Below are positions 1 to 64,000 of a stretch of 64,000 nucleotides of DNA, piece by piece. How positions within the stretch are numbered: the stretch's first letter is position 1; every line of letters begins with the position of its first letter. The notes beneath the pieces were generated by a model. The model saw nothing but the letters and a program-made list of their open reading frames with translations. It had not been told where the DNA came from and searched no databases. A program made the translations under genes and the position numbers. This stretch comes from a virus. The stretch lies in the IMG/VR virus record IMGVR_UViG_3300038456_000361, positions 1-64,000 of that record; one strand, given 5' to 3'.

Positions 1-1302
1 CCCACTCACCTGTCCCGGGGTGCCATTGCTGGGCCCTAGCTGCAGGGTCGAGTTGGTCCAGTAGAGGAGCGTTCTGCCGCCGCTCTCGCCACCCCAACGG
101 CTCTGGTAGGAGCAGATGGTGTTGCCGGGCCCGTTATTGTAGAACCAAGCCCCGCTGCCGCTGATGACCCCCGGCACGCCCGTGATGCGGAAGCAGGTGA
201 AGTCACACCCAGGAATGTTGAACGCGTACTGGCAACCCTGTTCAATCCAACAGTCGAGAACGGTGATTTCGTCGCAGTTGGCGTAGATGACATTCGCCCC
301 CAGATTGAAGTTGGAGAAATTGCATTGGTCGATGACCACGGACGTGCTGTCCGCGTTGGCGGAGATGCAAGCCCCGGTCTGGCCCACGAAGGCGCAGCGA
401 GTGATGCACCACGTGTTCTGGTCGATGTCGCCAGCGTTGGTGATGCTGATGCCGTTCACGCCCCCGTTGAACGTCAGGCCGTCGAGCCTGCCTCTCTGGC
501 CACCAGAGCAGTCGAAGAGGTCGGTGCTACCCCGAGCCTGCAGGCAGGCCTGTTCTCCGATGATGTCCGCACCCCCGGGAGGGGTAACGGGTGAGGTGAG
601 TACGTACACACCCTTCGGGAAGAAGATGCGTGCCTCGGTATACAAGTTGGTCATGTCTATCTGCGTGACACCGAGCCCAACCGAGAGGAAGCATCTTGTG
701 ATGGCCACGGTGTCATCCGTGCCGAGCGAGGGGTTGTTCGAGTTGCCATCGCCCTTGGCGCCCCACCACTTGACGGACACCTGACCGGCACCCGCGTAGA
801 TGACCGACCCCGTTCCTTGGAAGGTAAAAACCTGCGCCACGGGCGAAGCCGTGACGGCGCCCTCGATGGTTAGGGTGACCCCGTTGCCGACGGTGATGGA
901 GGAGCTATCGAAATCGAGGGTGACGCCCGGGGGTGTCGTGACATTCGCGGAGAGAAGGTACACGCCTGGTGTGCCCAGAGCCGCGGCCGGGAAGGTGACT
1001 GTCCCGACGCCACCGATGGCGGCGATGGCGGCATTGATGGCCGCGGAGTTGTCCGTGGCGCCCGTGGCATCGCCCCCGAAGAAACTGACGCTGACGAGAC
1101 GCTGGACGACAGCCTTGATGTCCGTAAGGGTCGAAGTCAGGGCATTGAACTGGGGTCCCGTGAGCTGTTCATCCGCGGGTCCCATGGGTGCGCTCGCGTT
1201 GACCTTGGGGCCACTGATGAAGCCCGCGCCGTTGACGGTCGTCGTCAGCCCTGTGTCTTGGTTGCCGGAAACGACGTCGTTGTCGATGAAGTTGTTGCTC
1301 AT
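1..1302 (-). CDS. Tail fibre/spike with pectate-lyase-like beta-helix (C-terminus outside window)
   Basis: Translating the minus strand from the ATG at 1302 gives 434 open codons to the window edge, so the gene is partial. After a short N-terminal attachment-like segment there are two regions of the Pectate_lyase_3 type: SFFGGDATGATDNSAAINAA near residue 75 and KWWGAKGDG followed by TDDTVAI near residue 180. Short Gly/Asn/Cys-rich turns typical of a right-handed beta-helix follow. Such proteins are receptor-binding or polysaccharide-degrading spikes at the baseplate periphery. A Shine-Dalgarno AGGAG lies about 7 nt upstream and overlaps the stop codon of the J protein gene, so the two are probably co-translated. 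The family call is fairly firm. Substrate and enzymatic activity cannot be judged without the C-terminus. Confidence 0.8.
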   Translation of the reverse strand, partial: MSNNFIDNDVVSGNQDTGLTTTVNGAGFISGPKVNASAPMGPADEQLTGPQFNALTSTLTDIKAVVQRLVSVSFFGGDATGATDNSAAINAAIAAIGGVGTVTFPAAALGTPGVYLLSANVTTPPGVTLDFDSSSITVGNGVTLTIEGAVTASPVAQVFTFQGTGSVIYAGAGQVSVKWWGAKGDGNSNNPSLGTDDTVAITRCFLSVGLGVTQIDMTNLYTEARIFFPKGVYVLTSPVTPPGGADIIGEQACLQARGSTDLFDCSGGQRGRLDGLTFNGGVNGISITNAGDIDQNTWCITRCAFVGQTGACISANADSTSVVIDQCNFSNFNLGANVIYANCDEITVLDCWIEQGCQYAFNIPGCDFTCFRITGVPGVISGSGAWFYNNGPGNTICSYQSRWGGESGGRTLLYWTNSTLQLGPSNGTPGQVSG

Positions 1303-1313
1303 CTGTGTCTCTC

Positions 1314-4300
1314 CTACTGATTGGCGAAGGTAACGGTGATGTCGTTGAGGTTCAGGACCCGAGCCCGCTCGAAGGACTGGATGGCGATGATGTCGTTGCC
1401 GGGTCCGTATGCGGGGCTCTGGATGGCGCAACCGGCGATGCCGAAGACGCTCTCCGCGGCCGTGACGACGGCCCCGAGGTCCACGCTCACGCCCGTGCCT
1501 AGGCCGTTCACGTAGCTCGCGACCGCGGACTGCACGGCCTCTTGGATGTCGTTTGGCGTGGCCGTGCTCGTGTTGAGGCGGATGACGATGCTGATGAGGA
1601 TGCGGCGGATGAATGGCCCGCTCGTGTTGATGTTCGCGCCCGCGGCGGCAATGCCCGGGTACGTGGCCGTATCCTGGGTGTCCCCGTAGACGACCTTATT
1701 CGCCTCCCCGATGAGGCCCACGGAGTGCGCGTACGCGTCGATGCCGTTCACGACCCCGGTGGGGAAGGCGAGCTTATCCAGGGGCTGCACGAGCGTGCCC
1801 GCGGCAATGCCGACTTTCGTGTACCCCTGGGCGGTGTCGAACTTCAGGTCCAGGTACAGACCGTCCTCCTGGTTGGGGGCGATGGCGATGAGGTGCTTGG
1901 TGAGGACCGAGGGGTTGCCCTCGAGGACCTGGATGAGCTGTGCGTTCACGGTCCCGAGGGGCGTGACCGCCGCAGGGGAGAAGGCGTTGATGGGCTGCTC
2001 GTTGGTGTTCACGAGCTGGAACCAGCGGTTCATCCCGAAGAGGGGCTGGACGATGTTGGACGTGGTCAAGGGATTGGGCACGCCCACGCTCGCCACCACC
2101 CAGGTGCCCATGTTGTCGGCGCCCCAGACTGGCGTGCTGATGGTGATGGTGTCCCCGGGGAGGAGGCTGTCGTTTTGGAGGAACGTCATGTACGCCCATC
2201 CGTTCGTGGCCACGGCCGAGGGGTTCTGGACCCAGAACACGGACGCGAGCGTGTCCACGCGCACGACCCTGAAGAGGCCGCCGTCGGCGCCCGGGAGGTT
2301 GCTGAAGCCCGAGGGCGTGGGGGGCACGGCGGTGGTGTTCACGTACACGTAGTCCCCCTCTTGGACGTTCGTGAGGGAGGGCATGGTGCCGATGCCGTTC
2401 CACGCGTACGCGACGAACTCGCCCTGGGCCTCGACCTGGAGGCAGATGAAGTCAGGTTCGACCCTCTCGATGGCGACCTGGGGGGTGCTCGTCTGGAGCT
2501 GAACGTAGCCCTGGGCGTCGATACCGTACAAGGACAGCGTCGTGGCCGGGCCGATGGGGAGCGTCCTCGGCATGCGGTTAGTGTTCTGGAGCGCGCAGTA
2601 GATGTCCCCGGTGAGGCCAGGCGTGGCGTCCGCGGTGAGGACGGAGCAGACCATGTACGCGCCCGGGTTGGGGCTCGTCTGTTCGGCGATGAGCTGCCCG
2701 AAGTTCTGCACAGGCGCGGAGATGCTGTTCGCGCTGCCTCCCTGGACCTGGATGGCGCCCTGGCTGCCGGCGGTGTCACTGGCCATGACGACCCGGTGTC
2801 CCCCACCGGAGACCTGCAGGGAGGCGTTGTTGCTGAGCCCGGTCACGGCCTGTGAATTCAGCCAAGGCACGAGCGTGTTCGCGTTCGTGGGGGCGATGAT
2901 GACGACTTCGTCCTGCCAGTCGCTGCCCGTGGCCAGGGCACCGTTGATGGGGTCCTTGAAGGTGAACGTGTAGTTCCCGCTCACGAGCGCCGGTGCCGTG
3001 CTCGTCTGCACGTAGTTCTTGCCGTCCGTGAGGGGCGTGTAGAAGTCCGCGACAAGCTCCTGGTCGGTGCTGCTCTGGGTTATGGAGCCCGTGCTCCCCG
3101 GGAGCGCGAAGGCGGTGATGGGCACGATGGAGTTCGTGACCGCGGCGAGCGCGTTCACGGCGGCCGCGATTTGCACGACGGTGTTGGCGCTCGTGTTCAC
3201 GGCGTAGAACTGGAAGGCGGGGATGCTCGCGGCCGGGAACCACTCGAGGGTGGTGCCCGTGCCCCCGCCCGCGGGGGACGCGTTCGCGTAGCCCTCGATG
3301 ATGCCATTGCCATCGTAGGAGTGCACGCCCATGGTCACGTCCTGGAACGCGGTCGGGAGCGCCGTCCACGCCACGGTCACGGGGATGCCCACGCCCGCTG
3401 GGGCGGCGAGGGTGAAGGCGAGAGTGCCCGCGGAGTAGTCGCTGACCGTGCCCGAGGCGATGCCCGAGCCGGTGATGAGCCCGGACCCGTTGTCGGTCCC
3501 GACCTGGGTCGCGCCCACGAACACCGCCAGGGAGCCAGGGCGGATGAACCCCGGGATGGTGGTGACGGCGCCGCTCGCGGTCTGGCTGCCGTTGCCCGTG
3601 AAGACGAGCTGCTCGCCCTGGATGGGCGAGAACGCGGTCGAGGTGGTGTTGAAGATGGTCGTGCCGGCCACGATGGAGCCGCCGAGGTTGGCATCCCCGG
3701 GCCCGTACGCGACCTCGCCGATGTTCGATACGGGTCCGTAGTTGGCGCCGATGTCGGCGTAGCTGATGGTGTTGGCGCCACGCGCGGTGATGTTGTACGA
3801 GCCCGAGGGGAAGTTGACATTGCCGCTCTTCAGGTAGACGACGTTCCCCACCTCGAGCCCGCTGTCGGTGACGCCCGCGGGGAGAGTGAGGGTCAACGTC
3901 GTCACGTTCGAGGTGCGTTGGGCCGTAGCCGCCTGGAGGTTGAAGGCGTACACGAGCGTGTAGAGGTCCCCGGGGCCGCCGGTGAGCACGGCCACGCCCA
4001 CGCGCGTGCTGGGCGTGAAGGAGACGCCCGTGGTGATGAGCGGGCCCGTCGGGAGGAGGATGCTGATGTTCGTGGTCAGGGCCGTGCTGGGGCCGCCGAT
4101 GCCCTGCCCGTACATGTCCGTGGTCACGGTCACGGGCTGGTTCGGGCCCACGCCGTAGTCGTAGCGGACCTGCGCGAGGTTGCCCTCCTCGCCGAGGCGG
4201 TAGTAGCGCCAGAGCATGGCCCTGATGGTGCTCGGGTCCGTGATGGCGCGTGCGTGCATGAACACCGCGAAGTCGGCAAAGTTGAACCCATTCGGGGGCG

Positions 4301-7300
4301 TGTTCGTGCTCGTCCCGAAGGCGACCGCGAGTGACTGGTCGGAGTTGTCCAGGTCCAGGAACGCGTTCGTGGCCGCGTACGTGCTCGAGGCCGGCGTGAG
4401 GCGCCTATACATGGGGATGATGAAGCGCAGGTTCTCGGGGTCCTCGTCCAGGACCACGGTGAGAGTGTCGAAGGGCGTGAGCGTCCACGGGGCCGCCGAA
4501 TAGACGCGGTCCTGGGGCAGCCACTCCACAGGCACGTCGTCGCGGAGCGTGAGCACGGTGTTCGTGTTGGAGACGCCTGGTACCTGGGAGAGGATGGGGG
4601 ACGTGAAGGCGTAGGCGGAGCCGAACCGGGGCACTACCTCGAGCACGCCCGAGGGGGTGTTCTCGTCGTAGAAGCCCTCGAGACCCACGATGGTGCTCCC
4701 GCTGCTGATGACCTCGTTGCCGTTCTGGCCGTCGCTGCCCGTGGTGACCTGAATCTCGTCCGGGCCGAGCGCGGACGTCACGCTCAGGGTCTGGAAGTTC
4801 GGCGTCCCCAGGTCCGTGCCGCCGGTGCTGACCGCGGGCTGGTGGCTGGGGAGATTGACGATGGCGTCCCCGGTGGGGATGGCGAACTTCTGGGCCTGCA
4901 GGTCCGTCGCCACGAGGGCGATGTCCCCGGTGAGGTCGTACGTGTTCGTGTTCACGCGCAGGGCCTGTGTCTGGTACACGACCGCGGAGCCGCCCTCGAG
5001 CTGGGCCGTGAAGGCGGCCGCGAGCACGGGGATGAGGACGTTGCTCGTCGCGGGGATGGTGACCTGCTGGACCCAGGAGGAGGTCCTCACGACGACGCCG
5101 CCACCGTTGGTGAGGGTCTGCACTCCCAGGGTCGTGTCCACGACCGGGTACCAGCTGCCCGCGGCGACCGCGACCCCGTTGATGGAGGCGATGGCGGCCG
5201 TCGTGTATACCTCGGCGCTCGCGGTCGTGAGCGGGGTGGTCACGCCCAGGAGGTCCCATCCTTTGGTGCCCGTGCTCCCGCCCGCGAAGAGTACCCGCGT
5301 GGGGGATAGGGTCACCACGGCGGCGTCGAAGCGGCTCGGCTGCTCGGGGTTGGCGACGTACGCCCACGTGTCGTGGGTCTTGTCCCAGATTTCCGAGTAG
5401 TTCGGACCCTGCGTGCCCGACGGGTCCGCCCCGGAGCTGGCGATGAGCTGTGGCGCCACGGAGGTACCGAGGGGGGCCGCGTTCCCGAAGACGTGTGTGA
5501 GTTGCGAGGGCGCCACCACGGTCCACGCGGTGCCGTTGAAGGTCTCGGTGACGAGGGTGCCGTTGAGCTTCGCCCCGAGAACCGAGAAGGAGTAGAAGCC
5601 CCCGACGGTGACGACGGTGGTGCCGTCCGCGAGGAGGGACGTGCGGTGCGCGTACCTGCCCGTGTTGAGGGGGACCGTCGTGGACCACGTCAGGGACGTG
5701 AGGTCGAGTTTCTCGCACTCGGAGAGGAACACCGAGTGGATGGCCGTGGTGCCGCCGGTGACGAGCACGTAGGGCCCGCTCGGCGCCGACGCGGGCACGT
5801 ACAGCATCTGGTGGTAGGCGCGCGCGTCGCGCATCGAGGGCGCCGTCGTCCACGTGTTGGCCGTGGGGTTGTAGTAGTACGCGTTCGCGCAGATGCTCGT
5901 CGAGGGGGAGCTGTTGTCGAACCCGCCGGCCACGAGGATGAGGTCCGCGAGCACGCCCCCGCTGGCGTCCATGGTCACGGCCTGGTGTCCGGCCAGGGGC
6001 CCGGGCATCGCCGCCGCCGTGGAGAAAGTCTGTGCGACCGGGTCGTAGATTTCCGCGCTCGCGAGGGGGTTGAGCATGGCGCTGTTGATGGTCTGGAACA
6101 GGGAGGTGGCCCCGAGGCCGCCGGCCACGAGGACCTTGCCCGCGTTCGCGCCCGTGGGAATCAGGGAGGCCGTGTGGTACCCCCGGCCGGTCGCGAGGCT
6201 CCCCACGACGGTGATGGCGCCCGTGCTGGGCGTGTAGATGCACGCCTCGGCGCTGAAGTCCCCGAAGATGGGCCGGAAGCCACCGCAGATGAGGACGGTG
6301 CCGTCGTTGAGGAGGGTCGCCGTCATGCCCGTGCCCGTCATGGGCAGGCTCTGGCGCCCAATCTCGGCCCAGGTCCCCAGGGGGTCGACGTTGTCGATGC
6401 GCCACCGGCCCTGCGCGTTGGCGGTGAGCCCCGGGTCCCAGAGGACGAGGTCGTCGCCCGTGAGCGTGGAGACGAAGGGCGATGCCCCGGTGGTGGAGGT
6501 GAGGCGCACGCGCGCGCCCCAGTTCTCGAGCGCGGACACGCTGTACGTGAACTGCGTCCCCGCTGCGATGCCCGTGGGGATGACCTGGGCTCTGCCGTCG
6601 AGGACGAACCACCAGTTCGCGCCCTGGGCACCTGTGATGCTCGGGATGGCCGACGTGGGCGTGAGCGGGTCCGGCGGGGACTGGATGAAGGCGCGCGTGT
6701 AGAAGCTCCCGATGGAGAGCACGTCGTAGGGCTGCAATGACTTCACGAGGCTGATTTGGCCCCAGTTGCGGTTCAGCGTGTAGTCGTTGCTGAGCCCGTA
6801 GGAGCTGACGAGGTTGAAGAGTTTCCCGAGGAGCGTGCCACCGCTGATGACCACCGAGGCCCTTGGGCTGGTGCCCAGATTCGAGGTCAGGGTCAGGGTG
6901 CTACCTCCCGCGGTGGCGGTGATGCCAGGGATGGCGGCGTTGATGACCGTCGCCCAGGCCGCGAGGGAGTTGATGCCCACGGTGGTGAAACCCGTGTTCG
7001 AGTTGATGAAGGATTGGGCCGTGAAGGTGTACACGGGCACAGGTCCGGCGGCCACGGTCACGTAGAAGGCCGTCACCGTAGCAGCAAGGGGCGGGGCCGT
7101 GAGGAAGTTGACGTTGATGACCCCGCTCGCGTAGTCCACGGTGGAGCCCGCGGCGATGGTGGTGCCGACGATGACGCCAGCCCCAGTATCGGTGCCCACG
7201 GGGAGCCCGTTCACGAGCACCACGAGGGTGTTCGCCTGGATGGGGAGCTGAAGGGCCGTGGTGGCGAAGTTCGTCGCCACGTCGTCGCCGGTGCCCACGG

Positions 7301-8885
7301 TCAGATTCACCTGTGCGGGGCTCGCGGTGCCGTCCACCTGGACGATGAGGGTCTCCACGGGGTTCAACAGCCCCCACGTGCTCACGGGGCGGCTCTGCAC
7401 GGACGCGACCTGGCCATCCTTGCTCAGGAGCCGGTCGTTCTTGTACAGGCGCATGGTCTCGGTGAGACCCACGGGGAAGTCCAGGCTGAGGTTCGCGTCC
7501 ACGGCACCCTTGGGCAGCTCGTCGCTGGCCATCTGCAGGGTCTCGTTGGTATCAGCTCGAGCCGTGATGGTGACGGTGGTCGCGCTGTTGCTGAGACGCG
7601 CCTGGAAGGCGATACCCGCGTCGCGGTTGATGCTCGCAACCACCTCGAAGGCGCTCGCCGCCAGGGGGTTCTGGAAGTCCGAGGCGGAGAAACTGTGCAG
7701 GGAGAGCACTCTACCCACCAGGATGGCCAGCGTGGCCCCCGGGGTCATGCTGAAGGGCGCCACAATCAGGGACGTGAGGTTCGCCTTCGTGACGGGCGGG
7801 TCTGACGCGATTTGGAAGTACTGCTCGCCCCCGTTGGCCTGCGCGACCACGCTCTCGAAGGGGACGCCCGTCCAGATTTCCTCGTACCCGGTGCCGTCGT
7901 CGATGTACAGTGCCGCCGGGAGGCCGCCCTGGGGGAGTACGAAGGCCGCCGAGGTCACGGTCTTGTTCTCGTCGGGGCTCGTGATGCCCGTCACGCCAGT
8001 GGTGATGGCGAGGGGCGTGCCCTGGGCGCGCGTGGCCCGGATTTCGCGGATGCGCTCGCGCAGCTCGTCGTCGGTCTCGGCGGCCTGGGCGTTCGCGAAG
8101 GGGAGGGAGTTCGTGACCGCGGCGCCCGTGAACGGGGGGTTCACCCAGCCCGTGATGGTGTTGTACTGGACGTTGCCTCCGATGCCCGGGAGGAGCGCGA
8201 TGACCTGGATGCCGTCCACCTCGGTCTCGCCGTCGGGGAGCGTGGCCGTGTAGAGGACCTTGAACTGCGTGCTCGTGCTCGCGTTCCCCTGCGGGGTCTG
8301 CGCGATGGTGCCCGCGGGGACCTGGCGGTTGCCACCCTGGGCGAGGATGACGCTCTCGCCGATGTTGTGGAAGTTCTGGGTGGTGACGCCCGCCGAGAGC
8401 GCGATGGTCCAGTACACGCCCACCTGGGTGATGCTCGAGTAGGCCAGCGGGCCCTCGTAGTCGGAGGTGCCGCGGCCGATGTAGATGGAGCCTGAGGCGG
8501 GGAACGTCGAGCCGTCGACGACGTTGATGGTGGCGACGCCGGCAATGGGCGCGCTCGTGCCCTGGAAGATGGTCGAGACCACCTTGGTGAACCTCGTGTC
8601 CGTGACGTTCACGCCCCCGGAGGCGTACGTGTCGACCTCGCGCTGCGTGCCCTCGTCGAGGGCGAGCCGGTCGAGCGCGGTGCCCGTGGCCTGGCCAAGG
8701 GTGGTGGCCCGAAGAAGGGCGAAGATGTCCTGGCTGTTGCGGAGGTCGCTCTCAGCTGCCGCCTCGAAGATGGACAGCACCGGGGAACCGACCTTGAGGG
8801 CTTTTAAGCCGTAGGAGGCCAAAAAACTATCAATCATCCCGCCGACAATTTGCGAAAAACTTCGTGGAACTGGGATGTTAGACAT
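1314..8885 (-). CDS. Giant baseplate J-like protein with embedded Kelch propeller
   Basis: This 2523-residue protein begins and ends like the baseplate J / Mu gp47 family. The N-terminal 330 residues include DELRERIREIRATRAQGTPL, and the last 150 residues include PFIRRILISIVIRLNTS and a domain ending in NDITVTFANQ. The protein would build the outer baseplate wedge that contacts fibres, which fits its place directly upstream of the fibre gene. It is several times longer than usual J proteins. The extra length is repetitive beta-rich sequence and, at about residues 840-1225, seven Kelch-type units ending in strands such as VLICGGF, VLVAGGL, ILVAGGF and VLVTGGT. The start overlaps the end of the upstream Endo VII gene by 8 nt. 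A role for the insert in glycan or receptor binding is inference. Confidence 0.85.
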   Translation of the reverse strand: MSNIPVPRSFSQIVGGMIDSFLASYGLKALKVGSPVLSIFEAAAESDLRNSQDIFALLRATTLGQATGTALDRLALDEGTQREVDTYASGGVNVTDTRFTKVVSTIFQGTSAPIAGVATINVVDGSTFPASGSIYIGRGTSDYEGPLAYSSITQVGVYWTIALSAGVTTQNFHNIGESVILAQGGNRQVPAGTIAQTPQGNASTSTQFKVLYTATLPDGETEVDGIQVIALLPGIGGNVQYNTITGWVNPPFTGAAVTNSLPFANAQAAETDDELRERIREIRATRAQGTPLAITTGVTGITSPDENKTVTSAAFVLPQGGLPAALYIDDGTGYEEIWTGVPFESVVAQANGGEQYFQIASDPPVTKANLTSLIVAPFSMTPGATLAILVGRVLSLHSFSASDFQNPLAASAFEVVASINRDAGIAFQARLSNSATTVTITARADTNETLQMASDELPKGAVDANLSLDFPVGLTETMRLYKNDRLLSKDGQVASVQSRPVSTWGLLNPVETLIVQVDGTASPAQVNLTVGTGDDVATNFATTALQLPIQANTLVVLVNGLPVGTDTGAGVIVGTTIAAGSTVDYASGVINVNFLTAPPLAATVTAFYVTVAAGPVPVYTFTAQSFINSNTGFTTVGINSLAAWATVINAAIPGITATAGGSTLTLTSNLGTSPRASVVISGGTLLGKLFNLVSSYGLSNDYTLNRNWGQISLVKSLQPYDVLSIGSFYTRAFIQSPPDPLTPTSAIPSITGAQGANWWFVLDGRAQVIPTGIAAGTQFTYSVSALENWGARVRLTSTTGASPFVSTLTGDDLVLWDPGLTANAQGRWRIDNVDPLGTWAEIGRQSLPMTGTGMTATLLNDGTVLICGGFRPIFGDFSAEACIYTPSTGAITVVGSLATGRGYHTASLIPTGANAGKVLVAGGLGATSLFQTINSAMLNPLASAEIYDPVAQTFSTAAAMPGPLAGHQAVTMDASGGVLADLILVAGGFDNSSPSTSICANAYYYNPTANTWTTAPSMRDARAYHQMLYVPASAPSGPYVLVTGGTTAIHSVFLSECEKLDLTSLTWSTTVPLNTGRYAHRTSLLADGTTVVTVGGFYSFSVLGAKLNGTLVTETFNGTAWTVVAPSQLTHVFGNAAPLGTSVAPQLIASSGADPSGTQGPNYSEIWDKTHDTWAYVANPEQPSRFDAAVVTLSPTRVLFAGGSTGTKGWDLLGVTTPLTTASAEVYTTAAIASINGVAVAAGSWYPVVDTTLGVQTLTNGGGVVVRTSSWVQQVTIPATSNVLIPVLAAAFTAQLEGGSAVVYQTQALRVNTNTYDLTGDIALVATDLQAQKFAIPTGDAIVNLPSHQPAVSTGGTDLGTPNFQTLSVTSALGPDEIQVTTGSDGQNGNEVISSGSTIVGLEGFYDENTPSGVLEVVPRFGSAYAFTSPILSQVPGVSNTNTVLTLRDDVPVEWLPQDRVYSAAPWTLTPFDTLTVVLDEDPENLRFIIPMYRRLTPASSTYAATNAFLDLDNSDQSLAVAFGTSTNTPPNGFNFADFAVFMHARAITDPSTIRAMLWRYYRLGEEGNLAQVRYDYGVGPNQPVTVTTDMYGQGIGGPSTALTTNISILLPTGPLITTGVSFTPSTRVGVAVLTGGPGDLYTLVYAFNLQAATAQRTSNVTTLTLTLPAGVTDSGLEVGNVVYLKSGNVNFPSGSYNITARGANTISYADIGANYGPVSNIGEVAYGPGDANLGGSIVAGTTIFNTTSTAFSPIQGEQLVFTGNGSQTASGAVTTIPGFIRPGSLAVFVGATQVGTDNGSGLITGSGIASGTVSDYSAGTLAFTLAAPAGVGIPVTVAWTALPTAFQDVTMGVHSYDGNGIIEGYANASPAGGGTGTTLEWFPAASIPAFQFYAVNTSANTVVQIAAAVNALAAVTNSIVPITAFALPGSTGSITQSSTDQELVADFYTPLTDGKNYVQTSTAPALVSGNYTFTFKDPINGALATGSDWQDEVVIIAPTNANTLVPWLNSQAVTGLSNNASLQVSGGGHRVVMASDTAGSQGAIQVQGGSANSISAPVQNFGQLIAEQTSPNPGAYMVCSVLTADATPGLTGDIYCALQNTNRMPRTLPIGPATTLSLYGIDAQGYVQLQTSTPQVAIERVEPDFICLQVEAQGEFVAYAWNGIGTMPSLTNVQEGDYVYVNTTAVPPTPSGFSNLPGADGGLFRVVRVDTLASVFWVQNPSAVATNGWAYMTFLQNDSLLPGDTITISTPVWGADNMGTWVVASVGVPNPLTTSNIVQPLFGMNRWFQLVNTNEQPINAFSPAAVTPLGTVNAQLIQVLEGNPSVLTKHLIAIAPNQEDGLYLDLKFDTAQGYTKVGIAAGTLVQPLDKLAFPTGVVNGIDAYAHSVGLIGEANKVVYGDTQDTATYPGIAAAGANINTSGPFIRRILISIVIRLNTSTATPNDIQEAVQSAVASYVNGLGTGVSVDLGAVVTAAESVFGIAGCAIQSPAYGPGNDIIAIQSFERARVLNLNDITVTFANQ

Positions 8886-9372
8886 TCTGCTTCCTCAGAT
8901 ATTCGATGGCTGCCTGAAGGCTGTCCATATTGTCCTTGAACGACCCAAGACCAACATTGCAACGATTACAGAGAAGACCTCGCACCACACCAGTTACATG
9001 GTCATGGTCCACGGAGAAGTGCTTGTGCTTACTGTGTCCGATGTCTTTGCTCTTGCAAATTGCACATGCGCCGCCCTGGACCTCAAGTAGTCTCTCGTAC
9101 TGCTCGAGAGTGATTCCGTATCGTTCCTTGAACTTCTGCCGGCGCATCGCTTCGGGATGGTCACGATGCCATTGTCTGGCATAGGCTCTTCCTTCCTCGC
9201 TCTTGTTCCATCGACGTTTGGCGGCATCCCTGTTCGGGTCCTTGCTCTGGCATTCTTTGCGGGGCTGAACAAGAAGACCCGCCCCGCGGGTATAGAAGAT
9301 GTCCTCGCCACCATAGGCTCCGCACCCAGTGCAAGTCTTGGCTGTTGCCGGCTGAACTCCTCGAAGTCCCAT
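8878..9372 (-). CDS. Endonuclease VII-type (His-Me finger) homing-like endonuclease
   Basis: The protein has 164 residues. Its C-terminal half matches the recombination endonuclease VII fold: CAICKSKD, then FSVDHDHVTGVVRGLLCNRC, with two CxxC zinc pairs and the catalytic DHDH core. The N-terminal part carries another CxxC pair (CTGCG) and a basic helical stretch. Free-standing copies of this family in phages usually act as homing endonucleases rather than as Holliday-junction resolvases. It lies between a late promoter-like motif and the J protein gene, overlapping the latter by 8 nt. Its sequence is visibly less GC-rich than its neighbours, which suits a mobile insertion. Confidence 0.85.
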   Translation of the reverse strand: MGLRGVQPATAKTCTGCGAYGGEDIFYTRGAGLLVQPRKECQSKDPNRDAAKRRWNKSEEGRAYARQWHRDHPEAMRRQKFKERYGITLEQYERLLEVQGGACAICKSKDIGHSKHKHFSVDHDHVTGVVRGLLCNRCNVGLGSFKDNMDSLQAAIEYLRKQNV

Positions 9373-9398
9373 CGTCTATCTCCTGCGGTGTGGGGAGG

Positions 9399-9413
9399 GC
9401 AGAGTGGCTCTGC
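9399..9413. repeat. Short inverted repeat in leader of Endo VII gene
   Basis: GCAGAG and CTCTGC flank a 3-nt centre, with a partial extension (GGGCAGAG on one side). It lies between the late motif and the ATG at 9372. It resembles the longer palindrome at 62906-62928. It could be an RNA hairpin or a DNA-binding site. Confidence 0.4.
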
Positions 9414-9423
9414 TCATAGGGGG

Positions 9424-9432
9424 TAGATTGCC
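9424..9432 (-). promoter_or_regulatory. Late promoter-like motif GGCAATCTA
   Basis: Reads GGCAATCTA on the minus strand, 51 nt before the Endo VII ATG at 9372. It is one of about twenty copies in the window. Confidence 0.6.
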
Positions 9433-9447
9433 GCCCTGGGATTGTGG

Positions 9448-9453
9448 TATAGT
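9448..9453 (+). promoter_or_regulatory. Extended -10 box, probably leaderless
   Basis: TGTGGTATAGT matches an extended sigma70 -10 element. TATAGT is followed by 6 nt and then the ATG at 9460, so transcription would begin at or next to the start codon. A TTGCCG at 9428 is only 14 nt upstream and is not a convincing -35. Confidence 0.6.
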
Positions 9454-9459
9454 CCACCC

Positions 9460-9822
9460 ATGCCCATCGACTGGTTGCTAGACCCCGGGGTCCCCGCGGT
9501 GGCCCTCAAGGCCCCCGTTGTCGAGACCTGGCCGGACGACGTGGCCGGCGGGTTCACATGGAACACGGCCTTGGGCGAGGAGCAGGGGCCCGTGTTCTGC
9601 GACACCGAAGCGGGCGTCGCCACGGCCTGGCACGCGGCGCTCGCGTCCCGGTACAAGGCCATCCACCTGAACGGGCGCCTCGTCAAGGCCGTGCACCTCC
9701 CGCATCTCTGCGGGTGCATCGGCTGTCACCCCGAGTACCACGGGCGCGCCCCTCGGGTCTACGGGAAGGGTGTCATGTACAGCAGCGACACGCGTTCGTG
9801 CCTCTGCCATCCTCGAGGCTAG
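9460..9822 (+). CDS. Hypothetical protein, Cys/His-rich C-terminus
   Basis: The gene encodes 120 residues of unknown function. It is a lone plus-strand gene inserted among minus-strand tail genes. Its last 4 nt overlap the 3' end of the converging wedge gene. The second half contains CGCIGC followed by H and later CLCH, which could bind a metal ion. The ATG at 9460 is preferred over one 18 nt upstream because it sits 6 nt after a TATAGT box, as in other plus-strand genes here. Confidence 0.6.
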   Translation: MPIDWLLDPGVPAVALKAPVVETWPDDVAGGFTWNTALGEEQGPVFCDTEAGVATAWHAALASRYKAIHLNGRLVKAVHLPHLCGCIGCHPEYHGRAPRVYGKGVMYSSDTRSCLCHPRG

Positions 9823-12344
9823 TGCACGTCGAAGGCCACGGGGAGGATGTTGCTGCTCCCGGCCACGCCCACGCCCATGTAGATGCGCGCGCTCGGCCCG
9901 TTCACGGCCACGCTCACGCTCTGGACGCCCGTGAAGGTGGGGTCGCCGTCGAAAAGCCCCTTGGCGGCCGCGAGGATGGTCGTGGCGGGCGTGTCGGCGA
10001 TGCTCTGGCCCACGAGCTTGGGGAATCCGTAGTAGGGGTGGTGGATGAGCGTGCCCTTGGGGGTGTTGAAGGCCAGCCACACGCTCTGGATGACGTTGTT
10101 GATGCCGATGGCGAGCCGGCAGTCCCCGTCCGGGGTGACCACGAGGTCACCCTGGCTCGTGAGCAGGAGGTCCACGCCCCCGATTTGGAACCAGTCCTTG
10201 TACGTGAGCCCGGGGATGCCGGGCGTGTCGTACTCGGGCGTGCTCGCGGCCTGCGCCGAGGGGATGTATAGGCTCATTTGGGAGTTTACTGTCCCCGGGA
10301 GGAAGGCCTGCAGGAACGCGCCCTGCGCGGTCGTGTACGAGCCCAGGTTCGGGGTCCCGTCGAGGATGAGCACGTAGTAGCTGCCGCCGTTGACGGGGGT
10401 GATGCTGACGATGTGCCTGGCGAGACGCGGTTGCCCGCCCGCGTACACGTACACGAGCTGCTGCGTCTCCAGGTTCTGCACGCTCGAGACCGTGACCTGG
10501 CTGCCGTTGCCGTTCGTGAGGAAGGGGATGGTGAAGCCGACCTCGTCCACGTAGGGCTCGCGGAGCCCGTTCAGCGCCGCTATCTCCTCCCAGCGGTCTG
10601 GCGTGCCCAGGTAGGTCGCCGCGAGCACCTCGAGGGTGCCCCCGTAGGGGAAGGGCACGAGGAACTTGCCGGGGCTGCTCTGGAAGGGGATTTGCGTGCC
10701 CGCGTAGAAGCCCGCCGCGTAGTCCATGGGGTTCGTGGGGACGGCCGTGAGGTTGTTGTAGGCGGCGTAGCGGTTCAGCTGCATGATGAAGGCGTTGAAC
10801 TGGAAGAGGACCTCGAAGTCGTTGTCGCTGGGCGTGCGCGACGCCGGCAGGGGCACGCGGTTGAAGGTGGCGTTGAACGTGGGGTCGCCCGCGCCCACGA
10901 AGTCCGCGAAGTTCTCACCCGCGGCCTGGGTGCTCTCGAGCACGTTCGCGAAGTCCTGGCGCGTGAAGGCGCGCACGCGATTGCGCTCGGCCGTGATTTT
11001 TGCTTGCACGACCGAGGGGATGTTCAGGTCCGAGGTGTTGATGGTGGAGAAGTACTGGTAGTACTGCTTGGGGTTCGCGAAGATGGTGCTCAGGGGGTCG
11101 CCCGCGCTCGGGCCGTAGAGCGTGCTCAGGTTCTGGTTCGCCGTCGGGGGCACCGTGGACGTCATGGGGGCGCCACTGCTGGACCTCGTGCTGCGCGTGC
11201 TCGTGTTCCCCGAGCCCACCTGGTCCTTGGTGCTCCTCAGGGCCGCGGCCTGGATGAGCCGCTGGAACTGGGGGTTGATGCCCGCCGGGGCCGTGGTGGG
11301 ATTGGCGTAGACGGCGATGACGGCGCCCTTCAGGGCGGCGATGACCTGGTCGGGGAGGTCCGCGACCGTGTACACCTGTCCTATCTGGTCCTTGCCCCAG
11401 GCGCTCGTGCTCCTGAGGTTCTCGAGGAGGGTGGATGCGACGGCGTTGCCGGTGGCGCCCTGGAGGATGGTGATGTAGTCCTGGCTCTGCAGGGACACCT
11501 GGATGTCGGCTACGGCCCCGAGGAGCTGCCGCGTCGCCAGGGGCGTCTGGTTATTCGCCGTCACCCCGGAGTTGACGGGCTGGATGTTGTTGCCGTTGTA
11601 GTTGATGCGCTTCCACGCCTTCATCCTCAGGGTGAAGTTGTACTCCCAGGGGCTCGCGGAGCTGCGTTGCACGTCGAGGGCGCCCGGCGTCACCAGGTAC
11701 ACGGCCTGGTCCTTCCAGAGCGCGAGGGCCAGCCTTAGCGTGAGGCCACCCTTGGTCTTCTTGGCGGTGACGTAGCTCTCGAGGAACTGCTGCAGGAGCC
11801 GGATTTGGTAGTAGCCCGTCTCCGAGCCTGGCTCGTTCGGGACCGCGGAGGCGAAACTCGAGTTGGGCTCGACCCCGCCCTGGCCCGTGAACGCGGGGAC
11901 GCCGCTGATGCCTCCCGCGACCACGGCGTTCGCGGTGGCGCCCGTGAAGGGGGGCTGGCTCGAGCGCCCCGGCCACACGCCCGTCGTGCCCGAGAGGCTG
12001 ATGTTCCTGATGGGGGCGCCGTTATGCTGCTCCGTGATGCCCCCGAGGGTGACCGTGGTCTCGATGGCGAAGGGCGTGCTCAGCCCCAGCTCCTGCGGGG
12101 GGATGGGGAGCGTGAACGTGGCCTGGGGGCTGTAGTTCCCGTTCGCGTAGTTGAGGATGACGAGCTGGTAGGGGTAGCTCTGGTTCCACCTCTGGGGCTG
12201 GATGGTGGCGTAGTACCAGAACGGGTCCTGGGTGGTGGGGATGTTCAGGGACGAGAAGATGGTCGTGTCGGCGATGGCGGCGTTGCCGGCCACGGCCGTC
12301 GTCAGGCTCCCGCCTGTGGTTGCGTTAACACTCTCGTCGGGCAT
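9819..12344 (-). CDS. Baseplate wedge protein, LysM-like plus gp25-like
   Basis: This 841-residue protein combines regions that are separate in other myophages. The first 260 residues look like a tail or baseplate attachment domain. A region near 565-640 (TYLGTPDRWEEIAALNGL) resembles the LysM-like domain of gp53-type wedge proteins. The last 130 residues, with LVVTPDGDCRLAIGINNVIQ and TPKGTLIHHPYYG, resemble the gp25 / gpW-like wedge protein. It sits between the spike and J genes, the expected place for wedge components. The start is the ATG 10 nt after CAATCT. The gp25-like call is fairly secure; the N-terminal assignment is tentative. Confidence 0.7.
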   Translation of the reverse strand: MPDESVNATTGGSLTTAVAGNAAIADTTIFSSLNIPTTQDPFWYYATIQPQRWNQSYPYQLVILNYANGNYSPQATFTLPIPPQELGLSTPFAIETTVTLGGITEQHNGAPIRNISLSGTTGVWPGRSSQPPFTGATANAVVAGGISGVPAFTGQGGVEPNSSFASAVPNEPGSETGYYQIRLLQQFLESYVTAKKTKGGLTLRLALALWKDQAVYLVTPGALDVQRSSASPWEYNFTLRMKAWKRINYNGNNIQPVNSGVTANNQTPLATRQLLGAVADIQVSLQSQDYITILQGATGNAVASTLLENLRSTSAWGKDQIGQVYTVADLPDQVIAALKGAVIAVYANPTTAPAGINPQFQRLIQAAALRSTKDQVGSGNTSTRSTRSSSGAPMTSTVPPTANQNLSTLYGPSAGDPLSTIFANPKQYYQYFSTINTSDLNIPSVVQAKITAERNRVRAFTRQDFANVLESTQAAGENFADFVGAGDPTFNATFNRVPLPASRTPSDNDFEVLFQFNAFIMQLNRYAAYNNLTAVPTNPMDYAAGFYAGTQIPFQSSPGKFLVPFPYGGTLEVLAATYLGTPDRWEEIAALNGLREPYVDEVGFTIPFLTNGNGSQVTVSSVQNLETQQLVYVYAGGQPRLARHIVSITPVNGGSYYVLILDGTPNLGSYTTAQGAFLQAFLPGTVNSQMSLYIPSAQAASTPEYDTPGIPGLTYKDWFQIGGVDLLLTSQGDLVVTPDGDCRLAIGINNVIQSVWLAFNTPKGTLIHHPYYGFPKLVGQSIADTPATTILAAAKGLFDGDPTFTGVQSVSVAVNGPSARIYMGVGVAGSSNILPVAFDVH

Positions 12345-12353
12345 GGTGTCTAC

Positions 12354-12362
12354 TAGATTGCC
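12354..12362 (-). promoter_or_regulatory. Late promoter-like motif GGCAATCTA
   Basis: Located directly after the stop codon of the 12363 gene. CAATCT lies 10 nt before the ATG of the wedge gene at 12344. Confidence 0.6.
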
Positions 12363-12686
12363 TTAGGGTAACTTGGGGATGGAGCTGGCGGGGCACTCGT
12401 AGGGCACGCCCGGGGGCAGGGCCTGGGCCGCGGCCGTGGCGGCCGCCTGGGCCTGGGCGAGCGCCTCCTGGTACGCCTGCTGCGCCGCCGCCTGTATGGC
12501 TGCCTGTGCCACGGCCTGGAGCTGCTGCTGGGCCTCGGTGATGAGCGAGCCCGCCCCCGCGGACTGCGCGGCCTGGATGACCTGCTGGGCCTCGACGACA
12601 GCCTGCTGTGCCGCGGCGGCGGTGGCGCGTGCGCACGCGAGGACCTGGCGTTGGAGTTTGATGCTGAGTGCGACCGTGGATGCCAT
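12363..12686 (-). CDS. Ala/Gln-rich helical protein, baseplate region
   Basis: The gene encodes 107 residues, mostly Ala, Gln and Val in long helices (for example QQAVVEAQQVIQAAQSAGAG), ending in a Pro-rich tail with one Cys. The composition predicts a coiled coil or helical bundle. No family is recognised. It sits between the spike and wedge genes and is probably a minor baseplate or assembly protein. An AGAGAGGG Shine-Dalgarno candidate overlaps the end of the spike gene. Confidence 0.65.
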   Translation of the reverse strand: MASTVALSIKLQRQVLACARATAAAAQQAVVEAQQVIQAAQSAGAGSLITEAQQQLQAVAQAAIQAAAQQAYQEALAQAQAAATAAAQALPPGVPYECPASSIPKLP

Positions 12687-12703
12687 AATGGGGGTAACCC
12701 TCT

Positions 12704-13747
12704 CTAATCGTTACTGTTCTTGCCGGACACGAAGGTGGTTGCCTGCGCCTCGAAAGCGTCCACGGACGCACCCCAGGCCTCGAGCAGCGGCGCCGCTGCG
12801 GTCAGGGACGCCCCGGCGGTGACCAGGAAGGGCTGGGCGAGAGGGAAGGCAGAGGCGCCCCCCGCCGAGGTCAGGGCCGCCCCGGCCACGCCCAGGAGCG
12901 CGCCTATGGCCTGCGCCTGCGCGGACACTGCGGTGTCCATGGTCGTCTGGGCGAAACGGTAGTTGCTGAACAGGGGCATGGCGTTGTTGCCCCCGCCCAT
13001 GACGATGCCCGAGCTTTGGATGTTCACCTGGCCGGCGCACGTGAGGTTGAGCTGGGAGTTCGCGGCCACGTTCACGACGTTGTTCGTCTGGTCGATGGTG
13101 ACGCTCTGGAGGGCGTCCGCGCTCGTGAAGCTGATGCTCCCGTCCTGGGTCATGCGTACCACGCTCCCCTGGGCGTCCTCGGAGGCGCTGTCAGCCAGGC
13201 TGCCGTCGGCGTTGGTGGCGCCGTTGAAGGTCACCGCCAGCTCCCCGGCGCTGTTGATGACGACGTTGAGGCCGTTGAACTCGAACTCGAGGTTGTGCCC
13301 GTCGGACTGCTGGTCGACGTTGTCGTCGTTGGTGGCGTCCCGGGTGCCCCCGAGGATGACGGCCTGCGCGGTGTCGCCGTTGACGCAGAGGAGCAGCACC
13401 TTCGCTCCCTCCCCGTACTGGCCCGGCTGGGGCGGGTCGCCCTCGGCCGTGGTCCTGAGGGTGTACCTGAGGATGTCCGCCACGCTCCCGAAGAGGTTGC
13501 TCAGGGACACGCAGTTGTAGAAGGTGTTCACGTTCGAGCCCGCGCCGTCCTGCTGCGCCACCATGACCACGTACTCGATGTACTTCTTCAGCTGCCCGGT
13601 GTTGCTCGCCGCCGAGGGGTAGACGATGCTCTGCACCTCGCCCCAGCGCAGGCTCAGGTTCGTCTGGTCGTCGTAGTCCTTCGAACGCCCCATGGTCTCG
13701 AGACCGAGGAAGTGGGGGATGATGGACCCGTCTGCCAGTCTGGACAT
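12704..13747 (-). CDS. Baseplate spike / gpV-like OB-fold protein
   Basis: The protein has 347 residues. The N-terminal region (LRWGEVQSIVYPS, later PGQYGEGAKVLLLCVNGD) looks like the OB-fold of phage spike proteins of the gpV/gp5 type. A repetitive beta-rich segment around residues 140-260 (QSVTIDQTNNVVNVAANSQ) resembles the needle helix. An Ala-rich C-terminus follows. Immediately upstream is the hub gene, the usual partner. The stop of the hub gene (TAG) lies 4 nt before this ATG. Hub-spike-wedge order supports the role. No lysozyme domain is visible. Confidence 0.65.
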   Translation of the reverse strand: MSRLADGSIIPHFLGLETMGRSKDYDDQTNLSLRWGEVQSIVYPSAASNTGQLKKYIEYVVMVAQQDGAGSNVNTFYNCVSLSNLFGSVADILRYTLRTTAEGDPPQPGQYGEGAKVLLLCVNGDTAQAVILGGTRDATNDDNVDQQSDGHNLEFEFNGLNVVINSAGELAVTFNGATNADGSLADSASEDAQGSVVRMTQDGSISFTSADALQSVTIDQTNNVVNVAANSQLNLTCAGQVNIQSSGIVMGGGNNAMPLFSNYRFAQTTMDTAVSAQAQAIGALLGVAGAALTSAGGASAFPLAQPFLVTAGASLTAAAPLLEAWGASVDAFEAQATTFVSGKNSND

Positions 13748-13750
13748 GTG

Positions 13751-15811
13751 CTAGGCCACTCCCGTTCCGTCGCTACCGCCCGGGACCTGGAAATCCCCCG
13801 CGGAGGCCGTGGAGGGAGCCACCGCCCCCGTCGCGGTCCCGAACTGCGAGGTCGTGGTCGTGCTGGTCTGGGCGTCGTAGGTGAGCCCGGGGTTGTACTG
13901 GGTCTGGTCGTCACCGGTCGTGGCCGCGTAGATGCCGATGTCCTGGTGGTCGACGGGCACGAGCGCGAGGGGGTCGTGGTCACTGCGGAGCCCGTGCGAG
14001 AAGTTGACTGTGGTGTGGAAGGCGCGCTTGCCGTCGACTATCCTCGCCGTGTGCAGCACGGTCTCGATGTGGGCGACGACGCCGTCGAACTCGATGTTGT
14101 CACCGATGCAGATGGGGGCCGTGATGCCGTGCATGTTGAGGGTGCCCGTGAGGTCCAGGTGCATGCCCATGCGCCAGTCCGACACGAGGGCCATCCACAG
14201 GCTCGGCCCGAAGCCCCCCGAGGCGGCCGTGATGTCCGAGGGGGCACAGCTCACCTGGGAGATGTGCGCGCGCAGGCCCGAGCGCTTGACGTCCGCGAGG
14301 TCCTGAATCGGGGGGTTCTTGACAATCTGGGCCTGGGCGGTGTTGTCCCTGAGGGTGTGCACGGGCTGACCGTAGATGTGCACGAAGTTGCAACGAAGGG
14401 CGTCCGTCTTGGAGAGCCTCGCGCTCGTCACGAGCAGGGGGTGCACCTCCCACCGGGGAAGCTCGAGGAAGCGCGTGAGGGGGAGTTCGACCCCCTGCGT
14501 GTACGCGCTCTGCAGGTACTGGTTGTTGACGATGGCACCCGGGGCGGTGGAGGTGCCCGGAGCCGCCTGCAGGGTGTTCGCGAACACGTCCGAGGTGAAG
14601 GGAATCTGGCGGATGATGAGCGAGGGCACCACGAGCCCGTTCTCGTTCACCCTCAGGGTGACGTAGCGCTCGTTGATGGCCTCGTTGACGTACTTGCCGA
14701 TGAGCGTCCACACCGTGGGGCTGCCCGTGAACTCGGGGAAGTTGGGTGTGAACGCGCCCAGCAGGGGTTTGGGCGTGAAGGAGTAGTTGTTGCTCCCGCC
14801 CTCGGTGTTGCTCCCCACGGTCAACCCGTCGGGCTTGAAGATGTCCTTGATGCTCTGGGACGCGCTCTGGGTGTAGTTCTGGACCCCGATGATGGCCTCC
14901 GTGAAATCGAAACCCGAGAGCGTGACCCCGACGTGTGTGGGGTTGGTCTTGCCGATGAGGGCCCCGACCTGCGAGGGTATCAGGTACGCGTAGGGGGCGT
15001 CCTCGGCCTGGACCCCGTTGTCCTGCCCGATGGCGCCCGCCACCGTGGAGGGCACGCCCGCCGCGTTTGGGTCCGGCTGCTGGATGGCGGGAGGCAGACC
15101 CGCGCCGAGCAGGAGGTGCATGAGGAAGGGCACCGCCTTCTGGGTGCGTACCACCGAATCCCCGCTGATGAAGTCCTCCACCTTCTGGGCGAGTTTCGCC
15201 AGGAAGTTCCCCAGCCGGGCGTTCGTGCTGTCGAGGAGCGCGGGGTTGAAGAAGACCACGGATTCCATCTCCATGAAGCTCGAGGCCTGGAGGTCGTAGC
15301 TCACGGTCCTCGGGCCGCCCGGGGCCTGCGTGAGCGTCTTCCCCATGGACATGACCCTGCCGATGAACTTGAAGCCATCCTGCGGGAGGTTGCAGGGCTG
15401 GGTGTAGTCCTGGGCGTAGATGCGCTTCAGCAACGCCTTAGCGTCGTCCTCGCTCTGGAGAATCCAGGCCGCGCACCAGTCCCCGGGGGAGATGGCCGAG
15501 AGGTAGTTGGTGTCGCCAAAGGTGAGCACGGCCTGCATGTTCCCAATGGGGGTGTCCTTGCTCGTGTGCACCGACAGGGTCGTGCAGTCGCTGGTGATAA
15601 TCAGGGGAGCCCCGTTCGTCTTCACGGCCATGCTCGGGTCGGGGTCGTAGCTCTTCTCCTTGAGACGGGAGAAGGTGACCTCCTCCTGGAAGGGGAAGAC
15701 GGCGATGACCCAGTAGGGGTTGAGGGGGACCTCGTCGGCCAGGAGTGTGGCGTCCTGGCCCTGGCTGAGCCCGTAGAAGTCGTTGATGAGCTTGTACGCG
15801 GGCGCCGTCAT
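13751..15811 (-). CDS. Baseplate hub protein (gp27-like)
   Basis: The protein has 686 residues and lies between the tape measure and spike genes. The N-terminus (YWVIAVFPFQEEVTFSRLKE) and central region with repeated beta segments fit a hub that caps the tail tube and carries the spike. The region NMHGITAPICIGDNIEFDGV near residue 565 has the look of hub domain folds with a tail-protein phi29-like OB element. The C-terminal 70 residues are low-complexity Thr/Ser/Gly. The role is assigned mostly from position and size; sequence similarity was not searched. Confidence 0.6.
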   Translation of the reverse strand: MTAPAYKLINDFYGLSQGQDATLLADEVPLNPYWVIAVFPFQEEVTFSRLKEKSYDPDPSMAVKTNGAPLIITSDCTTLSVHTSKDTPIGNMQAVLTFGDTNYLSAISPGDWCAAWILQSEDDAKALLKRIYAQDYTQPCNLPQDGFKFIGRVMSMGKTLTQAPGGPRTVSYDLQASSFMEMESVVFFNPALLDSTNARLGNFLAKLAQKVEDFISGDSVVRTQKAVPFLMHLLLGAGLPPAIQQPDPNAAGVPSTVAGAIGQDNGVQAEDAPYAYLIPSQVGALIGKTNPTHVGVTLSGFDFTEAIIGVQNYTQSASQSIKDIFKPDGLTVGSNTEGGSNNYSFTPKPLLGAFTPNFPEFTGSPTVWTLIGKYVNEAINERYVTLRVNENGLVVPSLIIRQIPFTSDVFANTLQAAPGTSTAPGAIVNNQYLQSAYTQGVELPLTRFLELPRWEVHPLLVTSARLSKTDALRCNFVHIYGQPVHTLRDNTAQAQIVKNPPIQDLADVKRSGLRAHISQVSCAPSDITAASGGFGPSLWMALVSDWRMGMHLDLTGTLNMHGITAPICIGDNIEFDGVVAHIETVLHTARIVDGKRAFHTTVNFSHGLRSDHDPLALVPVDHQDIGIYAATTGDDQTQYNPGLTYDAQTSTTTTSQFGTATGAVAPSTASAGDFQVPGGSDGTGVA

Positions 15812-15814
15812 GCC

Positions 15815-18322
15815 TTATTTCTCATTGTGTAGTCTGTTGGGACCGCCCTTGCCGCCCACGGTGCCAATGCCGGGCTTGGCCTTCTCATCCGCGCGCCTCT
15901 TGTCCGAGGCTTCGATGAACTCGTCCACGTTCTCGCTCGTCATCCCGAAGGCCTTGAGGGCCTTGCGTGCCACCCACTCGAGGGCGTCCCCGAGGTGCTC
16001 GGCGTTCGCCTCCAGCTCCTTCACGGCACCCCCGAAGGCGGTCATGGCGGGCGCGAGGACGTCCGAAGAGGCCTTGATGATGCCCATGTTGGCGTCGACG
16101 GTCTCCTTGTCGTTCTTGGCCACCTCGGCCTGCGCCCGGAGTGCCTCCTCGGATGAAGCACTCTTGACGCGACCCCGGCCACCCACATTCAGGTCACTGC
16201 CGAAGCCCGTCGTGGTCTTGATGAAACCCGCCCAGCCGGCGTCGTCGCTGATGCCCGTCTCGGCGCCGCCCGCACCTAGGTTTTCCGCGAGGTCCCGCGC
16301 CGCGGCCGTGCCCTTGATGATGCCGTGCATCTTCATGTACGCGCCGACGTCACCCCCGGCTTCGTTCTGCACAGCCATGATAGCGCGCTGCCCCGGGTCC
16401 GCGCCTGTCTCCTGCGCGGCCGCGCGTCCGATGAGGGAGGCGCCGCTCTTCCTCACGAATTCCGAGACCTCCTCCTTGGTGATGCCGTGGGCGGCCATCC
16501 ACTTCTTGGTGGAGGCGCTCGCGTTCGGGCTGAGGATGTCCGCGACGAGGTTGGGGTCCTTGCCGAAGACCGTCGAGAGATACTGCTGGCGGCTCATGTC
16601 CCCGCCACCGAAGGCGGTGCCCGCGTTCGCGAAATTGACGGCCTGCTGGTACTGGTCGATGCCACCCCCGAGGAGCCCGCTCATGAGCTGGAGCCCGCCC
16701 TGGGCCTCGCGGGTGTTCCAGAGGTCGCCCTCGCCACCCGTGGTGCCGAAGCCCTGCTGCATCGCCCCCAGGAGCCCGAGGCCCGTGGTCTGCACCCCGG
16801 CCGCGCCGAGCGTGCCCGCGGCGAGCCCGCCCATGCCCATGGCGGCGGCGTCGAGGCCACCCATGCCCATGACCCCGCCTAGGAAGCGCCCGCTGGCGCC
16901 CCCGATGGCCGCCTGGCCGGCGAGCCCACCGGCGCCACCCCAGGCCCCGCCCGCGCCTATGGCGCCAGCGATGAGAGCCTGCGCGCTTCGCGCCCCGGAG
17001 ATGCGCACCTGCTCGGCCGCCGCGGCGTCATCGGCCTGGAGGACGCCCCGGTTCGCGAGGGCGATAGCGCGTTCGTGCAGGGGGTCCCCGTAGCCGACCT
17101 CGATGCCCGCGTAGTCGTAGTCGGCCTGGTATTTCTTGTAGTCTATGAGTTCGTCCTTGTTGGACTTCGTGAGCTTGCCGTTGACGTTCTTCCAGTAGCC
17201 GCCCCCGTACCCGTACTGGCGTTCGAGCCCTATCTGGGTCCCAATCTGGCCCTGGAACCGGTTGATGGCGGTCATCATGGGCAGGCCGGTGCTCTGCATG
17301 GCGTTCTCGGCCACGGCCGCCATGGCCTGTCCGCGGAGGGCCGCGGCTCGCTGCTCGTTGAAGGCGGCGTCACGGAACTTGGTGATGTCCATGTCCAGGA
17401 CCCCACTCATGTCCCCGAGCATGGTCTGCCACTCGTCGGCCGTCTTGGCGCCCTTGATGCTCTCCATGACCTTGTTGTACTTGTCGAAGCCCCCGCCGGT
17501 GAGCCCACCCCCGAGGAACAGGGACTTGTACCCGGTACCGATGTCCTGGTTGTACGCGCCCTGGTACATGCCACCCCAGGTCTTGCCCTGCGCGGCCATG
17601 AGATTCGACTGCCAGACAGAGCCGCCGGAGCCCATCATGCCCGCGAACTGCTGTCCCACGTTCAGGACCATCTTGATGGCGCCCAGGCCGATGGCGCTCT
17701 TGACGGCCTCGTCGGTGAACGTGGGTGGCGCCTTCCCCGCGCCCCCGGCTGCGACGGCGGCCGAGGGTGTGCCCGCGCCTCCACCGCCACCGCCGCCACC
17801 ACCACTTATGGGCCGGCCGTAGGCGTCGTAGAGAGTGGGTCCGGCCCCGCCACCGACGGAGGAGACGTCCCCGAGTTTACCGTAGGTGTTGACGAGGTTG
17901 TTGAGCTTGCTCTGGAGGCTGTCGATGTTGCGCCCCTGGTCCAGGGCGCTCGCGCGCACCGCCTCCGTGAGGGACTTGATGGCGTCCGCGCTGGAAGTGG
18001 CGACGCCCTTGAGGGCTTGGGCGTCGTTCGTGACCGCGCCGGTGATGCGCTGCAGGGGGTTCTGCTGGGCCGTGAGGTTGGTGTTGCCGGCCAGGGGTCT
18101 CCCGTCGGGCCCAACGAGGCCACCGCCGCCGAGGAGGCTGGCTCCGCCGCCGCCACCCCCGCCGCCGATGGTGCCCCCGCCGATGCTCGTATGCTTGAGC
18201 ACGTTCGCGAGCTTCGTGGCCTCGATGATTAGCTCGCCGATGGCCTGCTTGGCGCGCTGCACCGAGGCCGTATCGACCGTAAAACTGAGTTTTACCTGCT
18301 TATCGCTTTCCCCAGCGGCCAT
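15815..18322 (-). CDS. Tail tape measure protein
   Basis: The protein has 835 residues. The N-terminus VKLSFTVDTASVQRAKQAIG is the classic start of phage tape measure and tail length proteins. Gly-rich linkers (GGGGGGG runs near residues 45-60 and 170-180) follow. Long Ala/Gly-rich helical regions near 410-560 (MGGLDAAAMGMGGLAAGTLG) are probable membrane-active segments used in DNA ejection. The gene follows two likely chaperone genes and precedes the hub, as expected. The start overlaps the stop of the HNH gene (TAATG). At 835 residues it would specify a rather short tail if the usual length rule holds. Confidence 0.85.
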   Translation of the reverse strand: MAAGESDKQVKLSFTVDTASVQRAKQAIGELIIEATKLANVLKHTSIGGGTIGGGGGGGGASLLGGGGLVGPDGRPLAGNTNLTAQQNPLQRITGAVTNDAQALKGVATSSADAIKSLTEAVRASALDQGRNIDSLQSKLNNLVNTYGKLGDVSSVGGGAGPTLYDAYGRPISGGGGGGGGGAGTPSAAVAAGGAGKAPPTFTDEAVKSAIGLGAIKMVLNVGQQFAGMMGSGGSVWQSNLMAAQGKTWGGMYQGAYNQDIGTGYKSLFLGGGLTGGGFDKYNKVMESIKGAKTADEWQTMLGDMSGVLDMDITKFRDAAFNEQRAAALRGQAMAAVAENAMQSTGLPMMTAINRFQGQIGTQIGLERQYGYGGGYWKNVNGKLTKSNKDELIDYKKYQADYDYAGIEVGYGDPLHERAIALANRGVLQADDAAAAEQVRISGARSAQALIAGAIGAGGAWGGAGGLAGQAAIGGASGRFLGGVMGMGGLDAAAMGMGGLAAGTLGAAGVQTTGLGLLGAMQQGFGTTGGEGDLWNTREAQGGLQLMSGLLGGGIDQYQQAVNFANAGTAFGGGDMSRQQYLSTVFGKDPNLVADILSPNASASTKKWMAAHGITKEEVSEFVRKSGASLIGRAAAQETGADPGQRAIMAVQNEAGGDVGAYMKMHGIIKGTAAARDLAENLGAGGAETGISDDAGWAGFIKTTTGFGSDLNVGGRGRVKSASSEEALRAQAEVAKNDKETVDANMGIIKASSDVLAPAMTAFGGAVKELEANAEHLGDALEWVARKALKAFGMTSENVDEFIEASDKRRADEKAKPGIGTVGGKGGPNRLHNEK

Positions 18323-18918
18323 TAGACGCCCTTATTGCTCTTTCTTAGATTCTCTTCAGCCCAGAGGGGCTGCAGATTGGTGTAGCGGAAGCACTGACGC
18401 TGTTGCTCAGGGTCACTCAGGTCAAAGTCTGCACAGGGGCGGATGTGGTCAATGTGCCAACCACGGTATCCGTAGTTCTCCCAGGTCATATCCGGCTTGA
18501 ACTGTGATTCCAGGTGCTTCTTGAGTTCCTCTGGAGTACATCCCAAAAGCTCAAGGGTCCTTGCGGACTTGGTAAATCCCTTGATTGCTTGACGAACGCG
18601 ATGTCTGAGGTTTTTTGTCAATCTAAACGCCTCATCCACCTGAATGCGGGCCTTCTCGTAAACCCGCACCTTGACCTTGATTTCTTCGGTGTGAGCCGCA
18701 TAATAGGCGGCGCTCGCGTCCTTCAGCTCTTCTTTGTTGGCCTCTCGCCAAATCTTATTTTGGGCCCTCATCTTGTCCTTATTGGCCTGGTAATAAGCGG
18801 CCTGGTAGGCCTTGTTCTTTTCAGAGTGGGCATTTCTGTAAGCCCGGCCCTGTTCAGGATGAGCCATTCTGTAAGCGCGGTTCCTGGCGCGGTTCTTGGC
18901 GGGGTCCTTGTAGGGCAT
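18322..18918 (-). CDS. HNH homing endonuclease with tandem helical repeats
   Basis: The protein has 198 residues. It starts MPYKDPAKNRARNRAYRMAH and has several imperfect repeats of about 11-14 residues built around AYR/YY-x-x-(A/T)-(H/N). The C-terminal HNH core is WHIDHIRPCADFDLSDPEQQ followed by YTNLQPLWAEEN. It resembles the endonuclease at 62944-63684. It lies between a late motif (7 nt from its ATG) and the tape measure gene, and overlaps that gene by one base of its stop codon. It has lower GC than its neighbours. This is probably a mobile free-standing homing endonuclease. Confidence 0.9.
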   Translation of the reverse strand: MPYKDPAKNRARNRAYRMAHPEQGRAYRNAHSEKNKAYQAAYYQANKDKMRAQNKIWREANKEELKDASAAYYAAHTEEIKVKVRVYEKARIQVDEAFRLTKNLRHRVRQAIKGFTKSARTLELLGCTPEELKKHLESQFKPDMTWENYGYRGWHIDHIRPCADFDLSDPEQQRQCFRYTNLQPLWAEENLRKSNKGV

Positions 18919-18924
18919 GTAACT

Positions 18925-18933
18925 TAGATTGCT
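18925..18933 (-). promoter_or_regulatory. Late promoter-like motif, 7 nt from ATG
   Basis: AGCAATCTA on the minus strand. CAATCT is exactly 7 nt before the ATG of the HNH gene at 18918. Confidence 0.65.
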
Positions 18934-18935
18934 GG

Positions 18936-19592
18936 CTACTTTCTGGAGGGTCGACGTGGAGCCTTTACTACAGAGAACGGGTCTTGAGCATCCGCTTCCA
19001 TCTCCTCGGGGGTCATGAAGACGATACGTTCCCCCTCGGGCAACTTTGTGTCCACGGGGGCGTGTTTGAGCGTGGCCACCGGGGGCAGAGGGGGTGTAGG
19101 TGCCTGTTTTTGCACGGGCACGCTCGGCAGTTGGACCTCGCGGATGGGCTTGTTGGTGAGAATCCGGCCCCCGTCGGTGTCCGTGCTCGTGACCTTGGCT
19201 TCCTCGAGCTTTTCCTTCTTCTGCGCCTCGAGTTCCTTCTCTTTTTTGGCGATGACCTGCTTCTCGACCATGCGCGCGAAGCCCCAGTTGTCGGCCTCCT
19301 TGGCGTCCTCGGCTGCGGCGGCCGCGCGCTCCTCCTCGGGGGTGCGCAGGAGCAGTCTCAGCTCCGCCTCGAGCGCGGCTTCGTCCATTTCCTGGTAGCG
19401 GACCTCGTAGAACGTCCTCAGGGCCTCCTCGAGGGGGACCCGGCCGTCGATGGTGCCGACCTCGTGCAGGGGCGTGCTGTAGCGCTGGCTGTACCACCGG
19501 CAGATGGTACGGAGCGTGAACTCCGCACTCTCCCCGTGCACGGCCAGCATGGCCTCCAGGCGGAGGGCCATCAGCTCTTGGATGTTAATCAC
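18936..19592 (-). CDS. Putative tail assembly chaperone / tail protein
   Basis: The open frame supports 218 residues from a GTG at 19592. The next in-frame ATG is seven codons later, and either start is possible. The N-terminal half (SAEFTLRTICRWYSQRYST, then LEEALRTFYEVRYQEMDE) is compact and helical. The middle is highly charged (KKEKELEAQKKEKLEEAK) and probably a coiled coil. The tail is Pro-rich. It follows the 19640 gene and precedes the tape measure gene, the slot of tail assembly chaperones. No family is recognised with certainty. Confidence 0.6.
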   Translation of the reverse strand: MINIQELMALRLEAMLAVHGESAEFTLRTICRWYSQRYSTPLHEVGTIDGRVPLEEALRTFYEVRYQEMDEAALEAELRLLLRTPEEERAAAAAEDAKEADNWGFARMVEKQVIAKKEKELEAQKKEKLEEAKVTSTDTDGGRILTNKPIREVQLPSVPVQKQAPTPPLPPVATLKHAPVDTKLPEGERIVFMTPEEMEADAQDPFSVVKAPRRPSRK

Positions 19593-19639
19593 GGCCTGTC
19601 CGGTTCCGGGGCCTGTCCGCTGCTGACGGACAGACGAGC

Positions 19640-20065
19640 CTACGGGACAGTGGGCGTCGGCAGCGCGGCCTTGAGTTCCCCGCGGGCGGCCTTGATGGCG
19701 TCGGCGACGAGTTTCGAGCGCTCGGCGATGCCCTTGTTCAGCTCCGTGGTGATGGCGAGCACGACGTTGTCGTCTTTGAGGTCGAGGCCGCCGTCTGCGT
19801 CCGTCCACCAGCTCGGGGCGCTGCCCTGGTCACCGGTGATTCTGGAGTTAATTTCAGAAAAAAGCTCCGCTTGATTCGCCGCGCGCGGGCTCGGGGCCGC
19901 GTTCTGGGAGAAGGACCCCAGGTACAGGCGCCGAAGCTCGTCACGGCGCAGCTGTTCCTTGTGGGAGAGCACGGTCTTGAGGGCGAACTTGCCTTGGAAC
20001 TTCACGGCGGTGGTGTCGCCAATCTCGTCAACCACGAATTCATGAACTCCGGGTATAGAAGCCAT
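19640..20065 (-). CDS. Putative tail assembly chaperone (first of pair)
   Basis: The protein has 141 residues, starting MASIPGVHEFVVDEIGDTTA and continuing with FQGKFALKTVLSHKEQLRRD and WWTDADGGLDL. This pattern resembles small phage proteins encoded just upstream of tape measure genes that act as assembly chaperones. A strong AAAGGAG lies 8 nt before the ATG. Upstream are a perfect 11-bp hairpin and a late motif, so it is the first gene of the left-hand late operon. No obvious frameshift site joins it to the next gene; 47 nt separate them. Confidence 0.55.
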   Translation of the reverse strand: MASIPGVHEFVVDEIGDTTAVKFQGKFALKTVLSHKEQLRRDELRRLYLGSFSQNAAPSPRAANQAELFSEINSRITGDQGSAPSWWTDADGGLDLKDDNVVLAITTELNKGIAERSKLVADAIKAARGELKAALPTPTVP

Positions 20066-20100
20066 CTTTGCTACTCCTTTGGGTGTTTGCGGGAAATAAG

Positions 20101-20132
20101 CCCCGACGGGTAGACATAGACACCCGTCGGGG
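20101..20132 (-). promoter_or_regulatory. Perfect 11-bp hairpin in leader of late tail operon
   Basis: CCCCGACGGGT and ACCCGTCGGGG form a perfect stem with a 10-nt loop. On the minus strand it is followed by CTTATTT, like a weak intrinsic terminator. It lies between the late motif at 20188 and the gene starting at 20065. It could be an attenuator, a processing or stability hairpin, or a terminator for readthrough. Confidence 0.6.
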
Positions 20133-20187
20133 GTCCGTCACGCAGCGTTGGAGCAGCGCCACCGAGGTACCCCGGGGGCGCACTCCC

Positions 20188-20196
20188 TAGATTGTG
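20188..20196 (-). promoter_or_regulatory. Late promoter-like motif in divergent region
   Basis: CACAATCTA on the minus strand, 122 nt before the ATG at 20065. It is back to back with the plus-strand promoter at 20201. Confidence 0.55.
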
Positions 20197-20200
20197 GCCC

Positions 20201-20230
20201 TTGACATCAGGCCCGCGACCCGTGTATAGT
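20201..20230 (+). promoter_or_regulatory. Sigma70-like promoter, probably leaderless
   Basis: TTGACA (20201-20206), an 18-nt spacer and TATAGT (20225-20230). The GTG start at 20237 follows after 6 nt. Confidence 0.8.
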
Positions 20231-20236
20231 GCGACT

Positions 20237-20623
20237 GTGAGCACCGACCTCGAGTACAACAAGAGCGTCTTCAAGGACACCGCCGCCAAGCTGCAGGCCA
20301 TGGGCGAGGAGTACGGCCTCGAGCACGCCCCCGAGAACGTCAAGAGGGCCCTCAAGGACATCCTCACCTCCGAGTACCCGGACATCAAGTCCGCGTCCGC
20401 GCTCATGAAGATGGAGATGGCGTGCCTGGCGGCCTGGTCCCGGGGCGAGATTGACGGCCCGGACAGCGTGGAGAGCCTGGAGCGCCGCGCCAAGCAGGCG
20501 GAGAGCCTCGCCAAGATGATGGACAAGAAGGACAACCCCAAGGGCGCGAAGAAGCAGCGCGACCGTGCTGCCGTCCTCCGCGAACGAGCTGCGCTACAGT
20601 CCACCAAGGAGAAAACGATATGA
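20237..20623 (+). CDS. Hypothetical protein, helical
   Basis: The gene encodes 128 residues from the GTG at 20237, chosen because it lies 6 nt after the TATAGT box. The sequence is helical and charged. A basic C-terminus (SLAKMMDKKDNPKGAKKQRD) may bind nucleic acid. It is the first gene of a plus-strand operon and overlaps the next gene at ATGA. No family recognised. Confidence 0.6.
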   Translation: MSTDLEYNKSVFKDTAAKLQAMGEEYGLEHAPENVKRALKDILTSEYPDIKSASALMKMEMACLAAWSRGEIDGPDSVESLERRAKQAESLAKMMDKKDNPKGAKKQRDRAAVLRERAALQSTKEKTI

Positions 20624-20940
20624 GCTTCGTCGGAGACAAGGAAGAGGGCATCGGGTTCGAGGTCGAGACGGCCACGGAACCCGCGGAGCGCCGCTCACCC
20701 ACGCGCCACGAGAACAAGACGAGGCACCTCTGGAAAATCCACTGCGCCGGGGGGGCCTGCTTCGAGCCCGTCATCGACGAGAAGGGCGTGTGCACGTCCT
20801 GCTGGTCCCCGCACGGGGAGCCCCACCACCGGGGCTGCGGCCAGAACCCGGAGCGTGTCCTGCCAGAAGAGGTCGAGGAAGTCCTTGACGCGGACCCGGC
20901 ACCAGAGGTACAGTCAGGGGCACAAGGAGCCACACCATGA
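20620..20940 (+). CDS. Small putative zinc-binding protein
   Basis: The protein has 106 residues. The centre has HCAGGACFEP, then CTSCW, and later HHRGCG, a plausible Cys/His zinc site. The last 25 residues are acidic. It overlaps both neighbours by 4 nt. Function unknown. Confidence 0.6.
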   Translation: MSFVGDKEEGIGFEVETATEPAERRSPTRHENKTRHLWKIHCAGGACFEPVIDEKGVCTSCWSPHGEPHHRGCGQNPERVLPEEVEEVLDADPAPEVQSGAQGATP

Positions 20941-21296
20941 TGTTCACCGAAGAGGCCGCTGTCCTGCTCGTGCTCGCACGCAACTCCAAGGTCAGTCTCA
21001 AGCGCTCGGCCCTGGCCCGGGAAGCGCGTCTCGTCGGCAAGGTCATCCTTGGCACGGACGTGGACATCAGCGTCACCAACGCGGCCGTGGACACCCTCGT
21101 GGCCCAGAGGATGGTGGACCGCGTCGACGGCGGGGTGATGTTGAACCTCACGGGCGCCAAGGCTCTCCTGTCCCTGTCGCAGCGCACGCAGATGCTCGGT
21201 CAGGCCCTCACCTACATCGGGGCCGAGGTCGTCGCCGCCCAGGACGAGGAGGAACTCGAGGGCATCCACATCGAAGTCGTCGAGCCCCTGGCGTGA
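20937..21296 (+). CDS. Hypothetical protein, winged-helix-like
   Basis: The protein has 119 residues. The pattern of helices followed by ISVTNAAVDTLVAQRMVDRV and DGGVMLNLTGAKALL looks like a small winged-helix unit, but DNA binding is inference. It is translationally coupled to both neighbours through 4-nt overlaps. Confidence 0.55.
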   Translation: MMFTEEAAVLLVLARNSKVSLKRSALAREARLVGKVILGTDVDISVTNAAVDTLVAQRMVDRVDGGVMLNLTGAKALLSLSQRTQMLGQALTYIGAEVVAAQDEEELEGIHIEVVEPLA

Positions 21297-21637
21297 GTGC
21301 CAAGAGCTACTTCCAGCTGGAAGAAGAGAACACGGCCCTGCGCCTGCTCCTCGAGGACGCGCACACCTTCGGCACGCACAGCTGGGCGTGCTCGCGGGAG
21401 CTGAACATCTCCACCGACTGCGACTGCTGGTTCGGGAGGACCGAGGAAGCGCTCACGGAGCCCATCCAGCTCACAGGCCCCCTTGAGAGCGTCGCCTGCA
21501 AGTGCGGGCACCTCCCGGGGGAGCACACGGGGCGCATCACGGGGCAGCCCCAGGCCGTGTGCGTGATGTGCGGGTGCCCCTGCACGGCCTTCACCCCGAG
21601 GCCCGACCCGATGGGGAAATCCCCGACCAAGAGTTGA
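21293..21637 (+). CDS. Hypothetical Cys-rich protein
   Basis: The gene encodes 114 residues from a GTG that overlaps the preceding stop (GTGA). The first 20 residues form a Leu/Glu-rich helix (FQLEEENTALRLLLEDAH). Eight Cys follow, including CDCW, CKCGHLPGEH and CVMCGCPC, suggesting two metal sites. Its stop codon lies inside the -35 box of the next promoter. Function unknown. Confidence 0.6.
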   Translation: MSAKSYFQLEEENTALRLLLEDAHTFGTHSWACSRELNISTDCDCWFGRTEEALTEPIQLTGPLESVACKCGHLPGEHTGRITGQPQAVCVMCGCPCTAFTPRPDPMGKSPTKS

Positions 21638-21663
21638 CAGCAAACCCGAAAGAGAGGTATAGT
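21634..21663 (+). promoter_or_regulatory. Sigma70-like promoter, probably leaderless
   Basis: TTGACA (21634-21639), an 18-nt spacer and TATAGT (21658-21663). The ATG at 21670 follows after 6 nt. The -35 overlaps the previous stop codon. Confidence 0.8.
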
Positions 21664-21669
21664 ACCGCC

Positions 21670-22239
21670 ATGACAACGACGACCGACGCGAGCTGGACCC
21701 AGATTCACCTCCCCGAGTGGAAGGGACACGCTGTCTCGAAGGGGCTGCTGCCGAAGCTCCTCCAGGACTACGCGGGGCGCGGGCACGGGGTTGCCCCGGT
21801 GCCGGAGTTCATCCAGGACATCGCCGAGATGGCCCTCGACCGCCCGGGCATGGTCTCGGCCACGCGCCGGTGGATAGACGTGCCCGTGGAGCCGGGATTC
21901 CAGCTGAGCTTCCCCTACCAGGACGCCGAGTACTTCCTGGGGGAGCTGGACCGTCTCCCCGTTCGTCACTTCTCCGACGGCATGCCCTACGTCAAGCTCC
22001 ACGGCTGGATTCACTGCGTGGTCCTGGACATGTTCCAGCATGGCCGCGTCCGGGATTACCTGCGAGCGCACCTCGCGGACATCCGCGCCGTCGCCAAGGA
22101 GGAGGGCGACCGCTTTGATGCCGCCATGGCCGACATCGAGAAGGCCAGCGGCGGGCGCGTGATTCGCATCCAGGCCCTCAAGAACGACGACATCCCCGCG
22201 GGGGTGCCCGTGGCCCCCGTCAACCGGGAGAGGAACTGA
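21670..22239 (+). CDS. Hypothetical protein
   Basis: The protein has 189 residues, mixed alpha/beta and soluble. It has no recognised motif; the core includes YQDAEYFLGELDRLPVRHF. It is the first gene of a short operon that continues with a lipoprotein and two membrane peptides. The start is fixed by the promoter 6 nt upstream. Confidence 0.55.
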   Translation: MTTTTDASWTQIHLPEWKGHAVSKGLLPKLLQDYAGRGHGVAPVPEFIQDIAEMALDRPGMVSATRRWIDVPVEPGFQLSFPYQDAEYFLGELDRLPVRHFSDGMPYVKLHGWIHCVVLDMFQHGRVRDYLRAHLADIRAVAKEEGDRFDAAMADIEKASGGRVIRIQALKNDDIPAGVPVAPVNRERN

Positions 22240-22241
22240 CC

Positions 22242-22487
22242 ATGAAAGCCCTTCTCGCCTCGGCGCTCTTCCTCCTCCTCGCCGCCGGCAGCAGCGGGTG
22301 CGCGTCCCTGCTGGCGCTCGAGGTGCGCACGCACCCCGCGCCCACCGCGGAGCAGTGCATGCAGGCCTGCATCGACGACCGGGACGCGTGCTACCTCTCC
22401 GGACGGGACGTGTTCGAGTGCCGCAACGACCTCTGGGTGTGCCTGCCCGGGTGCCAGGGCGTGTTCATGCTCCCGGTGAACTCGTGA
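22242..22487 (+). CDS. Small Cys-rich lipoprotein
   Basis: The protein has 81 residues. It begins with a signal peptide (MKALLASALFLLLAAGSSGC) whose Cys at residue 20 is a probable lipidation site. The mature part has six more Cys (CMQAC, CYL, FECR, WVCLPGC), which could form disulfides in the periplasm or at the cell surface. It might serve lysis, superinfection exclusion or envelope modification; nothing distinguishes these. Confidence 0.65.
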   Translation: MKALLASALFLLLAAGSSGCASLLALEVRTHPAPTAEQCMQACIDDRDACYLSGRDVFECRNDLWVCLPGCQGVFMLPVNS

Positions 22488-22609
22488 AGGTCCAGCTCAC
22501 GCTCATCCGCGTCGGCGGCGGGAAGAAGGAGCGCCGCCCAGTCTTGACGGCGGCTCGCGTCGCGGGTATCATAGCCCTAGGCCTCTTCGCCCTGGCGGTG
22601 TTCCGGTGA
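22484..22609 (+). CDS. Small single-span membrane protein
   Basis: The gene encodes 41 residues from a GTG that overlaps the lipoprotein stop. A basic stretch (GGGKKERRPVL) precedes one hydrophobic segment (VAGIIALGLFALAVF) at the C-terminus. Function unknown. It could help lysis with its neighbours. Confidence 0.5.
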   Translation: MKVQLTLIRVGGGKKERRPVLTAARVAGIIALGLFALAVFR

Positions 22610-22749
22610 TTGACAAACTCGTGCAGGGCATCACCTACGTCATCGTCACGGTGGCCCTGGCGGGCCTCGCGGCGATGCTCTTCCAGGTCGTGCTCGGGGT
22701 CGCCTTCGACATCTGGGACACATGGCAGGACCACAAGGAGCGACGGTGA
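22606..22749 (+). CDS. Small membrane protein
   Basis: The gene encodes 47 residues from a GTG overlapping the preceding stop. One long hydrophobic segment (YVIVTVALAGLAAMLFQVVL) is followed by a short charged tail ending HKERR. It is holin-sized, but no holin family is recognised. Confidence 0.5.
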   Translation: MIDKLVQGITYVIVTVALAGLAAMLFQVVLGVAFDIWDTWQDHKERR

Positions 22750-23318
22750 CCAAGACTGGCTGGGTCAAGGGGAAGAAGATGTACTGGTACGAGTACCCGG
22801 AGAGCCATTGGAAGTTCCGGGTTTGGCGCTTCTTCGCTCGCAGCAAGAAAATCCCCGGGAACATCTGGTGGTGGGTGCGCTACCACACCACGGACCGCTA
22901 CCACATCCTCGACCTCAGGCACAAGGGTTACCCCTACGGCTGGCGGGACGTGCCCGAGAAGATGGAGATGGCGCTCTTCGCACTCCTCGTGGACTTCGTG
23001 GAGAAGGAGAAGGGCTTCGAGGGGCACGTGGACTGGGACTACAACCGTGAGGTGCGGGCGGTGCGCGCCAAGGCGATGGAGCTGCACGAGTGGTGGACCC
23101 GCGGGCAGCACAGAGAGGACGAGTTCCTCGCCCTCATCACCCGCGACGCCCCGAGCCCCATGGAGTTCGTGGACATCCCCGGCTCGGACTGCAGCGAGAT
23201 GGTACTCTCGGACCACCCGCGGTGGGGGGTCTACACGGACTACCGCGAACGCTTCGAGGCCAAGCGGGAGCGGATGATGACACTGTTGCTGAGCATCCGG
23301 AAGTACCTGTGGACGTGA
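22746..23318 (+). CDS. Hypothetical protein, Trp/Arg-rich
   Basis: The gene encodes 190 residues from GTG in a 4-nt overlap. The N-terminal half is unusually aromatic and basic (HWKFRVWRFFARSKK, IPGNIWWWVRYH). The rest is acidic and helical. No family recognised. Confidence 0.55.
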   Translation: MTKTGWVKGKKMYWYEYPESHWKFRVWRFFARSKKIPGNIWWWVRYHTTDRYHILDLRHKGYPYGWRDVPEKMEMALFALLVDFVEKEKGFEGHVDWDYNREVRAVRAKAMELHEWWTRGQHREDEFLALITRDAPSPMEFVDIPGSDCSEMVLSDHPRWGVYTDYRERFEAKRERMMTLLLSIRKYLWT

Positions 23319-23536
23319 GCGACGAGACCGCCAAGCCCAGGGAATTCGAAGGGCACCTCTACAAGCTCGAGGGGAATCGCATCTTTTTCCTCGCCGAGGG
23401 GTACACCTTCGACTTCGGGGTTACGCCCGAGAAGGCCGCCGAGGTGCGAGCGATGCTGGAAGGGGCTGGCGACGGTAAACTCGTGGGCACGATGACAATC
23501 ATGCCCCCGTTCGTCAACGGAAAAGCGATTCCCTGA
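23315..23536 (+). CDS. Hypothetical small protein
   Basis: The gene encodes 73 residues from a GTG in a GTGA junction with the preceding gene. A compact beta-rich sequence (GHLYKLEGNRIFFLAEGYTF) suggests a small folded domain. The next gene starts 4 nt after its stop. Function unknown. Confidence 0.55.
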   Translation: MSDETAKPREFEGHLYKLEGNRIFFLAEGYTFDFGVTPEKAAEVRAMLEGAGDGKLVGTMTIMPPFVNGKAIP

Positions 23537-23540
23537 GAGT

Positions 23541-24116
23541 ATGACTACATTTTTTACGTCTGACACGCATTTCAATCACCGGTCCATCCTCCAGTACTGC
23601 CCGGGGCGCGAGGAGCACTGGGCCACGATGGAGGACATGAACGAGGGCCTCATCGCGCGCTGGAACGCCAGGGTCGCACCCGAGGACGTGGTCTACCACC
23701 TCGGGGACTTCGCGCTCGGCCAATTCGAGCACGCCCAGCCCATCTTTGACCGGCTGCAGGGCGTCAAGCACCTCATCCTCGGGAACCATGACCGCACGGC
23801 CACGCAGATGCGCAAGATGGGCTGGGCGAGCGTCGCCAAGGGCGCCACCATCAAGGCCCCTGACGGGCGCGTGCTGCACCTGGCCCACCACCCCCAAAGC
23901 TATGAGCGCCTGGACAAGATGCGGGTGGACTTACAATTATGCGGGCATGTGCATGAACACTGGGCTCGGGGCGCTACCATGGTCCGGACCTCGATGACGC
24001 CGCCCTATAGGGACTACGTGTCCTCGTGGGCGGCACCAGATGGCCGTGTCCTGAATGTCGGGGTGGATGTTCGGGACTTCCAGCCAGTTACTTTGGCTGA
24101 GCTGCTCGGCGCTTAG
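23541..24116 (+). CDS. Calcineurin-like metallophosphoesterase
   Basis: The protein has 191 residues. All metal-ligand motifs of the family are visible in order: SDTHFNH (residues 7-13), GDF after VVYHL, GNHD, HHPQSY and GHVHEHW. Phage members of this size are common and may act on phosphodiesters such as cyclic nucleotides or nucleic-acid ends. The substrate cannot be read from sequence. It closes the plus-strand cluster and overlaps a converging minus-strand gene by 29 nt. Confidence 0.9.
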   Translation: MTTFFTSDTHFNHRSILQYCPGREEHWATMEDMNEGLIARWNARVAPEDVVYHLGDFALGQFEHAQPIFDRLQGVKHLILGNHDRTATQMRKMGWASVAKGATIKAPDGRVLHLAHHPQSYERLDKMRVDLQLCGHVHEHWARGATMVRTSMTPPYRDYVSSWAAPDGRVLNVGVDVRDFQPVTLAELLGA

Positions 24117-24279
24117 CTTCGTACTTCGCGAAGCACCCGGGCTTCACCGCGTCGAGGCCGGCCACGCACGCGCCACAGAGGTAGTACCCGCCTTGGGCTA
24201 TCACGCGTCCCCCGCTGTCCCCGTACTCGGGGTCGATGACGTACCGGCAGAAGCTGCACTTCAGGGGACGCTCACTCAT
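24088..24279 (-). CDS. Small zinc-ribbon protein
   Basis: The gene encodes 63 residues from the ATG at 24279, which overlaps the stop of the upstream gene. CSFC and, 23 residues later, CGAC form a clear zinc ribbon. Its 3' end overlaps the metallophosphoesterase gene on the other strand. Function unknown. Confidence 0.65.
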   Translation of the reverse strand: MSERPLKCSFCRYVIDPEYGDSGGRVIAQGGYYLCGACVAGLDAVKPGCFAKYEAKRRAAQPK

Positions 24280-24475
24280 TGGGGTCTGGGTCCATGATGG
24301 GGATGGTGACGACACCGCGCTCCTCGCCGGCACTGCTCTCCTCCTCGTCGTCCCAGCGCCGGCCCGGCGGTTCCGGCAGGGGCAAGCGCGGGCGCTCCTC
24401 GGTCGCCGGCTGGCGCCTGCGGCGGTCCCTCTCCACCAAATCCGAGAAAGAACTCCAGGGTGTGCCACCACGCAT
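24272..24475 (-). CDS. Hypothetical small protein
   Basis: The gene encodes 67 residues, rich in Arg and Pro at the N-terminus and Glu at the centre (RWDDEEESSAGEERG). An AGGAGGT Shine-Dalgarno about 6 nt before the ATG and a sigma70-like promoter 20 nt further up support expression. No family recognised. Confidence 0.6.
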   Translation of the reverse strand: MRGGTPWSSFSDLVERDRRRRQPATEERPRLPLPEPPGRRWDDEEESSAGEERGVVTIPIMDPDPNE

Positions 24476-24495
24476 GAGGACCTCCTTCTCTTGCT

Positions 24496-24524
24496 ACTCT
24501 AGTAGGTTGCCGTTCCCGTGTCAA
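24496..24524 (-). promoter_or_regulatory. Sigma70-like promoter for two minus-strand genes
   Basis: On the minus strand TTGACA, a 17-nt spacer and TAGAGT precede the AGGAGGT of the gene at 24475. Confidence 0.55.
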
Positions 24525-24531
24525 GGGCCGG

Positions 24532-24540
24532 TAATCTAGG
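24532..24540 (+). promoter_or_regulatory. TAATCTAGG motif, plus orientation
   Basis: The only copy of the late-type motif that faces a plus-strand gene. It is 39 nt before the ATG of the ClpP-like gene at 24577. Confidence 0.45.
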
Positions 24541-24576
24541 AAGAGGCACCCTCTCGAGCCCAAACCAGGAGCTGTA

Positions 24577-25407
24577 ATGACCCTCTTCCAGCGCGTTACG
24601 ATGACCCTCATGGCCCTCACGGTCCTCAGCCTCCAGGTGGTCACGAACACGGGCTGCGCGCACGGCCTCGGGGCCGCCACCCCGGACACGAGCATCCCCT
24701 CGCCGACGCAGCTCCCGGCCCTGGCTCGCGCGGATGCGACGCCGACGACCCCCTCCTTCGCCGCCGGGGGCCTGCACAAGCCCGCGGGCGTGAAGCACTT
24801 CGTCGTCGAGGTCACCCTCAGGGGCGAAATCAACGACGACGCCGCGAAGTCCATCGCCCCCATCGTGGAGGCCGTGAACGCGAGCCACCACGACCCCAGC
24901 CAGGACCCCGTGGAGGCCGTGGTGTTCATCATCGACACCCCCGGGGGGAGCATGATGGCGGGGACCGTCATCGCCGAGGAGCTGCAGGGCCTCGAAACGC
25001 CACTCGTGTGCGTGGTCGACAGCCACGCCTACAGCATGGGCTTCTTCCTGCTCGAGAACGTGTGCCCGGTGCGTCTGGCGACCTCGCGGGCGTCCCTGAT
25101 GGTGCACGAGCCCCACTTCAGCGGGGACGTCACCCTCAACAACCCCAAGAGGGGCGACTTCCAATCCATTTCCGAGAGCCTGCGCGTCGAGACCGAGGCG
25201 TGGCTGGCGCGCTGCGCCGAGCGCATGGACCTCTCCCTGGCGGAGCTGGCGGCCCGCATCAGGGGCCAGGAGTGGTGGCTCACCGCTGACGAGGCCCTGA
25301 AGGCGCACGCCGTCGACGGGGTCGTGACGAGCATCGGACGCGATGTGGAGCGCCCGCTCGAGCGCGACCTGAAACTCCCGAGCGGCATCCCCCTGCAGCT
25401 CCCGTAG
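24577..25407 (+). CDS. ClpP-like serine protease with lipoprotein signal
   Basis: The protein has 276 residues. The first 27 form a signal peptide ending VVTNTGC, a probable lipobox with Cys27. The core from residue 70 follows the ClpP/crotonase fold: VFIIDTPGGSMMAG (oxyanion strand), DSHAYSMGFFLL with the catalytic Ser, and SLMVHEPHF with the catalytic His. A downstream Asp is likely in WLTADEAL. An envelope-anchored ClpP-like protease is unusual for a phage. Just downstream is the endolysin gene, so a role in lysis or envelope protein turnover is possible. Confidence 0.8.
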   Translation: MTLFQRVTMTLMALTVLSLQVVTNTGCAHGLGAATPDTSIPSPTQLPALARADATPTTPSFAAGGLHKPAGVKHFVVEVTLRGEINDDAAKSIAPIVEAVNASHHDPSQDPVEAVVFIIDTPGGSMMAGTVIAEELQGLETPLVCVVDSHAYSMGFFLLENVCPVRLATSRASLMVHEPHFSGDVTLNNPKRGDFQSISESLRVETEAWLARCAERMDLSLAELAARIRGQEWWLTADEALKAHAVDGVVTSIGRDVERPLERDLKLPSGIPLQLP

Positions 25408-25427
25408 GGGGCCACCCCCGTCTGTGG

Positions 25428-25433
25428 TATAGT
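25428..25433 (+). promoter_or_regulatory. Extended -10 box, probably leaderless
   Basis: TGTGGTATAGT. The ATG of the endolysin gene at 25441 follows TATAGT after 7 nt. No clear -35 was found. Confidence 0.6.
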
Positions 25434-25440
25434 ATCGACC

Positions 25441-26238
25441 ATGGACACAAACGACAAGGCCAAGCTCGCCCTCACGGGCGTGGTTCTCACCTCCCTGGTG
25501 GGGCTCGCGCTCCTCGCGTCCCACCTCCCCGTGCTCCAGCAGCTGTACATCCAGGTGAGCGGCTCCCTCCTGGGGCTCCTGGGGCTCCACCACGGGCACG
25601 ACATCCTCTCCGGGGGCTCAGATGCCCCCCAGGACGTCCCAGACGGTCCCCCAGCCCCTCAGGCAGCCCCGGCCTCGCCGCTGGGCCTCGCGCTCACAGT
25701 CGAGCAACTGCAGGCCATCATGCCCGAGGCACACCCGGCCCTCTGCCAGGCGCACATCGATGGCATCAACACCGCCGCGGCCAAGTGGGACATCAACACA
25801 CCCGCACGCATGTCCATGTTCCTGGGGAACTGTGCCCTGGAGTGCAACCAGCTGCGCGAGATGGAGGAGCACTGGGTGCCAACCCAGGCCCAGCTGGACT
25901 ACGAGCCCCCGAAGCACGTCGCCAAGGTGCTCGGCAACACCCAGACCGGGGACGGGGTGCGCTACAAGGGGCGTGGGGTCATCCAGCTCACGGGTCGTTC
26001 AAATTACCACCAAGCCGGGCGAGCCATCGGCCAGGACCTCGAGGGCGCCCCCGAGCAGGCTGCGACGCCCAGCAACGCCTGGCAGATTGCCGGCTGGTTC
26101 TGGAGTGAGCGCGGCCTGAATGCGGTCGCCGACAGCGGCAACTTCCAGGAGACGGTGCTCAAAATCAATGGCGGCCTCACCGACCTCGCGGCTCGGGAGA
26201 CCTTCTACGCCAGGGCCAAGAAGGCCCTTGGGGCCTAG
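25441..26238 (+). CDS. Endolysin, GH19 chitinase-like, membrane-anchored
   Basis: The protein has 265 residues. An N-terminal hydrophobic segment (ALTGVVLTSLVGLALLASHL) could be a signal anchor. A Pro/Ala linker follows. The catalytic domain (residues 85-265) matches glycoside hydrolase family 19: MSMFLGNCALECNQLREMEE and YKGRGVIQLTGRSNYHQAG. It would cleave peptidoglycan glycan strands. The anchor suggests Sec export and membrane release, as in SAR endolysins. Its 3' end overlaps the converging holin candidate by 4 nt. Confidence 0.85.
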   Translation: MDTNDKAKLALTGVVLTSLVGLALLASHLPVLQQLYIQVSGSLLGLLGLHHGHDILSGGSDAPQDVPDGPPAPQAAPASPLGLALTVEQLQAIMPEAHPALCQAHIDGINTAAAKWDINTPARMSMFLGNCALECNQLREMEEHWVPTQAQLDYEPPKHVAKVLGNTQTGDGVRYKGRGVIQLTGRSNYHQAGRAIGQDLEGAPEQAATPSNAWQIAGWFWSERGLNAVADSGNFQETVLKINGGLTDLAARETFYARAKKALGA

Positions 26239-26591
26239 TGGCCCAGGAGTTTGGGGATGTGCTCGACGAACTTCAGGAGCACGTCACCAACTACAAGGGC
26301 TATGGCCGGCAGGAACACGTACTTGCTCCACTTGTCCTTGCCCTTCTGCGTCTGCTCGAGGTCGTGAACGCGTAGGGCCACGTCCTGGTCGGCCTCCTCA
26401 TGCTTGATGAGGGCGTCCTGACGGACGTCGAGTTTCAGGTCTATGCCCTTGACGGTGTCCCCGATGGCCTCAAGGGTGGCGCCCTGCTTGGCGACGCTGG
26501 AGAGCAGCTCCGAGGTCACGTCCTCGACGCGCTGCAGCCTGCCTTCGTGGGACTTCAGGAGAGCGCCATTCGTCGCAGCTGGGGGTGCCAT
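26235..26591 (-). CDS. Holin candidate: coiled coil with C-terminal membrane segment
   Basis: The protein has 118 residues. Residues 10-85 are a heptad-like coiled coil (LLSSVAKQGATLEAIGDTVK). A hydrophobic segment (YVFLPAIALVVGDVLLKFV) lies near residues 90-108 with a short tail. The topology fits small phage holin or hemolysin-XhlA-type lysis proteins. The convergent neighbour is the endolysin, although the strand differs. A late motif lies 25 nt upstream of the ATG. The holin role is inference. Confidence 0.55.
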   Translation of the reverse strand: MAPPAATNGALLKSHEGRLQRVEDVTSELLSSVAKQGATLEAIGDTVKGIDLKLDVRQDALIKHEEADQDVALRVHDLEQTQKGKDKWSKYVFLPAIALVVGDVLLKFVEHIPKLLGH

Positions 26592-26616
26592 GCGGGAACC
26601 TCGTCTTTCGCACCCC

Positions 26617-26625
26617 TAGATTGCC
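26617..26625 (-). promoter_or_regulatory. Late promoter-like motif GGCAATCTA
   Basis: 25 nt before the ATG of the holin candidate at 26591. It overlaps the -35 region of the divergent plus-strand promoter. Confidence 0.6.
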
Positions 26626-26649
26626 TTCCGCGCGGACTTGTGGTACAGT
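26621..26649 (+). promoter_or_regulatory. Sigma70-like promoter
   Basis: TTGCCT, a 17-nt spacer and TACAGT within TGTGGTACAGT. The gene at 26677 has its own AGGAGG, so this transcript has a leader. Confidence 0.65.
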
Positions 26650-26676
26650 AAGCCCAGACCCACTAGGAGGACCGCT

Positions 26677-27045
26677 ATGCCGACTGAGAAGGAACTCGAA
26701 GCCCTGACCAACCCCCTGAAGGTGATGAACGAGCATCTGCCGGAAATCATTGCCGATTCCCAGAGACGGAGGAAGCAGTTCTTCGCCGACCTGGAGACGT
26801 TCACACCCCCGCTCGTGGGCCCCGCCCTCCCCGACGAGCAGCGCGGGTACCAGCGGGGTTTCGACGACGGCGTCGCCGAGGGTCGAGCCCGCTTCCTGCG
26901 GGAGCTGCACGCCAAGCTCGACGCCCTCTACGACCGCCTCGGGGACGCCGGCCAGGCCCGCTACAACGTGGAGATGGCGGACCTCCTCGAGGACACCTGC
27001 GCCCTCGAGGAGAGCGCGGACGGCCAGTCCGAGGTCGGGAAGTGA
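26677..27045 (+). CDS. Hypothetical protein
   Basis: The protein has 122 residues. AGGAGG lies 6 nt before the ATG. The sequence is helical and acidic, with YQRGFDDGVAEGRARFL in the middle. It heads the second plus-strand operon and is coupled to the next gene by a GTGA overlap. No family recognised. Confidence 0.6.
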   Translation: MPTEKELEALTNPLKVMNEHLPEIIADSQRRRKQFFADLETFTPPLVGPALPDEQRGYQRGFDDGVAEGRARFLRELHAKLDALYDRLGDAGQARYNVEMADLLEDTCALEESADGQSEVGK

Positions 27046-27506
27046 CCACCCACAACCCCAGGGAGGGCATCTGGAAGCTCAGTGCGCCCCGCTTCGACCC
27101 CCGGGGCGTGCTCGGGCGCGAGGTCGCCCCCCGGGACGACTGGCGCAAGACCCTGCTCGCGGAGATGGGCGTGCAGGGCCGCCTCGAGCCCACCCTCATC
27201 CCCGATGGGTGGGAGTTCGTGCTCCGCTGCCTCTTCAAGGAGCTGCTGGACCTGGGGTGGAACCGCCAGCTCGTCTCCGCCGTGGACATGCACGGGGGGC
27301 TCCTGGTGGAGCTGGGCGCGGACCGCTCGCCCGCCATGGAGTTCGCGTGCCGCCGGGCCCAGAGGTGGAGCTTCAGCACGTGCTCCCGCTGTGGAACCAG
27401 TGGGGCGACCCTGAGGCCCCGGGGACGCCGCATGGAGACCACGTGCGCGACCTGCCACGACACCCTCATGGAACGGGACGAGAGGAGCGCCCATGGGCTC
27501 TACTAG
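27042..27506 (+). CDS. Hypothetical protein with zinc ribbon
   Basis: The protein has 154 residues. The C-terminus has CSRCG and CATCH separated by about 18 residues, a zinc ribbon. The first 100 residues are alpha/beta with no recognised motif. It starts at GTG in a 4-nt overlap and overlaps the next gene by 14 nt. Confidence 0.6.
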   Translation: MTTHNPREGIWKLSAPRFDPRGVLGREVAPRDDWRKTLLAEMGVQGRLEPTLIPDGWEFVLRCLFKELLDLGWNRQLVSAVDMHGGLLVELGADRSPAMEFACRRAQRWSFSTCSRCGTSGATLRPRGRRMETTCATCHDTLMERDERSAHGLY

Positions 27507-27786
27507 TATCCCCCGCAGGGCCGGCAGAGGCCCCTACGCGGCCGCGCTGCGTCACGCCACGGCGCCACATCGGTGCTACATCTGCGCCGACCCACGTCGC
27601 AGCGCCGGCCTGATGATGACCACGCCGAATTGGGCGATGTTCATCTGCGTGGGCTGCGCGACCTACCAGGGCTTTATCAAGACCATGGTGTTCATCCCCG
27701 CCGACACGCCGCCATCACCGCATGACGCAAAGGCCGAGCAGCACGACGCCGCCGACGACCTGGACCTGTTACCCCTGAACGACTGA
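27493..27786 (+). CDS. Small zinc-binding protein
   Basis: The protein has 97 residues with CYIC and CVGC pairs 24 residues apart, and an acidic C-terminus (HDAADDLDLLPLND). Such proteins are common accessory factors in large phages. Function unknown. Confidence 0.6.
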   Translation: MGSTSIPRRAGRGPYAAALRHATAPHRCYICADPRRSAGLMMTTPNWAMFICVGCATYQGFIKTMVFIPADTPPSPHDAKAEQHDAADDLDLLPLND

Positions 27787-27804
27787 GAAAGGAGAAGCAC
27801 CGTC

Positions 27805-28233
27805 ATGAAGGACATCGTGGAAGCGAGCCTCCCGGAGGCGCAGCGCCGCATCTACCAGGAGGACAAGAGTGTGGCCCAGCTCATGCGCAGGGCCTGCGCC
27901 GAGGACGAGCGCGAGAGCCGGGAGGCCCTGCTCGAGCTGCGCAGCGTCTTCTACGAGAAGAAGCGGCGCCTCGAGGAGCTGCAGCGGGAGGCCAACGCGG
28001 CGAAGGCCCTCGGGGGTGACGCGAAAGCCCACTTCTGGGCGAACGACCCCGGCCGGGAGCTGGGCCGGCTCACGAACCTCTGCAGGAGCATCGTGGCCCT
28101 CTTCAACGACATGGACCTGTCCCTGCACGAGCGCAAGACCGCGGTGCGCGCCGGCGCCGGGAGCACATCCACCACCAACAACAGCAACAAGCACCTGGGC
28201 CGCCACTACACGGGCCTCGGCAAGGAGGAGTAA
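27805..28233 (+). CDS. Hypothetical helical protein
   Basis: The protein has 142 residues. A long charged coiled coil (YEKKRRLEELQREANAAK) is followed by a compact helix and a polar tail with STTNNSNKH. GAAAGGAGAAG precedes the ATG. The arrangement resembles terminase small-subunit or scaffold-like proteins, but no motif proves it. Confidence 0.55.
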   Translation: MKDIVEASLPEAQRRIYQEDKSVAQLMRRACAEDERESREALLELRSVFYEKKRRLEELQREANAAKALGGDAKAHFWANDPGRELGRLTNLCRSIVALFNDMDLSLHERKTAVRAGAGSTSTTNNSNKHLGRHYTGLGKEE

Positions 28234-28237
28234 GACC

Positions 28238-28801
28238 ATGAGCGATACCGTCGACAAGACCGAGGCCCCAGAGACCGCTCCTGAAACCCTACCGGCCACC
28301 ATCGTGGAGGCCGAACTCAGCCCCTTCGGGCGCGACCCGCGGCTCAATCAAATCAGCGCCGAGGATGCGGCGCTGCTCACGCAAGAACCCCCCAAGACCC
28401 CCGAGCCGCAGGAGGAGCCCGACATCTTCTACGGGGCCGTGCGCGTGCTCAACCGCGACGGCGTCCCCGACACCCAAGGGGACGTCTTCACGCCCGAGAC
28501 GGTCATCGAGCTGCCCAACCACGCCGTGAACGTGCACTCGACCTTCGACGACCCACACTCGCATCCGGAGACGGTCATCGGCTGGGCAACCCTCAGCCTC
28601 GACAAGCAGGGCGTCCTGGCGGACCTCTGGCTCTTCAAGAGCGGCGAGGGCCTCACACCCGCCATCGGGGGCTCCTGCCTGGACCGCAACGCCGACATCA
28701 TGCGCAAGGTCCGCATCGACTACCTGGTGCTGGCCCCCAGCAGGAACTGCGACCACCGCATCGCCCCCCTCGGGGCGCCCCCGACGGAGGACCAGTCGTG
28801 A
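28238..28801 (+). CDS. Possible XkdF-like phage serine protease
   Basis: The protein has 187 residues. After an acidic, Pro-rich N-terminus (residues 1-65), the segment YGAVRVLNRDGVPDTQGDVF and a later IGWATLSLDKQGVLADLWLF resemble phage head-maturation proteases of the XkdF or U35 type, where a VDxxGD segment is characteristic. Candidate catalytic residues are a His in NVHSTFDDPHSH and a Ser in GGSCLDR. It is odd to find such a protein in a plus-strand cluster of small genes, not with head genes. It could instead be a related non-peptidase fold. Confidence 0.4.
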   Translation: MSDTVDKTEAPETAPETLPATIVEAELSPFGRDPRLNQISAEDAALLTQEPPKTPEPQEEPDIFYGAVRVLNRDGVPDTQGDVFTPETVIELPNHAVNVHSTFDDPHSHPETVIGWATLSLDKQGVLADLWLFKSGEGLTPAIGGSCLDRNADIMRKVRIDYLVLAPSRNCDHRIAPLGAPPTEDQS

Positions 28802-28995
28802 CCTACAAGAAGAAGCTGTTCCTGCTCGTGGTGGCCGTCCTCGCCTTCGACGTGTGGCTGTGCTCGGGGTGTGAACCGGTGCCTGCGGACATCACCAGGG
28901 ACGGCGTGATGGTGATGCACATCCCGGACGCGGGCGTGACCTGCTATGTCTACGAAATGATGGCCGGCATCTCCTGCCTCAAGGACGCGCCGTGA
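28798..28995 (+). CDS. Small lipoprotein
   Basis: The gene encodes 65 residues from GTG in a GTGA overlap. A basic start and hydrophobic core (LFLLVVAVLAFDVWLCSGC) end in a lipobox-like Cys. The mature peptide is short, with two further Cys. Function unknown. Confidence 0.6.
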   Translation: MTYKKKLFLLVVAVLAFDVWLCSGCEPVPADITRDGVMVMHIPDAGVTCYVYEMMAGISCLKDAP

Positions 28996-29210
28996 CCAGA
29001 GAGTGCCCGCACAGGTACTCCACGGACTGCTGTACGCAATGCGATTGGGAGCGTGAGAAGCGCGTTCTTAGGGCCGCGGTGACGTTCATCCGTGACACGG
29101 ACCTCCCCGCGCCCCGGGGTCTGCAGCGGCACCTCGCCGCCGCCGTGGACGCGTACCTGAAGAAGCTCATGCCGAGGAAGAGCGCAAAAACGCGACGGCC
29201 ACCTCGTTGA
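28992..29210 (+). CDS. Small Cys-rich basic protein
   Basis: The gene encodes 72 residues from GTG in a GTGA overlap. The N-terminus has CPHRYSTDCCTQC, a likely zinc knuckle. The C-terminus is basic (KKLMPRKSAKTRRPPR). Its stop codon lies in the loop of the terminator for the converging tube gene. Confidence 0.55.
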   Translation: MTRECPHRYSTDCCTQCDWEREKRVLRAAVTFIRDTDLPAPRGLQRHLAAAVDAYLKKLMPRKSAKTRRPPR

Positions 29211-29224
29211 GGTGGCATCGTCGC
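29186..29224 (-). terminator. Intrinsic terminator of sheath-tube operon
   Basis: A 14-bp stem (GCGACG + GCCACCTC paired with GAGGTGGC + CGTCGC, 2-nt bulge) with a 3-nt loop. On the minus strand it is followed by GTTTTTG. It ends transcription of the tail tube gene about 30 nt after its stop. Confidence 0.85.
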
Positions 29225-29253
29225 TCGAAACCCTAGATGGCTTCGTGCCGGAT

Positions 29254-29784
29254 TTACGGCAAAACTGCGCCGTACGCGCTGTTCGCGCCGTTGATTGGCG
29301 GCGTCTCGGCCTGTACGGTCGCGGTCTCGTCCTCGACGGGCAGCAGGCCAAGGAAGTTGAGGTTCATGGTCTCGAGCTGGCGGGCCACGATGGCGGTGTT
29401 GTAGCCGGTGGGGCGCACGCTCACGAGGGTGGCGATGGTGTTGCCCGTCTGGCGGTCGACCACGGTCATGGTGATGTACTCGTGCAGGAGCAGCTCCTGC
29501 AACGTGGGGACGTGACCCTGCACGTGCGGGCCGTTGTAGATGACGCGCCACCCGGAGGCGCTGATGCTCACGGGCTCGGTGTGCGTGTACCCAATCTCGA
29601 CCGGCGCGAACGCCCCGAGGATGTACGCGGGCTGCGCCCCCAGGACGACGGCGTAGCTGAGATTGTCGAAGGTGCCGCAGACGGTCGTGGCAGCCACACC
29701 CGAGGGGGTGTTTGCCCCACCCGAGTTCGGGTCCGAGATGGAGACAACGGCGCGTGCGCCTGTAAATACCTTTGGAGGAGCCAT
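29254..29784 (-). CDS. Tail tube protein
   Basis: The protein has 176 residues, encoded directly after the sheath gene. It has the typical tube-protein course: FTGARAVVSI at the start, YAVVLGAQPAYILGAFAP, HTEPVSISASGWRV and HEYITMTVVDRQTGNTIATL. It would polymerise into the inner tail tube inside the sheath. GGAAAGG precedes the ATG by about 10 nt. An intrinsic terminator follows the stop. Confidence 0.8.
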   Translation of the reverse strand: MAPPKVFTGARAVVSISDPNSGGANTPSGVAATTVCGTFDNLSYAVVLGAQPAYILGAFAPVEIGYTHTEPVSISASGWRVIYNGPHVQGHVPTLQELLLHEYITMTVVDRQTGNTIATLVSVRPTGYNTAIVARQLETMNLNFLGLLPVEDETATVQAETPPINGANSAYGAVLP

Positions 29785-29803
29785 GGTTTATCTTCGCCTT
29801 TCC

Positions 29804-32626
29804 TTACGCGCTTGCAGTCTGCTGAACCTGATTGATTTGGAACACGATGGGCACGAAGTACAGGAGCCCCGCCAGGTAGACCGTGAGGTTCACCGTCATG
29901 ACCGTGCCGCTGATTTTGCAGACAATGCTCCCCGGCTGGTAGCCCTTGGGGGCGCCGTCCGAGGGGGCGATGAGCTTCAGGGTCAGGAAGTCCGCGAGGA
30001 TGTTCTGGACCGTGCTGACCGCCTGGGCGGCGCTGATGTCCGCCAAGGACTGTCCCACGAAGGCGCGCTGCATGCGCATGGCGAGCGTGAGCGCCATCGT
30101 GTCGGCGACGTAGATGGCCTGGATGGAGTTGAAGACGAAGTTGCTGTCGCTGCCGTACGTGGTCTGGTCGCTGACGAAGAACACCCCGCCCGCGTTCAGG
30201 TCCCGCTTGGCCGGCAGGAGGCCCGCCTGCAGTGCCGTGGTCTCGTTGTCGTCATTCTGGTCGTTGTAGTCGGGGATTGCCCCGGCTCCGGCCTGGATGA
30301 CGCTGCTGCAGTTGATGTACTTGTTGACGATGCCCTTGTACCCGGCAGCGGCCTGCATGCTGGCCGCGAGGCCCGCGAGCATCCACGGCTGGAAGAGGAC
30401 GATGGCGTTCGCGCTCGCGCTGATGTTCTGCACGGACTGGAAGGCCATGGAGCAGCGGAAACTGGCGATGCTGCCCGACGCGCTCTGGTCGTTCACGAAG
30501 GTGTCGTTGATGCTCAGGAACGCCTGCCGGCTCTTCTTGCGCTTCGGCTGGCTGCAGAGGAGCACGTTCGTCTTCGCGTAGGCGTTGATGAGGTCGATGG
30601 TGTACGTGCTCGAGGGGTCCGTCTCGCCGATGAGGATGTCCGCGCTGGCATCCTGGCTGAAGAGGGTGACCGTGAAGTTCCCGACCACGTTCTGGGTCGC
30701 GTCGAGAGCGCCCGTCACGTTCGCGTTCGTGGTGAAGCCCCTGGTACCACCCGTGAGGGACGACGCCGTTGCCATGACTGCCGGAAGGCCCGCGGTGGGC
30801 AGCGTGCCCACAAGGCCGATGAGGGAGCTGGCGGCGATGTCGCGCGTGATGAACCGGTAGGCGTCAATCTTGATGTTCCCCGTGGGCGCCCCGAAGGTGC
30901 TGGCAATCTGGTACGTACCCTCATCCAGGGCCGTGCTCGGGAGGAAGCCCAGGAGGTTCGTCCCCGCGGACGCCGTGAACCCCAGCTGGGTGTTCAGGAA
31001 GGCCGCAATGGAGGCGATGTTCGGGTAGTTCTTGAACGTCAAGGTGAACGTGTGACCAGGCGCGAGGTTCGGACCGCCCGTGAACGTGAACACCAGGGAG
31101 GTGGCGTTGACCACAACCTGAGCCGTGGTGCCGGCATAGCCAAGCGAGAGCCCAATCTCGCCACCCACGGCCGGAAGGGTCTCCTGGACGTTGGTGACGA
31201 CGTTGTTGACCAGAAGCTGAATCTGGTTGCCAGAACTGCCCGTCAAGGGAACGCTGTCCTGGGTGCCCGTGGGGTTCGCCGCGGTCGATACGAATTCGAC
31301 TGGCGTTGAAGTCCCCAGTTGGAACGCCGTGGTGGTGAAGGAAGCTCCGGTCCCGAGGTCCGCAATCTCAAGGGTCTGGACCTGACCGTTCAGGGTCCCG
31401 CCCGGCAAGTAGACTTCGTTGCCAGTGGTGATGGTGCCGGTACCACCCGAGACGCCCGTGAAGGTGCTCCCGGTGACACCCGTATACGTGAGGGTCTGGA
31501 GACCCGTGCTCGAGGCCACGATGATGGTCCCGGAGGTGGGGAAGCCCGCGGTCGTGGCCACATTCAGCGTGGCCTGGGGCAGGGCTGCGCTATTGCTGGC
31601 GGCCGCAATTTGCGTGGCCGCGGCCGTGATATTGATGGCGATAGGCGAGTACGCGTTGATTTCCGAGGCACCAACGGCGCCGATGGCGGTCGCCACTACC
31701 GGGGTCGGGTCTGTAATGGGCGAGAGGCCAGCCCCGGGGGTGTTGGCGACCTTGGTGGCAGTGATGGTGTTCGAAGTGACGGCCGTGATTACGTACGAGC
31801 CCTCATTCGCGGCGGTTCCCGCGGTGACGAGTACAGAGGCCGCAGGAACGACAAGAGTGTCGCCGACAGCGGGCTGTGTGTCCCAGGCCAGGGCCCCGGG
31901 CGGGGTGGTGCGCGTGATGGTCACGCTCAGCCCCGACACGGTCATACTCAAGTCCCCGGTGGACGCGTTTACCAGGATTCCCCTGTTCACACCGCCCGAG
32001 GCGATAGCCCCAGAGCCGGTGAGGTTCGTGTTGAACTCAGCCACGGTCACGGTGGGGGTGACCGAGACGGCAATGGTGAGGGGAAGCGAGGGGCCTCCAT
32101 TGACGCGAGCCGCGAGGTCGACAGCGGTCTCCGGGGGAGCGAACGAGAACGTGCCAGTGGAGGGGGCGTACTGGGGCACCGCTGTTGAAGTCGCAGCCAC
32201 GACCTGGTAGGTGATGTTGTTCCCACCGGCGCCGCGGAGGAGAGCCCCGAGGGTGGCGTACGTGCTGGGGGTGGACGTGAGGAGCAAACCCGTGGCCTGA
32301 GCCGAGGGGTTCGTCTTGGCGATGATGAACGCCGTGGGGGAGCCGGGGATGTTCGCGTCATTGGCAGGAGCAGACCAAGCCGAAACCGCGTCCACGATGG
32401 GTCCGCTCTGGTACTTGGCGATGACGTCGCCGACGCTGTTGGGGCCGAAGCTGTTCGCGTTGAGGTCCGCTTCGAGGGTGTAGTCGGGGCCCGCGTCTGC
32501 CTCGCCGACAATCATGACGATACCGTTGGCGGCAAGCCCCGAGTTCGAGGTCTGCACGTTGTAGGTCGCCACCGCCTGTGGGATGGTCAACGTACCAAAA
32601 GTTGCGGACTGATATTGCTGTGCCAT
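29804..32626 (-). CDS. Tail sheath protein (enlarged)
   Basis: The protein has 940 residues. The N-terminus (FGTLTIPQAVATYNV, then IVMIVGEADAGPDYTLE) and C-terminal part (MRMQRAFVGQSLADI, LAGLLYFVPIVFQINQVQQT) match contractile sheath proteins. Sheath subunits are usually about 400-700 residues. Here residues 130-560 hold Thr/Ser/Gly-rich beta repeats that look like Ig-like or decorating domains inserted at the outer surface. GAGGAGAGACC precedes the ATG, and a late motif lies 20 nt upstream. Confidence 0.85.
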   Translation of the reverse strand: MAQQYQSATFGTLTIPQAVATYNVQTSNSGLAANGIVMIVGEADAGPDYTLEADLNANSFGPNSVGDVIAKYQSGPIVDAVSAWSAPANDANIPGSPTAFIIAKTNPSAQATGLLLTSTPSTYATLGALLRGAGGNNITYQVVAATSTAVPQYAPSTGTFSFAPPETAVDLAARVNGGPSLPLTIAVSVTPTVTVAEFNTNLTGSGAIASGGVNRGILVNASTGDLSMTVSGLSVTITRTTPPGALAWDTQPAVGDTLVVPAASVLVTAGTAANEGSYVITAVTSNTITATKVANTPGAGLSPITDPTPVVATAIGAVGASEINAYSPIAINITAAATQIAAASNSAALPQATLNVATTAGFPTSGTIIVASSTGLQTLTYTGVTGSTFTGVSGGTGTITTGNEVYLPGGTLNGQVQTLEIADLGTGASFTTTAFQLGTSTPVEFVSTAANPTGTQDSVPLTGSSGNQIQLLVNNVVTNVQETLPAVGGEIGLSLGYAGTTAQVVVNATSLVFTFTGGPNLAPGHTFTLTFKNYPNIASIAAFLNTQLGFTASAGTNLLGFLPSTALDEGTYQIASTFGAPTGNIKIDAYRFITRDIAASSLIGLVGTLPTAGLPAVMATASSLTGGTRGFTTNANVTGALDATQNVVGNFTVTLFSQDASADILIGETDPSSTYTIDLINAYAKTNVLLCSQPKRKKSRQAFLSINDTFVNDQSASGSIASFRCSMAFQSVQNISASANAIVLFQPWMLAGLAASMQAAAGYKGIVNKYINCSSVIQAGAGAIPDYNDQNDDNETTALQAGLLPAKRDLNAGGVFFVSDQTTYGSDSNFVFNSIQAIYVADTMALTLAMRMQRAFVGQSLADISAAQAVSTVQNILADFLTLKLIAPSDGAPKGYQPGSIVCKISGTVMTVNLTVYLAGLLYFVPIVFQINQVQQTASA

Positions 32627-32646
32627 GGTCTCTCCTCTAGCGTTCT

Positions 32647-32655
32647 ATAGATTGC
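32647..32655 (-). promoter_or_regulatory. Late promoter-like motif before sheath gene
   Basis: CGCAATCTA on the minus strand, 20 nt before the sheath ATG at 32626 and just after the Endo VII stop. Confidence 0.6.
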
Positions 32656-32661
32656 GAGCGC

Positions 32662-33084
32662 CTAGTAGACATTCTGGTGAACTTCGAGGTACTGGGCGGC
32701 GTTATGGATGACGGAGTGTCTATCCTGCAAGAGACCGATGGCTACGTTGCACTGCCTACAGAGAAGGCCTCTCATAACCCCCGTCTCATGGTCATGGTCT
32801 ATAAACAGGCCAATGGGGCCTCCTGTCCTAGAACAGATGGCACATCGCCCGGCTTGGGCACAAAGAATGGCGTCCCACGCTTCTCTCGTCATACCGTAAT
32901 CGCGAGCCAGTCTATTGTCCCAAATGCGACGTCCATCGGTCTGTCGACGCTTCGTCTCTCGAGCCCGAACCTCATCCAGGTGTCTATCTCGATGTCGCTT
33001 GCTCGATGCACGCCGCTTCTCTGGGTTTGCCTTCGACCAAGCGGCTTGATTAGCGGCCTGACGCGCTGGGTCCTTGTAGGGCAT
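32662..33084 (-). CDS. Endonuclease VII-type homing-like endonuclease
   Basis: The protein has 140 residues. A basic N-terminus beginning MPYKDPARQAANQAAWSK resembles the start of the HNH protein at 18322. The catalytic part has CAICSRTG, LFIDHDHETGVMRGLLC and RQCNVAIGLL, the Endo VII signature. It sits between the 1061-residue protein and the sheath gene, and has lower GC than both. It is a probable mobile free-standing endonuclease. Confidence 0.85.
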   Translation of the reverse strand: MPYKDPARQAANQAAWSKANPEKRRASSKRHRDRHLDEVRARETKRRQTDGRRIWDNRLARDYGMTREAWDAILCAQAGRCAICSRTGGPIGLFIDHDHETGVMRGLLCRQCNVAIGLLQDRHSVIHNAAQYLEVHQNVY

Positions 33085-33086
33085 GG

Positions 33087-34601
33087 CTACTTCTTACTCT
33101 TTTCGCTGCGTTGAAGCTGTTGCTGACCACCCTGGCGACCAAAGACCGCCTTGAGTTTGGGGAGGTGCATGCTCGCACCGGTACCCATGGGTTTGGGCTT
33201 GGCTCCAAAGGCGGATGCGCTGCTGACGGGCAGGCTCCCCGAGGACGGGGCTTTGATGCCCCCCACCGGGGCTGCGGGCTTGGCTGCAGGAGCTGGCGCC
33301 GGGGGCCCAGCGGGCTTCGCGACCGCGGCCGGAGCGCCTGCGGCGGCAGGCTTCGGGGCGGCGCCGGGGGTTGCCGCGGGGGCACCACCTGCGGGGGCGA
33401 ACTTCCCAGCGGGCATCGCGGCTTGGAAACCCGCGGCGCGCTGTTCGTGTTCACCCGGGGTGGGCATCTTCGGAGCGGCTGCGGCAGGAGCGGCTGCCGG
33501 TGCGGCAGCATGTGCACCCTGGAGGGCTCCTGCCTTCTTGGAACCGATGTCGAAGGCCTTGCTCATGGCCATCTTGAGGCCACCGACAGCGCCTCCGCCC
33601 ATCTTGGGGGTCTTCATGCCACCCGCGCTTGGCTTGCTCTGGGCAGGCGGCTTGGGGGCCACACCCGAGCCGCCGCTGGGCGGCTTCGCCATGGGGACGT
33701 CATCCTTGCGGATGGGCGCCTCAGCGACTTTGTTGCTCGGGGCCTTGCCACCTGGCTCGAGGGGGGCGGGGTGGATGTTCCCGCTGGCGTCCCCGTGGCT
33801 GACCTCCGGGGGGACCTTGTCACCAGGCAGGGTCCCGCCAGTGGGGTCCTTGGGCTTGAGGGTGTTCGTCCTGCCGGGCGTGCGCAGGCTCGCGTCCAGC
33901 TCGGCCTTGAAGTTGTTCCCCGAGGTGACGAAACTGTTCGAGCGCGGGTCGCTTGTCTTCACTGGCACAGACTGCTTCTCCCGGAGGTTGTTCGGCTGGG
34001 GCTCACCGCGGTTGAGGTTGCCCTGGGCCTGGTCGACCGCGTTGGCACCCGAGGGCATGCCGCCTTCGGCCATCATCATGCCTGGCATGCCGGAGCTGAC
34101 GTTCTCGCTGCCCCCGGTCATGTTCTTCTTGGTGTCCTTGCCGTGGTTGTAGCTCGCCCACGCGATTTTGAACGCCGAGGCGGTGCCTACCTTGGGCTTG
34201 AGCGCGCGGACCTGCTCCTCGCGGCCCGGGGGAGCGACCTTCTCGAGGCCCTCGGACTTGTAGTGACCGGCGAGCTGGCGGTGCTGATTGGAAGCCGCGT
34301 CGTGAATCTTCGCCTGCTTGATGTTCCCAGCCCTGGCGTTGATGGTCGAAGCCTCGCTGTGGGTCGCGGCGGCATCGTAGTGGGCACGAGGAGTGCCGGC
34401 GGCGTGAGCGGCCTTGGAAGAGCGCTGGGCGATAGCCGAGGCTTCCTCGGGCTCCCACTTCTCGAGAGTGCCGGTTTCGCGCTTCTGGAGCGTCACCAGG
34501 ACATCAGCATAGCCGCTGATGCGTTCCGTGAGGGCCTTGGCGAGAATCAGCCGAGCCTGCTCGGGGGTGAAGTACTTCGGGTCGTTTTTGCCGTCAGCCA
34601 T
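33087..34601 (-). CDS. In-frame internal gene, C-terminal 504 residues
   Basis: An ATG at 34601 is preceded by GGAGTTAAGG and, 29 nt upstream, by a late motif (ACAATCTA). The reading frame of the longer protein runs straight through this signal without a stop. The product starts MADGKNDPKYFTPEQARLIL and consists of a helical region and a Pro/Ala-rich tail. Its start resembles that of the nested protein at 52634 (MADNNETLNL). Expression as a separate protein is inference from the upstream signals. Confidence 0.5.
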   Translation of the reverse strand: MADGKNDPKYFTPEQARLILAKALTERISGYADVLVTLQKRETGTLEKWEPEEASAIAQRSSKAAHAAGTPRAHYDAAATHSEASTINARAGNIKQAKIHDAASNQHRQLAGHYKSEGLEKVAPPGREEQVRALKPKVGTASAFKIAWASYNHGKDTKKNMTGGSENVSSGMPGMMMAEGGMPSGANAVDQAQGNLNRGEPQPNNLREKQSVPVKTSDPRSNSFVTSGNNFKAELDASLRTPGRTNTLKPKDPTGGTLPGDKVPPEVSHGDASGNIHPAPLEPGGKAPSNKVAEAPIRKDDVPMAKPPSGGSGVAPKPPAQSKPSAGGMKTPKMGGGAVGGLKMAMSKAFDIGSKKAGALQGAHAAAPAAAPAAAAPKMPTPGEHEQRAAGFQAAMPAGKFAPAGGAPAATPGAAPKPAAAGAPAAVAKPAGPPAPAPAAKPAAPVGGIKAPSSGSLPVSSASAFGAKPKPMGTGASMHLPKLKAVFGRQGGQQQLQRSEKSKK

Positions 34602-36272
34602 AGACCTTAACTCCGTGGTTTCTGGGGTGGTAGATTGTCGCTCGGACTTGGTCAGGCCCAGGCGGCGGCCGTGCTCGTTGACCAGCCCCAGGGCCGTCTC
34701 GAGGGGCACGAGGTGCTGATGGGGCTGGAATCCCTCGGCCCCGGGCTCGGTGAACTTCCCAGTCACGGCGCGGTGAGCGGCGTCGTGCATGATGGTGTTC
34801 ATCTCCCGGTTGAAGTCGTTGTCGTTGACGTGTATCCCCACCTGGGCTGCCAGCTCGCGCTGCTTGTGCCCGGCAAGCCATTCCCAGTGCACGGCGCGTC
34901 GGGCCTCATTGAGGTTCCTGTGCACGCCCAGCTTACCAATGCGTCGGCCCTCGCCGTATATCTGGTTGATGGCTGGGTATGTGAGTGCGTGTGCGAGTTC
35001 GTGCTGGGCGCGCCAGGCGTGCGTGTACCCGGCATCCCAGCCGGTGCCCGCCTCGGGGTCGTAAATCATGAGGTGCTTGGTGTTGTAGTTCTTGTTCGCC
35101 AGGTCGGGCTTGCCGTGCCGGCCCCCGGCCAGGTACGTCTGGAACCCGTGGTCCCGGACCTGGCGCTGCACGTCCCCGAGGCGGCCCTCGTAGTGGTAGT
35201 GGCGCAGCTCCTGGGGGTTCTCGTGGTCGATGTTCCCGTAGGGGGCGGCGAAGTGCTCGTACTCGGGGGCCTTCCCGACGCCCGGGGCCTGGTCGTTCTG
35301 GAAGGGCTTGGCGCCCTCGCCGGGGTGGGGCTCGTCCTTGCCGAGGCCGCCGTCCTCGTGGTGCCCGCGCGTGTTCGCCATGTGCGCGAAACTGCCCCTG
35401 GGGTCGGGCACGCCCATGTCCCCGGCGGAGTTGCAGCCGTCGTCTTTCCGGATGCCGGCGGCGATGCTGCCCTTGAAGGGCTGCAGCCCCAGGTCCGGCT
35501 CGGTGATGGCACCCTTGGCGAAGCTCCCCTTCTGGCTCTCCGCGGGGTCCCACATGAGGCCCTTGTCGGTGCGGCCGCCGTCGTTCTTGCGCACGAGCAC
35601 CGCACCCGGGGTGGCGTGGAGGCTGTTATGCTGCGTGTGCCCATCATGCCAGGGGTACGCGTGCGGGTGTAGGCGCAGGGGCCGGCGAGAGGCCGCGTCA
35701 GCGAGGTTCTTCGTGAGGTCCGGCCGGGGCGTGGCCGGGGCCGCGAGCGCCTGGGGGTGCCGGCTGCCCACGTTCAGGGGCACCGGGTGGAGCTTGTCCA
35801 TGTCGTAGTTGAGGCGGAAGGCGCTGCCGTCCTTGGCGCCGGGCACGTGCGTGTAGTAGTTCTCCGGGGCGGTCTTGAAGTGCTCCACGTGAGGCATGTG
35901 CTCCACGGGCAGGTGAGCCTTGCCAGCGTGGGCCCCATTCGTGTACAACAGCTCTGAGTGCGTGCCCGGGTGGCCCTTGTGCGAATGGCCCCAAATCGTG
36001 CTCTCTTGACCGAAGCGCCTACCCAGTTCGTACATCTGCTCCCGCGAGGGGTTGTAGACCACGACCGTGCGCTCCGGTCCGTCGTAGTTGCCCGTGGTCT
36101 CGTCGTGCTTCAGGCCCAGGAGCTGCAGCTGGGCCTTGAGGCCCTCGTGCCCGAGGTGGGAAAGCTCGCCCGTGTACCGGGGCTTATCCCCGGAGATGAT
36201 GCCGAAGGACGAGCCCGGGGCGAACATCGGGTGTGCTGCGAGTTCTGGGGGAATTTTATTCGTCGTCGCCAT
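33087..36272 (-). CDS. Large virion-associated protein: DUF3293-like, zincin, Pro/Ala-rich tail
   Basis: The full frame is 1061 residues. Residues 20-95 resemble DUF3293 (FGIISGDKPRYTGE, later YELGRRFGQESTIWG). Near residue 425 is QHELAHALTY, an HExxH zinc-protease signature, with a Glu in NEARRAVHWEW some 25 residues on. Residues after 557 form the product of a possible internal start (separate entry). The C-terminal 300 residues are Pro/Ala/Gly-rich. Motifs such as VRKND, IRKDD, LGKDE, LTKSE and LEKVA recur and may be maturation sites. It lies between neck-like and sheath genes. The first 17 nt overlap the preceding gene. Packaging in the head is inference. Confidence 0.7.
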   Translation of the reverse strand: MATTNKIPPELAAHPMFAPGSSFGIISGDKPRYTGELSHLGHEGLKAQLQLLGLKHDETTGNYDGPERTVVVYNPSREQMYELGRRFGQESTIWGHSHKGHPGTHSELLYTNGAHAGKAHLPVEHMPHVEHFKTAPENYYTHVPGAKDGSAFRLNYDMDKLHPVPLNVGSRHPQALAAPATPRPDLTKNLADAASRRPLRLHPHAYPWHDGHTQHNSLHATPGAVLVRKNDGGRTDKGLMWDPAESQKGSFAKGAITEPDLGLQPFKGSIAAGIRKDDGCNSAGDMGVPDPRGSFAHMANTRGHHEDGGLGKDEPHPGEGAKPFQNDQAPGVGKAPEYEHFAAPYGNIDHENPQELRHYHYEGRLGDVQRQVRDHGFQTYLAGGRHGKPDLANKNYNTKHLMIYDPEAGTGWDAGYTHAWRAQHELAHALTYPAINQIYGEGRRIGKLGVHRNLNEARRAVHWEWLAGHKQRELAAQVGIHVNDNDFNREMNTIMHDAAHRAVTGKFTEPGAEGFQPHQHLVPLETALGLVNEHGRRLGLTKSERQSTTPETTELRSMADGKNDPKYFTPEQARLILAKALTERISGYADVLVTLQKRETGTLEKWEPEEASAIAQRSSKAAHAAGTPRAHYDAAATHSEASTINARAGNIKQAKIHDAASNQHRQLAGHYKSEGLEKVAPPGREEQVRALKPKVGTASAFKIAWASYNHGKDTKKNMTGGSENVSSGMPGMMMAEGGMPSGANAVDQAQGNLNRGEPQPNNLREKQSVPVKTSDPRSNSFVTSGNNFKAELDASLRTPGRTNTLKPKDPTGGTLPGDKVPPEVSHGDASGNIHPAPLEPGGKAPSNKVAEAPIRKDDVPMAKPPSGGSGVAPKPPAQSKPSAGGMKTPKMGGGAVGGLKMAMSKAFDIGSKKAGALQGAHAAAPAAAPAAAAPKMPTPGEHEQRAAGFQAAMPAGKFAPAGGAPAATPGAAPKPAAAGAPAAVAKPAGPPAPAPAAKPAAPVGGIKAPSSGSLPVSSASAFGAKPKPMGTGASMHLPKLKAVFGRQGGQQQLQRSEKSKK
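34631..34639 (-). promoter_or_regulatory. Late promoter-like motif inside reading frame
   Basis: GACAATCTA on the minus strand, in frame within the 1061-residue gene and 29 nt before the internal ATG at 34601. Confidence 0.5.
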
Positions 36273-37512
36273 TGTCGTCGTCTTCGTATGGTTCCCCGTC
36301 CTCGTACGACCTGACGCCCTTGTCCGTAGCCACGGTTAGATTGCCCTCGGTACCCACCTCTGCGTCGTTCTGGGTCGCGGACGCCATCTGCCCGTTCGGG
36401 GCTGGGTCCACCGCGGGCCCCTGGGCCCCATCCGGGGGTCCGAGGTCCTCGGGCGCGCCGGTGGCGACGGCGTTGCCACGGATACCGTACAGGCGGGTCT
36501 GCGCCTCGAGGGTGGACTTGTCTCCGTCCCCAATCCAGGGGTACTCGGCCAGGCCCAGGGGGTTGTCCACGGGGTTGACGGGCGCCTGCGCGAGGGGCTC
36601 GCCATGCACGCCAAACGCGGGCTGCGCCATTACCGAGGTAATGCGTGGCACGATTTGCTTCGGCCAGTACTGGCGCACGAAGCCGGTGATGCTCACGTAG
36701 CGCGTGAACACGTTCTCCTGCGCGAAGAAGGCGTTGCGGCTCACCTCGGTGCTGCCAATCTTGGTGCGCTCGAACCCCCGGCCCTCGAGGAGGACCTCGC
36801 GGTAGCGCAGGAGGATGAACACCAGGATGGAGTGCAGGTACGTGAGGCGCACGGGCTCGCCGTGCACGTGCACGCCGATGCTGTAGCTCTCGCGGAAGCT
36901 CGCGCTCTCCATGTGTCGGAGCATGGCCGGGCGCGCGGCACGTATGACACAGTTCCGGAAGTTCGTGTTCGAGCTGGCGGTGATGTTCAACGTGGTGGCG
37001 TTGATGACGGCCTCGACCCCGTAGGCGTTGCCGTCCGCGGTGACCACGACCATGCCCTCGGCGAGGTCCAGCTGGTTCCCGATGGCGTCGGGGAGCACGA
37101 ACGTGCTCGTGGCCGCGTTCCAGGACGTGGGCGTGAAGGGGTCGCAGAGGTCCGGCCAGGGCGTGTTCGGGCCCGCGAGAAGCTCCGTGGCGTGATAGTG
37201 AATATCCCCTAACGTATTCTCGTCTGCCTCTTCACTCCCGGACAGCTCGATGCTTATGCAGGGCAGCTTGTCCCCGGAGTTCATCTGGGTCGCCATCACG
37301 ACCCGGCAGTCATTCTTGAGGAACCACTCCTTGCCGTTCCGGACCTCCTTGGCGCCGTAGTACTGGGCCGTGAGGGCGTCCTTGGTCAGGGAGCTGAACA
37401 CGTAATCCAGAAGGGAGGGGTTGGCGCGCAAGTCCGCCATGCCCGCTTGGATGGCAGTGCGGAGGATAACGTCGCTTTGAAAAATTCCAAGGGCATCGCC
37501 TTCGTAAGGCAT
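36256..37512 (-). CDS. Structural protein, neck/connector region
   Basis: The protein has 418 residues. The first 330 are a mixed fold (LGIFQSDVILRTAIQAGMAD, then HVHGEPVRLTYLHSILVFIL). The last 90 are Pro/Gly-rich and strongly acidic (YEDGEPYEDDDNGDDE). It lies next to connector-like genes. The start is the ATG 7 nt after CAATCT. I do not recognise a family. A role at the head-tail junction is inferred from position only. Confidence 0.6.
   Translation of the reverse strand: MPYEGDALGIFQSDVILRTAIQAGMADLRANPSLLDYVFSSLTKDALTAQYYGAKEVRNGKEWFLKNDCRVVMATQMNSGDKLPCISIELSGSEEADENTLGDIHYHATELLAGPNTPWPDLCDPFTPTSWNAATSTFVLPDAIGNQLDLAEGMVVVTADGNAYGVEAVINATTLNITASSNTNFRNCVIRAARPAMLRHMESASFRESYSIGVHVHGEPVRLTYLHSILVFILLRYREVLLEGRGFERTKIGSTEVSRNAFFAQENVFTRYVSITGFVRQYWPKQIVPRITSVMAQPAFGVHGEPLAQAPVNPVDNPLGLAEYPWIGDGDKSTLEAQTRLYGIRGNAVATGAPEDLGPPDGAQGPAVDPAPNGQMASATQNDAEVGTEGNLTVATDKGVRSYEDGEPYEDDDNGDDE
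36337..36345 (-). promoter_or_regulatory. Late promoter-like motif inside preceding gene
   Basis: GGCAATCTA on the minus strand, 64 nt before the ATG at 36272 and inside the 3' end of the 418-residue gene. Confidence 0.5.
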
Positions 37513-37518
37513 AGCCCC

Positions 37519-37527
37519 TAGATTGCC
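37519..37527 (-). promoter_or_regulatory. Late promoter-like motif, 7 nt from ATG
   Basis: GGCAATCTA. CAATCT is 7 nt before the ATG at 37512. Confidence 0.65.
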
Positions 37528-37538
37528 GCGTGCTGACG

Positions 37539-37886
37539 CTACTCTACGTCAACCCCGGCGGCCCTGAGGAAGCGCGCCTTCGTGGTCGAGAGCACATCCA
37601 GGAAGTCCCCGAGGAGCACGATGTCGTAGGGGTAGGTGCCGTTGAACTCGTGCGCGGTCCTCATGAGCGCGTCCACGAGGGCGTTACTCGAAGCCACGAC
37701 CCACTCGGCGCGGTGTCCGGTCGCGTTCCCGGTCTCGAGCTGGGCGTGCATGGCCTCACGGTTCTTCTTGGCGAAGCGCTGCCTGCTGTCCTCCTCGGTG
37801 ACGAAGCGCCAGAGGAGGTTGCGCGCGAGGGCTGCGTCCACGACCAGGGGCGTCTGCGGCGGGTACAGGAGTTCGGGCTCGGCCAT
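37539..37886 (-). CDS. Small neck-region protein
   Basis: The protein has 115 residues. It is mostly helical with a short Pro-rich start (MAEPELLYPPQTP) and an ending with YDIVLLGDFLDVLSTTKARF. It lies between two likely connector proteins. No family recognised. The start is the ATG 7 nt after CAATCT. Confidence 0.6.
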   Translation of the reverse strand: MAEPELLYPPQTPLVVDAALARNLLWRFVTEEDSRQRFAKKNREAMHAQLETGNATGHRAEWVVASSNALVDALMRTAHEFNGTYPYDIVLLGDFLDVLSTTKARFLRAAGVDVE

Positions 37887-37892
37887 GTGTCC

Positions 37893-37901
37893 TAGATTGG
37901 C
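37893..37901 (-). promoter_or_regulatory. Late promoter-like motif, 7 nt from ATG
   Basis: GCCAATCTA. CAATCT is 7 nt before the ATG at 37886. Confidence 0.65.
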
Positions 37902-37905
37902 GTGC

Positions 37906-38748
37906 TTACAGCGACTTCACGACCGCGGCGACCATCTCCGGCCCCACGATTCGTTCCCACTGTTGGGCCGCCCAGATGGCGCCCTCCTCGAGCATGTGCT
38001 TGGGCTCGAGCCCCGGGTGTTTCCACATCCCCTTGCCCGCCTGTTTGCTGCTGGCCACGCGGAACGTGGTGATGGAGCGCTTCACGCTCTCCTTGCCCGT
38101 CTTGGGGTCCTTGACGTTCTTCTGGGAGATGCGGATACCCTGCAGGAACGGGATTCCCGTCGGGCCCTGGCGGACGTCACCGACGGCACCCCAGCCCTGG
38201 CCGGGGCCCTCGGCGGTCTTCACGGGCGCCTTGGTGATGTCGATGTTGTGGAGGTTTCCGAGCAGGGGTTTCCCGTCGGGGCCCTTCTCGATTTTGCCGA
38301 AGGGGATGCCACGCGTCTTCAGCTCGCCGCGGATGGTGTCGATGAGGGTCTTGCCGGCGGGCGTGGTGCCCGTCTTGCCCTTGCCCGGGCTGTGGTCGAA
38401 GGGGATGGTGATGTAGCGGCTGCCGTCCTTGCTCGTCTTCGCCTTGGGGCTCTTCAGGAGGTCCTCGAGCATCTCATGCTCGTCCATGCCGTCGTCAATC
38501 CAGCGGTACTTCTTGTCAAGGTTGACAATCCACACGCCCTGACCGCTCTGTTCCAGGGGGAAGACAGTGAGGTGCTCGATGAACATCTGGCGTCGCGTGT
38601 GCAACTTCGCCTGCGCCTGCTCGATGATGTGCGAGTGCGTGGCCTGGGCCAGTTTGGCGCCGGCCTTGTTCAGGCTGTCCCGGATGGCGGGCTCGAGCCC
38701 CTTCTGGATGGAGAGCAACGCGGAGATGTCGAGGTTGAGGCGAATCAC
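37906..38748 (-). CDS. Putative tail completion / neck protein
   Basis: The gene encodes 280 residues from a GTG one base after the previous stop. The N-terminus (LEPAIRDSLNKAGAKLAQAT) followed by a basic, polar middle resembles minor tail or tail-completion proteins of the HK97 gp10 type in outline. No diagnostic motif was seen. The context of small neck-like genes supports a junction role. Confidence 0.5.
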   Translation of the reverse strand: MIRLNLDISALLSIQKGLEPAIRDSLNKAGAKLAQATHSHIIEQAQAKLHTRRQMFIEHLTVFPLEQSGQGVWIVNLDKKYRWIDDGMDEHEMLEDLLKSPKAKTSKDGSRYITIPFDHSPGKGKTGTTPAGKTLIDTIRGELKTRGIPFGKIEKGPDGKPLLGNLHNIDITKAPVKTAEGPGQGWGAVGDVRQGPTGIPFLQGIRISQKNVKDPKTGKESVKRSITTFRVASSKQAGKGMWKHPGLEPKHMLEEGAIWAAQQWERIVGPEMVAAVVKSL

Positions 38749-38749
38749 G

Positions 38750-38980
38750 TTAGTTCCCAGGGACGAACTTGATGTCGTCGGTCATGTCCCTCTTGCCAAG
38801 GAGGTCGAGCATACCTTTGGCGTCGGTGTTGGGCCCACAGTCGGCCTTCAGGTCCCCGAGCTTCCAGCGCATCTGCCCGCACCAGTCACCCGTGTCCAGG
38901 CGGCTGCCATTCAGGGCCTCGAAGAGCGCCTGGAGGTTCGCCAGCTCGTAGTCGTCGAGGGTGATGACGTGGTCGGCCAT
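38750..38980 (-). CDS. Small hypothetical protein
   Basis: The gene encodes 76 residues, starting MADHVITLDDYELANLQALF. It is helical and acidic with two Cys. It follows the palm-domain gene with a 2-nt gap and shares its operon. GGGGCAGG lies before the ATG. Function unknown. Confidence 0.6.
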   Translation of the reverse strand: MADHVITLDDYELANLQALFEALNGSRLDTGDWCGQMRWKLGDLKADCGPNTDAKGMLDLLGKRDMTDDIKFVPGN

Positions 38981-38982
38981 GG

Positions 38983-40578
38983 TTACCTGCCCCCGGGGTT
39001 CCTGGCACTGATGGCGTGCCCGTCCTGGCTCATGACCACGCCCGAGCGAACTTCCACCCAGCCCACGGCGCCGTCGGCGTGCCGGACCTTGACCTTGCCA
39101 TCCTTGGCGCTGCCCACCGGGAGATTCAGGTGATGCGTGGCTGGCCCCGGGTCGGGCATGGGCAGCTCGGCCTTGTTGTGGGGGGCGTTGAAGGGCTCGA
39201 AGACGACCTGCTTGCCGGTCATGGAGCGGTGGACCATCTTGGCTTGTACTGGCTGCACCTCGTAGCCGAGCATCCTCAGTTTGCGCATGCCCTCACGACC
39301 AAACCACTCCTCGGCGTGCTCGGGGCGCTCGAAGGCGTACAGGCCTTGTTTGCGCTCGACCATCTTCGAGGCGCTGTAGTCATCGCTGAAGTCACGACGC
39401 GGCAGCGGCTGATTGTCTGCTGGCACCTTCAAGTCCGTAAGGGCGTCCATGTGCTGAGCATCCATCTTGGCCCCACCGAGGCCTCTGGAGGCGCGGCTCT
39501 CGTATGGTCCCTCGCCGTTGCTGTTCTGCACCCTGTAGACCGTCATGGGCTTGGTGGTGCTGTCGTGGATGAGCGCCATCTTCTCGAGGGGCTCGGACTT
39601 GCCCATCTCCCCATCGGGAGACCCTGCACCGCTTTCAGCCGCAGCCTCGTCGGCAGACCCACCCGCGATGGAGCCCCCCTTCTCCCCATCGGGAGAACCA
39701 TCCGGAGATTCCGGAGAGTTGCCCCCGGTGAGCTGCTTGGCCATGGCGACCATGGCCTGGACCGCGCCCAGGACGGCCTTGTAGACCTCCGGGGACTGGG
39801 CCTTGGCCTCCTCGAGGAGGGGTGCGGCCGCCTTGACCTGCTTGAGGACCTTGACGACCTGCTGGCGCATGGCCTCGCGGCCGCTCTGCTGCTGTTGCAC
39901 CGCGAGGGTGGCCCCGTCCTGGCTTTTCTGCTTTTGCGCGTGCGCGTGCAGGCGCTGCTCCGCGGGGCTCTCCCCGGGCAACGGGGGCGCCTGGGGGGCG
40001 TCCAGGCGCTGCGCCGCGGCGGCACCGAGCTGCTGGCGCGCCTGCATGCCCTGGCTGCCGGACGCGCTCTGGGTCTCGTGCTGGGGCTGGGCCGGGCCCG
40101 GCGCCTCGGCCTTGGTCAGGTACTCGTCGGCGATTCTGCCGATGGGGTCCTGTCGGCCCTTCGCCCGCTCCTCGGCCGCCTCCTCGAGTTCCTCGCCGAC
40201 GTCCGGGGTGTAGAAGCACACGCGGTTGCCCCCGTGCATCTTCGCGTAGGCCAAGGCCTTGACGCTCTCCGAGAGTTCGAGGCCCACGCCGACGCTGCAG
40301 CTGCAGCCCGTCGCGCCCCGGTACTGGGCCTGCATGCCGGGCAGCTCCCCGAGCTTCGCCGCGGGCACCTCCAGCGTTCCCTCGTCCCCGCCGAGGCTGA
40401 TGATGGTGCCCCCGCTGTTCACGGCCCACGCGCCCCAGAGTTCGTTCCCCTGCTCGATGCCCTGGCTGAGCTTCCGCAGGCCATCTGCGTCGTTGTTGAG
40501 GCTCGCACGCTCGATTTCCTTGCCGATTTTGTCCCCGTTGAAGGAGACGTAGACTGAAGTGCCCAGATAGTCTGACAT
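38983..40578 (-). CDS. Virion-associated protein with GGDEF/mCpol-like palm domain
   Basis: The gene encodes 531 residues from the ATG 7 nt after CAATCT; an upstream in-frame extension is not used. Residues 7-125 follow the nucleotidyl-cyclase palm: VYVSFNGDKIG, GGTIISLGGDEG, CSCSVGVGL and ALAYAKMHGGNRVCFY, matching the DxDxxG, GGDE, SxGxG and AKxxGKN motifs of GGDEF, Cas10 and mCpol enzymes. The first acidic residue of motif 1 is Asn. A Gln/Ala-rich coiled coil (residues 170-300) and a C-terminal domain (MTVYRVQNSNGEGPY to VVFEPF) follow. LTKAE and MGKSE separate the parts and may be cleavage sites. Catalytic competence and partner are unknown. Confidence 0.65.
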   Translation of the reverse strand: MSDYLGTSVYVSFNGDKIGKEIERASLNNDADGLRKLSQGIEQGNELWGAWAVNSGGTIISLGGDEGTLEVPAAKLGELPGMQAQYRGATGCSCSVGVGLELSESVKALAYAKMHGGNRVCFYTPDVGEELEEAAEERAKGRQDPIGRIADEYLTKAEAPGPAQPQHETQSASGSQGMQARQQLGAAAAQRLDAPQAPPLPGESPAEQRLHAHAQKQKSQDGATLAVQQQQSGREAMRQQVVKVLKQVKAAAPLLEEAKAQSPEVYKAVLGAVQAMVAMAKQLTGGNSPESPDGSPDGEKGGSIAGGSADEAAAESGAGSPDGEMGKSEPLEKMALIHDSTTKPMTVYRVQNSNGEGPYESRASRGLGGAKMDAQHMDALTDLKVPADNQPLPRRDFSDDYSASKMVERKQGLYAFERPEHAEEWFGREGMRKLRMLGYEVQPVQAKMVHRSMTGKQVVFEPFNAPHNKAELPMPDPGPATHHLNLPVGSAKDGKVKVRHADGAVGWVEVRSGVVMSQDGHAISARNPGGR

Positions 40579-40583
40579 AAGGC

Positions 40584-40592
40584 CTAGATTGC
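40584..40592 (-). promoter_or_regulatory. Late promoter-like motif, 7 nt from ATG
   Basis: GGCAATCTA. CAATCT is 7 nt before the ATG at 40578. It is divergent from the promoter at 40598. Confidence 0.65.
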
Positions 40593-40597
40593 CCCTC

Positions 40598-40626
40598 TTG
40601 ACAGAGGCACCGCTACCCGGTAGGCT
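40598..40626 (+). promoter_or_regulatory. Sigma70-like promoter, leaderless short ORF
   Basis: TTGACA, a 17-nt spacer and TAGGCT. An ATG at 40634 follows after 7 nt and opens a 12-codon reading frame. Confidence 0.65.
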
Positions 40627-40633
40627 TGGAACC

Positions 40634-40672
40634 ATGACCGACCAAGACGCTTTCGAGGGGAGCCCGACGTGA
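40634..40672 (+). CDS. Possible 12-codon leader peptide
   Basis: ATG at 40634 opens a frame encoding MTDQDAFEGSPT. Its stop overlaps the GTG of the next gene (GTGA). The spacing to the -10 box equals that of the leaderless genes, so ribosomes may load here and pass on to the downstream GTG. It may have no function as a peptide. Confidence 0.4.
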   Translation: MTDQDAFEGSPT

Positions 40673-40965
40673 AGAAGACCCGGAAAGCGAACCAGACGCG
40701 GGCGTGCCGCATCTGCGGCTCCGACTTCGAGCGGGCCGCCGGGGGCTTCGACGTCATCTGCTCCTCATGCTTCTCCGAGCACGACAACCAGACCCTCGAG
40801 GACGCGATGGCGATGACGCCCGCCGGGGACGATGGTGAGGGGGGTGCGACAACATCCCACACGGAGGGCTGCCGGCGCCTCCTGGACGAGGACCTCGAGT
40901 GCAGCTGCGGCGCCTCCGACATGGACGCTCGGGCCCTGGACTTCAACGAGGCCGAGAACTTCTGA
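40669..40965 (+). CDS. Small zinc-finger-like protein
   Basis: The gene encodes 98 residues from GTG. CRICG and CSSCFSEH near the start form a zinc ribbon, and ECSCG lies near the end. The basic N-terminus (KKTRKANQTRA) could touch nucleic acid. Function unknown. Confidence 0.6.
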   Translation: MKKTRKANQTRACRICGSDFERAAGGFDVICSSCFSEHDNQTLEDAMAMTPAGDDGEGGATTSHTEGCRRLLDEDLECSCGASDMDARALDFNEAENF

Positions 40966-40979
40966 TGGGGCTGCTGTGG

Positions 40980-40985
40980 TATAGT
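40980..40985 (+). promoter_or_regulatory. Extended -10 box
   Basis: TGTGGTATAGT. The lipoprotein gene at 41003 has its own GGAGG, so here the transcript would have a short leader. Confidence 0.55.
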
Positions 40986-41002
40986 CAAACTGGAGGCTTG
41001 CG

Positions 41003-41299
41003 ATGAAGGCCGTGCTCGTATTCCTGCTGACCCTGCTGTCGTGCCTGAGTGGGTGCCGCGCGGACGCGACCCCTCGCCGAGGGCTTGTGCGCCCAATGAC
41101 CGGCTTCACGGTCAAGCGCCGGCCCCCGATTATCGCCCCTCGTCGGAGACCCCCGCCGCCGCAGCCGCCGCGGGAATCCCCACAGGAGCTGCAGCAGGGC
41201 TACCAGCAGGAGCTGCAGCAAATCCAACAGGTGGTACTGGAGCAGGTGCAGGGCGAGTTGCAGCAGGCGATGGAGATGCAGTCGCAATTCAACAGGTAG
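41003..41299 (+). CDS. Lipoprotein with Pro-rich and Gln-rich segments
   Basis: The protein has 98 residues. The signal peptide MKAVLVFLLTLLSCLSGC ends in a lipobox Cys. The mature part has a Pro/Arg-rich stretch (PRRRPPPPQPPRE) and then a Gln-rich helix (LQQIQQVVLEQVQGELQQ). The architecture is reminiscent of outer-membrane spanin subunits (Rz1 type), but that is inference. Its promoter lies 18 nt upstream. Confidence 0.6.
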   Translation: MKAVLVFLLTLLSCLSGCRADATPRRGLVRPMTGFTVKRRPPIIAPRRRPPPPQPPRESPQELQQGYQQELQQIQQVVLEQVQGELQQAMEMQSQFNR

Positions 41300-41324
41300 G
41301 ACCCCCCACAGAGGAGATGACCAC

Positions 41325-41552
41325 ATGCATGAATCCACGATGAAGTACCTGAAGCCCAGCGAGGAACAACTGGCGACCATGGACACGGTCCGCGCGGTTT
41401 TCGCGGATACCCTGACCCTCGTCGACAACCTCCTGCCCCCGGGCCGGTACAAGAGCCTCGCCATCACCGCCATCGAGGAGGCCGCCATGTGGGCGAACAA
41501 GGCCATCACGCGCGAGAGCGACGGCACCCCGCGGGAAGGGGCGACGACGTGA
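41325..41552 (+). CDS. Acb2/Tad1-hairpin-like cyclic nucleotide sponge
   Basis: The gene encodes 75 residues with GAGGAG ahead of the ATG. The sequence forms a helical hairpin: helix 1 around EEQLATMDTVRAVFADTL, then LPPGRYKSLA, then IEEAAMWANKAI. The last segment closely follows the EEAxMWANxxI signature of the Acb2/Tad1 hairpin family. Known members bind cyclic oligonucleotides and block CBASS and Thoeris immune signalling. Ligand choice cannot be predicted. It overlaps the kinase gene by GTGA. The family call rests on motif recognition only. Confidence 0.65.
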   Translation: MHESTMKYLKPSEEQLATMDTVRAVFADTLTLVDNLLPPGRYKSLAITAIEEAAMWANKAITRESDGTPREGATT

Positions 41553-42958
41553 GCGTTGGGCCACAAGTATTTGCGTTCTCCGGACGCAAGGGGTCGGGCA
41601 AGGGGGTTATGTCGAGCCTACTTGAGCGCCGAGGGGCCGTTAAAGTGTCCATGGCCGGTTGGCTGAAGAACACCACCTCCTATCTTTGTGGCGTCAGTGC
41701 GGCTCAACTAGATGCTCTGAAGCTGGCTGGGGCACCACTCCCCCAAATAGACCCATCCCGACTGTCCATACTCGCCAGCAATTATCCCATCCTAGCCCCT
41801 TATCTGGATGGACTTCCGGCCCAGACGCACAACACTAGGACATTCCTTCAGTACCTGGGCACAGAGGTCTGCAGGTCCGCGGACCCAGAGTTCCACGTCA
41901 AGGTCGCTCTCAAGACCATCCAAGACCTTCAAGGACAGGGCAAGACGGTTGTTTGCGATGACGTTCGATTTCCCAACGAACTCGCACTCAGGGGCATCGG
42001 AGCCCACTGTTTCTTCGTGGTCTCCCCCTGGAATTGGAGCCTCTCCAATCACCCCAGCGAAAACTCTGTCCTTTGGACCGACTTCGACCCCGAGCATATC
42101 ATCTTCAATGATATACCCCTACACAAACTCGAGAAGAGGTATGGGGCGTTCTTCGATAGATTCTTGAAACAGGGAGCCCCCACCGATGAACAGCCAGCAT
42201 CGGTCGTCGCCATGGCAAAAGAGGGTCTGTCGTCGACGGACATCGCTACTAAACTGGAGCTGTCGAGGGACGCCATGGTCTGGTGGGCTGTACGCGCCAA
42301 CGTTAGATTTCGGCGTACGGAGTACACTTCTGACGACCGAGCTTTCCTTGAGGGAACACCAGAAGCCGCCTATTGGGTCGGGTTCCTGACGGCCGACGGC
42401 TGCATCAAAAGGTCGGGAAACTCTCACAGCCGGTATGTGGTCGAGTTTGGTTCTGTGGACAAAAAGGCCGTTGATGGATTCCAGGCCTTCGTGGGGAGTA
42501 GGAAGCCCCTCTATGTAAAGAAGGAGCGAATGCAGGAGTTTAACGGAAAGAACTACGCGTGCCAGGAATACTTCTACACTGTCATTGAAAACCCTCTCAT
42601 CCTGGAAAATCTCAAGTTATGGGATGTAGTCCCCCTAAAAACAGCTCGAACGACACCCCCCTATATGGTCACAAAGAACTCCGAGTTGTTCTACCCGTGG
42701 CTCAGGGGCCTCATCGATGGAGACGGCTCTGTGTTTAAGACATACCAGTACGGAAAACCCCTCCCTCATGTCAGCGTTCTGGCTTTCTCCCCATTGGCAG
42801 ACTGGGTGCAGAAGACGGTTGAGTTGCCGTGCAGTCGACAAGACAATCACAAGGACGTTCCCGGCCTCAGTGTGCTATCGTATACCGGTCAGTACGCAAA
42901 TGAACTAACGGCAAGAACAAAGGGAGCGCCGTGTCTCTCCAGAAAGTGGACCCCATGA
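41549..42958 (+). CDS. dNMP kinase fused to HTH-LAGLIDADG endonuclease
   Basis: The gene encodes 469 residues from GTG. Residues 1-205 match phage deoxynucleoside monophosphate kinases (T4 gp1 type): P-loop SGRKGSGKG, YLGTEVCRSADPEFHVKVAL and VCDDVRFPNE. Residues from about 212 contain an HTH (EGLSSTDIATKLELSRDAMV) and two LAGLIDADG-like helices, YWVGFLTADGCI and WLRGLIDGDGSV. There is no stop between the parts. Near-identical AGGGAGC(C/G)CC sequences flank the inserted part (about 42171 and 42920). The kinase would supply dNTP precursors. Intein end residues are absent. The region is lower in GC than its neighbours. Confidence 0.8.
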   Translation: MSVGPQVFAFSGRKGSGKGVMSSLLERRGAVKVSMAGWLKNTTSYLCGVSAAQLDALKLAGAPLPQIDPSRLSILASNYPILAPYLDGLPAQTHNTRTFLQYLGTEVCRSADPEFHVKVALKTIQDLQGQGKTVVCDDVRFPNELALRGIGAHCFFVVSPWNWSLSNHPSENSVLWTDFDPEHIIFNDIPLHKLEKRYGAFFDRFLKQGAPTDEQPASVVAMAKEGLSSTDIATKLELSRDAMVWWAVRANVRFRRTEYTSDDRAFLEGTPEAAYWVGFLTADGCIKRSGNSHSRYVVEFGSVDKKAVDGFQAFVGSRKPLYVKKERMQEFNGKNYACQEYFYTVIENPLILENLKLWDVVPLKTARTTPPYMVTKNSELFYPWLRGLIDGDGSVFKTYQYGKPLPHVSVLAFSPLADWVQKTVELPCSRQDNHKDVPGLSVLSYTGQYANELTARTKGAPCLSRKWTP

Positions 42959-43290
42959 CCCAGGAACAGCAGCTCCTCGAGCACCACATCAAGCACGCCG
43001 GGGACGCGCTTGTCGCAGTCCGGACCCAGTACGAGGCGCTTCGGGCCGAGCTTGCGCATGAGCGGCGGCGCGCCGAGGACGCGGAGGCGAGCCGGGACAC
43101 CATCCGCGCCCACGCCCAGGCCGCTCTGGAGAAGTACCGGGACGACAAGGCGCGCACGGGCGAGCTTGAGACCCTTCTCGAGGCCGCTATCCACTCCTGG
43201 GACAGCGACGACGAGAACCTCACGCCCATCCTCGAGACAGCGCGAGACCTCCTGAGCGGCGGGGACCCGGTGGAGAAGAAACCCGCATGA
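42931..43290 (+). CDS. Hypothetical coiled-coil protein
   Basis: The gene encodes 119 residues from GTG at 42931, preceded by AGGGAGC. An ATG eight codons later is an alternative. The sequence is mostly a charged coiled coil (LRAELAHERRRAEDAEASRD). Its first 28 nt overlap the end of the kinase-endonuclease gene. Function unknown. Confidence 0.6.
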   Translation: MSLQKVDPMTQEQQLLEHHIKHAGDALVAVRTQYEALRAELAHERRRAEDAEASRDTIRAHAQAALEKYRDDKARTGELETLLEAAIHSWDSDDENLTPILETARDLLSGGDPVEKKPA

Positions 43291-44516
43291 AGAGACAGTT
43301 CCTGGTCCTCGGCATCGCCGCCGTGCTCACGTGCTGCGCCCCCGACAACGTACTCGTGGGGGTCCCCCAGGGGGACGCTGGCTTCGACGCAGGACCTGAT
43401 GCCGGCCCGGACGGGGGGCTCGACAGTGGCGTGGATGCGGGGCCCGATGGCGGTCCTGACGCGGGGCCGACCATCCCCGACGGGGGCTGCGTGCCGGGCA
43501 CCACCCAGGTCTGCTACACGGGCCCGGCAGGCACGGTCGGGGTGGGCATCTGCCACGCGGGCACACAGGCCTGCGCCTCGAGCTACGCCTACGGCCCCTG
43601 CGAGGATGAGCAGGTCCCCACCGCGGAGACCTGCGACTGCCAGGATGATGACTGCAACGGCACCATCAACGACATCTACCCGGGCGCGTGCTACAGCGGC
43701 CCGACGGACACAATCGGGGTGGGCGCGTGCGACTACGGCGTGACCGAGTGCACGCCCGAGTGCACCCAGGTTTGCGCCAACGAGGTCACCCCGGAGCCGG
43801 ACCAGTGCGCGGGCGTCGACCTCGAGTGCAATGGCGACCCCCCGTCGGTGAGCGCACCCGTGGACCTCGTGTTCATGGTCGACGACACCAACACGGGCTG
43901 CGAGTACCCCATGGGGCAGGCCGAGTTCAACCAGGTCCAGGACACGCTCACCACGTACGGGAGTTTCCCAACGACCCTGCCGGCCTTTATCCGGTGGACC
44001 CTCATCGCCATGCCGGGATGCAACGGGCAGGGCTGGCCCGCGGTCGATGACGGTGGCTACTCCGTCTTCCAGGAGCTGACGGACCAGGAGGGGTTCCTCG
44101 TCGGCTCGGACTTCGACGGGGGCATCCCCGGATACGCCCCAAACTTCGGCATCGAAATCCAGTGCTACGACACCACCCCGCAGTGCATGAGCGGGTACGC
44201 GTACTACCCCTACGACCTCCTGTACGAACAGGTCCAGGGCCAGCTCACGCCCTGGAGCGATGGCGGCATCCAGAGGTACATCGTCATGATGACGGCCCAG
44301 CCCGGTGCGGGGCTCACCTACGACGTCGCGGACATCAACGCCGCGCTCGCCGCGTCCCCGGTCCCCACCACGGTGCTCATCTTCGCCGAGCCCCGGTACG
44401 AGCCCGACTACGAGGGCATAGACGCGGATGCCGACGACCGGGTCTTCGCGCTCAGCGACTACCAGAGCATGGACTTCGAGCTGCAAGAGAACATCGCCTT
44501 CATGTGCAAACAGTAG
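43287..44516 (+). CDS. Secreted Cys-rich lipoprotein of myxobacterial type
   Basis: The protein has 409 residues. A signal peptide (MKRQFLVLGIAAVLTCCA) with a lipidation Cys is followed by a linker of DAGPDAGPDGG-type repeats (residues 30-62). A Cys-rich part follows (CVPGTTQVCYTGPAGTVGVG, then CDCQDDDCNG) as in MopE-like and Myxococcota surface proteins. From residue 190 a vWA-like domain begins, VDLVFMVDDTNTG, with a partial MIDAS. This looks like a host gene captured by the phage. It may alter the cell surface or bind metal. It overlaps its upstream neighbour by 4 nt. Confidence 0.7.
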   Translation: MKRQFLVLGIAAVLTCCAPDNVLVGVPQGDAGFDAGPDAGPDGGLDSGVDAGPDGGPDAGPTIPDGGCVPGTTQVCYTGPAGTVGVGICHAGTQACASSYAYGPCEDEQVPTAETCDCQDDDCNGTINDIYPGACYSGPTDTIGVGACDYGVTECTPECTQVCANEVTPEPDQCAGVDLECNGDPPSVSAPVDLVFMVDDTNTGCEYPMGQAEFNQVQDTLTTYGSFPTTLPAFIRWTLIAMPGCNGQGWPAVDDGGYSVFQELTDQEGFLVGSDFDGGIPGYAPNFGIEIQCYDTTPQCMSGYAYYPYDLLYEQVQGQLTPWSDGGIQRYIVMMTAQPGAGLTYDVADINAALAASPVPTTVLIFAEPRYEPDYEGIDADADDRVFALSDYQSMDFELQENIAFMCKQ

Positions 44517-44533
44517 GAAAAAGGAGAAACACC

Positions 44534-44755
44534 ATGGCCAAGATAGCCCCAAAGTTCCGCAGACAGGAAGTCGGACCCGCCGATATAGATGAGGTGAGCG
44601 AAGCTATCGCCAACCTCATCCGAGCAGCAATGGGCGCCGTAGAATTAAGCCGCGCCACTTCTGGTGGCGTCCAGGAGAACGCCATGCTAACGGCCCTAAA
44701 TATAAGCAAGGCGGCTCATGGCCTGAGCCAGCACCTGGCGGGGCTTGACTTCTAG
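44534..44755 (+). CDS. Small helical-hairpin protein
   Basis: The gene encodes 73 residues with AAGGAG before the ATG. Two helices (VSEAIANLIRAAMGAVELSR and MLTALNISKAAHGLSQHLAG) would form a hairpin. It lacks the MWAN motif of the Acb2-like protein at 41325. Function unknown. Confidence 0.55.
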   Translation: MAKIAPKFRRQEVGPADIDEVSEAIANLIRAAMGAVELSRATSGGVQENAMLTALNISKAAHGLSQHLAGLDF

Positions 44756-44772
44756 TCAGAACCTGGTACAGT
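44745..44772 (+). promoter_or_regulatory. Sigma70-like promoter, probably leaderless
   Basis: TTGACT, a 16-nt spacer and TACAGT. The helicase ATG at 44780 follows after 7 nt. The -35 lies inside the end of the preceding gene. Confidence 0.7.
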
Positions 44773-44779
44773 GGGTTCT

Positions 44780-46294
44780 ATGACGACGACGACCCCGAGC
44801 TGGAGCGCGCAGCAGAAAGCCATCTTCGCCTTCTTCGCGACCGGCGCCGGGAACTTGGTGGTGCGGGCCCGCGCCGGCACCGGCAAGACCACGACCGTCA
44901 TCCAGGGCATCGAGGTCGCCCCCGAGACCAAGATTCTCCTCGCCGCCTTCAACAAGCGCATCGCCCAGGAGCTGGAGGCGAAGCTCACCAAGGACGGCGC
45001 CGACGCCAAGACCCTGCACTCCGTGGGTTTCGGGTTCGTGCTCGCGAACTGGAAGGGCGTGCGCGTCGACAACGACCGTGGCATGAAGATTGCCCAGAGG
45101 GTCTGCGGGCTCGCGGCACCCCGGGCCGCGGCTCGCCTGGTGGCGAACCTCGTCTCGAAGGCGAAGGGTATCGCCCCCTTCGCGACCCTCCTGGACCTCG
45201 AGAACATCGCCGAGGACTTCGACCTCACGCCCGAGGAGGACCTGGAGATGGCCGGCTTCGGGCTCAAGCGCATCATCTCCCTGGCGCAGGAGGCGATGGC
45301 CGCTGCCGCGCTCCCGAACGTGAGCGAGGCGCCCAGCATCGACTTCGATGACATGCTCTTCGTGCCCGTGCGCAACCACTGGGTCAAGGGCAAGTACCAG
45401 ATGGTCGTCATCGACGAGTGCCAGGACATGAACGCGACGCAGCTGCGGCTCGCCCAGGACGTGTGCAAGAAGGGTGGACGTGTGGTGGTGGTCGGTGATG
45501 ACCGGCAAAGTATTTATAAATTTCGTGGCGCGGACACAACCGCCTTCACCCGCCTCAAGAAGGAACTGAACGCGCACGAGCTGGGGTTGACCATCACGTA
45601 CCGCTGCCCCAAGAAGGTCGTCGCCCTGGCCGCCCAGCTCGTGCCCGACTACGAGGCCGCGGCGAGCGCGCCCGAGGGCATCGTGCGCGACATCCGCGAG
45701 GCCGCCCTGACCACGGACGCCCAGCCCGGGGACTTCGTGCTCTCGCGGAAGAACGCGCCCCTGGTGCGCTTCTGCCTGGCGATGCTCCGCACGGGCAAGC
45801 GCGCCCGCATCGAGGGCCGGGACATCGGCGCCGGCCTCCTCGCGCTCGTGCGCAAGTTCAAGGCCCGGGACCTCGCGTCCCTGACGAAGAAGCTCCTCGA
45901 GTGGGAGGGCAAGCAGGTCAAGCGCGCCATCGCCGCCAAGGGCGGGGACGTCGAGGCCGCGGCCCCGAAGGTCCAGCAGGTCGTCGACACCCGCGAGACC
46001 ATCGTCTCCCTCGCGGAGGGCCTCGCCACGGTCGCCGAGCTGGAGATGCGCATCGAGACCCTCTTCGCGGACAGCGGCGAGGGCCAGGTGGTGTTCTCGT
46101 CCGTGCACAAGGCCAAGGGCCTCGAGAAGGAGCGCGTGTTCCTCCTGGAGGAGAGCTTCAAGCGCAAGGCCCGCGGCGAGGAGGTCGCCACCTTCAGCAA
46201 CGATGTCGAGGAGGTCAACATCCGCTACGTCGCCATCACGCGCGCCAAGGCCGAGCTTGTCTGGGTCAAGGCCAAACTCCAGGAGGCAGCATGA
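44780..46294 (+). CDS. Superfamily 1 (UvrD/Rep-like) DNA helicase
   Basis: The protein has 504 residues. The SF1 motifs appear in order: RARAGTGKTTT (Walker A), VVIDECQDMN (II), VGDDRQSIYKFRGAD (III), TYRCPKK (IV), FSSVHKAKGLE (V) and RYVAITRAKAEL (VI). It is shorter than cellular UvrD (about 700), lacking large 1B/2B insertions. It probably serves replication or recombination of phage DNA. The start is fixed by the promoter 7 nt upstream. Confidence 0.92.
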   Translation: MTTTTPSWSAQQKAIFAFFATGAGNLVVRARAGTGKTTTVIQGIEVAPETKILLAAFNKRIAQELEAKLTKDGADAKTLHSVGFGFVLANWKGVRVDNDRGMKIAQRVCGLAAPRAAARLVANLVSKAKGIAPFATLLDLENIAEDFDLTPEEDLEMAGFGLKRIISLAQEAMAAAALPNVSEAPSIDFDDMLFVPVRNHWVKGKYQMVVIDECQDMNATQLRLAQDVCKKGGRVVVVGDDRQSIYKFRGADTTAFTRLKKELNAHELGLTITYRCPKKVVALAAQLVPDYEAAASAPEGIVRDIREAALTTDAQPGDFVLSRKNAPLVRFCLAMLRTGKRARIEGRDIGAGLLALVRKFKARDLASLTKKLLEWEGKQVKRAIAAKGGDVEAAAPKVQQVVDTRETIVSLAEGLATVAELEMRIETLFADSGEGQVVFSSVHKAKGLEKERVFLLEESFKRKARGEEVATFSNDVEEVNIRYVAITRAKAELVWVKAKLQEAA

Positions 46295-46803
46295 ACGCCA
46301 TAACGAAGATTGCCGATGCACTGAAGAGCATGAAGGTTGACGGACCAGACACAGCACAGGGCTGCAACTACTGTGGCCGTGGGCACTCCCGGGACTTCGT
46401 CTCGGACGAACCCCATATCCAAGAGCCCTCGGCCGAGATTGACAAGTTCGGCTATAGGGTCAGTGACAACTGCACCATCTGCCGGGGCACGGGCGAGGAC
46501 TACAAGGAGCATAAGCTCCTCATTGCCGGCGACGGCAAGGGCAACGGCTCCGTCCTTGAATACCGGGGTTGGGGCCCAACCATGGACATCCGCGAGAGCG
46601 GACTGACGGACCTCGGGGACATGGGCCTGGACGAGGCGCCCCTGGGCCTGAGCATCTTCGAGGCCACCAAGTACAATGCCGGTGGACACTACAACGGTTT
46701 CACCGGGGATTACTCGGACCCCACCGGGTACGAGGACGGCGACTTCCGGGAGTTGACACGCCAGGAGTGGGACGCTATCATCGAGAAGAAGCGCCTTTTC
46801 TAG
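46291..46803 (+). CDS. Hypothetical protein with Cys pairs
   Basis: The gene encodes 170 residues. AGGAGG lies before the ATG and overlaps the helicase end. The N-terminal half has CNYCGRGH and CTICRG, a zinc-ribbon or DnaJ-like Cys pattern. The rest is acidic with FEATKYNAGGHYNGFTGDY. It may cooperate with the helicase. Confidence 0.6.
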   Translation: MNAITKIADALKSMKVDGPDTAQGCNYCGRGHSRDFVSDEPHIQEPSAEIDKFGYRVSDNCTICRGTGEDYKEHKLLIAGDGKGNGSVLEYRGWGPTMDIRESGLTDLGDMGLDEAPLGLSIFEATKYNAGGHYNGFTGDYSDPTGYEDGDFRELTRQEWDAIIEKKRLF

Positions 46804-46812
46804 GAGAACACC

Positions 46813-47055
46813 ATGAACCCAAAGAGTGGAGAGGCCGTAATCAAGGCGCTGGAGACCCTCCAGAACAACGCCGGCATCGCCGTCGAGGACATCGAGAGCG
46901 CCGAGGCCATCGTGGACGACATCTACGAGCTGGTGCTCCAGCACGTCGTCAAGCATGAGTACCGCAAGGCCTTCTACCTGCGCATCAACGCCCTCCAGTG
47001 CTGCCTGACGTCTGCTATGAACAGGCTCGAGCCTGATGAGAAGGAGGAAGCATGA
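46813..47055 (+). CDS. Small helical protein
   Basis: The gene encodes 80 residues with AGGAGA before the ATG. It is predicted to be all-helical and acidic, with a CC pair. Coupled to the next gene through an ATGA overlap. Function unknown. Confidence 0.6.
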   Translation: MNPKSGEAVIKALETLQNNAGIAVEDIESAEAIVDDIYELVLQHVVKHEYRKAFYLRINALQCCLTSAMNRLEPDEKEEA

Positions 47056-47489
47056 GCCACGCATTCCTACAGGGACAGGTCCAGAAGCACAAGCGCGGCT
47101 GCAGCACCTGCAAGGCGGCTCGCTTCTTCCACAGGGGGCGGCGGTACTCCCTCTGCACCGAGCACCTCGCGTATGCCAGGGATGGGTGGCGCACGCATGT
47201 TCGACGCTGTCGCGCCGCGGGGCGTTGCATCGACTGCCACGACAAGAAGCTCCACAAGGAGCAGCGCTGCGCCGTCTGCAAGGAGCGCAATCGCAGCAAG
47301 TGTCTGGCATGGAGCCGGGCGCGACCAGAGGTGAGCCACAGATACTGGCTGACCGTCAGGCGCATGTATCTTCAGAACGGACTATGCATCTGCAAGGGGC
47401 ACCCGCAGCTTCCCGCGGGTTATCGCCGCTGTGACGAGTGTCGGCACAAGAAGGCCCTCCGTGACCGGCGTCAGCGCGCATCTAGTTGA
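47052..47489 (+). CDS. Basic Cys-rich zinc-binding protein
   Basis: The protein has 145 residues with at least five Cys pairs (CSTC, CIDC, CAVC, CIC, CDEC) and many Arg/Lys and His. This suggests multiple zinc knuckles and nucleic-acid binding. Its last 8 nt overlap the converging gene at 47482. Pattern and size are reminiscent of transcription or HNH-like zinc proteins, but no active site is evident. Confidence 0.6.
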   Translation: MSHAFLQGQVQKHKRGCSTCKAARFFHRGRRYSLCTEHLAYARDGWRTHVRRCRAAGRCIDCHDKKLHKEQRCAVCKERNRSKCLAWSRARPEVSHRYWLTVRRMYLQNGLCICKGHPQLPAGYRRCDECRHKKALRDRRQRASS

Positions 47490-47874
47490 GGTAGTCGGGC
47501 GTGAGGATGGCGTCCAGGACCTTGCGCTGGGCCTCGGCCTCTGGCGTGAGGAAGAACTGCCACCTGGCGCCTATGAGGGCCTCCTGGTCGCGCATGGTTC
47601 GCTCGTCCACGACCCTGCCACCGATGTCCCTGAAGCTGGGGTTGTACTTCCTGGCAGCATGGAGTTTGCCCCTGAGGTGCGCCTGGAGGCTGTACAGGAC
47701 GGATGCGTAGTCGGGGAGATACCACCTGCCCCGATGTAGGAGGTCCAGACTGCATCTCTCCTGAGCCCACCAGCGCAAACGGTCAGCTGCAGGCAGAGCC
47801 TCCCACCAACCATGGGGGTTCTTGCAGGCGGCCGTGAGGGCCTTCCGGTCTATCAGGGAGCGGTCGATGGGCAT
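47482..47874 (-). CDS. Hypothetical protein, Trp-rich
   Basis: The protein has 130 residues. It is helical and rich in Trp and Arg (NPHGWWEALPAADRLRWWAQ, later GARWQFFLTPEAEAQRKVLD). It is the last gene of the minus-strand small-gene cluster. No family recognised. Confidence 0.6.
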   Translation of the reverse strand: MPIDRSLIDRKALTAACKNPHGWWEALPAADRLRWWAQERCSLDLLHRGRWYLPDYASVLYSLQAHLRGKLHAARKYNPSFRDIGGRVVDERTMRDQEALIGARWQFFLTPEAEAQRKVLDAILTPDYLN

Positions 47875-47877
47875 GGC

Positions 47878-48009
47878 TCAGCGCTCGTCCGTCAGGTCCC
47901 GGGATGCGATGAAGGTGGCACCACAGCGACACTTCCAGTGACTGTTTTCCTTGATGTACTTGGGGTACTCGTAGTTGCACAGCGGACATCTTGGGTGCTC
48001 GTCGTACAT
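47878..48009 (-). CDS. Mini zinc-ribbon protein
   Basis: The gene encodes 43 residues from the ATG at 48009, after GAGG. CPLC and CRC, 17 residues apart, form a zinc ribbon. The stop is 3 nt before the next gene. An earlier ATG in another frame lacks the ribbon and was not chosen. Confidence 0.5.
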   Translation of the reverse strand: MYDEHPRCPLCNYEYPKYIKENSHWKCRCGATFIASRDLTDER

Positions 48010-48022
48010 CCGGTGAACCTCA

Positions 48023-48322
48023 TCATGACGGCCTCTTGCGGCGGTCGTCAACATCGATACCCGCGGGACCATTCCCTCGGGTTTCCGCAAGACGTTCGGA
48101 CTGAAGGTATGCCTCGTACTTGGCGAGGAGCTGGGGGTACATGGGCGCAGGCAGGAGGCTCTGAATCCAGGCATCGAGGTCGTGACTGTGGTCCACGCCG
48201 AAGTCCGCGACAGCGCTCTGGTAAGCGGCTTCGATGCATGCCGCGGTAATGGGTCCAGGCGCGGGGACGATGTAGGTGGTACCGTCCTTGCCAAAGTCGA
48301 CGCCGAAGAAGGGTTCGCTCAT
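48023..48322 (-). CDS. Hypothetical protein
   Basis: The gene encodes 99 residues with GGAGGTAGG ahead of the ATG. The start MSEPFFGVDFGKDGTTYIVP resembles small phage proteins found near nucleases, but no motif is diagnostic. A basic C-terminus (DDRRKRPS) recurs in the neighbours (DDRRRK, DDRRAS). Confidence 0.6.
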   Translation of the reverse strand: MSEPFFGVDFGKDGTTYIVPAPGPITAACIEAAYQSAVADFGVDHSHDLDAWIQSLLPAPMYPQLLAKYEAYLQSERLAETRGNGPAGIDVDDRRKRPS

Positions 48323-48333
48323 GTCCTACCTCC

Positions 48334-48342
48334 TAGATTCAG
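48334..48342 (-). promoter_or_regulatory. Late-type motif variant TGAATCTA
   Basis: CTGAATCTA on the minus strand. It overlaps the stop of the 48339 gene and lies 11 nt before the ATG at 48322. Confidence 0.4.
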
Positions 48343-48518
48343 TCCCCGGTGATGGTGACCGTGTCCTCGTAGATGTCCGGCTTGCAGCCATCCGGGGTCG
48401 TCTGGGCATGGACAACTAGCTTGGTGTCATGACCACCGAAGTCCACGTACCAAATCTGCTTGTCGTCCAGGTCAGTGTCGATGGCTGCTATGAAGGCCTT
48501 CAGCTCTTTTACGGTCAT
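48339..48518 (-). CDS. Small hypothetical protein
   Basis: The gene encodes 59 residues with GGAGGAG before the ATG. MTVKELKAFIAAIDTDLDD followed by beta strands (IWYVDFGGHDTKLVVHAQ) is a compact alpha/beta fold seen in many phage proteins of unknown role. Its start overlaps the membrane-protein stop. Confidence 0.6.
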   Translation of the reverse strand: MTVKELKAFIAAIDTDLDDKQIWYVDFGGHDTKLVVHAQTTPDGCKPDIYEDTVTITGD

Positions 48519-48712
48519 TGGCGCTCCTCCAGGTACATGCGTATGGCCGCCCACGCGCTCGCCAGGAAGAAGCAGGGCAGCATCCACAGCGCGTGCGCGA
48601 CCGCCCGCCAGCCGCGGACGTTCCCGACCACGAGGAAGAGCGAGAACACGAGGATGGAGAACGTCACGAGCATGAGCAGCACCCCGAAGGCGTCTCGGAG
48701 CGCGCGCTTCAT
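48515..48712 (-). CDS. Small two-span membrane protein
   Basis: The gene encodes 65 residues. Hydrophobic segments FGVLLMLVTFSILVFSLFLV and ALWMLPCFFLASAWAAI are separated by a short Arg-containing loop. The positive N-terminus suggests it faces the cytoplasm. Function unknown. Confidence 0.6.
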   Translation of the reverse strand: MKRALRDAFGVLLMLVTFSILVFSLFLVVGNVRGWRAVAHALWMLPCFFLASAWAAIRMYLEERQ

Positions 48713-48975
48713 GACGCCCGGCGGTCGTCCACGAGGACCCGCGGGGGCTTGTCGCGGGCGAGCCCCAGCTCGATGGCGAGGTCGTCCAGGTCCTCGGTGG
48801 TCATGCTGGCCACGTCCAGGCCCTCCAGGACCTCGTCGATGGCCCTGAGGGCCTCATCCCGCTCGGCCCGCGTTGGGGTGGTCCCGAGGTTCGTCAGGTA
48901 GGTCTTCTCGACCTCTTCGTAGAGCTGGTCGCGCATGGCCTCGGCGACGGCGTCGAGTTTGTCCTGGTCGCTCAC
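48709..48975 (-). CDS. Hypothetical acidic helical protein
   Basis: The gene encodes 88 residues from GTG in a GTGA overlap. It is all-helical and acidic (AERDEALRAIDEVLEGLDVA). The C-terminal DDRRAS tail resembles those of its neighbours. Function unknown. Confidence 0.55.
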   Translation of the reverse strand: MSDQDKLDAVAEAMRDQLYEEVEKTYLTNLGTTPTRAERDEALRAIDEVLEGLDVASMTTEDLDDLAIELGLARDKPPRVLVDDRRAS

Positions 48976-49208
48976 TTGCGCCTCCGGTCGTCGATGGCGA
49001 CAGGGAATAAGCCACGCAAGCCACGCGCCCATTCCTCGACACCAGCCTTCCTGCGGGTCTCGCAGGACGTGTAGGCTTTGGTGACCTCGCTCCTGGGGGC
49101 GTTCGGCCGGAAGTCCGCGACCAAGCCACAGTCCCTGCAGGTGTACACGACCTCGCCGCTATCCATGAACGGCGGGTCGAAGCTGTGGAAGTAGTGGACG
49201 TAGCTCAC
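48972..49208 (-). CDS. Small protein with one CxxC
   Basis: The gene encodes 78 residues from GTG overlapping the stop of the IscA-like gene. CRDCGL and a later lone Cys suggest an incomplete zinc or iron site. The C-terminal DDRRRK tail recurs nearby. Function unknown. Confidence 0.55.
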   Translation of the reverse strand: MSYVHYFHSFDPPFMDSGEVVYTCRDCGLVADFRPNAPRSEVTKAYTSCETRRKAGVEEWARGLRGLFPVAIDDRRRK

Positions 49209-49591
49209 GCGGAGAAGCTCCGACCACAACCGCACTGGGCCTTGGCCATTGGATTGGCAAAACGGAAGCCCGACTGGAGGCCATCGCGCACGTAGTCAAT
49301 GACGCACCCCTTCAGGTACTGGGCGCTCACGGGGTCGACGGCGATGCGGATGGGAGCGTCTGCGTGGTCACCAGGTATCGGGTCGGTCTGGTCCCAGATG
49401 ATGTCCTTAGGGGAGGGGTCTCCGAACCCCACTAGGTCGATGTTGTACTCGAACCCCGAGCACCCCCCGCCAGTAATACCCACACGCAGGTAAATCCAGG
49501 AGCCCTTGCGGCCAGCTCGCGAGCCTCTCTCGTCATGGACAGCCCTGTTGACCTGCTTCCAGGCGTCCTCCGTGAGGGTCAGGAGGCCCAT
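49205..49591 (-). CDS. A-type iron-sulfur carrier (IscA/ErpA/HesB family)
   Basis: The gene encodes 128 residues from the ATG after AGGAGGCC-like sequence. All three conserved Cys are present in family context: ITGGGCSGFEYNIDL in the middle and CGCGRSFSA at the end. Further family features are WIYLRVG and FANPMAKAQ. These proteins pass Fe-S clusters to client proteins. In a phage it could support an Fe-S enzyme of host or phage origin as an auxiliary metabolic gene. It lies in a tightly coupled operon, and no other Fe-S assembly gene is visible. Confidence 0.9.
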   Translation of the reverse strand: MGLLTLTEDAWKQVNRAVHDERGSRAGRKGSWIYLRVGITGGGCSGFEYNIDLVGFGDPSPKDIIWDQTDPIPGDHADAPIRIAVDPVSAQYLKGCVIDYVRDGLQSGFRFANPMAKAQCGCGRSFSA

Positions 49592-49592
49592 G

Positions 49593-49808
49593 TCAGAGCA
49601 CCCGGTCCTGGATAATGACGTTCTTCCCCAGGATGTCCTGGATGGCTTTGTGGAGGAGTTTTTGGACTTCCTCGAGAGTGGCTGCATGAGCATAAACCAG
49701 TGGGGCGTCCTCGGCGACCTCGGGCACGCTCCCGGTCCAGTTACCACCCTCGAGCAGCTCGTAGGTGGCGACGAAGCGCTGGGTAGGGACCGATGTCTTA
49801 GTTGCCAT
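49593..49808 (-). CDS. HicB-like protein without HicA
   Basis: The protein has 71 residues. The sequence FVATYELLEGGNWTGSVPEV followed by ATLEEVQKLLHKAIQDIL follows the HicB / UPF0150 fold, in which a partly degraded RNase H-like unit acts as antitoxin. No HicA-like dsRBD toxin is seen next to it and it has no C-terminal DNA-binding domain. It may be an antitoxin against host HicA, or an unrelated use of the fold. Confidence 0.6.
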   Translation of the reverse strand: MATKTSVPTQRFVATYELLEGGNWTGSVPEVAEDAPLVYAHAATLEEVQKLLHKAIQDILGKNVIIQDRVL

Positions 49809-50064
49809 GCCCGACGACCTCCACCTTGACGGGGCCGTACTTCCCGGGCACATTCGTGGTGTCGATGCCCCCACCCACATACTCGAGCCCCGTCAGGGCG
49901 CCAGGCTGGCCGCAGATGATGGTGTAGCCCTGATGAGGGGTGCTGGTGGACTGCAACACGAAGGAAGACAGCCCCAGGGCCGCCTTGATGCCCTCGCAGA
50001 CCTCGTACTGAGTGCCCTCGAGGTCCACGGTGGTGCCGACGGCGAGCTTGACGGTGGCCTTCAC
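49798..50064 (-). CDS. Hypothetical beta-rich protein
   Basis: The gene encodes 88 residues from GTG in a GTGA overlap. Alternating beta strands (VKLAVGTTVDLEGTQYEV) and Gly-rich turns suggest a small beta domain. It overlaps the HicB-like gene by 11 nt. Function unknown. Confidence 0.55.
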   Translation of the reverse strand: MKATVKLAVGTTVDLEGTQYEVCEGIKAALGLSSFVLQSTSTPHQGYTIICGQPGALTGLEYVGGGIDTTNVPGKYGPVKVEVVGHGN

Positions 50065-50408
50065 TTGGAACCTTCTTTCCTAAAGTACTTCCGCGTCACC
50101 GCGGGGATGAGGGTGTGGACGCGCGCGAACTCCCGGGCGCGTGCCTCGAAGGCGGCGTCCCCGCGGGCTTCCTCTCGGACGTCATCCTCAGAGTATACCA
50201 CAGACCCGGGCGAGGCGCTCTTGTAGACGGCGGAGCGCTGCACGCCCAAGCTCGTCTCGTTCACGAGCACGTAGAGGCCGTTCTTGTCGGGCGCGGGCGC
50301 CGAGATGGCGGACATGGCCTTGTCGGGCTCGAGCACGCCCCGTCGCGCCCGGTCGGCCTGCGCGAGTACCTTCCCGTGGATATACCGGAGCAACGCAGCG
50401 TTGGGCAT
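50061..50408 (-). CDS. Hypothetical protein
   Basis: The gene encodes 115 residues with AAGAGGAGT before the ATG. Helical ends flank a beta segment (NGLYVLVNETSLGVQRSAVY). A basic C-terminus ends RKYFRKEGSK. No family recognised. Confidence 0.55.
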   Translation of the reverse strand: MPNAALLRYIHGKVLAQADRARRGVLEPDKAMSAISAPAPDKNGLYVLVNETSLGVQRSAVYKSASPGSVVYSEDDVREEARGDAAFEARAREFARVHTLIPAVTRKYFRKEGSK

Positions 50409-50416
50409 GATGGGGT

Positions 50417-50569
50417 TTACTCCTCTTGGGGTGGGTTGTTCTTGCCGCGGAGGTGCAAGCGAAAGTTGTGCAGGTACTGGCCCTGACCGCCCGCGGAGCG
50501 CAGGCTCACCGTCACCCAGAGTTTCAGGCCCACGAGCCCCAGGACGCGGTTGATGTTCTCGAGTTTCAC
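50417..50569 (-). CDS. Small basic peptide
   Basis: The gene encodes 50 residues from a GTG preceded by GGAAAGGGG. It has a helix (INRVLGLVGLKLWVTVSL) and a basic, His-containing end. It follows the protease gene with an 17-nt gap. Function unknown. Confidence 0.45.
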   Translation of the reverse strand: MKLENINRVLGLVGLKLWVTVSLRSAGGQGQYLHNFRLHLRGKNNPPQEE

Positions 50570-50586
50570 GGGGGTGTTCCCCTTTC

Positions 50587-51468
50587 CTAGCTGTTCTGCA
50601 CCTTGCGGAACGTGCGCCAAGAATTGCAGAGCACCACCGAGGCGACGTGGTCGAAGCTCATGTAGAAGCAGCCCTGGAGGCTCGGGTCCGACCCGGGGGC
50701 GTTGCCGAGGCCCCAGCTGGCGCCCCAGCTGTTCTGGACGAGGAAGAGGCGCTTGGCGAGGTCGTACCCGCGGATGACCAAGAAATGGCCCCCGAGGATG
50801 TCGTCCGTGTCCGTCGGCAGCGGGCACACCCAGCCGGTGGCGTCGCTCATCGTCGAGAAGCTCGAGAAGAGCACCGTCCCGAAGGCGATGGGGTAGCCCT
50901 GGTTGAGGCTGTGGAGGATGTGCTCCAGCGAGAGCGTGTAGAAGCTGTCCGTGAGCTTGCGCTTCGCGGCGTCGACGTACGCGGGCTGTGGGGGCTTGAC
51001 CGCGAACTGGGTGATGTCGTAGGGCCACACGCTCTCCACGGGCACGCCGAGCAGGCGCGCGACCCAGGAGGCCCCGCCGCCGGTGCTGCCCGTGTCCTTG
51101 CTCTTGTCGATGCGCGCGTTCCAGTAGAGGAACAACCGCGAGAGCTGCAGGAGCTGGCCCGTCTCCTTGGCCTCGACGTCCGCCAGGCACGTCCCGATGG
51201 CGTTCTCGACGCAGGAGCCGAGCGTGAGCTGGTCCTGCACGGGCGGCCACAGGGGGTTGCCCGCCTTGAGGTCCAGGGAAGCGGGGAACTTCAGGGACAG
51301 GGGAATCAGCTCGAGCAGGGGCAGGAACCTGAGCTTCGCGAGGCCCTTGAACAGGTCCGTGTAGACCTTGCTCTCGAGCGTCTCCAGCTCGGTGTCAATC
51401 TTGGCCGAGAGCTGAACTCCGGCGGGGATGCAACCAAAGGGCTTCGACGCGTCTCTGAACACTGACAT
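50587..51468 (-). CDS. Papain-like cysteine protease (C1A)
   Basis: The gene encodes 293 residues from the ATG at 51468, 8 nt after GGAGGT. An in-frame ATG 15 nt upstream is less likely. After about 75 residues the mature-enzyme motifs follow: QLTLGSCVENAIG (Cys near residue 85), GGHFLVIRGYD (His near 229) and LVQNSWGASWG (Asn near 245), the C-H-N order of C1A peptidases. There is no signal peptide, so it should act in the cytoplasm or virion. Host targets or capsid maturation are possible roles. It heads a cluster with its own promoter. Confidence 0.9.
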   Translation of the reverse strand: MSVFRDASKPFGCIPAGVQLSAKIDTELETLESKVYTDLFKGLAKLRFLPLLELIPLSLKFPASLDLKAGNPLWPPVQDQLTLGSCVENAIGTCLADVEAKETGQLLQLSRLFLYWNARIDKSKDTGSTGGGASWVARLLGVPVESVWPYDITQFAVKPPQPAYVDAAKRKLTDSFYTLSLEHILHSLNQGYPIAFGTVLFSSFSTMSDATGWVCPLPTDTDDILGGHFLVIRGYDLAKRLFLVQNSWGASWGLGNAPGSDPSLQGCFYMSFDHVASVVLCNSWRTFRKVQNS

Positions 51469-51511
51469 GGGTGCTACCTCCAAAAAGGAGCCAGCTGAGG
51501 GGGCTTCACCC

Positions 51512-51589
51512 TCACCATCCCTTTTCCCCGGCGCCGGGTACTTCCGGGGAGACTGCCGGACCGCCTTGCGGCGGCCGACAAGCTGGCAT
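51512..51589 (-). other. Possible upstream ORF in protease leader
   Basis: A 25-codon frame with ATG at 51589 lies between the -10 box and the protease start. No Shine-Dalgarno is visible and it is Pro/Gly-rich. It may be chance. The leader (about 130 nt) also contains GC-rich short hairpins such as CCGCC-GCAA-GGCGG. Confidence 0.25.
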
Positions 51590-51602
51590 AGAAGACGGGG
51601 CT

Positions 51603-51608
51603 ACTATA
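51603..51608 (-). promoter_or_regulatory. Extended -10 box for protease cluster
   Basis: CTTGTGGTATAGT on the minus strand. It is the only strong early-type box found facing the minus-strand small-gene cluster. The protease ATG lies 134 nt downstream. Confidence 0.6.
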
Positions 51609-51638
51609 CCACAAGTCCTGCGGCTGGGGCAGCGCCTA

Positions 51639-52634
51639 CTACTTCTTGGCGGCGCTGTCCAGGGCGAAACGGGCCGCCACGTACAGATTGTGGAGCCGCT
51701 GTTGCACGGCCTGGGGGTCAACCCCGGTGGTGCTGCCGTCCTTGGCGGTCCCGAAGACGTTCACGTCCGGGGTGCCGGTGGCGAGGCTCTTCTGGAGCAG
51801 GGCCTTGCCGGCTTCGATGGCGGCCTTGTGCTCGGCCTCGGCGACAGCGGCCTGGGAGGCCAAGCCTTCCGACTTGGTCATCCCCGAGCACTTGCAGAGG
51901 TTGGTGGCCTTGTTGCACTTCTTGCACAGCTCGGACTTCCCTAGGTTGCCACAGCAGCAGGCGTCTGCCTTGGACCCGCACTTGCCGCACTTCTCCGACA
52001 TCGAGAAGAAGTCGCGCTCGCCGGAGGTGCCACCCGGTTCGGACTTGCTGTAGCTGGCGCCCGAGGCGCCCATGCCCTCGCTGGTCTCGTAGCCGCCCTT
52101 GCTCTGGGCGGAACGCACCGCGGAGATTCCGGATTCATCGGCCTTTTCGACCGAGCTGGCCGTGGAGGTCTCGCTCGAGCCCGACCGGCTCGAGGAACTC
52201 CCCTCCCAGGGCTTGCTGCCCTTGCCGACGCTGGAGCCGCTCGAGGCGGAACCCTCGGCAGACGAATCCTCGTCGATGCGGCCGCCGCCGGTACCCTTCT
52301 GGGCGGCGTGCACGGCGCGCAGGCCGGAGTTGTCGGCCTTCTCGACCTTGGCGGTCTGGGCGACGCTGTTCGGGGTCAGGTCCAGCTGCTGCCCCTCCTT
52401 GGTGAGGCTCTCCGCCTTCGCCATGGCGGCGTGACGGCTCTCGAAGTACCCGAGGGCGCGCTGGCTGAAGCCGTCGCTCTTGACGAGCACGTGCTGGCTC
52501 GGGCGGGCGCCGTGGGGCACCTCCCAGGTCCGGTAGAGGACGCCCTCGGCCTTGTCGAGGTGCTCGTGGAAGCCCCCGCTGTTGTCGTCCTTGCGCGTCC
52601 ACTCCAGATTCAGGGTCTCGTTGTTGTCGGCCAT
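51639..52634 (-). CDS. In-frame internal gene, C-terminal 331 residues
   Basis: The ATG at 52634 has AAGGAG 5 nt upstream and a late motif (ACAATCTA) 18 nt upstream. Both signals lie inside the longer reading frame, which passes through them. The product begins MADNNETLNLEWTRKDD. This arrangement repeats that at 34601. Either a separate short protein is made, or two formerly separate genes have fused. Confidence 0.6.
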   Translation of the reverse strand: MADNNETLNLEWTRKDDNSGGFHEHLDKAEGVLYRTWEVPHGARPSQHVLVKSDGFSQRALGYFESRHAAMAKAESLTKEGQQLDLTPNSVAQTAKVEKADNSGLRAVHAAQKGTGGGRIDEDSSAEGSASSGSSVGKGSKPWEGSSSSRSGSSETSTASSVEKADESGISAVRSAQSKGGYETSEGMGASGASYSKSEPGGTSGERDFFSMSEKCGKCGSKADACCCGNLGKSELCKKCNKATNLCKCSGMTKSEGLASQAAVAEAEHKAAIEAGKALLQKSLATGTPDVNVFGTAKDGSTTGVDPQAVQQRLHNLYVAARFALDSAAKK

Positions 52635-53084
52635 GTGCTTCTCCTTCTTTCCTAGATTGTCCAGGACGAAAATGTCACCCCTGTGGGGCTTGAATGAGTA
52701 GAACTTCTGTCTCTCGCTGCCAGATGCGGCGTCAAGGTGCTGCTGCACTTCCTTGGGAACGGGCCCGACGGCGTCATGCCCGAGCTGCTTGCAGTGCATC
52801 TGGTACATGAGGCCGTGCTTACGGGCTTCGCGGTTGTCCCCCGCGGCCTCGGCGAGTTTGATTCCTTGGAGGTGGTGCGCGGCGGCCTTGGCGTGCGTCT
52901 GGTGCTTGTACTCGCCGTAGGCCTTGTCCTCGGCCTCGTGACGCGGGAGTTTGCCATCAAATTCTGCGAGCGCGGCCTCGCGGTCAAGCTCGGTGCCATG
53001 GCTCGCCTCGGTGACGTCGCGGCCAGCCCATTGAGGGCGCAGGTGCTTGTGCTGCTCTTTCGGCTTGTGGCTCTCATCCGGCAT
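51639..53084 (-). CDS. Virion-associated protein with zinc ribbon and repeated KAD/KSE motifs
   Basis: The gene encodes 481 residues from the ATG at 53084, 7 nt after TAATCT. Residues 1-150 are helical (HQTHAKAAAHHLQGIKLAEA), with a helix-hairpin module resembling one in the 1061-residue protein. The frame continues without a stop into the nested gene at 52634. The later part has two related segments (VEKADNSGLRAVHAAQ and VEKADESGISAVRSAQ), a Ser-rich linker and a Cys cluster (CGKCGSKADACCCG, CKKCNKATNLCKC) typical of zinc ribbons. Short K-small-(D/E) motifs occur at least six times. Function unknown; packaging is inferred. Confidence 0.6.
   Translation of the reverse strand: MPDESHKPKEQHKHLRPQWAGRDVTEASHGTELDREAALAEFDGKLPRHEAEDKAYGEYKHQTHAKAAAHHLQGIKLAEAAGDNREARKHGLMYQMHCKQLGHDAVGPVPKEVQQHLDAASGSERQKFYSFKPHRGDIFVLDNLGKKEKHMADNNETLNLEWTRKDDNSGGFHEHLDKAEGVLYRTWEVPHGARPSQHVLVKSDGFSQRALGYFESRHAAMAKAESLTKEGQQLDLTPNSVAQTAKVEKADNSGLRAVHAAQKGTGGGRIDEDSSAEGSASSGSSVGKGSKPWEGSSSSRSGSSETSTASSVEKADESGISAVRSAQSKGGYETSEGMGASGASYSKSEPGGTSGERDFFSMSEKCGKCGSKADACCCGNLGKSELCKKCNKATNLCKCSGMTKSEGLASQAAVAEAEHKAAIEAGKALLQKSLATGTPDVNVFGTAKDGSTTGVDPQAVQQRLHNLYVAARFALDSAAKK
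52653..52661 (-). promoter_or_regulatory. Late promoter-like motif inside reading frame
   Basis: GACAATCTA on the minus strand, in frame in the 481-codon gene and 18 nt before the internal ATG at 52634. Confidence 0.55.
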
Positions 53085-53090
53085 GGGTCC

Positions 53091-53099
53091 TAGATTACC
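53091..53099 (-). promoter_or_regulatory. Late promoter-like motif, 7 nt from ATG
   Basis: CGGTAATCTA. TAATCT is 7 nt before the ATG at 53084. Confidence 0.65.
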
Positions 53100-53101
53100 G
53101 T

Positions 53102-54094
53102 CTACTCCTGCCGGGCTAGCCCCTGCAGACCCTCGAGGAATACCTCGATGTTCTCGGGTTCCCACTCGTGGCCGAAGGTGACCGTGTACCCGTCTTGCGT
53201 GCGCGTCGCGGATGCGCTTTTAGCCAATTCGAGGTAGCACCCACACCCAACCAGGCGCTCGCCCCGGAACTGGGGGAGCCCGCACACGGGGCACGGGCGC
53301 TGGGCCTGGCTGCGCGTGAGCTTGATTTGGGGCGCCGTGTCCGGCTGTTTGTCCGGTTGTGCTCCCCCCGAAGCCGGGGGTTTCACTGAGGGAATCTTGG
53401 CCGCGCGCCCCACCGTGTCCAGTTTCGTGTCCGGTTTCTTCTTGGCGTTGTTGACCTTGGGCTGCTTGATGGGGGCCACCGCGGCCAGGGGCTTGCCCTG
53501 TTTCATGGGTGCGGCCGCGGGTCCCGGCGGCTCGGCCTTGGAGCACTTGAAGCACGTGTCGCTATCCACGTGTGCCCCCATGGTGCCCTTGCACTTCTGG
53601 CAGTGAGTGACACGCACGCCCTTCTGCAGGTAGCCGTCACCAACCCACTCGAAACTCCTGGCCTCCTCGGCCCTGTTGATTTCCGCCACGGCCTTGCGTG
53701 CCTTCGCGAGGAGGTCGATGCTCCTCCCGAGACGCTGCAGGTCCACGTCCCTGAGGCTGGGGTCGAGGGCGTCCGCGTCCACGCCCAGGGCGATGCCGAT
53801 GCTCGCCGCGAGCTGGAGGCGCGTGGCCCCCTCGAAGCCGTAGCTGGCGTCCCCGACGGAGATGACGCCCGTGAGGGTGTCCGTGGGCTCGCCCTTGCTG
53901 AAGCTCAGGTAGCTGTTGCTCACGCCCGGAAGCTCGCCCTCGTAGTCGCAGCCCTGGAGCTGGAGCCAGGAGAGGAGCGCGCGCGGCACGAGCACGGGCG
54001 CGAGCACGGGGGAGCGCTCCGCGGCCTTTGCGAGGGCGGTCGCGCCGTCCTCACCGAGGGTGGCTGCCAGAAAGCCGTAGCGAATCACGTCCAT
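53102..54094 (-). CDS. Hypothetical protein with two zinc ribbons
   Basis: The protein has 330 residues. The first 150 are helical, beginning MDVIRYGFLAATLGEDGATA. A CQKCKG / CFKC ribbon lies near residue 165. A Lys/Pro-rich linker (KKKPDTKLDTVGRAAK) follows, and then CPVCGLPQFRGERLVGCGC. The start is 7 nt after CAATCT, as in other virion genes, so it is probably virion or late. No family recognised. Confidence 0.6.
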   Translation of the reverse strand: MDVIRYGFLAATLGEDGATALAKAAERSPVLAPVLVPRALLSWLQLQGCDYEGELPGVSNSYLSFSKGEPTDTLTGVISVGDASYGFEGATRLQLAASIGIALGVDADALDPSLRDVDLQRLGRSIDLLAKARKAVAEINRAEEARSFEWVGDGYLQKGVRVTHCQKCKGTMGAHVDSDTCFKCSKAEPPGPAAAPMKQGKPLAAVAPIKQPKVNNAKKKPDTKLDTVGRAAKIPSVKPPASGGAQPDKQPDTAPQIKLTRSQAQRPCPVCGLPQFRGERLVGCGCYLELAKSASATRTQDGYTVTFGHEWEPENIEVFLEGLQGLARQE

Positions 54095-54100
54095 AGGGAC

Positions 54101-54109
54101 TAGATTGCG
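54101..54109 (-). promoter_or_regulatory. Late promoter-like motif, 7 nt from ATG
   Basis: CGCAATCTA. CAATCT is 7 nt before the ATG at 54094. Confidence 0.65.
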
Positions 54110-54112
54110 GGC

Positions 54113-55030
54113 TTATCTTGGCCCGAACCCGCCGCCACGTGGCGCGAGTATCTGCCGGAGGTTCGACTGCCCCAGGCTGGCGGGCAACCCGGTCACGGGT
54201 TTCCCCGGGGACTGGTCCTCGCCCTTGTTGTCCTGGTTCTCGAACACGTACTCGCGCTGGAGGAGCGCCTGCTGGGGCATGCGCACCGTGTGCCGGATGC
54301 CCGTCGCGGGGTCCTCGAGCTGGGTGACCCGGATTTCGTGCGGGAGGTCCTTCACGTACCAATATGGCCGGTAGCAGTAACGGATGCTGCAGATGCCCCC
54401 CGTGCCCGCCTCGGGGTTTGACACGGGCTGGCGGCCGCCCTCGAGCCACCTGAGGAGGCCATTGTCGATGGTGAAGTCCTGGCCCTGTACGAGGTCCCGA
54501 CCCTGGCTGTCCACGAGCTGCTCCACGCGCACAAGCGGGTAGTCGAGCTTGTCCGTGGGTCCCCCGCAGGCCTCGAAGAGCTGCCAGTTGCCGACGATGA
54601 TGGTCTCCTCGGCGAGGTACATGCGGTCATAGGGCAGGAGCAGACACTCGAAGGGCTCCCCGCCGGCCGAGAGCACGTCGTAGGTCCGCGGGGGCGTGAC
54701 CATGATGTTCGCCTGGTTCACGATGCCGATGTCCAGGACCTGGGGGTTGTCGCTGTTGTTGCTGACGGCGCAGGTGATGGGTGCCACGAGTTTGTACAGG
54801 AAGCCGTTACTGCACTCGCCGTGCTCGCCATGCGGGTGGCGCTCGTCGTCGGCGTCGACCATGCCAATGGGGCACTTCATCGCTCGCCAGTGGACCAAGG
54901 TTAGCCCGTGAGACCTGAGCATGTTATCGAACGCATCTGCGTCGAAATTTACAGCCTCGGTGGGGAGCTGCGTATCCTGGACTTGGGAGAATTGTTGCTT
55001 GGGAAATGGCTTGAAGGGCGGGCGTGGCAT
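54113..55030 (-). CDS. Virion structural protein (His/Cys-rich N-terminal segment)
   Basis: The protein has 305 residues. HWRAMKCPIGMVDADDERHP and HGECSNGFLY contain clustered His and Cys. The rest is beta-rich, with YDRMYLAEETIIVGNWQLFE and RYCYRPYWYVKDLPHEIRV. I associate this pattern with uncharacterised structural proteins of large phages. GGAGGG precedes the ATG. A connector or portal-proximal role is possible. Confidence 0.6.
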   Translation of the reverse strand: MPRPPFKPFPKQQFSQVQDTQLPTEAVNFDADAFDNMLRSHGLTLVHWRAMKCPIGMVDADDERHPHGEHGECSNGFLYKLVAPITCAVSNNSDNPQVLDIGIVNQANIMVTPPRTYDVLSAGGEPFECLLLPYDRMYLAEETIIVGNWQLFEACGGPTDKLDYPLVRVEQLVDSQGRDLVQGQDFTIDNGLLRWLEGGRQPVSNPEAGTGGICSIRYCYRPYWYVKDLPHEIRVTQLEDPATGIRHTVRMPQQALLQREYVFENQDNKGEDQSPGKPVTGLPASLGQSNLRQILAPRGGGFGPR

Positions 55031-55062
55031 CTGGGATGGCCCTCCAGGGACCGATGTGGCGG

Positions 55063-55278
55063 CTAGCGGTTGTAGGTGATGAGGGCGTCCTTCTCGAGGA
55101 CGGCGTCGTTGAGAATCTCGACGGTCCCCTCGGGAGTGAGCCTGTAGTCGGTGCCGCTCACGAGCGTGGTGGCACCCGCGTCGACGATGACGCTCTCGAT
55201 GTTGATGGGCCGGAGCACCAGGCGCGTGTTCTTGTAGAGCTTGGAGACTTCGACCTGTCGGATTCCGATGATGGACAT
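55063..55278 (-). CDS. Small beta-rich virion-region protein
   Basis: The gene encodes 71 residues from the ATG at 55278 after AAGGAG. Alternating strands (LVLRPINIESVIVDAGATTL, then YRLTPEGTVEI) suggest a small beta domain like those that decorate capsids or connectors. Function unknown. Confidence 0.6.
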   Translation of the reverse strand: MSIIGIRQVEVSKLYKNTRLVLRPINIESVIVDAGATTLVSGTDYRLTPEGTVEILNDAVLEKDALITYNR

Positions 55279-55282
55279 GGTG

Positions 55283-55591
55283 TTACTCCTTCGCCTCGAG
55301 GGCGTTGAAACGGTCCGTGAGGTCCTCGTAACTTTGCAGAAGGTGCGCGTACGCCTCAACGGGCACGTAGTCGGCCTTGCTGAGTTCGGTGATTTCCAGC
55401 TCGGGCTCGCGCTTGCGGGCGATATGACGTGCGATGGCGCGGTGGCTGCCGGTGCCGAAGGTGTGCTGTTCGCCGTTCTTGAGGCCCACCAAGAGATGAA
55501 ATCCTCCGGATGTTGCAATTTCGAACACGGGCTTGCCCTTGAAGAGGCCGACTTGTTTGCGGTAGGCCAGGTGCTTTAGAGATATATCCAT
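55283..55591 (-). CDS. Small hypothetical protein
   Basis: The protein has 102 residues. FEIATSGGFHLLVGLKNGEQ and HRAIARHIARKREPELEIT are followed by a C-terminal helix. The ATG is 7 nt after TAATCT. An LSKAD motif is present. Function unknown. Confidence 0.55.
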   Translation of the reverse strand: MDISLKHLAYRKQVGLFKGKPVFEIATSGGFHLLVGLKNGEQHTFGTGSHRAIARHIARKREPELEITELSKADYVPVEAYAHLLQSYEDLTDRFNALEAKE

Positions 55592-55596
55592 GACCC

Positions 55597-58500
55597 TTAG
55601 ATTACTGGCGCGAGGGCGTTACTGGTCTCCCAGCTGTCCAGGCCCACCCACATGCGGTTGATGGTCAGGTCCACGGGCGTACCCTCACGGATGGTGGTCT
55701 TGAGTTTGGCGAGGCGCCGTAGGCACGGCCCAGGGTCGAGGCCGAAACGCGCCATGATGGTCTCGAGAGCGTCGGCGTGCAGGCCGTTCACCCAATCCCG
55801 GAGCAGGGCCTCCACGTGCGCATCCGCACGGGGGAGACGCCGGAGCTTCTCCTCAGGGTCGAGGGTGTTGAATTTTCGGGGGGACCACGCGCGCAGGTAG
55901 TAGGCGACAAAGGACGAGCGGTCGTGCCCGGGGTTGAAGCCGTTGCCCGCGAACGCGCTCCCGTGGTCGATGAGGTACATCCTCTCGGGCTGGCCGTTGT
56001 CCGCGAGGATGTTCTGCCCGTGCCTGTCCACGTTCCCGAGGATGCCGTCGAGCACGGCCCACTTGTGCAGGGTGCCCGTCTTCAGGTACGAGTGCAGGCT
56101 CCAGAGCACGTGCATGCTGTCCTCCTTGGCGCGCTTCTCCAGGGACCGGAACTCAGGTGGCAGGAACTGCATGGCCGCGACGGGCTTGCCGTCGATGAGG
56201 AGCAACTCGCACTTGGGGACGCTGTCCCCGAGCCCGAAGACGGTCTTCGCGCACGCGTAAAAGCAGGCCTCGCGGGCGCTCTGACTGCCCTGGGTCTCGC
56301 GGATGCCCGCCGCGGGGCTCGGAGAGCCCGAGCCGGGCTTGAGCAGCCACACGTCATCGCTGTCGGGGTCGTGCGCGACGAGCGTGCCCTTGCTGTGCTT
56401 GCCCTTGAGCTGGATGGCCTCGACGCGCTTGTGCCGGAAGGCGGCGCGCACGGCCTCGGCTACGCCGTCGGCGCTCGCCGTGCCTGCGACGATGCTCCCG
56501 GGCGTGCGCGGGCGGTCCTGGGGCTCGAAGTTCTGCTCCCCCTTGCCGAGACGCTCCTCCTCGTTGTGGACGGCGAAGTGGGAGGGGCGTGCGAGTTTGC
56601 GCTCCTGCTGCTGGGTCGCCACCACGGAGAGGATGCCCTGCAGGGACAGGCGGTGCTCCTCGTCGGGCTCCATGCCGTAGGCGCGCAACGCGGCCGCGTC
56701 GCGGTCTCCGTCCTCCTCCCAGACGAAGCGGCGCATGTCCTCGGGCGCGAGCCGGGCCTTGCCCCCGGAGAGGAAGCGTGCCGCCTCGAAGACCTGGTCC
56801 TCATCGAGGTGGTGTCCCTCGAAGTCGGCCACGAAGTCGGGGTCCGCGAGGGGCAGGAGGTCATGGCTGCCCCCGTCCTGGCCGCGGATGGCGTTGCCCG
56901 GCTGGTGCGCGCCCTCGGCGCTCACGCTCTCGTAGCTCTGGTCGGGGTTGTGCTGGTCCGGGGTGTCGATGGCGCCCGGCATGCCGTTCACGTGCCCGTA
57001 CTCGGCCTTGGCGAGGTTGCGTCCACGGGCCCAGGGCTGGATGCTGCGCGCCCAGTCCGCGGGGGCGACCGCGGCGGCCGTCAGCAGGGAGTTGTGGGCG
57101 CGCTTCATCTGCGTCCCGAACTCCTGGACGGCCTCGGGGGTGTGACCCTTGCACGTGTGGTACGCGGCGCGCTCCCCGGGGTTGTTCAGGTAGTTCAGCA
57201 TCAACGCCATGCGCTCCTCAAAGGGGTAGGGGTGCTCGTGCTCGAGCTGGCCATTGGAGGCGTGCGTGACGCGCGTAGTGGGGGCGCGGTCCCGCATGAA
57301 CGTGTCCACGTACTCACGCTGGTGCTTGGGGATGGAGTGGTAGAGGTTGTGCGCGAACGTGAGGCGCCCCACGGGCCCGTACTTCGCGTTCACGCGGTTG
57401 AGCATCTGGTGCAGGTCCTCGTGGGGCTTGGTCGACTGACCGGACCTGGGGTTCGAACTCGCCCAGGTGTTGATGTTCTTGGGGTCATGTTTGACGCCCC
57501 GGAGGGCGGCGTCCTTGCTGTAGGCGATGTTCGTCCTGCCCGTGCCAGCCCCGGGACCCGTGTACGTGGCCCCGAGGTCCGATGCGTTCTCGCTCGCGAT
57601 TTGCTCCGCCTGGTCCGCGCGGCCGTTCGTGCGCACCGCGTTGACCACGGCCCGGTTCTTGATGTTGAACTCCCGCGGCGTGTGTATGACGGGCGTCTCC
57701 CGGGGGTTGTCCCCGAGGCCCATCTTCGGGAAGGTGGGCGTGGTGCGGTCCTTCTGGAGGAGCCACTCCTGGGCCTCTCGGGCGAAGCCCGCGTCCAGCT
57801 GGGTGCCGACCGCCTTCCGGAGGCCCGCGGGCAGGTGCGGGTGCTCGGCCACGAGCGCCTTCGTGGCGGCGCTGACGCCCGGGTTCACGAGGATGGCCAC
57901 GGCCTGGTCCTGGGTCAACGCGGGGTTCGTGGCCACGCCCTCGAGGACCTCGGGGTCACCTCCGTCGAGGAGCTGCTGCAGCTGGTCCGGCTCGAGGTTC
58001 GGGCTCGTCGCGAGCGCGCGCCTGACCAGGGGGTTCGTGTCCGCGAGGGCCTGCTCGATGTGCGTGGCGTCCGCCAGGGGGTGCCTGGCCGCCTCTATGC
58101 GCACGTTCGGGGCCGAGTGCGCCAACGCCTGGGTGAGGACCTCGGGGTCCACCAGGGCGTGTTTCAGCGCAGCCAGGGCCACCTGCGCGTCGGGGTCCTC
58201 GACGCCCCGGCGCACGTCCGCCTGGGTCACGCCCGGGAGCTTGAGGGCCATCATGCGCTCGGCGCGCGCGGGATGCTGCATGAGGGTCTCGACATCAGTC
58301 TTTTCAAGGACTTCCCCGGCTGATGGGTAATTACGGGCACTCTTGGCCAGGGGCTTCACGTCCAGGGGGTAGAAGACCGCGACGGCGTTGGGGACCGTGG
58401 GGTGGTAGTTCTTGTACCCGTGGTATTTCTTACGGATTTTCCGCTCCACCTCATCGAGGTCCGCGGGCTCGTAGATGCGGCCCTCGTCGGTCTGGCGCCA

Positions 58501-60063
58501 CTTGGGGCGCATGTACCCCTCGGGGTCCTTGCCGATGTCGTAGAGTTTCCACCCCTTGGGGAGCTTGGCGCGGTACTTCTGGTACTGGCCGGCCTTGAAC
58601 GTGCTCTCGGGCTCGGTGCCGGCGTGGTAGAGGTAGGTGCGGGGGATGCGGTTCTGGCGCTGGGCCTCGCCCCCGTGCAGGCCGAACGCGCCAGTACCCT
58701 GCATGCTGGGGTCGAGGCGCTTGAGGCCGCGCATGGGGCTGTAGTGGTCGAACTCCTCCTGGGGGGCCTCGGGCTCGGCCTTACCGAAGACAGGCTTGTT
58801 GCGGTATGAGAGGACGTGCTTGACCTCTTGCTGGTGCTGTGCCTGGGTGTCGGTGATGCTCGCGGGCGCGTTCTGACGTGCCAGGTCTCGACGCTGGATA
58901 TTGTCTCCCAGGGCGTTGACGCGGGCATCCACGTTCCCCGGCAGGGTGCGGTCGTAGTGGCTCGTGGGCCCGATGACCTTCCGAGGATAGTGCTGGTGCA
59001 CCTCGAACTCGGCCATGTTGGGGACGATGACCTCTTCCTCGGGGGAGTGGCTATCATGCCCGGCCTGCGTGGGAGAGAAGCGGATGTGATGTTCCGGCAC
59101 CCAGGCGCTGACGACCCCTCCGGGGCGGTTGAAACCCTGGGCGATGCCGAGGTTTGGTGTCCAGCTACTGGCAGAGGTCGTGGCAAAGCGCTTTCCGTCG
59201 GGGCTCATACCGCGGTTGCGCTCGACGTCGCCCATGCCCCTGTGGAGCAGGAACTCACGTTTCTGGGTCTTGGGGTCGATACGGACCTGGGTACTACCGT
59301 GCAGGCCATGTAGGAGCCTCTGGGTGTCCTCGTGGGGCATTCCCTCGACAGCCAGCCCTTCTCGAGCGTCTTTGTCCTGGAGGCCTACCCAGTCTGCGGC
59401 GTGCCCATAGGTCTCGTCGCTGATATTACCCTTGCCCTCACGGTTACCCTCGGAGGGCCAGCGCTTGGTGGCGACGCCCTTCTGCAGCTCGGACTTGAAG
59501 GTGGTGGCGGGGTGAGCCACGGGCTCGACCTGCATCTGCAGGTGCGGTGCCTGGAAAGGCGCCAGGACCTCGCCCAGGGGCTGCTCAGGTCCTTCCTCGA
59601 CCTCGTTCCAGTCCTGGAGGCCGAGCATGCGCAGGACCACGTTCTTGGGCGAGTGGAGGTTCTCGAGGATGTACGAGGGAATGAACTCCGGGTCCACCCA
59701 CTCATGGTCGTGGAACTCTCCATCGGGGTCGTTGTCGAACTTGACGTCCTGGCCCGGGGGGATGTTACAGCGGAAGGCGTGCACGCGGATGGTGTCTCCC
59801 CGCCAGCCCGTGACGACGTCATTGCCGAGCGCCTTCAGGGTCTCGCTCTCGGGGATGAGGCCCACCTCCTCGAGAAGCTCCCTGGCTGCGCAGCGCTCGG
59901 GGCGCTCGTCGGGTTCCAGGTGCCCACCTGGTAAAGACCATTTCCCGTCATCCCTCCTTAGGCCGAAAAGAAGTTTGCCGTCCGGATTAAAGACTGCTAC
60001 CGAGGCCACTTCCCTCTCGGGGTAGTCCTTTTGTTCCGGGGCAATATCGCCTTTACGAAGCAT
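55597..60063 (-). CDS. Polyenzymatic virion-type protein: Nudix, ART-like, helical repeats, zincin, PI3/4-kinase-like
   Basis: The protein has 1488 residues. Nudix box GHLEPDERPERCAARELLEE lies near residues 47-66. At 260-350, FLLHRGMG, TTSASSWTP and EEEVIV fit the R-S-E pattern of ADP-ribosyltransferases. Residues 590-750 are HEAT/LRV-like repeats (DPEVLTQALAHSAPNVRIEA). KPHEDLHQML near 882 is an HExxH signature. At 1190-1450 a kinase-like domain has VWLLKPGS, DGILGNVDRHGQNIL and LIDHGSAF, as in PI3/4-kinase and HipA-like proteins. LEKTD, LAKAE, FGKAE and LGKGE may be cleavage sites. This resembles a packaged, injected multi-effector. The start overlaps the GIY-YIG gene by 11 nt. Confidence 0.8.
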   Translation of the reverse strand: MLRKGDIAPEQKDYPEREVASVAVFNPDGKLLFGLRRDDGKWSLPGGHLEPDERPERCAARELLEEVGLIPESETLKALGNDVVTGWRGDTIRVHAFRCNIPPGQDVKFDNDPDGEFHDHEWVDPEFIPSYILENLHSPKNVVLRMLGLQDWNEVEEGPEQPLGEVLAPFQAPHLQMQVEPVAHPATTFKSELQKGVATKRWPSEGNREGKGNISDETYGHAADWVGLQDKDAREGLAVEGMPHEDTQRLLHGLHGSTQVRIDPKTQKREFLLHRGMGDVERNRGMSPDGKRFATTSASSWTPNLGIAQGFNRPGGVVSAWVPEHHIRFSPTQAGHDSHSPEEEVIVPNMAEFEVHQHYPRKVIGPTSHYDRTLPGNVDARVNALGDNIQRRDLARQNAPASITDTQAQHQQEVKHVLSYRNKPVFGKAEPEAPQEEFDHYSPMRGLKRLDPSMQGTGAFGLHGGEAQRQNRIPRTYLYHAGTEPESTFKAGQYQKYRAKLPKGWKLYDIGKDPEGYMRPKWRQTDEGRIYEPADLDEVERKIRKKYHGYKNYHPTVPNAVAVFYPLDVKPLAKSARNYPSAGEVLEKTDVETLMQHPARAERMMALKLPGVTQADVRRGVEDPDAQVALAALKHALVDPEVLTQALAHSAPNVRIEAARHPLADATHIEQALADTNPLVRRALATSPNLEPDQLQQLLDGGDPEVLEGVATNPALTQDQAVAILVNPGVSAATKALVAEHPHLPAGLRKAVGTQLDAGFAREAQEWLLQKDRTTPTFPKMGLGDNPRETPVIHTPREFNIKNRAVVNAVRTNGRADQAEQIASENASDLGATYTGPGAGTGRTNIAYSKDAALRGVKHDPKNINTWASSNPRSGQSTKPHEDLHQMLNRVNAKYGPVGRLTFAHNLYHSIPKHQREYVDTFMRDRAPTTRVTHASNGQLEHEHPYPFEERMALMLNYLNNPGERAAYHTCKGHTPEAVQEFGTQMKRAHNSLLTAAAVAPADWARSIQPWARGRNLAKAEYGHVNGMPGAIDTPDQHNPDQSYESVSAEGAHQPGNAIRGQDGGSHDLLPLADPDFVADFEGHHLDEDQVFEAARFLSGGKARLAPEDMRRFVWEEDGDRDAAALRAYGMEPDEEHRLSLQGILSVVATQQQERKLARPSHFAVHNEEERLGKGEQNFEPQDRPRTPGSIVAGTASADGVAEAVRAAFRHKRVEAIQLKGKHSKGTLVAHDPDSDDVWLLKPGSGSPSPAAGIRETQGSQSAREACFYACAKTVFGLGDSVPKCELLLIDGKPVAAMQFLPPEFRSLEKRAKEDSMHVLWSLHSYLKTGTLHKWAVLDGILGNVDRHGQNILADNGQPERMYLIDHGSAFAGNGFNPGHDRSSFVAYYLRAWSPRKFNTLDPEEKLRRLPRADAHVEALLRDWVNGLHADALETIMARFGLDPGPCLRRLAKLKTTIREGTPVDLTINRMWVGLDSWETSNALAPVI
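55598..55606 (-). promoter_or_regulatory. Late promoter-like motif, 7 nt from ATG
   Basis: CAGTAATCTA. TAATCT is 7 nt before the ATG at 55591. The motif also forms the last codons and stop of the 1488-residue gene. Confidence 0.65.
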
Positions 60064-60682
60064 AGGTGAAAACGCGCCCCCCAGCGTGGCTCCGGCGACC
60101 CTTAAGAACCGCTACGATATTCCCAGCAGGAATGCCCAGTTGTCGAGCCGCAGTAGAAACTCCGGAATAACGATTTCCATCCTGGTCCACAACTGGGCGC
60201 TGCAGATGTGCATTCGCAATCGTATGAGTGACCGACATCCTGACACGCGTCTCGGGGGATACTACATGTGGCCCCCTGGTGGCCTCTCTCTTTGCAATAG
60301 ATTCTGGGGAGAGCTTCCTCCCTCTGAGAGCCGACGACATCTTCAGGCGAACCCCCGCGGTTGGATTCAGGTTCCCGTCCCCACCGGCAGTTCCGTTTGT
60401 GAGCTTGTACCCCATTTTCTTGAAGTAGGCTATCCAGTGCATCTCTGCCTCGGGCAAGATGGCTGGGTCATCAAAACTCTGAATGACGACCACCTCAGGT
60501 TGCGCCCCAGTGGACAAAAGTTGGCGTATCCAGTTTGCCTTGTGGGTGTTTCCGTCTTCCCTGAGAGACCACCCCTTAGAGTGCTCTCGGGGGCGTCGCA
60601 TGCCATTCTTGCTCAGGCCTATGTAGCGGAGTTGGCGGTCACGGGGGTCTACTAGCCCGTAGATGATAGCGATGTCGCCCAT
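60053..60682 (-). CDS. GIY-YIG homing endonuclease with NUMOD repeats
   Basis: The protein has 209 residues. IIYGLVDPRDRQLRYIGLSK is the GIY-YIG active segment, followed by RPREH, HKANWIRQLL and a later Glu (EAEMHWIAYFKKMGYKLTN). The C-terminus has NUMOD3-like (LSPESIAKREATRG) and NUMOD1-like (VSTAARQLGIPAGNIVAVLK) DNA-binding elements. It lies between a late motif (7 nt from its ATG) and the 1488-residue gene. It has lower GC than its neighbours. A mobile insertion. Confidence 0.9.
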   Translation of the reverse strand: MGDIAIIYGLVDPRDRQLRYIGLSKNGMRRPREHSKGWSLREDGNTHKANWIRQLLSTGAQPEVVVIQSFDDPAILPEAEMHWIAYFKKMGYKLTNGTAGGDGNLNPTAGVRLKMSSALRGRKLSPESIAKREATRGPHVVSPETRVRMSVTHTIANAHLQRPVVDQDGNRYSGVSTAARQLGIPAGNIVAVLKGRRSHAGGRVFTYAS

Positions 60683-60688
60683 GCCCCT

Positions 60689-60697
60689 TAGATTGCG
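60689..60697 (-). promoter_or_regulatory. Late promoter-like motif, 7 nt from ATG
   Basis: CGCAATCTA. CAATCT is 7 nt before the ATG at 60682. Confidence 0.65.
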
Positions 60698-60699
60698 GC

Positions 60700-61122
60700 C
60701 TATACAAACACGCGCGAGGCCTTAGCCTTTGCCTCGATAACGCCCCTCAAGGAGGGTTCGACGAAGACCGCGGCGGCGTCCTTGCGCACGTCGGGGTTGT
60801 ACGCGCGCCAGTCGTCGCCGTGGCCGATGCGCAGGTGGCACTCGGCCGGGCCCATGCAGAGCGTGATGAGGTTGCGCCGGTCCAGCTCCAGCTCGGGCCG
60901 GAGGTGGAAGGGGCGCACGTGATGCACCTGCAGGCGCGCCGTGCCCCGGCAGGCCTGGCAGAGCGGGTACTGCGCGAGGTGCTCCCGTTCGACGCGCCCC
61001 CACCCTCCGCTCCGAGGTGGCTCCCCGGACAGGAAGGTGGCGAAGGGGCTCCCGCGTTTCGCGCGTTCCCGCAGGGCCGCGAATGATACCCTATAGAGAT
61101 GCTTAAGCAGCAGGAATGACAT
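60700..61122 (-). CDS. HNH endonuclease
   Basis: The protein has 140 residues. CQACRGTARLQVHHVRPFHL and NLITLC followed by CHLRIGHG form the HNH core with a zinc site. This type is often encoded near phage head and terminase genes and can assist DNA packaging, so it may not be a homing enzyme. There is no strong Shine-Dalgarno before the ATG. Confidence 0.8.
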   Translation of the reverse strand: MSFLLLKHLYRVSFAALRERAKRGSPFATFLSGEPPRSGGWGRVEREHLAQYPLCQACRGTARLQVHHVRPFHLRPELELDRRNLITLCMGPAECHLRIGHGDDWRAYNPDVRKDAAAVFVEPSLRGVIEAKAKASRVFV

Positions 61123-61134
61123 CTTAAAGGGTGT

Positions 61135-61998
61135 TTAGAATGCGGTTGTGACGATGCCTTGTCCGAACATCCTACGGAGTTTCTTGATGATTTTGTCCTT
61201 TTCCTTCTCGAGCTGGTCGACGCGCGCGGTCAGGAGCGCGATGTTGGGCGCGCCCACGCTCTGGCTCATGCCGTCCATGCCGAGGCTGTGCGAGGTCAGG
61301 AACATGCACGTGGCCACGATTTTCTCGAGCACCTGGTACGCGGCCTGGGCGCCGATGGCCTCGTTGACGACCACGGGGAGGATACCGTTCGGCCAGCCCG
61401 TCGTGTAGGTGATGCGCCAGTACGCGGGAATCCAGCTATTCTGGGCGAGGATGGAGAGGAACACGGCCCCGCCCGCGGACTGCGAGGGGATGAAGCCCCC
61501 GTTCTGCACGGCCACGTTCAGGGGCACGATATTGATTTGGCCCCAGCTCAGGTACGCGGTCTCAATCCAGTCCAGGGGGACGATGTAGACCTCGATGTTG
61601 TTCGCGGGCACGATGGAGAACTCTTCGATGCTCTGCACGGGCTTGTGTCGCGTCTTCAGGTACCCGAAGCTCGAGTAGTCGAAGCGGTTGAACTCCTGTT
61701 TCTCGGCGTGCTGGACGGGCATGATGTCGATGCTCGCCTCGGTCTCGATGTTGAGGATGGCGCGCCGGATTTCCTCCTCGAGGTCGGTCTTCGACCAGGT
61801 CGCGTACTTGCCCGTGAAGGGGTCCTTGATTTTGGACACGAGGGGGATGCCCTTGAGGAACCTGTTAACGAGCTGCTCGGGCGTGAGCAGGGGCTCGAGG
61901 CGGGCGAACCCGCTGTCCACCTGGCCCGTGGGGAGGTTCGCGCCCAGGCCTGGCTTGGAGCTGTACCCGCCGTTGTCACTGCCGTTGTAGATGGCCAT
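61135..61998 (-). CDS. Virion structural protein, connector-like
   Basis: The protein has 287 residues. PEQLVNRFLKGIPLVSKIKD, a following helical region (EEEIRRAILNIETEASIDIM) and YLKTRHKPVQSIEEFSIVPA resemble head-tail connector or adaptor proteins of large phages. A C-terminal coiled coil (RVDQLEKEKDKIIKKLRRMF) is notable. It is encoded together with the 299-residue structural protein. The role is inferred. Confidence 0.6.
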   Translation of the reverse strand: MAIYNGSDNGGYSSKPGLGANLPTGQVDSGFARLEPLLTPEQLVNRFLKGIPLVSKIKDPFTGKYATWSKTDLEEEIRRAILNIETEASIDIMPVQHAEKQEFNRFDYSSFGYLKTRHKPVQSIEEFSIVPANNIEVYIVPLDWIETAYLSWGQINIVPLNVAVQNGGFIPSQSAGGAVFLSILAQNSWIPAYWRITYTTGWPNGILPVVVNEAIGAQAAYQVLEKIVATCMFLTSHSLGMDGMSQSVGAPNIALLTARVDQLEKEKDKIIKKLRRMFGQGIVTTAF

Positions 61999-62004
61999 GG
62001 TCGC

Positions 62005-62904
62005 CTACTTCTCCCACCCGAGGTCGTCGTTGATGAAGTCCGGATAGGGGCTCTGGTACCTCACGGCGTACTGGTCCATGGTCTGGATGCGGAGCTTGCC
62101 CTGCGTGAGGCCGCTCGTGGTCTGCATGGTGCCCACGCGGATGTCCCCGGAGTTGGTGAGGTGCAGGGGGTAGGTGATGCCCACGCTCCGAGGCGGCAGC
62201 GACGGCCCCGAGAAGAGGCCGGAAATCTTGGTGGCGGTGATTTGCGTGCTCGTGCTCGTGCCCGTCACGAGGTAGAAACCCCCGTTGGCGTTGCTCCCGT
62301 GCCAGTGCGGGACGTACATGTTGTACTCGTCCCAGTAGGGCCAGTCCGGGTAGCCCCACCAGCGGAAGAACTGCAGGTAGAGGTCGCTGTCCACGCCGAT
62401 GACAATCGTGGAGCCCGCGGCGGGGAGCTGCGCGAAGGTGGCACCGCCCGTGAGGGTGATGGTGACGTTGTTGCTGACCGCGAGGAGGCTGATGCCCGGG
62501 TAGGTCGGGGGCGTGTCAACGGGGAACGGGTACGTGATGCCCGGGGTGCTGTACTCGGTCAGGGACAGGAGGATGTCCGGGGTGCCCAGGCACGCGAGGT
62601 CCGTGGGCATGAGCTGGAGCGCGAAGATGCTCGGGTCCTGGTAGGGCACGGGCTGCGTGGCGACGCGCTTGATGCACTTGCAGTCGTCTATGTTGTGGAT
62701 GTCCACCATCAGGTACGCGCCCGAGGCGGGCACATATCTCATCCCCGGCCAACGGTACTCGCTGCCGTTGGTGTCCTTGCTGACGTCGGTCAGCTGGAAG
62801 TAGAGCGTGACCGGGGTCGTGCTCTTGTTCAGGCGCCAGGAATCGACGCGCCGGAAAGAATTGACAGAATTGAAGTCTTCAAGTGGCTGGAATGACAAAA
62901 GCAT
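62005..62904 (-). CDS. Virion structural protein
   Basis: The protein has 299 residues, beta-rich, with FFRWWGYPDWPYWDEYNMYV in the middle and a paired Cys (DDCKC). It begins MLLSFQPLEDFNSVNSFRRV. A palindrome and a late motif lie in its leader. I do not recognise a family. Neighbours suggest a capsid or neck component. Confidence 0.6.
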   Translation of the reverse strand: MLLSFQPLEDFNSVNSFRRVDSWRLNKSTTPVTLYFQLTDVSKDTNGSEYRWPGMRYVPASGAYLMVDIHNIDDCKCIKRVATQPVPYQDPSIFALQLMPTDLACLGTPDILLSLTEYSTPGITYPFPVDTPPTYPGISLLAVSNNVTITLTGGATFAQLPAAGSTIVIGVDSDLYLQFFRWWGYPDWPYWDEYNMYVPHWHGSNANGGFYLVTGTSTSTQITATKISGLFSGPSLPPRSVGITYPLHLTNSGDIRVGTMQTTSGLTQGKLRIQTMDQYAVRYQSPYPDFINDDLGWEK

Positions 62905-62905
62905 A

Positions 62906-62928
62906 GGGCAGAGACCTCTTCTCTGCCC
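62906..62928. repeat. Perfect 9-bp palindrome before structural gene
   Basis: GGGCAGAGA and TCTCTGCCC flank 5 nt. The loop on the minus strand is AGAGG, a Shine-Dalgarno candidate. It lies between the late motif and the ATG at 62904. It is similar to the repeat at 9399-9413. Confidence 0.6.
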
Positions 62929-62929
62929 C

Positions 62930-62938
62930 TAGATTGCC
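62930..62938 (-). promoter_or_regulatory. Late promoter-like motif
   Basis: GGCAATCTA on the minus strand, 25 nt before the ATG at 62904, with a palindrome in between. Confidence 0.6.
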
Positions 62939-62943
62939 GCCCT

Positions 62944-63684
62944 TCAGGCGGGCATCTTGTCGCCCTTCTGGATGTTCTCCCACCACCACAGGGGCTGCAA
63001 GTTCGTGTAGTGGAAGCATTGGCGCTGCTGCCTCAGGTCGCTCAGGTCGAAGCTCGCGCAGGGGCGGATGTGGTCGACGTGCCAGCCTTTGACGCCGTAG
63101 TTCTCCCAGGCCATGCCCTTCTTAAAGAGTTTTTGAAGATGGGCTCGAAGAAATTCCACACTACATCCAACAAGCTCAAGGGTGCTGGCCATCTTCTTCT
63201 TGCCGCGAAGAGCCAGTCGGATGCGGGCCCGTAAGCGGTGGCGCATCCTATAGTCAGGGTCCTCGAGACAACGCCGCTGCGCATACGCATTGTTTCTGGC
63301 TGTGATTTCCTTACGATGGGCTTTTCGGTACTCGGCCTCTTTGCGTAAAATCTTCTTAAGATTGGCCTTACGGTATGCGGCGTCACGAACCCTCTTTTCC
63401 TTGCGATGAGCCTTGTTGTACGCCCTGGACTTAGCCTTAAATCTCTCGATATTGGTTCTGTAGTAGGAGGCTCTTTTAGTCCTGATTTTCTCTGAGTTGG
63501 TTTTGTAATAAGCGGCCTTCTTGGAACCAATCTGCTTAGCATGGGTACGATAGTATGCAGCACTCTTGAGCTTAAGCTCCCGAGCATGAGCCTTGCGGTA
63601 CGCCCGTGACTGAATACGGAGCTTCTTGGAATGAACCCTTCGGTATTCTCTCTGATAGGCCGCCGTCTTCTCTTTTTTTGTCAT
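62944..63684 (-). CDS. HNH homing endonuclease with tandem AYRKAH-type repeats
   Basis: The gene encodes 246 residues from the ATG at 63684 after GGAGAA. Residues 8-145 consist of about ten imperfect repeats of roughly 13-14 residues around (A/S)(A/Y)Y(R/K)(K/T)(A/N/H)(H/N), basic and helical. The HNH part (WHVDHIRPCASFDLSDLRQQ, then YTNLQPLWWWEN) is close to that at 18322. The repeats probably bind DNA. It overlaps the partial gene upstream by 4 nt. The repeat region is AT-richer than its surroundings. Confidence 0.9.
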   Translation of the reverse strand: MTKKEKTAAYQREYRRVHSKKLRIQSRAYRKAHARELKLKSAAYYRTHAKQIGSKKAAYYKTNSEKIRTKRASYYRTNIERFKAKSRAYNKAHRKEKRVRDAAYRKANLKKILRKEAEYRKAHRKEITARNNAYAQRRCLEDPDYRMRHRLRARIRLALRGKKKMASTLELVGCSVEFLRAHLQKLFKKGMAWENYGVKGWHVDHIRPCASFDLSDLRQQRQCFHYTNLQPLWWWENIQKGDKMPA

Positions 63685-64000
63685 CGCCTGTTCTCCAAGG
63701 CCGCCACCAGCCACGGCTCGAGGGCTTCCTCGTAGGCCGCCCGGGGCTCCGGGGACGCGGTGTTGTACCGCGACCACCAGTTCCGGGGCTCGTCGGCACC
63801 GTACTCGCGCTGGAGGATGGCGAGCACGCGAGCCCCGAACCACAGCGCGTACGCGTCGTCCTCGACCAGGCGGTCGGGCTCCAGGTCCCAGTGGTCCACC
63901 CATACCGTGTTCACCTGGGTGAGGCCGTGGTCGCACACGGGCACGCTAGCACGGTTCCGGGCCACCAGGTAGCAGGACAGCGTGTGCGCCCTGAAGTTGC
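63681..64000 (-). CDS. Hypothetical protein (N-terminus outside window)
   Basis: The frame is open to the right window edge, giving the last 105 or so residues. Recognisable stretches are TLSCYLVARNRASVPVCDHG and a C-terminal helical part with YALWFGARVLAILQREYGAD. A GTG at 63965 is in frame, but the coding sequence continues upstream of it. No family recognised. The stop overlaps the HNH start by 4 nt. Confidence 0.6.
   Translation of the reverse strand, partial: NFRAHTLSCYLVARNRASVPVCDHGLTQVNTVWVDHWDLEPDRLVEDDAYALWFGARVLAILQREYGADEPRNWWSRYNTASPEPRAAYEEALEPWLVAALENRR

What the first reader, a model, noticed from the sequence alone, without database searches (positions are those of the whole stretch)
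38983..40578. Late phage protein with a GGDEF/Cas10/mCpol-like palm domain
Residues 7-125 keep the order and spacing of nucleotidyl-cyclase palm motifs (NGDKIG, GGDEG, SVGVG, AKMHGGN). The first metal-binding position reads Asn. mCpol-type enzymes make cyclic nucleotides in bacterial defence. A phage copy made with virion proteins could produce, mimic or titrate such signals in the host. It lies divergent to, and about 750 bp from, a likely cyclic-nucleotide sponge gene.
Basis: partly seen in the sequence, partly recalled or inferred. Interest (0 to 1): 0.85.

Follow-up and report, generated by a model that had tools for sequence, protein, structure and literature searches.

The report
Phage protein with disabled signal-making domain
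A large phage makes, from the genes that build its particle, a protein whose front end is folded like the bacterial immune enzyme mCpol that makes cyclic nucleotide signals; here one metal-binding residue is changed to the same letter that kills the bacterial enzyme in the laboratory, while most related phages keep the residues intact.

Summary
Window 38983-40578 (minus strand) encodes a 531-aa protein whose residues 8-123 form an mCpol palm: Pfam mCpol E=3e-14, above cut-off; AlphaFold model pLDDT 94.5; best PDB matches are OptS/mCpol (TM up to 0.90), ahead of GGDEF domains. A real Acb2-type sponge gene (Pfam E=5e-19) lies 747 bp away, divergent. The gene heads a minus-strand run of virion genes. 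Twelve further records (11 in IMG/VR plus Myxococcus phage Mx1) have the gene in the same place. Nine keep both catalytic aspartates, two (window, L069) carry Asn for the first, two (Mx1, L004) lost both. Published work shows that Asp-to-Asn at exactly this position abolishes cyclic-dinucleotide synthesis in Klebsiella OptS. So this copy is most likely a naturally inactive pseudo-cyclase, whereas most relatives look like intact phage-borne mCpols, a placement I found no report of. It is not a Panoptes system, and linkage to Acb2 is not conserved (2 of 13 records). C-terminal parts vary (GNAT, ParB-like and others), as in 'polyvalent' proteins thought to be packaged and injected. Packaging, nucleotide binding and effects on host signalling are untested.

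The parts
38983..40578 (-). 531-aa late phage protein (P0001): N-terminal mCpol palm, low-complexity linker, conserved helical segment, variable domain, conserved C-terminal tail
40210..40557 (-). mCpol-type palm domain, residues 8-123
   Evidence: Pfam PF18182 E=3.2e-14; AlphaFold pLDDT 94.5; Foldseek to OptS
40537..40539 (-). codon AAC of Asn14, at the place of catalytic metal-binding Asp6 of KpOptS
   Evidence: alignments; sequence
40381..40392 (-). GGDE hairpin, residues 63-66; Asp65 = catalytic Asp57 of KpOptS, retained
39721..39867 (-). predicted helical segment, residues 238-286, conserved in the orthologues (VVKVLKQVKAAAPLLEEAK...AVQAMVAMAK)
   Evidence: alignment; used as search motif
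39184..39555 (-). variable C-terminal domain, residues 342-465, matching phrog_1106 (unknown function); not seen in the orthologues scanned
   Evidence: (E=3.3e-12)
38986..39123 (-). conserved C-terminal tail, residues 486-531 (LPVGSAKDGKVKV...VRSGVVMSQDGHAISARNPGG)
37906..38748 (-). neighbouring late gene (phrog_16819), found downstream of the palm gene in every relative examined
41325..41552 (+). Acb2-type cyclic-nucleotide sponge gene, divergent, 747 bp away
   Evidence: Pfam PF24729 E=5.3e-19

Best explanation
The gene belongs to a family of late, probably virion-associated multidomain phage proteins that carry an N-terminal mCpol palm. In most members the palm keeps both metal-binding aspartates and probably makes a cyclic dinucleotide from NTPs, delivered with or made alongside the particle so as to act on nucleotide signalling in the infected cell (inferred). 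This window's copy carries the natural equivalent of KpOptS D6N and so most likely cannot make the product. It persists as a folded pseudo-cyclase, serving as a nucleotide-binding or dimerising module of the same late protein. Shown here: family, predicted fold, residue states, synteny. From the literature: the effect of Asp-to-Asn in OptS. Inferred: virion location, activity of relatives, the role left to the inactive copy.
For: mCpol family and fold. Asn14 = Asp6 and Asp65 = Asp57; Asp6 and Asp57 bind the metal, and either one changed to Asn abolishes KpOptS product (PMC12657218). Family in the same late-gene setting. Nine of 13 records intact (L019, L020, L021, L022, L064, L065, L066, L084, L085), two N (window, L069), two with both aspartates lost (Mx1, L004). 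Phage palms form one group apart from Panoptes-type mCpols (85/79 support). The palm is still recognisable where the site is lost: Mx1 (below cut-off) and L004 (just above) match mCpol. The L065 member is fused to GNAT and ParB-like domains, an architecture like polyvalent proteins, for which packaging and injection are proposed (PMC5512222).
Against: No expression, proteomic or biochemical data. Asp-to-Asn was tested in one enzyme only about 24% identical; here a second acidic residue (E66, absent in KpOptS) could partly compensate. The adenine-selecting Ser30 position varies among intact phage members (S, A, G, D), which may mean different substrates or relaxed constraint. The window is a single metagenomic contig, and Asn versus Asp is one base (AAC/GAC), so the state could vary within the population.
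Confidence: 0.6

Rival explanations
1. The palm is now purely a structural or assembly module of a head-tail protein in this lineage; catalysis is irrelevant and is being lost.
For: Metal site lost on at least two or three branches while palm, helical segment, tail and gene order persist; the gene sits between virion genes.
Against: Nine of 13 records keep the whole catalytic set; 22 of 127 columns are invariant among five distinct intact palms, and the metal-site residues are among them. The window keeps 19 of those 22.
Confidence: 0.35
2. The inactive palm binds NTPs or cyclic dinucleotides, or pairs with a host palm enzyme, and so titrates or poisons host signalling, working beside the Acb2 sponge.
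For: Most pocket residues are retained except Asn14, Ser38 (adenine-selecting Ser30) included; mCpol sites form at a dimer (PMC12657230); Acb2 lies 747 bp away.
Against: Acb2 is in only 2 of 13 records. Poisoning a host OptS would trigger, not prevent, Panoptes killing.
Confidence: 0.2
3. The window palm is still an active or partly active cyclase despite Asn14, using D16 or E66.
For: D16 is invariant in all members and E66 in all but Mx1 and L004; the Asn state occurs twice, in window and L069, with the second metal ligand intact.
Against: A single Asp-to-Asn at either position gave complete loss in KpOptS. D16 is invariant also in Mx1 and L004, so it is not a mark of activity.
Confidence: 0.12
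4. A phage-borne Panoptes-like module acting against competing phages.
For: mCpol is the Panoptes synthase.
Against: No Cap15-type effector found in nine records (though no control genome rang); the gene lies among virion genes and is fused to unrelated domains.
Confidence: 0.03

Closest known systems
OptS / mCpol of Panoptes (KpOptS, PDB 9mnr, 9pd0, 9nwn)
   Same: palm fold, about 24% identity, DGD-type first motif and acidic hairpin, adenine-selecting Ser
   Different: phage late gene, large multidomain protein, no OptE partner, GGDE where KpOptS has AADG, and Asn at the first metal ligand in this copy
Polyvalent proteins of phages (Iyer et al. 2017, PMC5512222), which include GGDEF-bearing examples
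   Same: late phage multidomain proteins; the L065 member has GNAT and ParB-like domains with the palm
   Different: the palm is mCpol rather than GGDEF; the window copy has one further recognised domain only, of unknown function; I saw no mCpol case in the passages read
GGDEF diguanylate cyclases
   Same: same palm superfamily; next-best Foldseek group
   Different: no Pfam GGDEF match for the window protein
Cas10 palm (type III CRISPR)
   Same: same superfamily; weak match for L021 and L069
   Different: single palm, no CRISPR context; separate group in the tree
Myxococcus phage Mx1 WNM70340 (hypothetical protein)
   Same: positional orthologue, same N- and C-terminal parts
   Different: both catalytic aspartates lost; lacks the phrog_1106 domain

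Membership tests
mCpol domain (PF18182) | sequence profile match above curated cut-off | tested here: met
   53.7 bits against 26.4; below the NCBIfam cut-off, 37.6 against 40. In about 800 genomes long Cas10-like frames mostly reached at most 38.6 bits, one reached 64.1
mCpol domain (PF18182) | palm fold as in OptS | tested here: met
mCpol domain (PF18182) | first metal-binding aspartate (KpOptS Asp6) | tested here: not met
   Asn14
mCpol domain (PF18182) | second metal-binding aspartate (KpOptS Asp57) | tested here: met
   Asp65
mCpol domain (PF18182) | synthesis of a cyclic dinucleotide | not testable with these tools
   needs biochemistry
Panoptes (OptS-OptE) | adjacent effector with S-2TMbeta, CARF or SAVED domain | tested here: not met
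   neighbours are virion genes; no Cap15-type match in nine records (no positive control)
Polyvalent proteins | several domains of unrelated activity in one polypeptide | tested here: inconclusive
   met in L065; the window copy has the palm plus one unknown domain
Polyvalent proteins | encoded with virion genes | tested here: met
Polyvalent proteins | packaged and injected | not testable with these tools
   needs virion proteomics
GGDEF diguanylate cyclase | GGDEF profile match | tested here: not met
   no match listed at E up to 10
Acb2 sponge (neighbour gene) | Acb2_Tad1_hairpin profile | tested here: met
   68.6 bits, cut-off 27

The most novel reading that the evidence does not exclude
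A lineage of large contractile-tailed phages carries its own mCpol (and in most a second, GGDEF-type, palm protein) in the late genes, makes or injects cyclic dinucleotides to keep host second-messenger immunity such as Panoptes silent or to confuse it, and has repeatedly switched the enzyme off, as in this window, when it became costly.
Probability: 0.2. Interest if true: 0.88.

Novelty: new variant of a known kind. Interest (0 to 1): 0.62.

Why it matters
mCpol is known as a host defence enzyme whose product is a decoy guarded against phage sponges. A phage family with its own, mostly intact, mCpol turns that logic round and can be tested with purified palms. The natural D6N-type change gives a ready-made inactive control within the family.

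Tried and rejected
A single-sequence scan of viral contigs, a first alignment scan of viral contigs and one genome-contig scan found no relative; the neighbouring gene and the helical segment were what reached the family. No plasmid match. AlphaFold of the C-terminal part gave pLDDT 40 and was not searched further. Rejected: direct functional coupling to Acb2 (2 of 13 records); Panoptes membership; a GGDEF identity; a chance motif match. The tree does not fully resolve how often the site was lost: two changes at least for intact/broken, three for the residue itself.

Full report
What is there. The frame at 38983-40578 is open on the minus strand and encodes 531 residues. The gene lies in a minus-strand run with tiny gaps to the next genes (38980, 38748), and the run continues to proteins orthologous to Mx1 genes annotated as, or lying next to, the tail sheath. 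A protein further upstream on the same strand, 54113-55030, matches a virion structural family. G000 is a 70,959-base IMG/VR record, linear, probably a fragment.

The N-terminal domain. Pfam mCpol covers residues 10-123 at 53.7 bits. As a yardstick, the same profile run over about 800 genomes gave 63-114 bits for small stand-alone mCpols and mostly 21-39 bits for long frames that include Cas10-like palms, with one long frame at 64; the window gave 57.6 bits in that kind of search. phmmer against the PDB returned OptS first (E 8e-4 and 2e-3). An AlphaFold model from 11 aligned sequences has pLDDT 94.5, and Foldseek ranks OptS chains first (TM up to 0.90 on the target, rmsd 1.4-2.1), then GGDEF domains. 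The alignment included bacterial mCpols, so the model is not blind to that family; the sequence profile is independent of it.

The active site. On KpOptS numbering the window has N at 6, D at 8, S at 30, E at 34, D at 57 and E at 58. In KpOptS, Asp6 and Asp57 hold the metal with the nucleotide, and Asn at either alone gave complete loss of cyclic dinucleotide (PMC12657218). The window copy is thus the natural counterpart of a laboratory-dead enzyme, one base (AAC/GAC) from Asp.

Relatives. Whole-protein searches of annotated phages found only Mx1 over the palm. Through the neighbouring gene and the helical segment I reached L004, L019, L020, L021, L022, then L064, L065, L066, L069, then L084 and L085. 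With Mx1 and the window that is 13 records; L021 and L022 are near-copies, so about 12 distinct. All have the neighbour gene w37906 downstream, and most share further genes of the run. Site states: both aspartates in nine records; Asn plus Asp in window and L069; neither in Mx1 and L004. L064's reading frame is split after the palm, reason not determined. Among five distinct intact palms 22 of 127 columns are invariant; the window keeps 19 of these, L069 14, Mx1 and L004 11 each.

Tree. Phage palms form one group (85/79), apart from bacterial mCpols (94/91) and Cas10-like palms. Window and L069 fall in different parts (a fork of 88/98 holds the window and not L069), so Asn probably arose twice; the residue needs at least three changes on the tree, the intact/broken state at least two. 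Inner forks are weak.

The rest of the protein. The helical segment and the last 46 residues are shared by window, Mx1 and L004. Between them the members differ: phrog_1106 here, DUF5661 matches in L019 and L020 (weak in L019), three GNAT matches and a weak ParB-like match in L065, and a long C-terminal extension without a Pfam match in L021 and L022. This mix resembles the polyvalent proteins that Iyer and colleagues propose are injected with phage DNA, some with GGDEF domains (PMC5512222). Packaging has not been shown for this family.

Second palm. Seven of nine records searched also hold a GGDEF-domain protein; the exceptions are the fragment G000 and L069. The GGDEF signature is present in the six copies where a text match was found, Mx1 and L004 included. 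Phages whose mCpol has decayed thus retain a GGDEF protein.

Sponge. Acb2 is real and lies 747 bp away, but the Acb2 hairpin occurs in only one other record, L065, about 41 kb from the palm gene. No Cap15-type effector matched in nine records, though no control genome rang for that family either.

Judgement. mCpol palm: very likely. Late protein: likely by position. This copy inactive: likely, by analogy to a direct mutant test in a distant homologue. Relatives active: plausible. Role in infection: open. I found no paper describing a phage-encoded mCpol, but the library holds only open-licence papers and supplements could not be read.

Noticed in passing
L071-L077 (Mx1 WNM70324 and relatives): Most relatives carry a second palm protein with a GGDEF domain, motif intact where a text match was found (six copies).
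   Followed up: partly
L065 phage, G805:43403-43567 (L070): Acb2/Tad1 hairpin at the end of a longer open frame (277 codons), unlike the 75-aa window gene.
   Followed up: no
window 55597-60063 (-): 1488-aa protein with an N-terminal NUDIX domain and a weak C-terminal kinase-like match; its NUDIX part also matches a portal-protein family.
   Followed up: no
window 41489-42958 (+): Deoxynucleotide monophosphate kinase match followed by a LAGLIDADG homing-endonuclease match in one frame, next to the Acb2 gene.
   Followed up: no
window 50587-51483 (-): Papain-family cysteine protease match (PF00112 above cut-off) among late genes.
   Followed up: no
window 43287-44516 (+): 409-aa predicted lipoprotein with Cys/Asp-rich repeats; a similar-looking fragment lies at the far end of the record (L003 10391-10960).
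   Followed up: no
L064 1265-2624: Palm gene split between two reading frames after an intact palm; cause not determined.
   Followed up: no
window 40534-40539: The Asn14-Gly15 pair is a sequence type prone to spontaneous deamidation (own knowledge); L069 has the same Asn-Gly.
   Followed up: no
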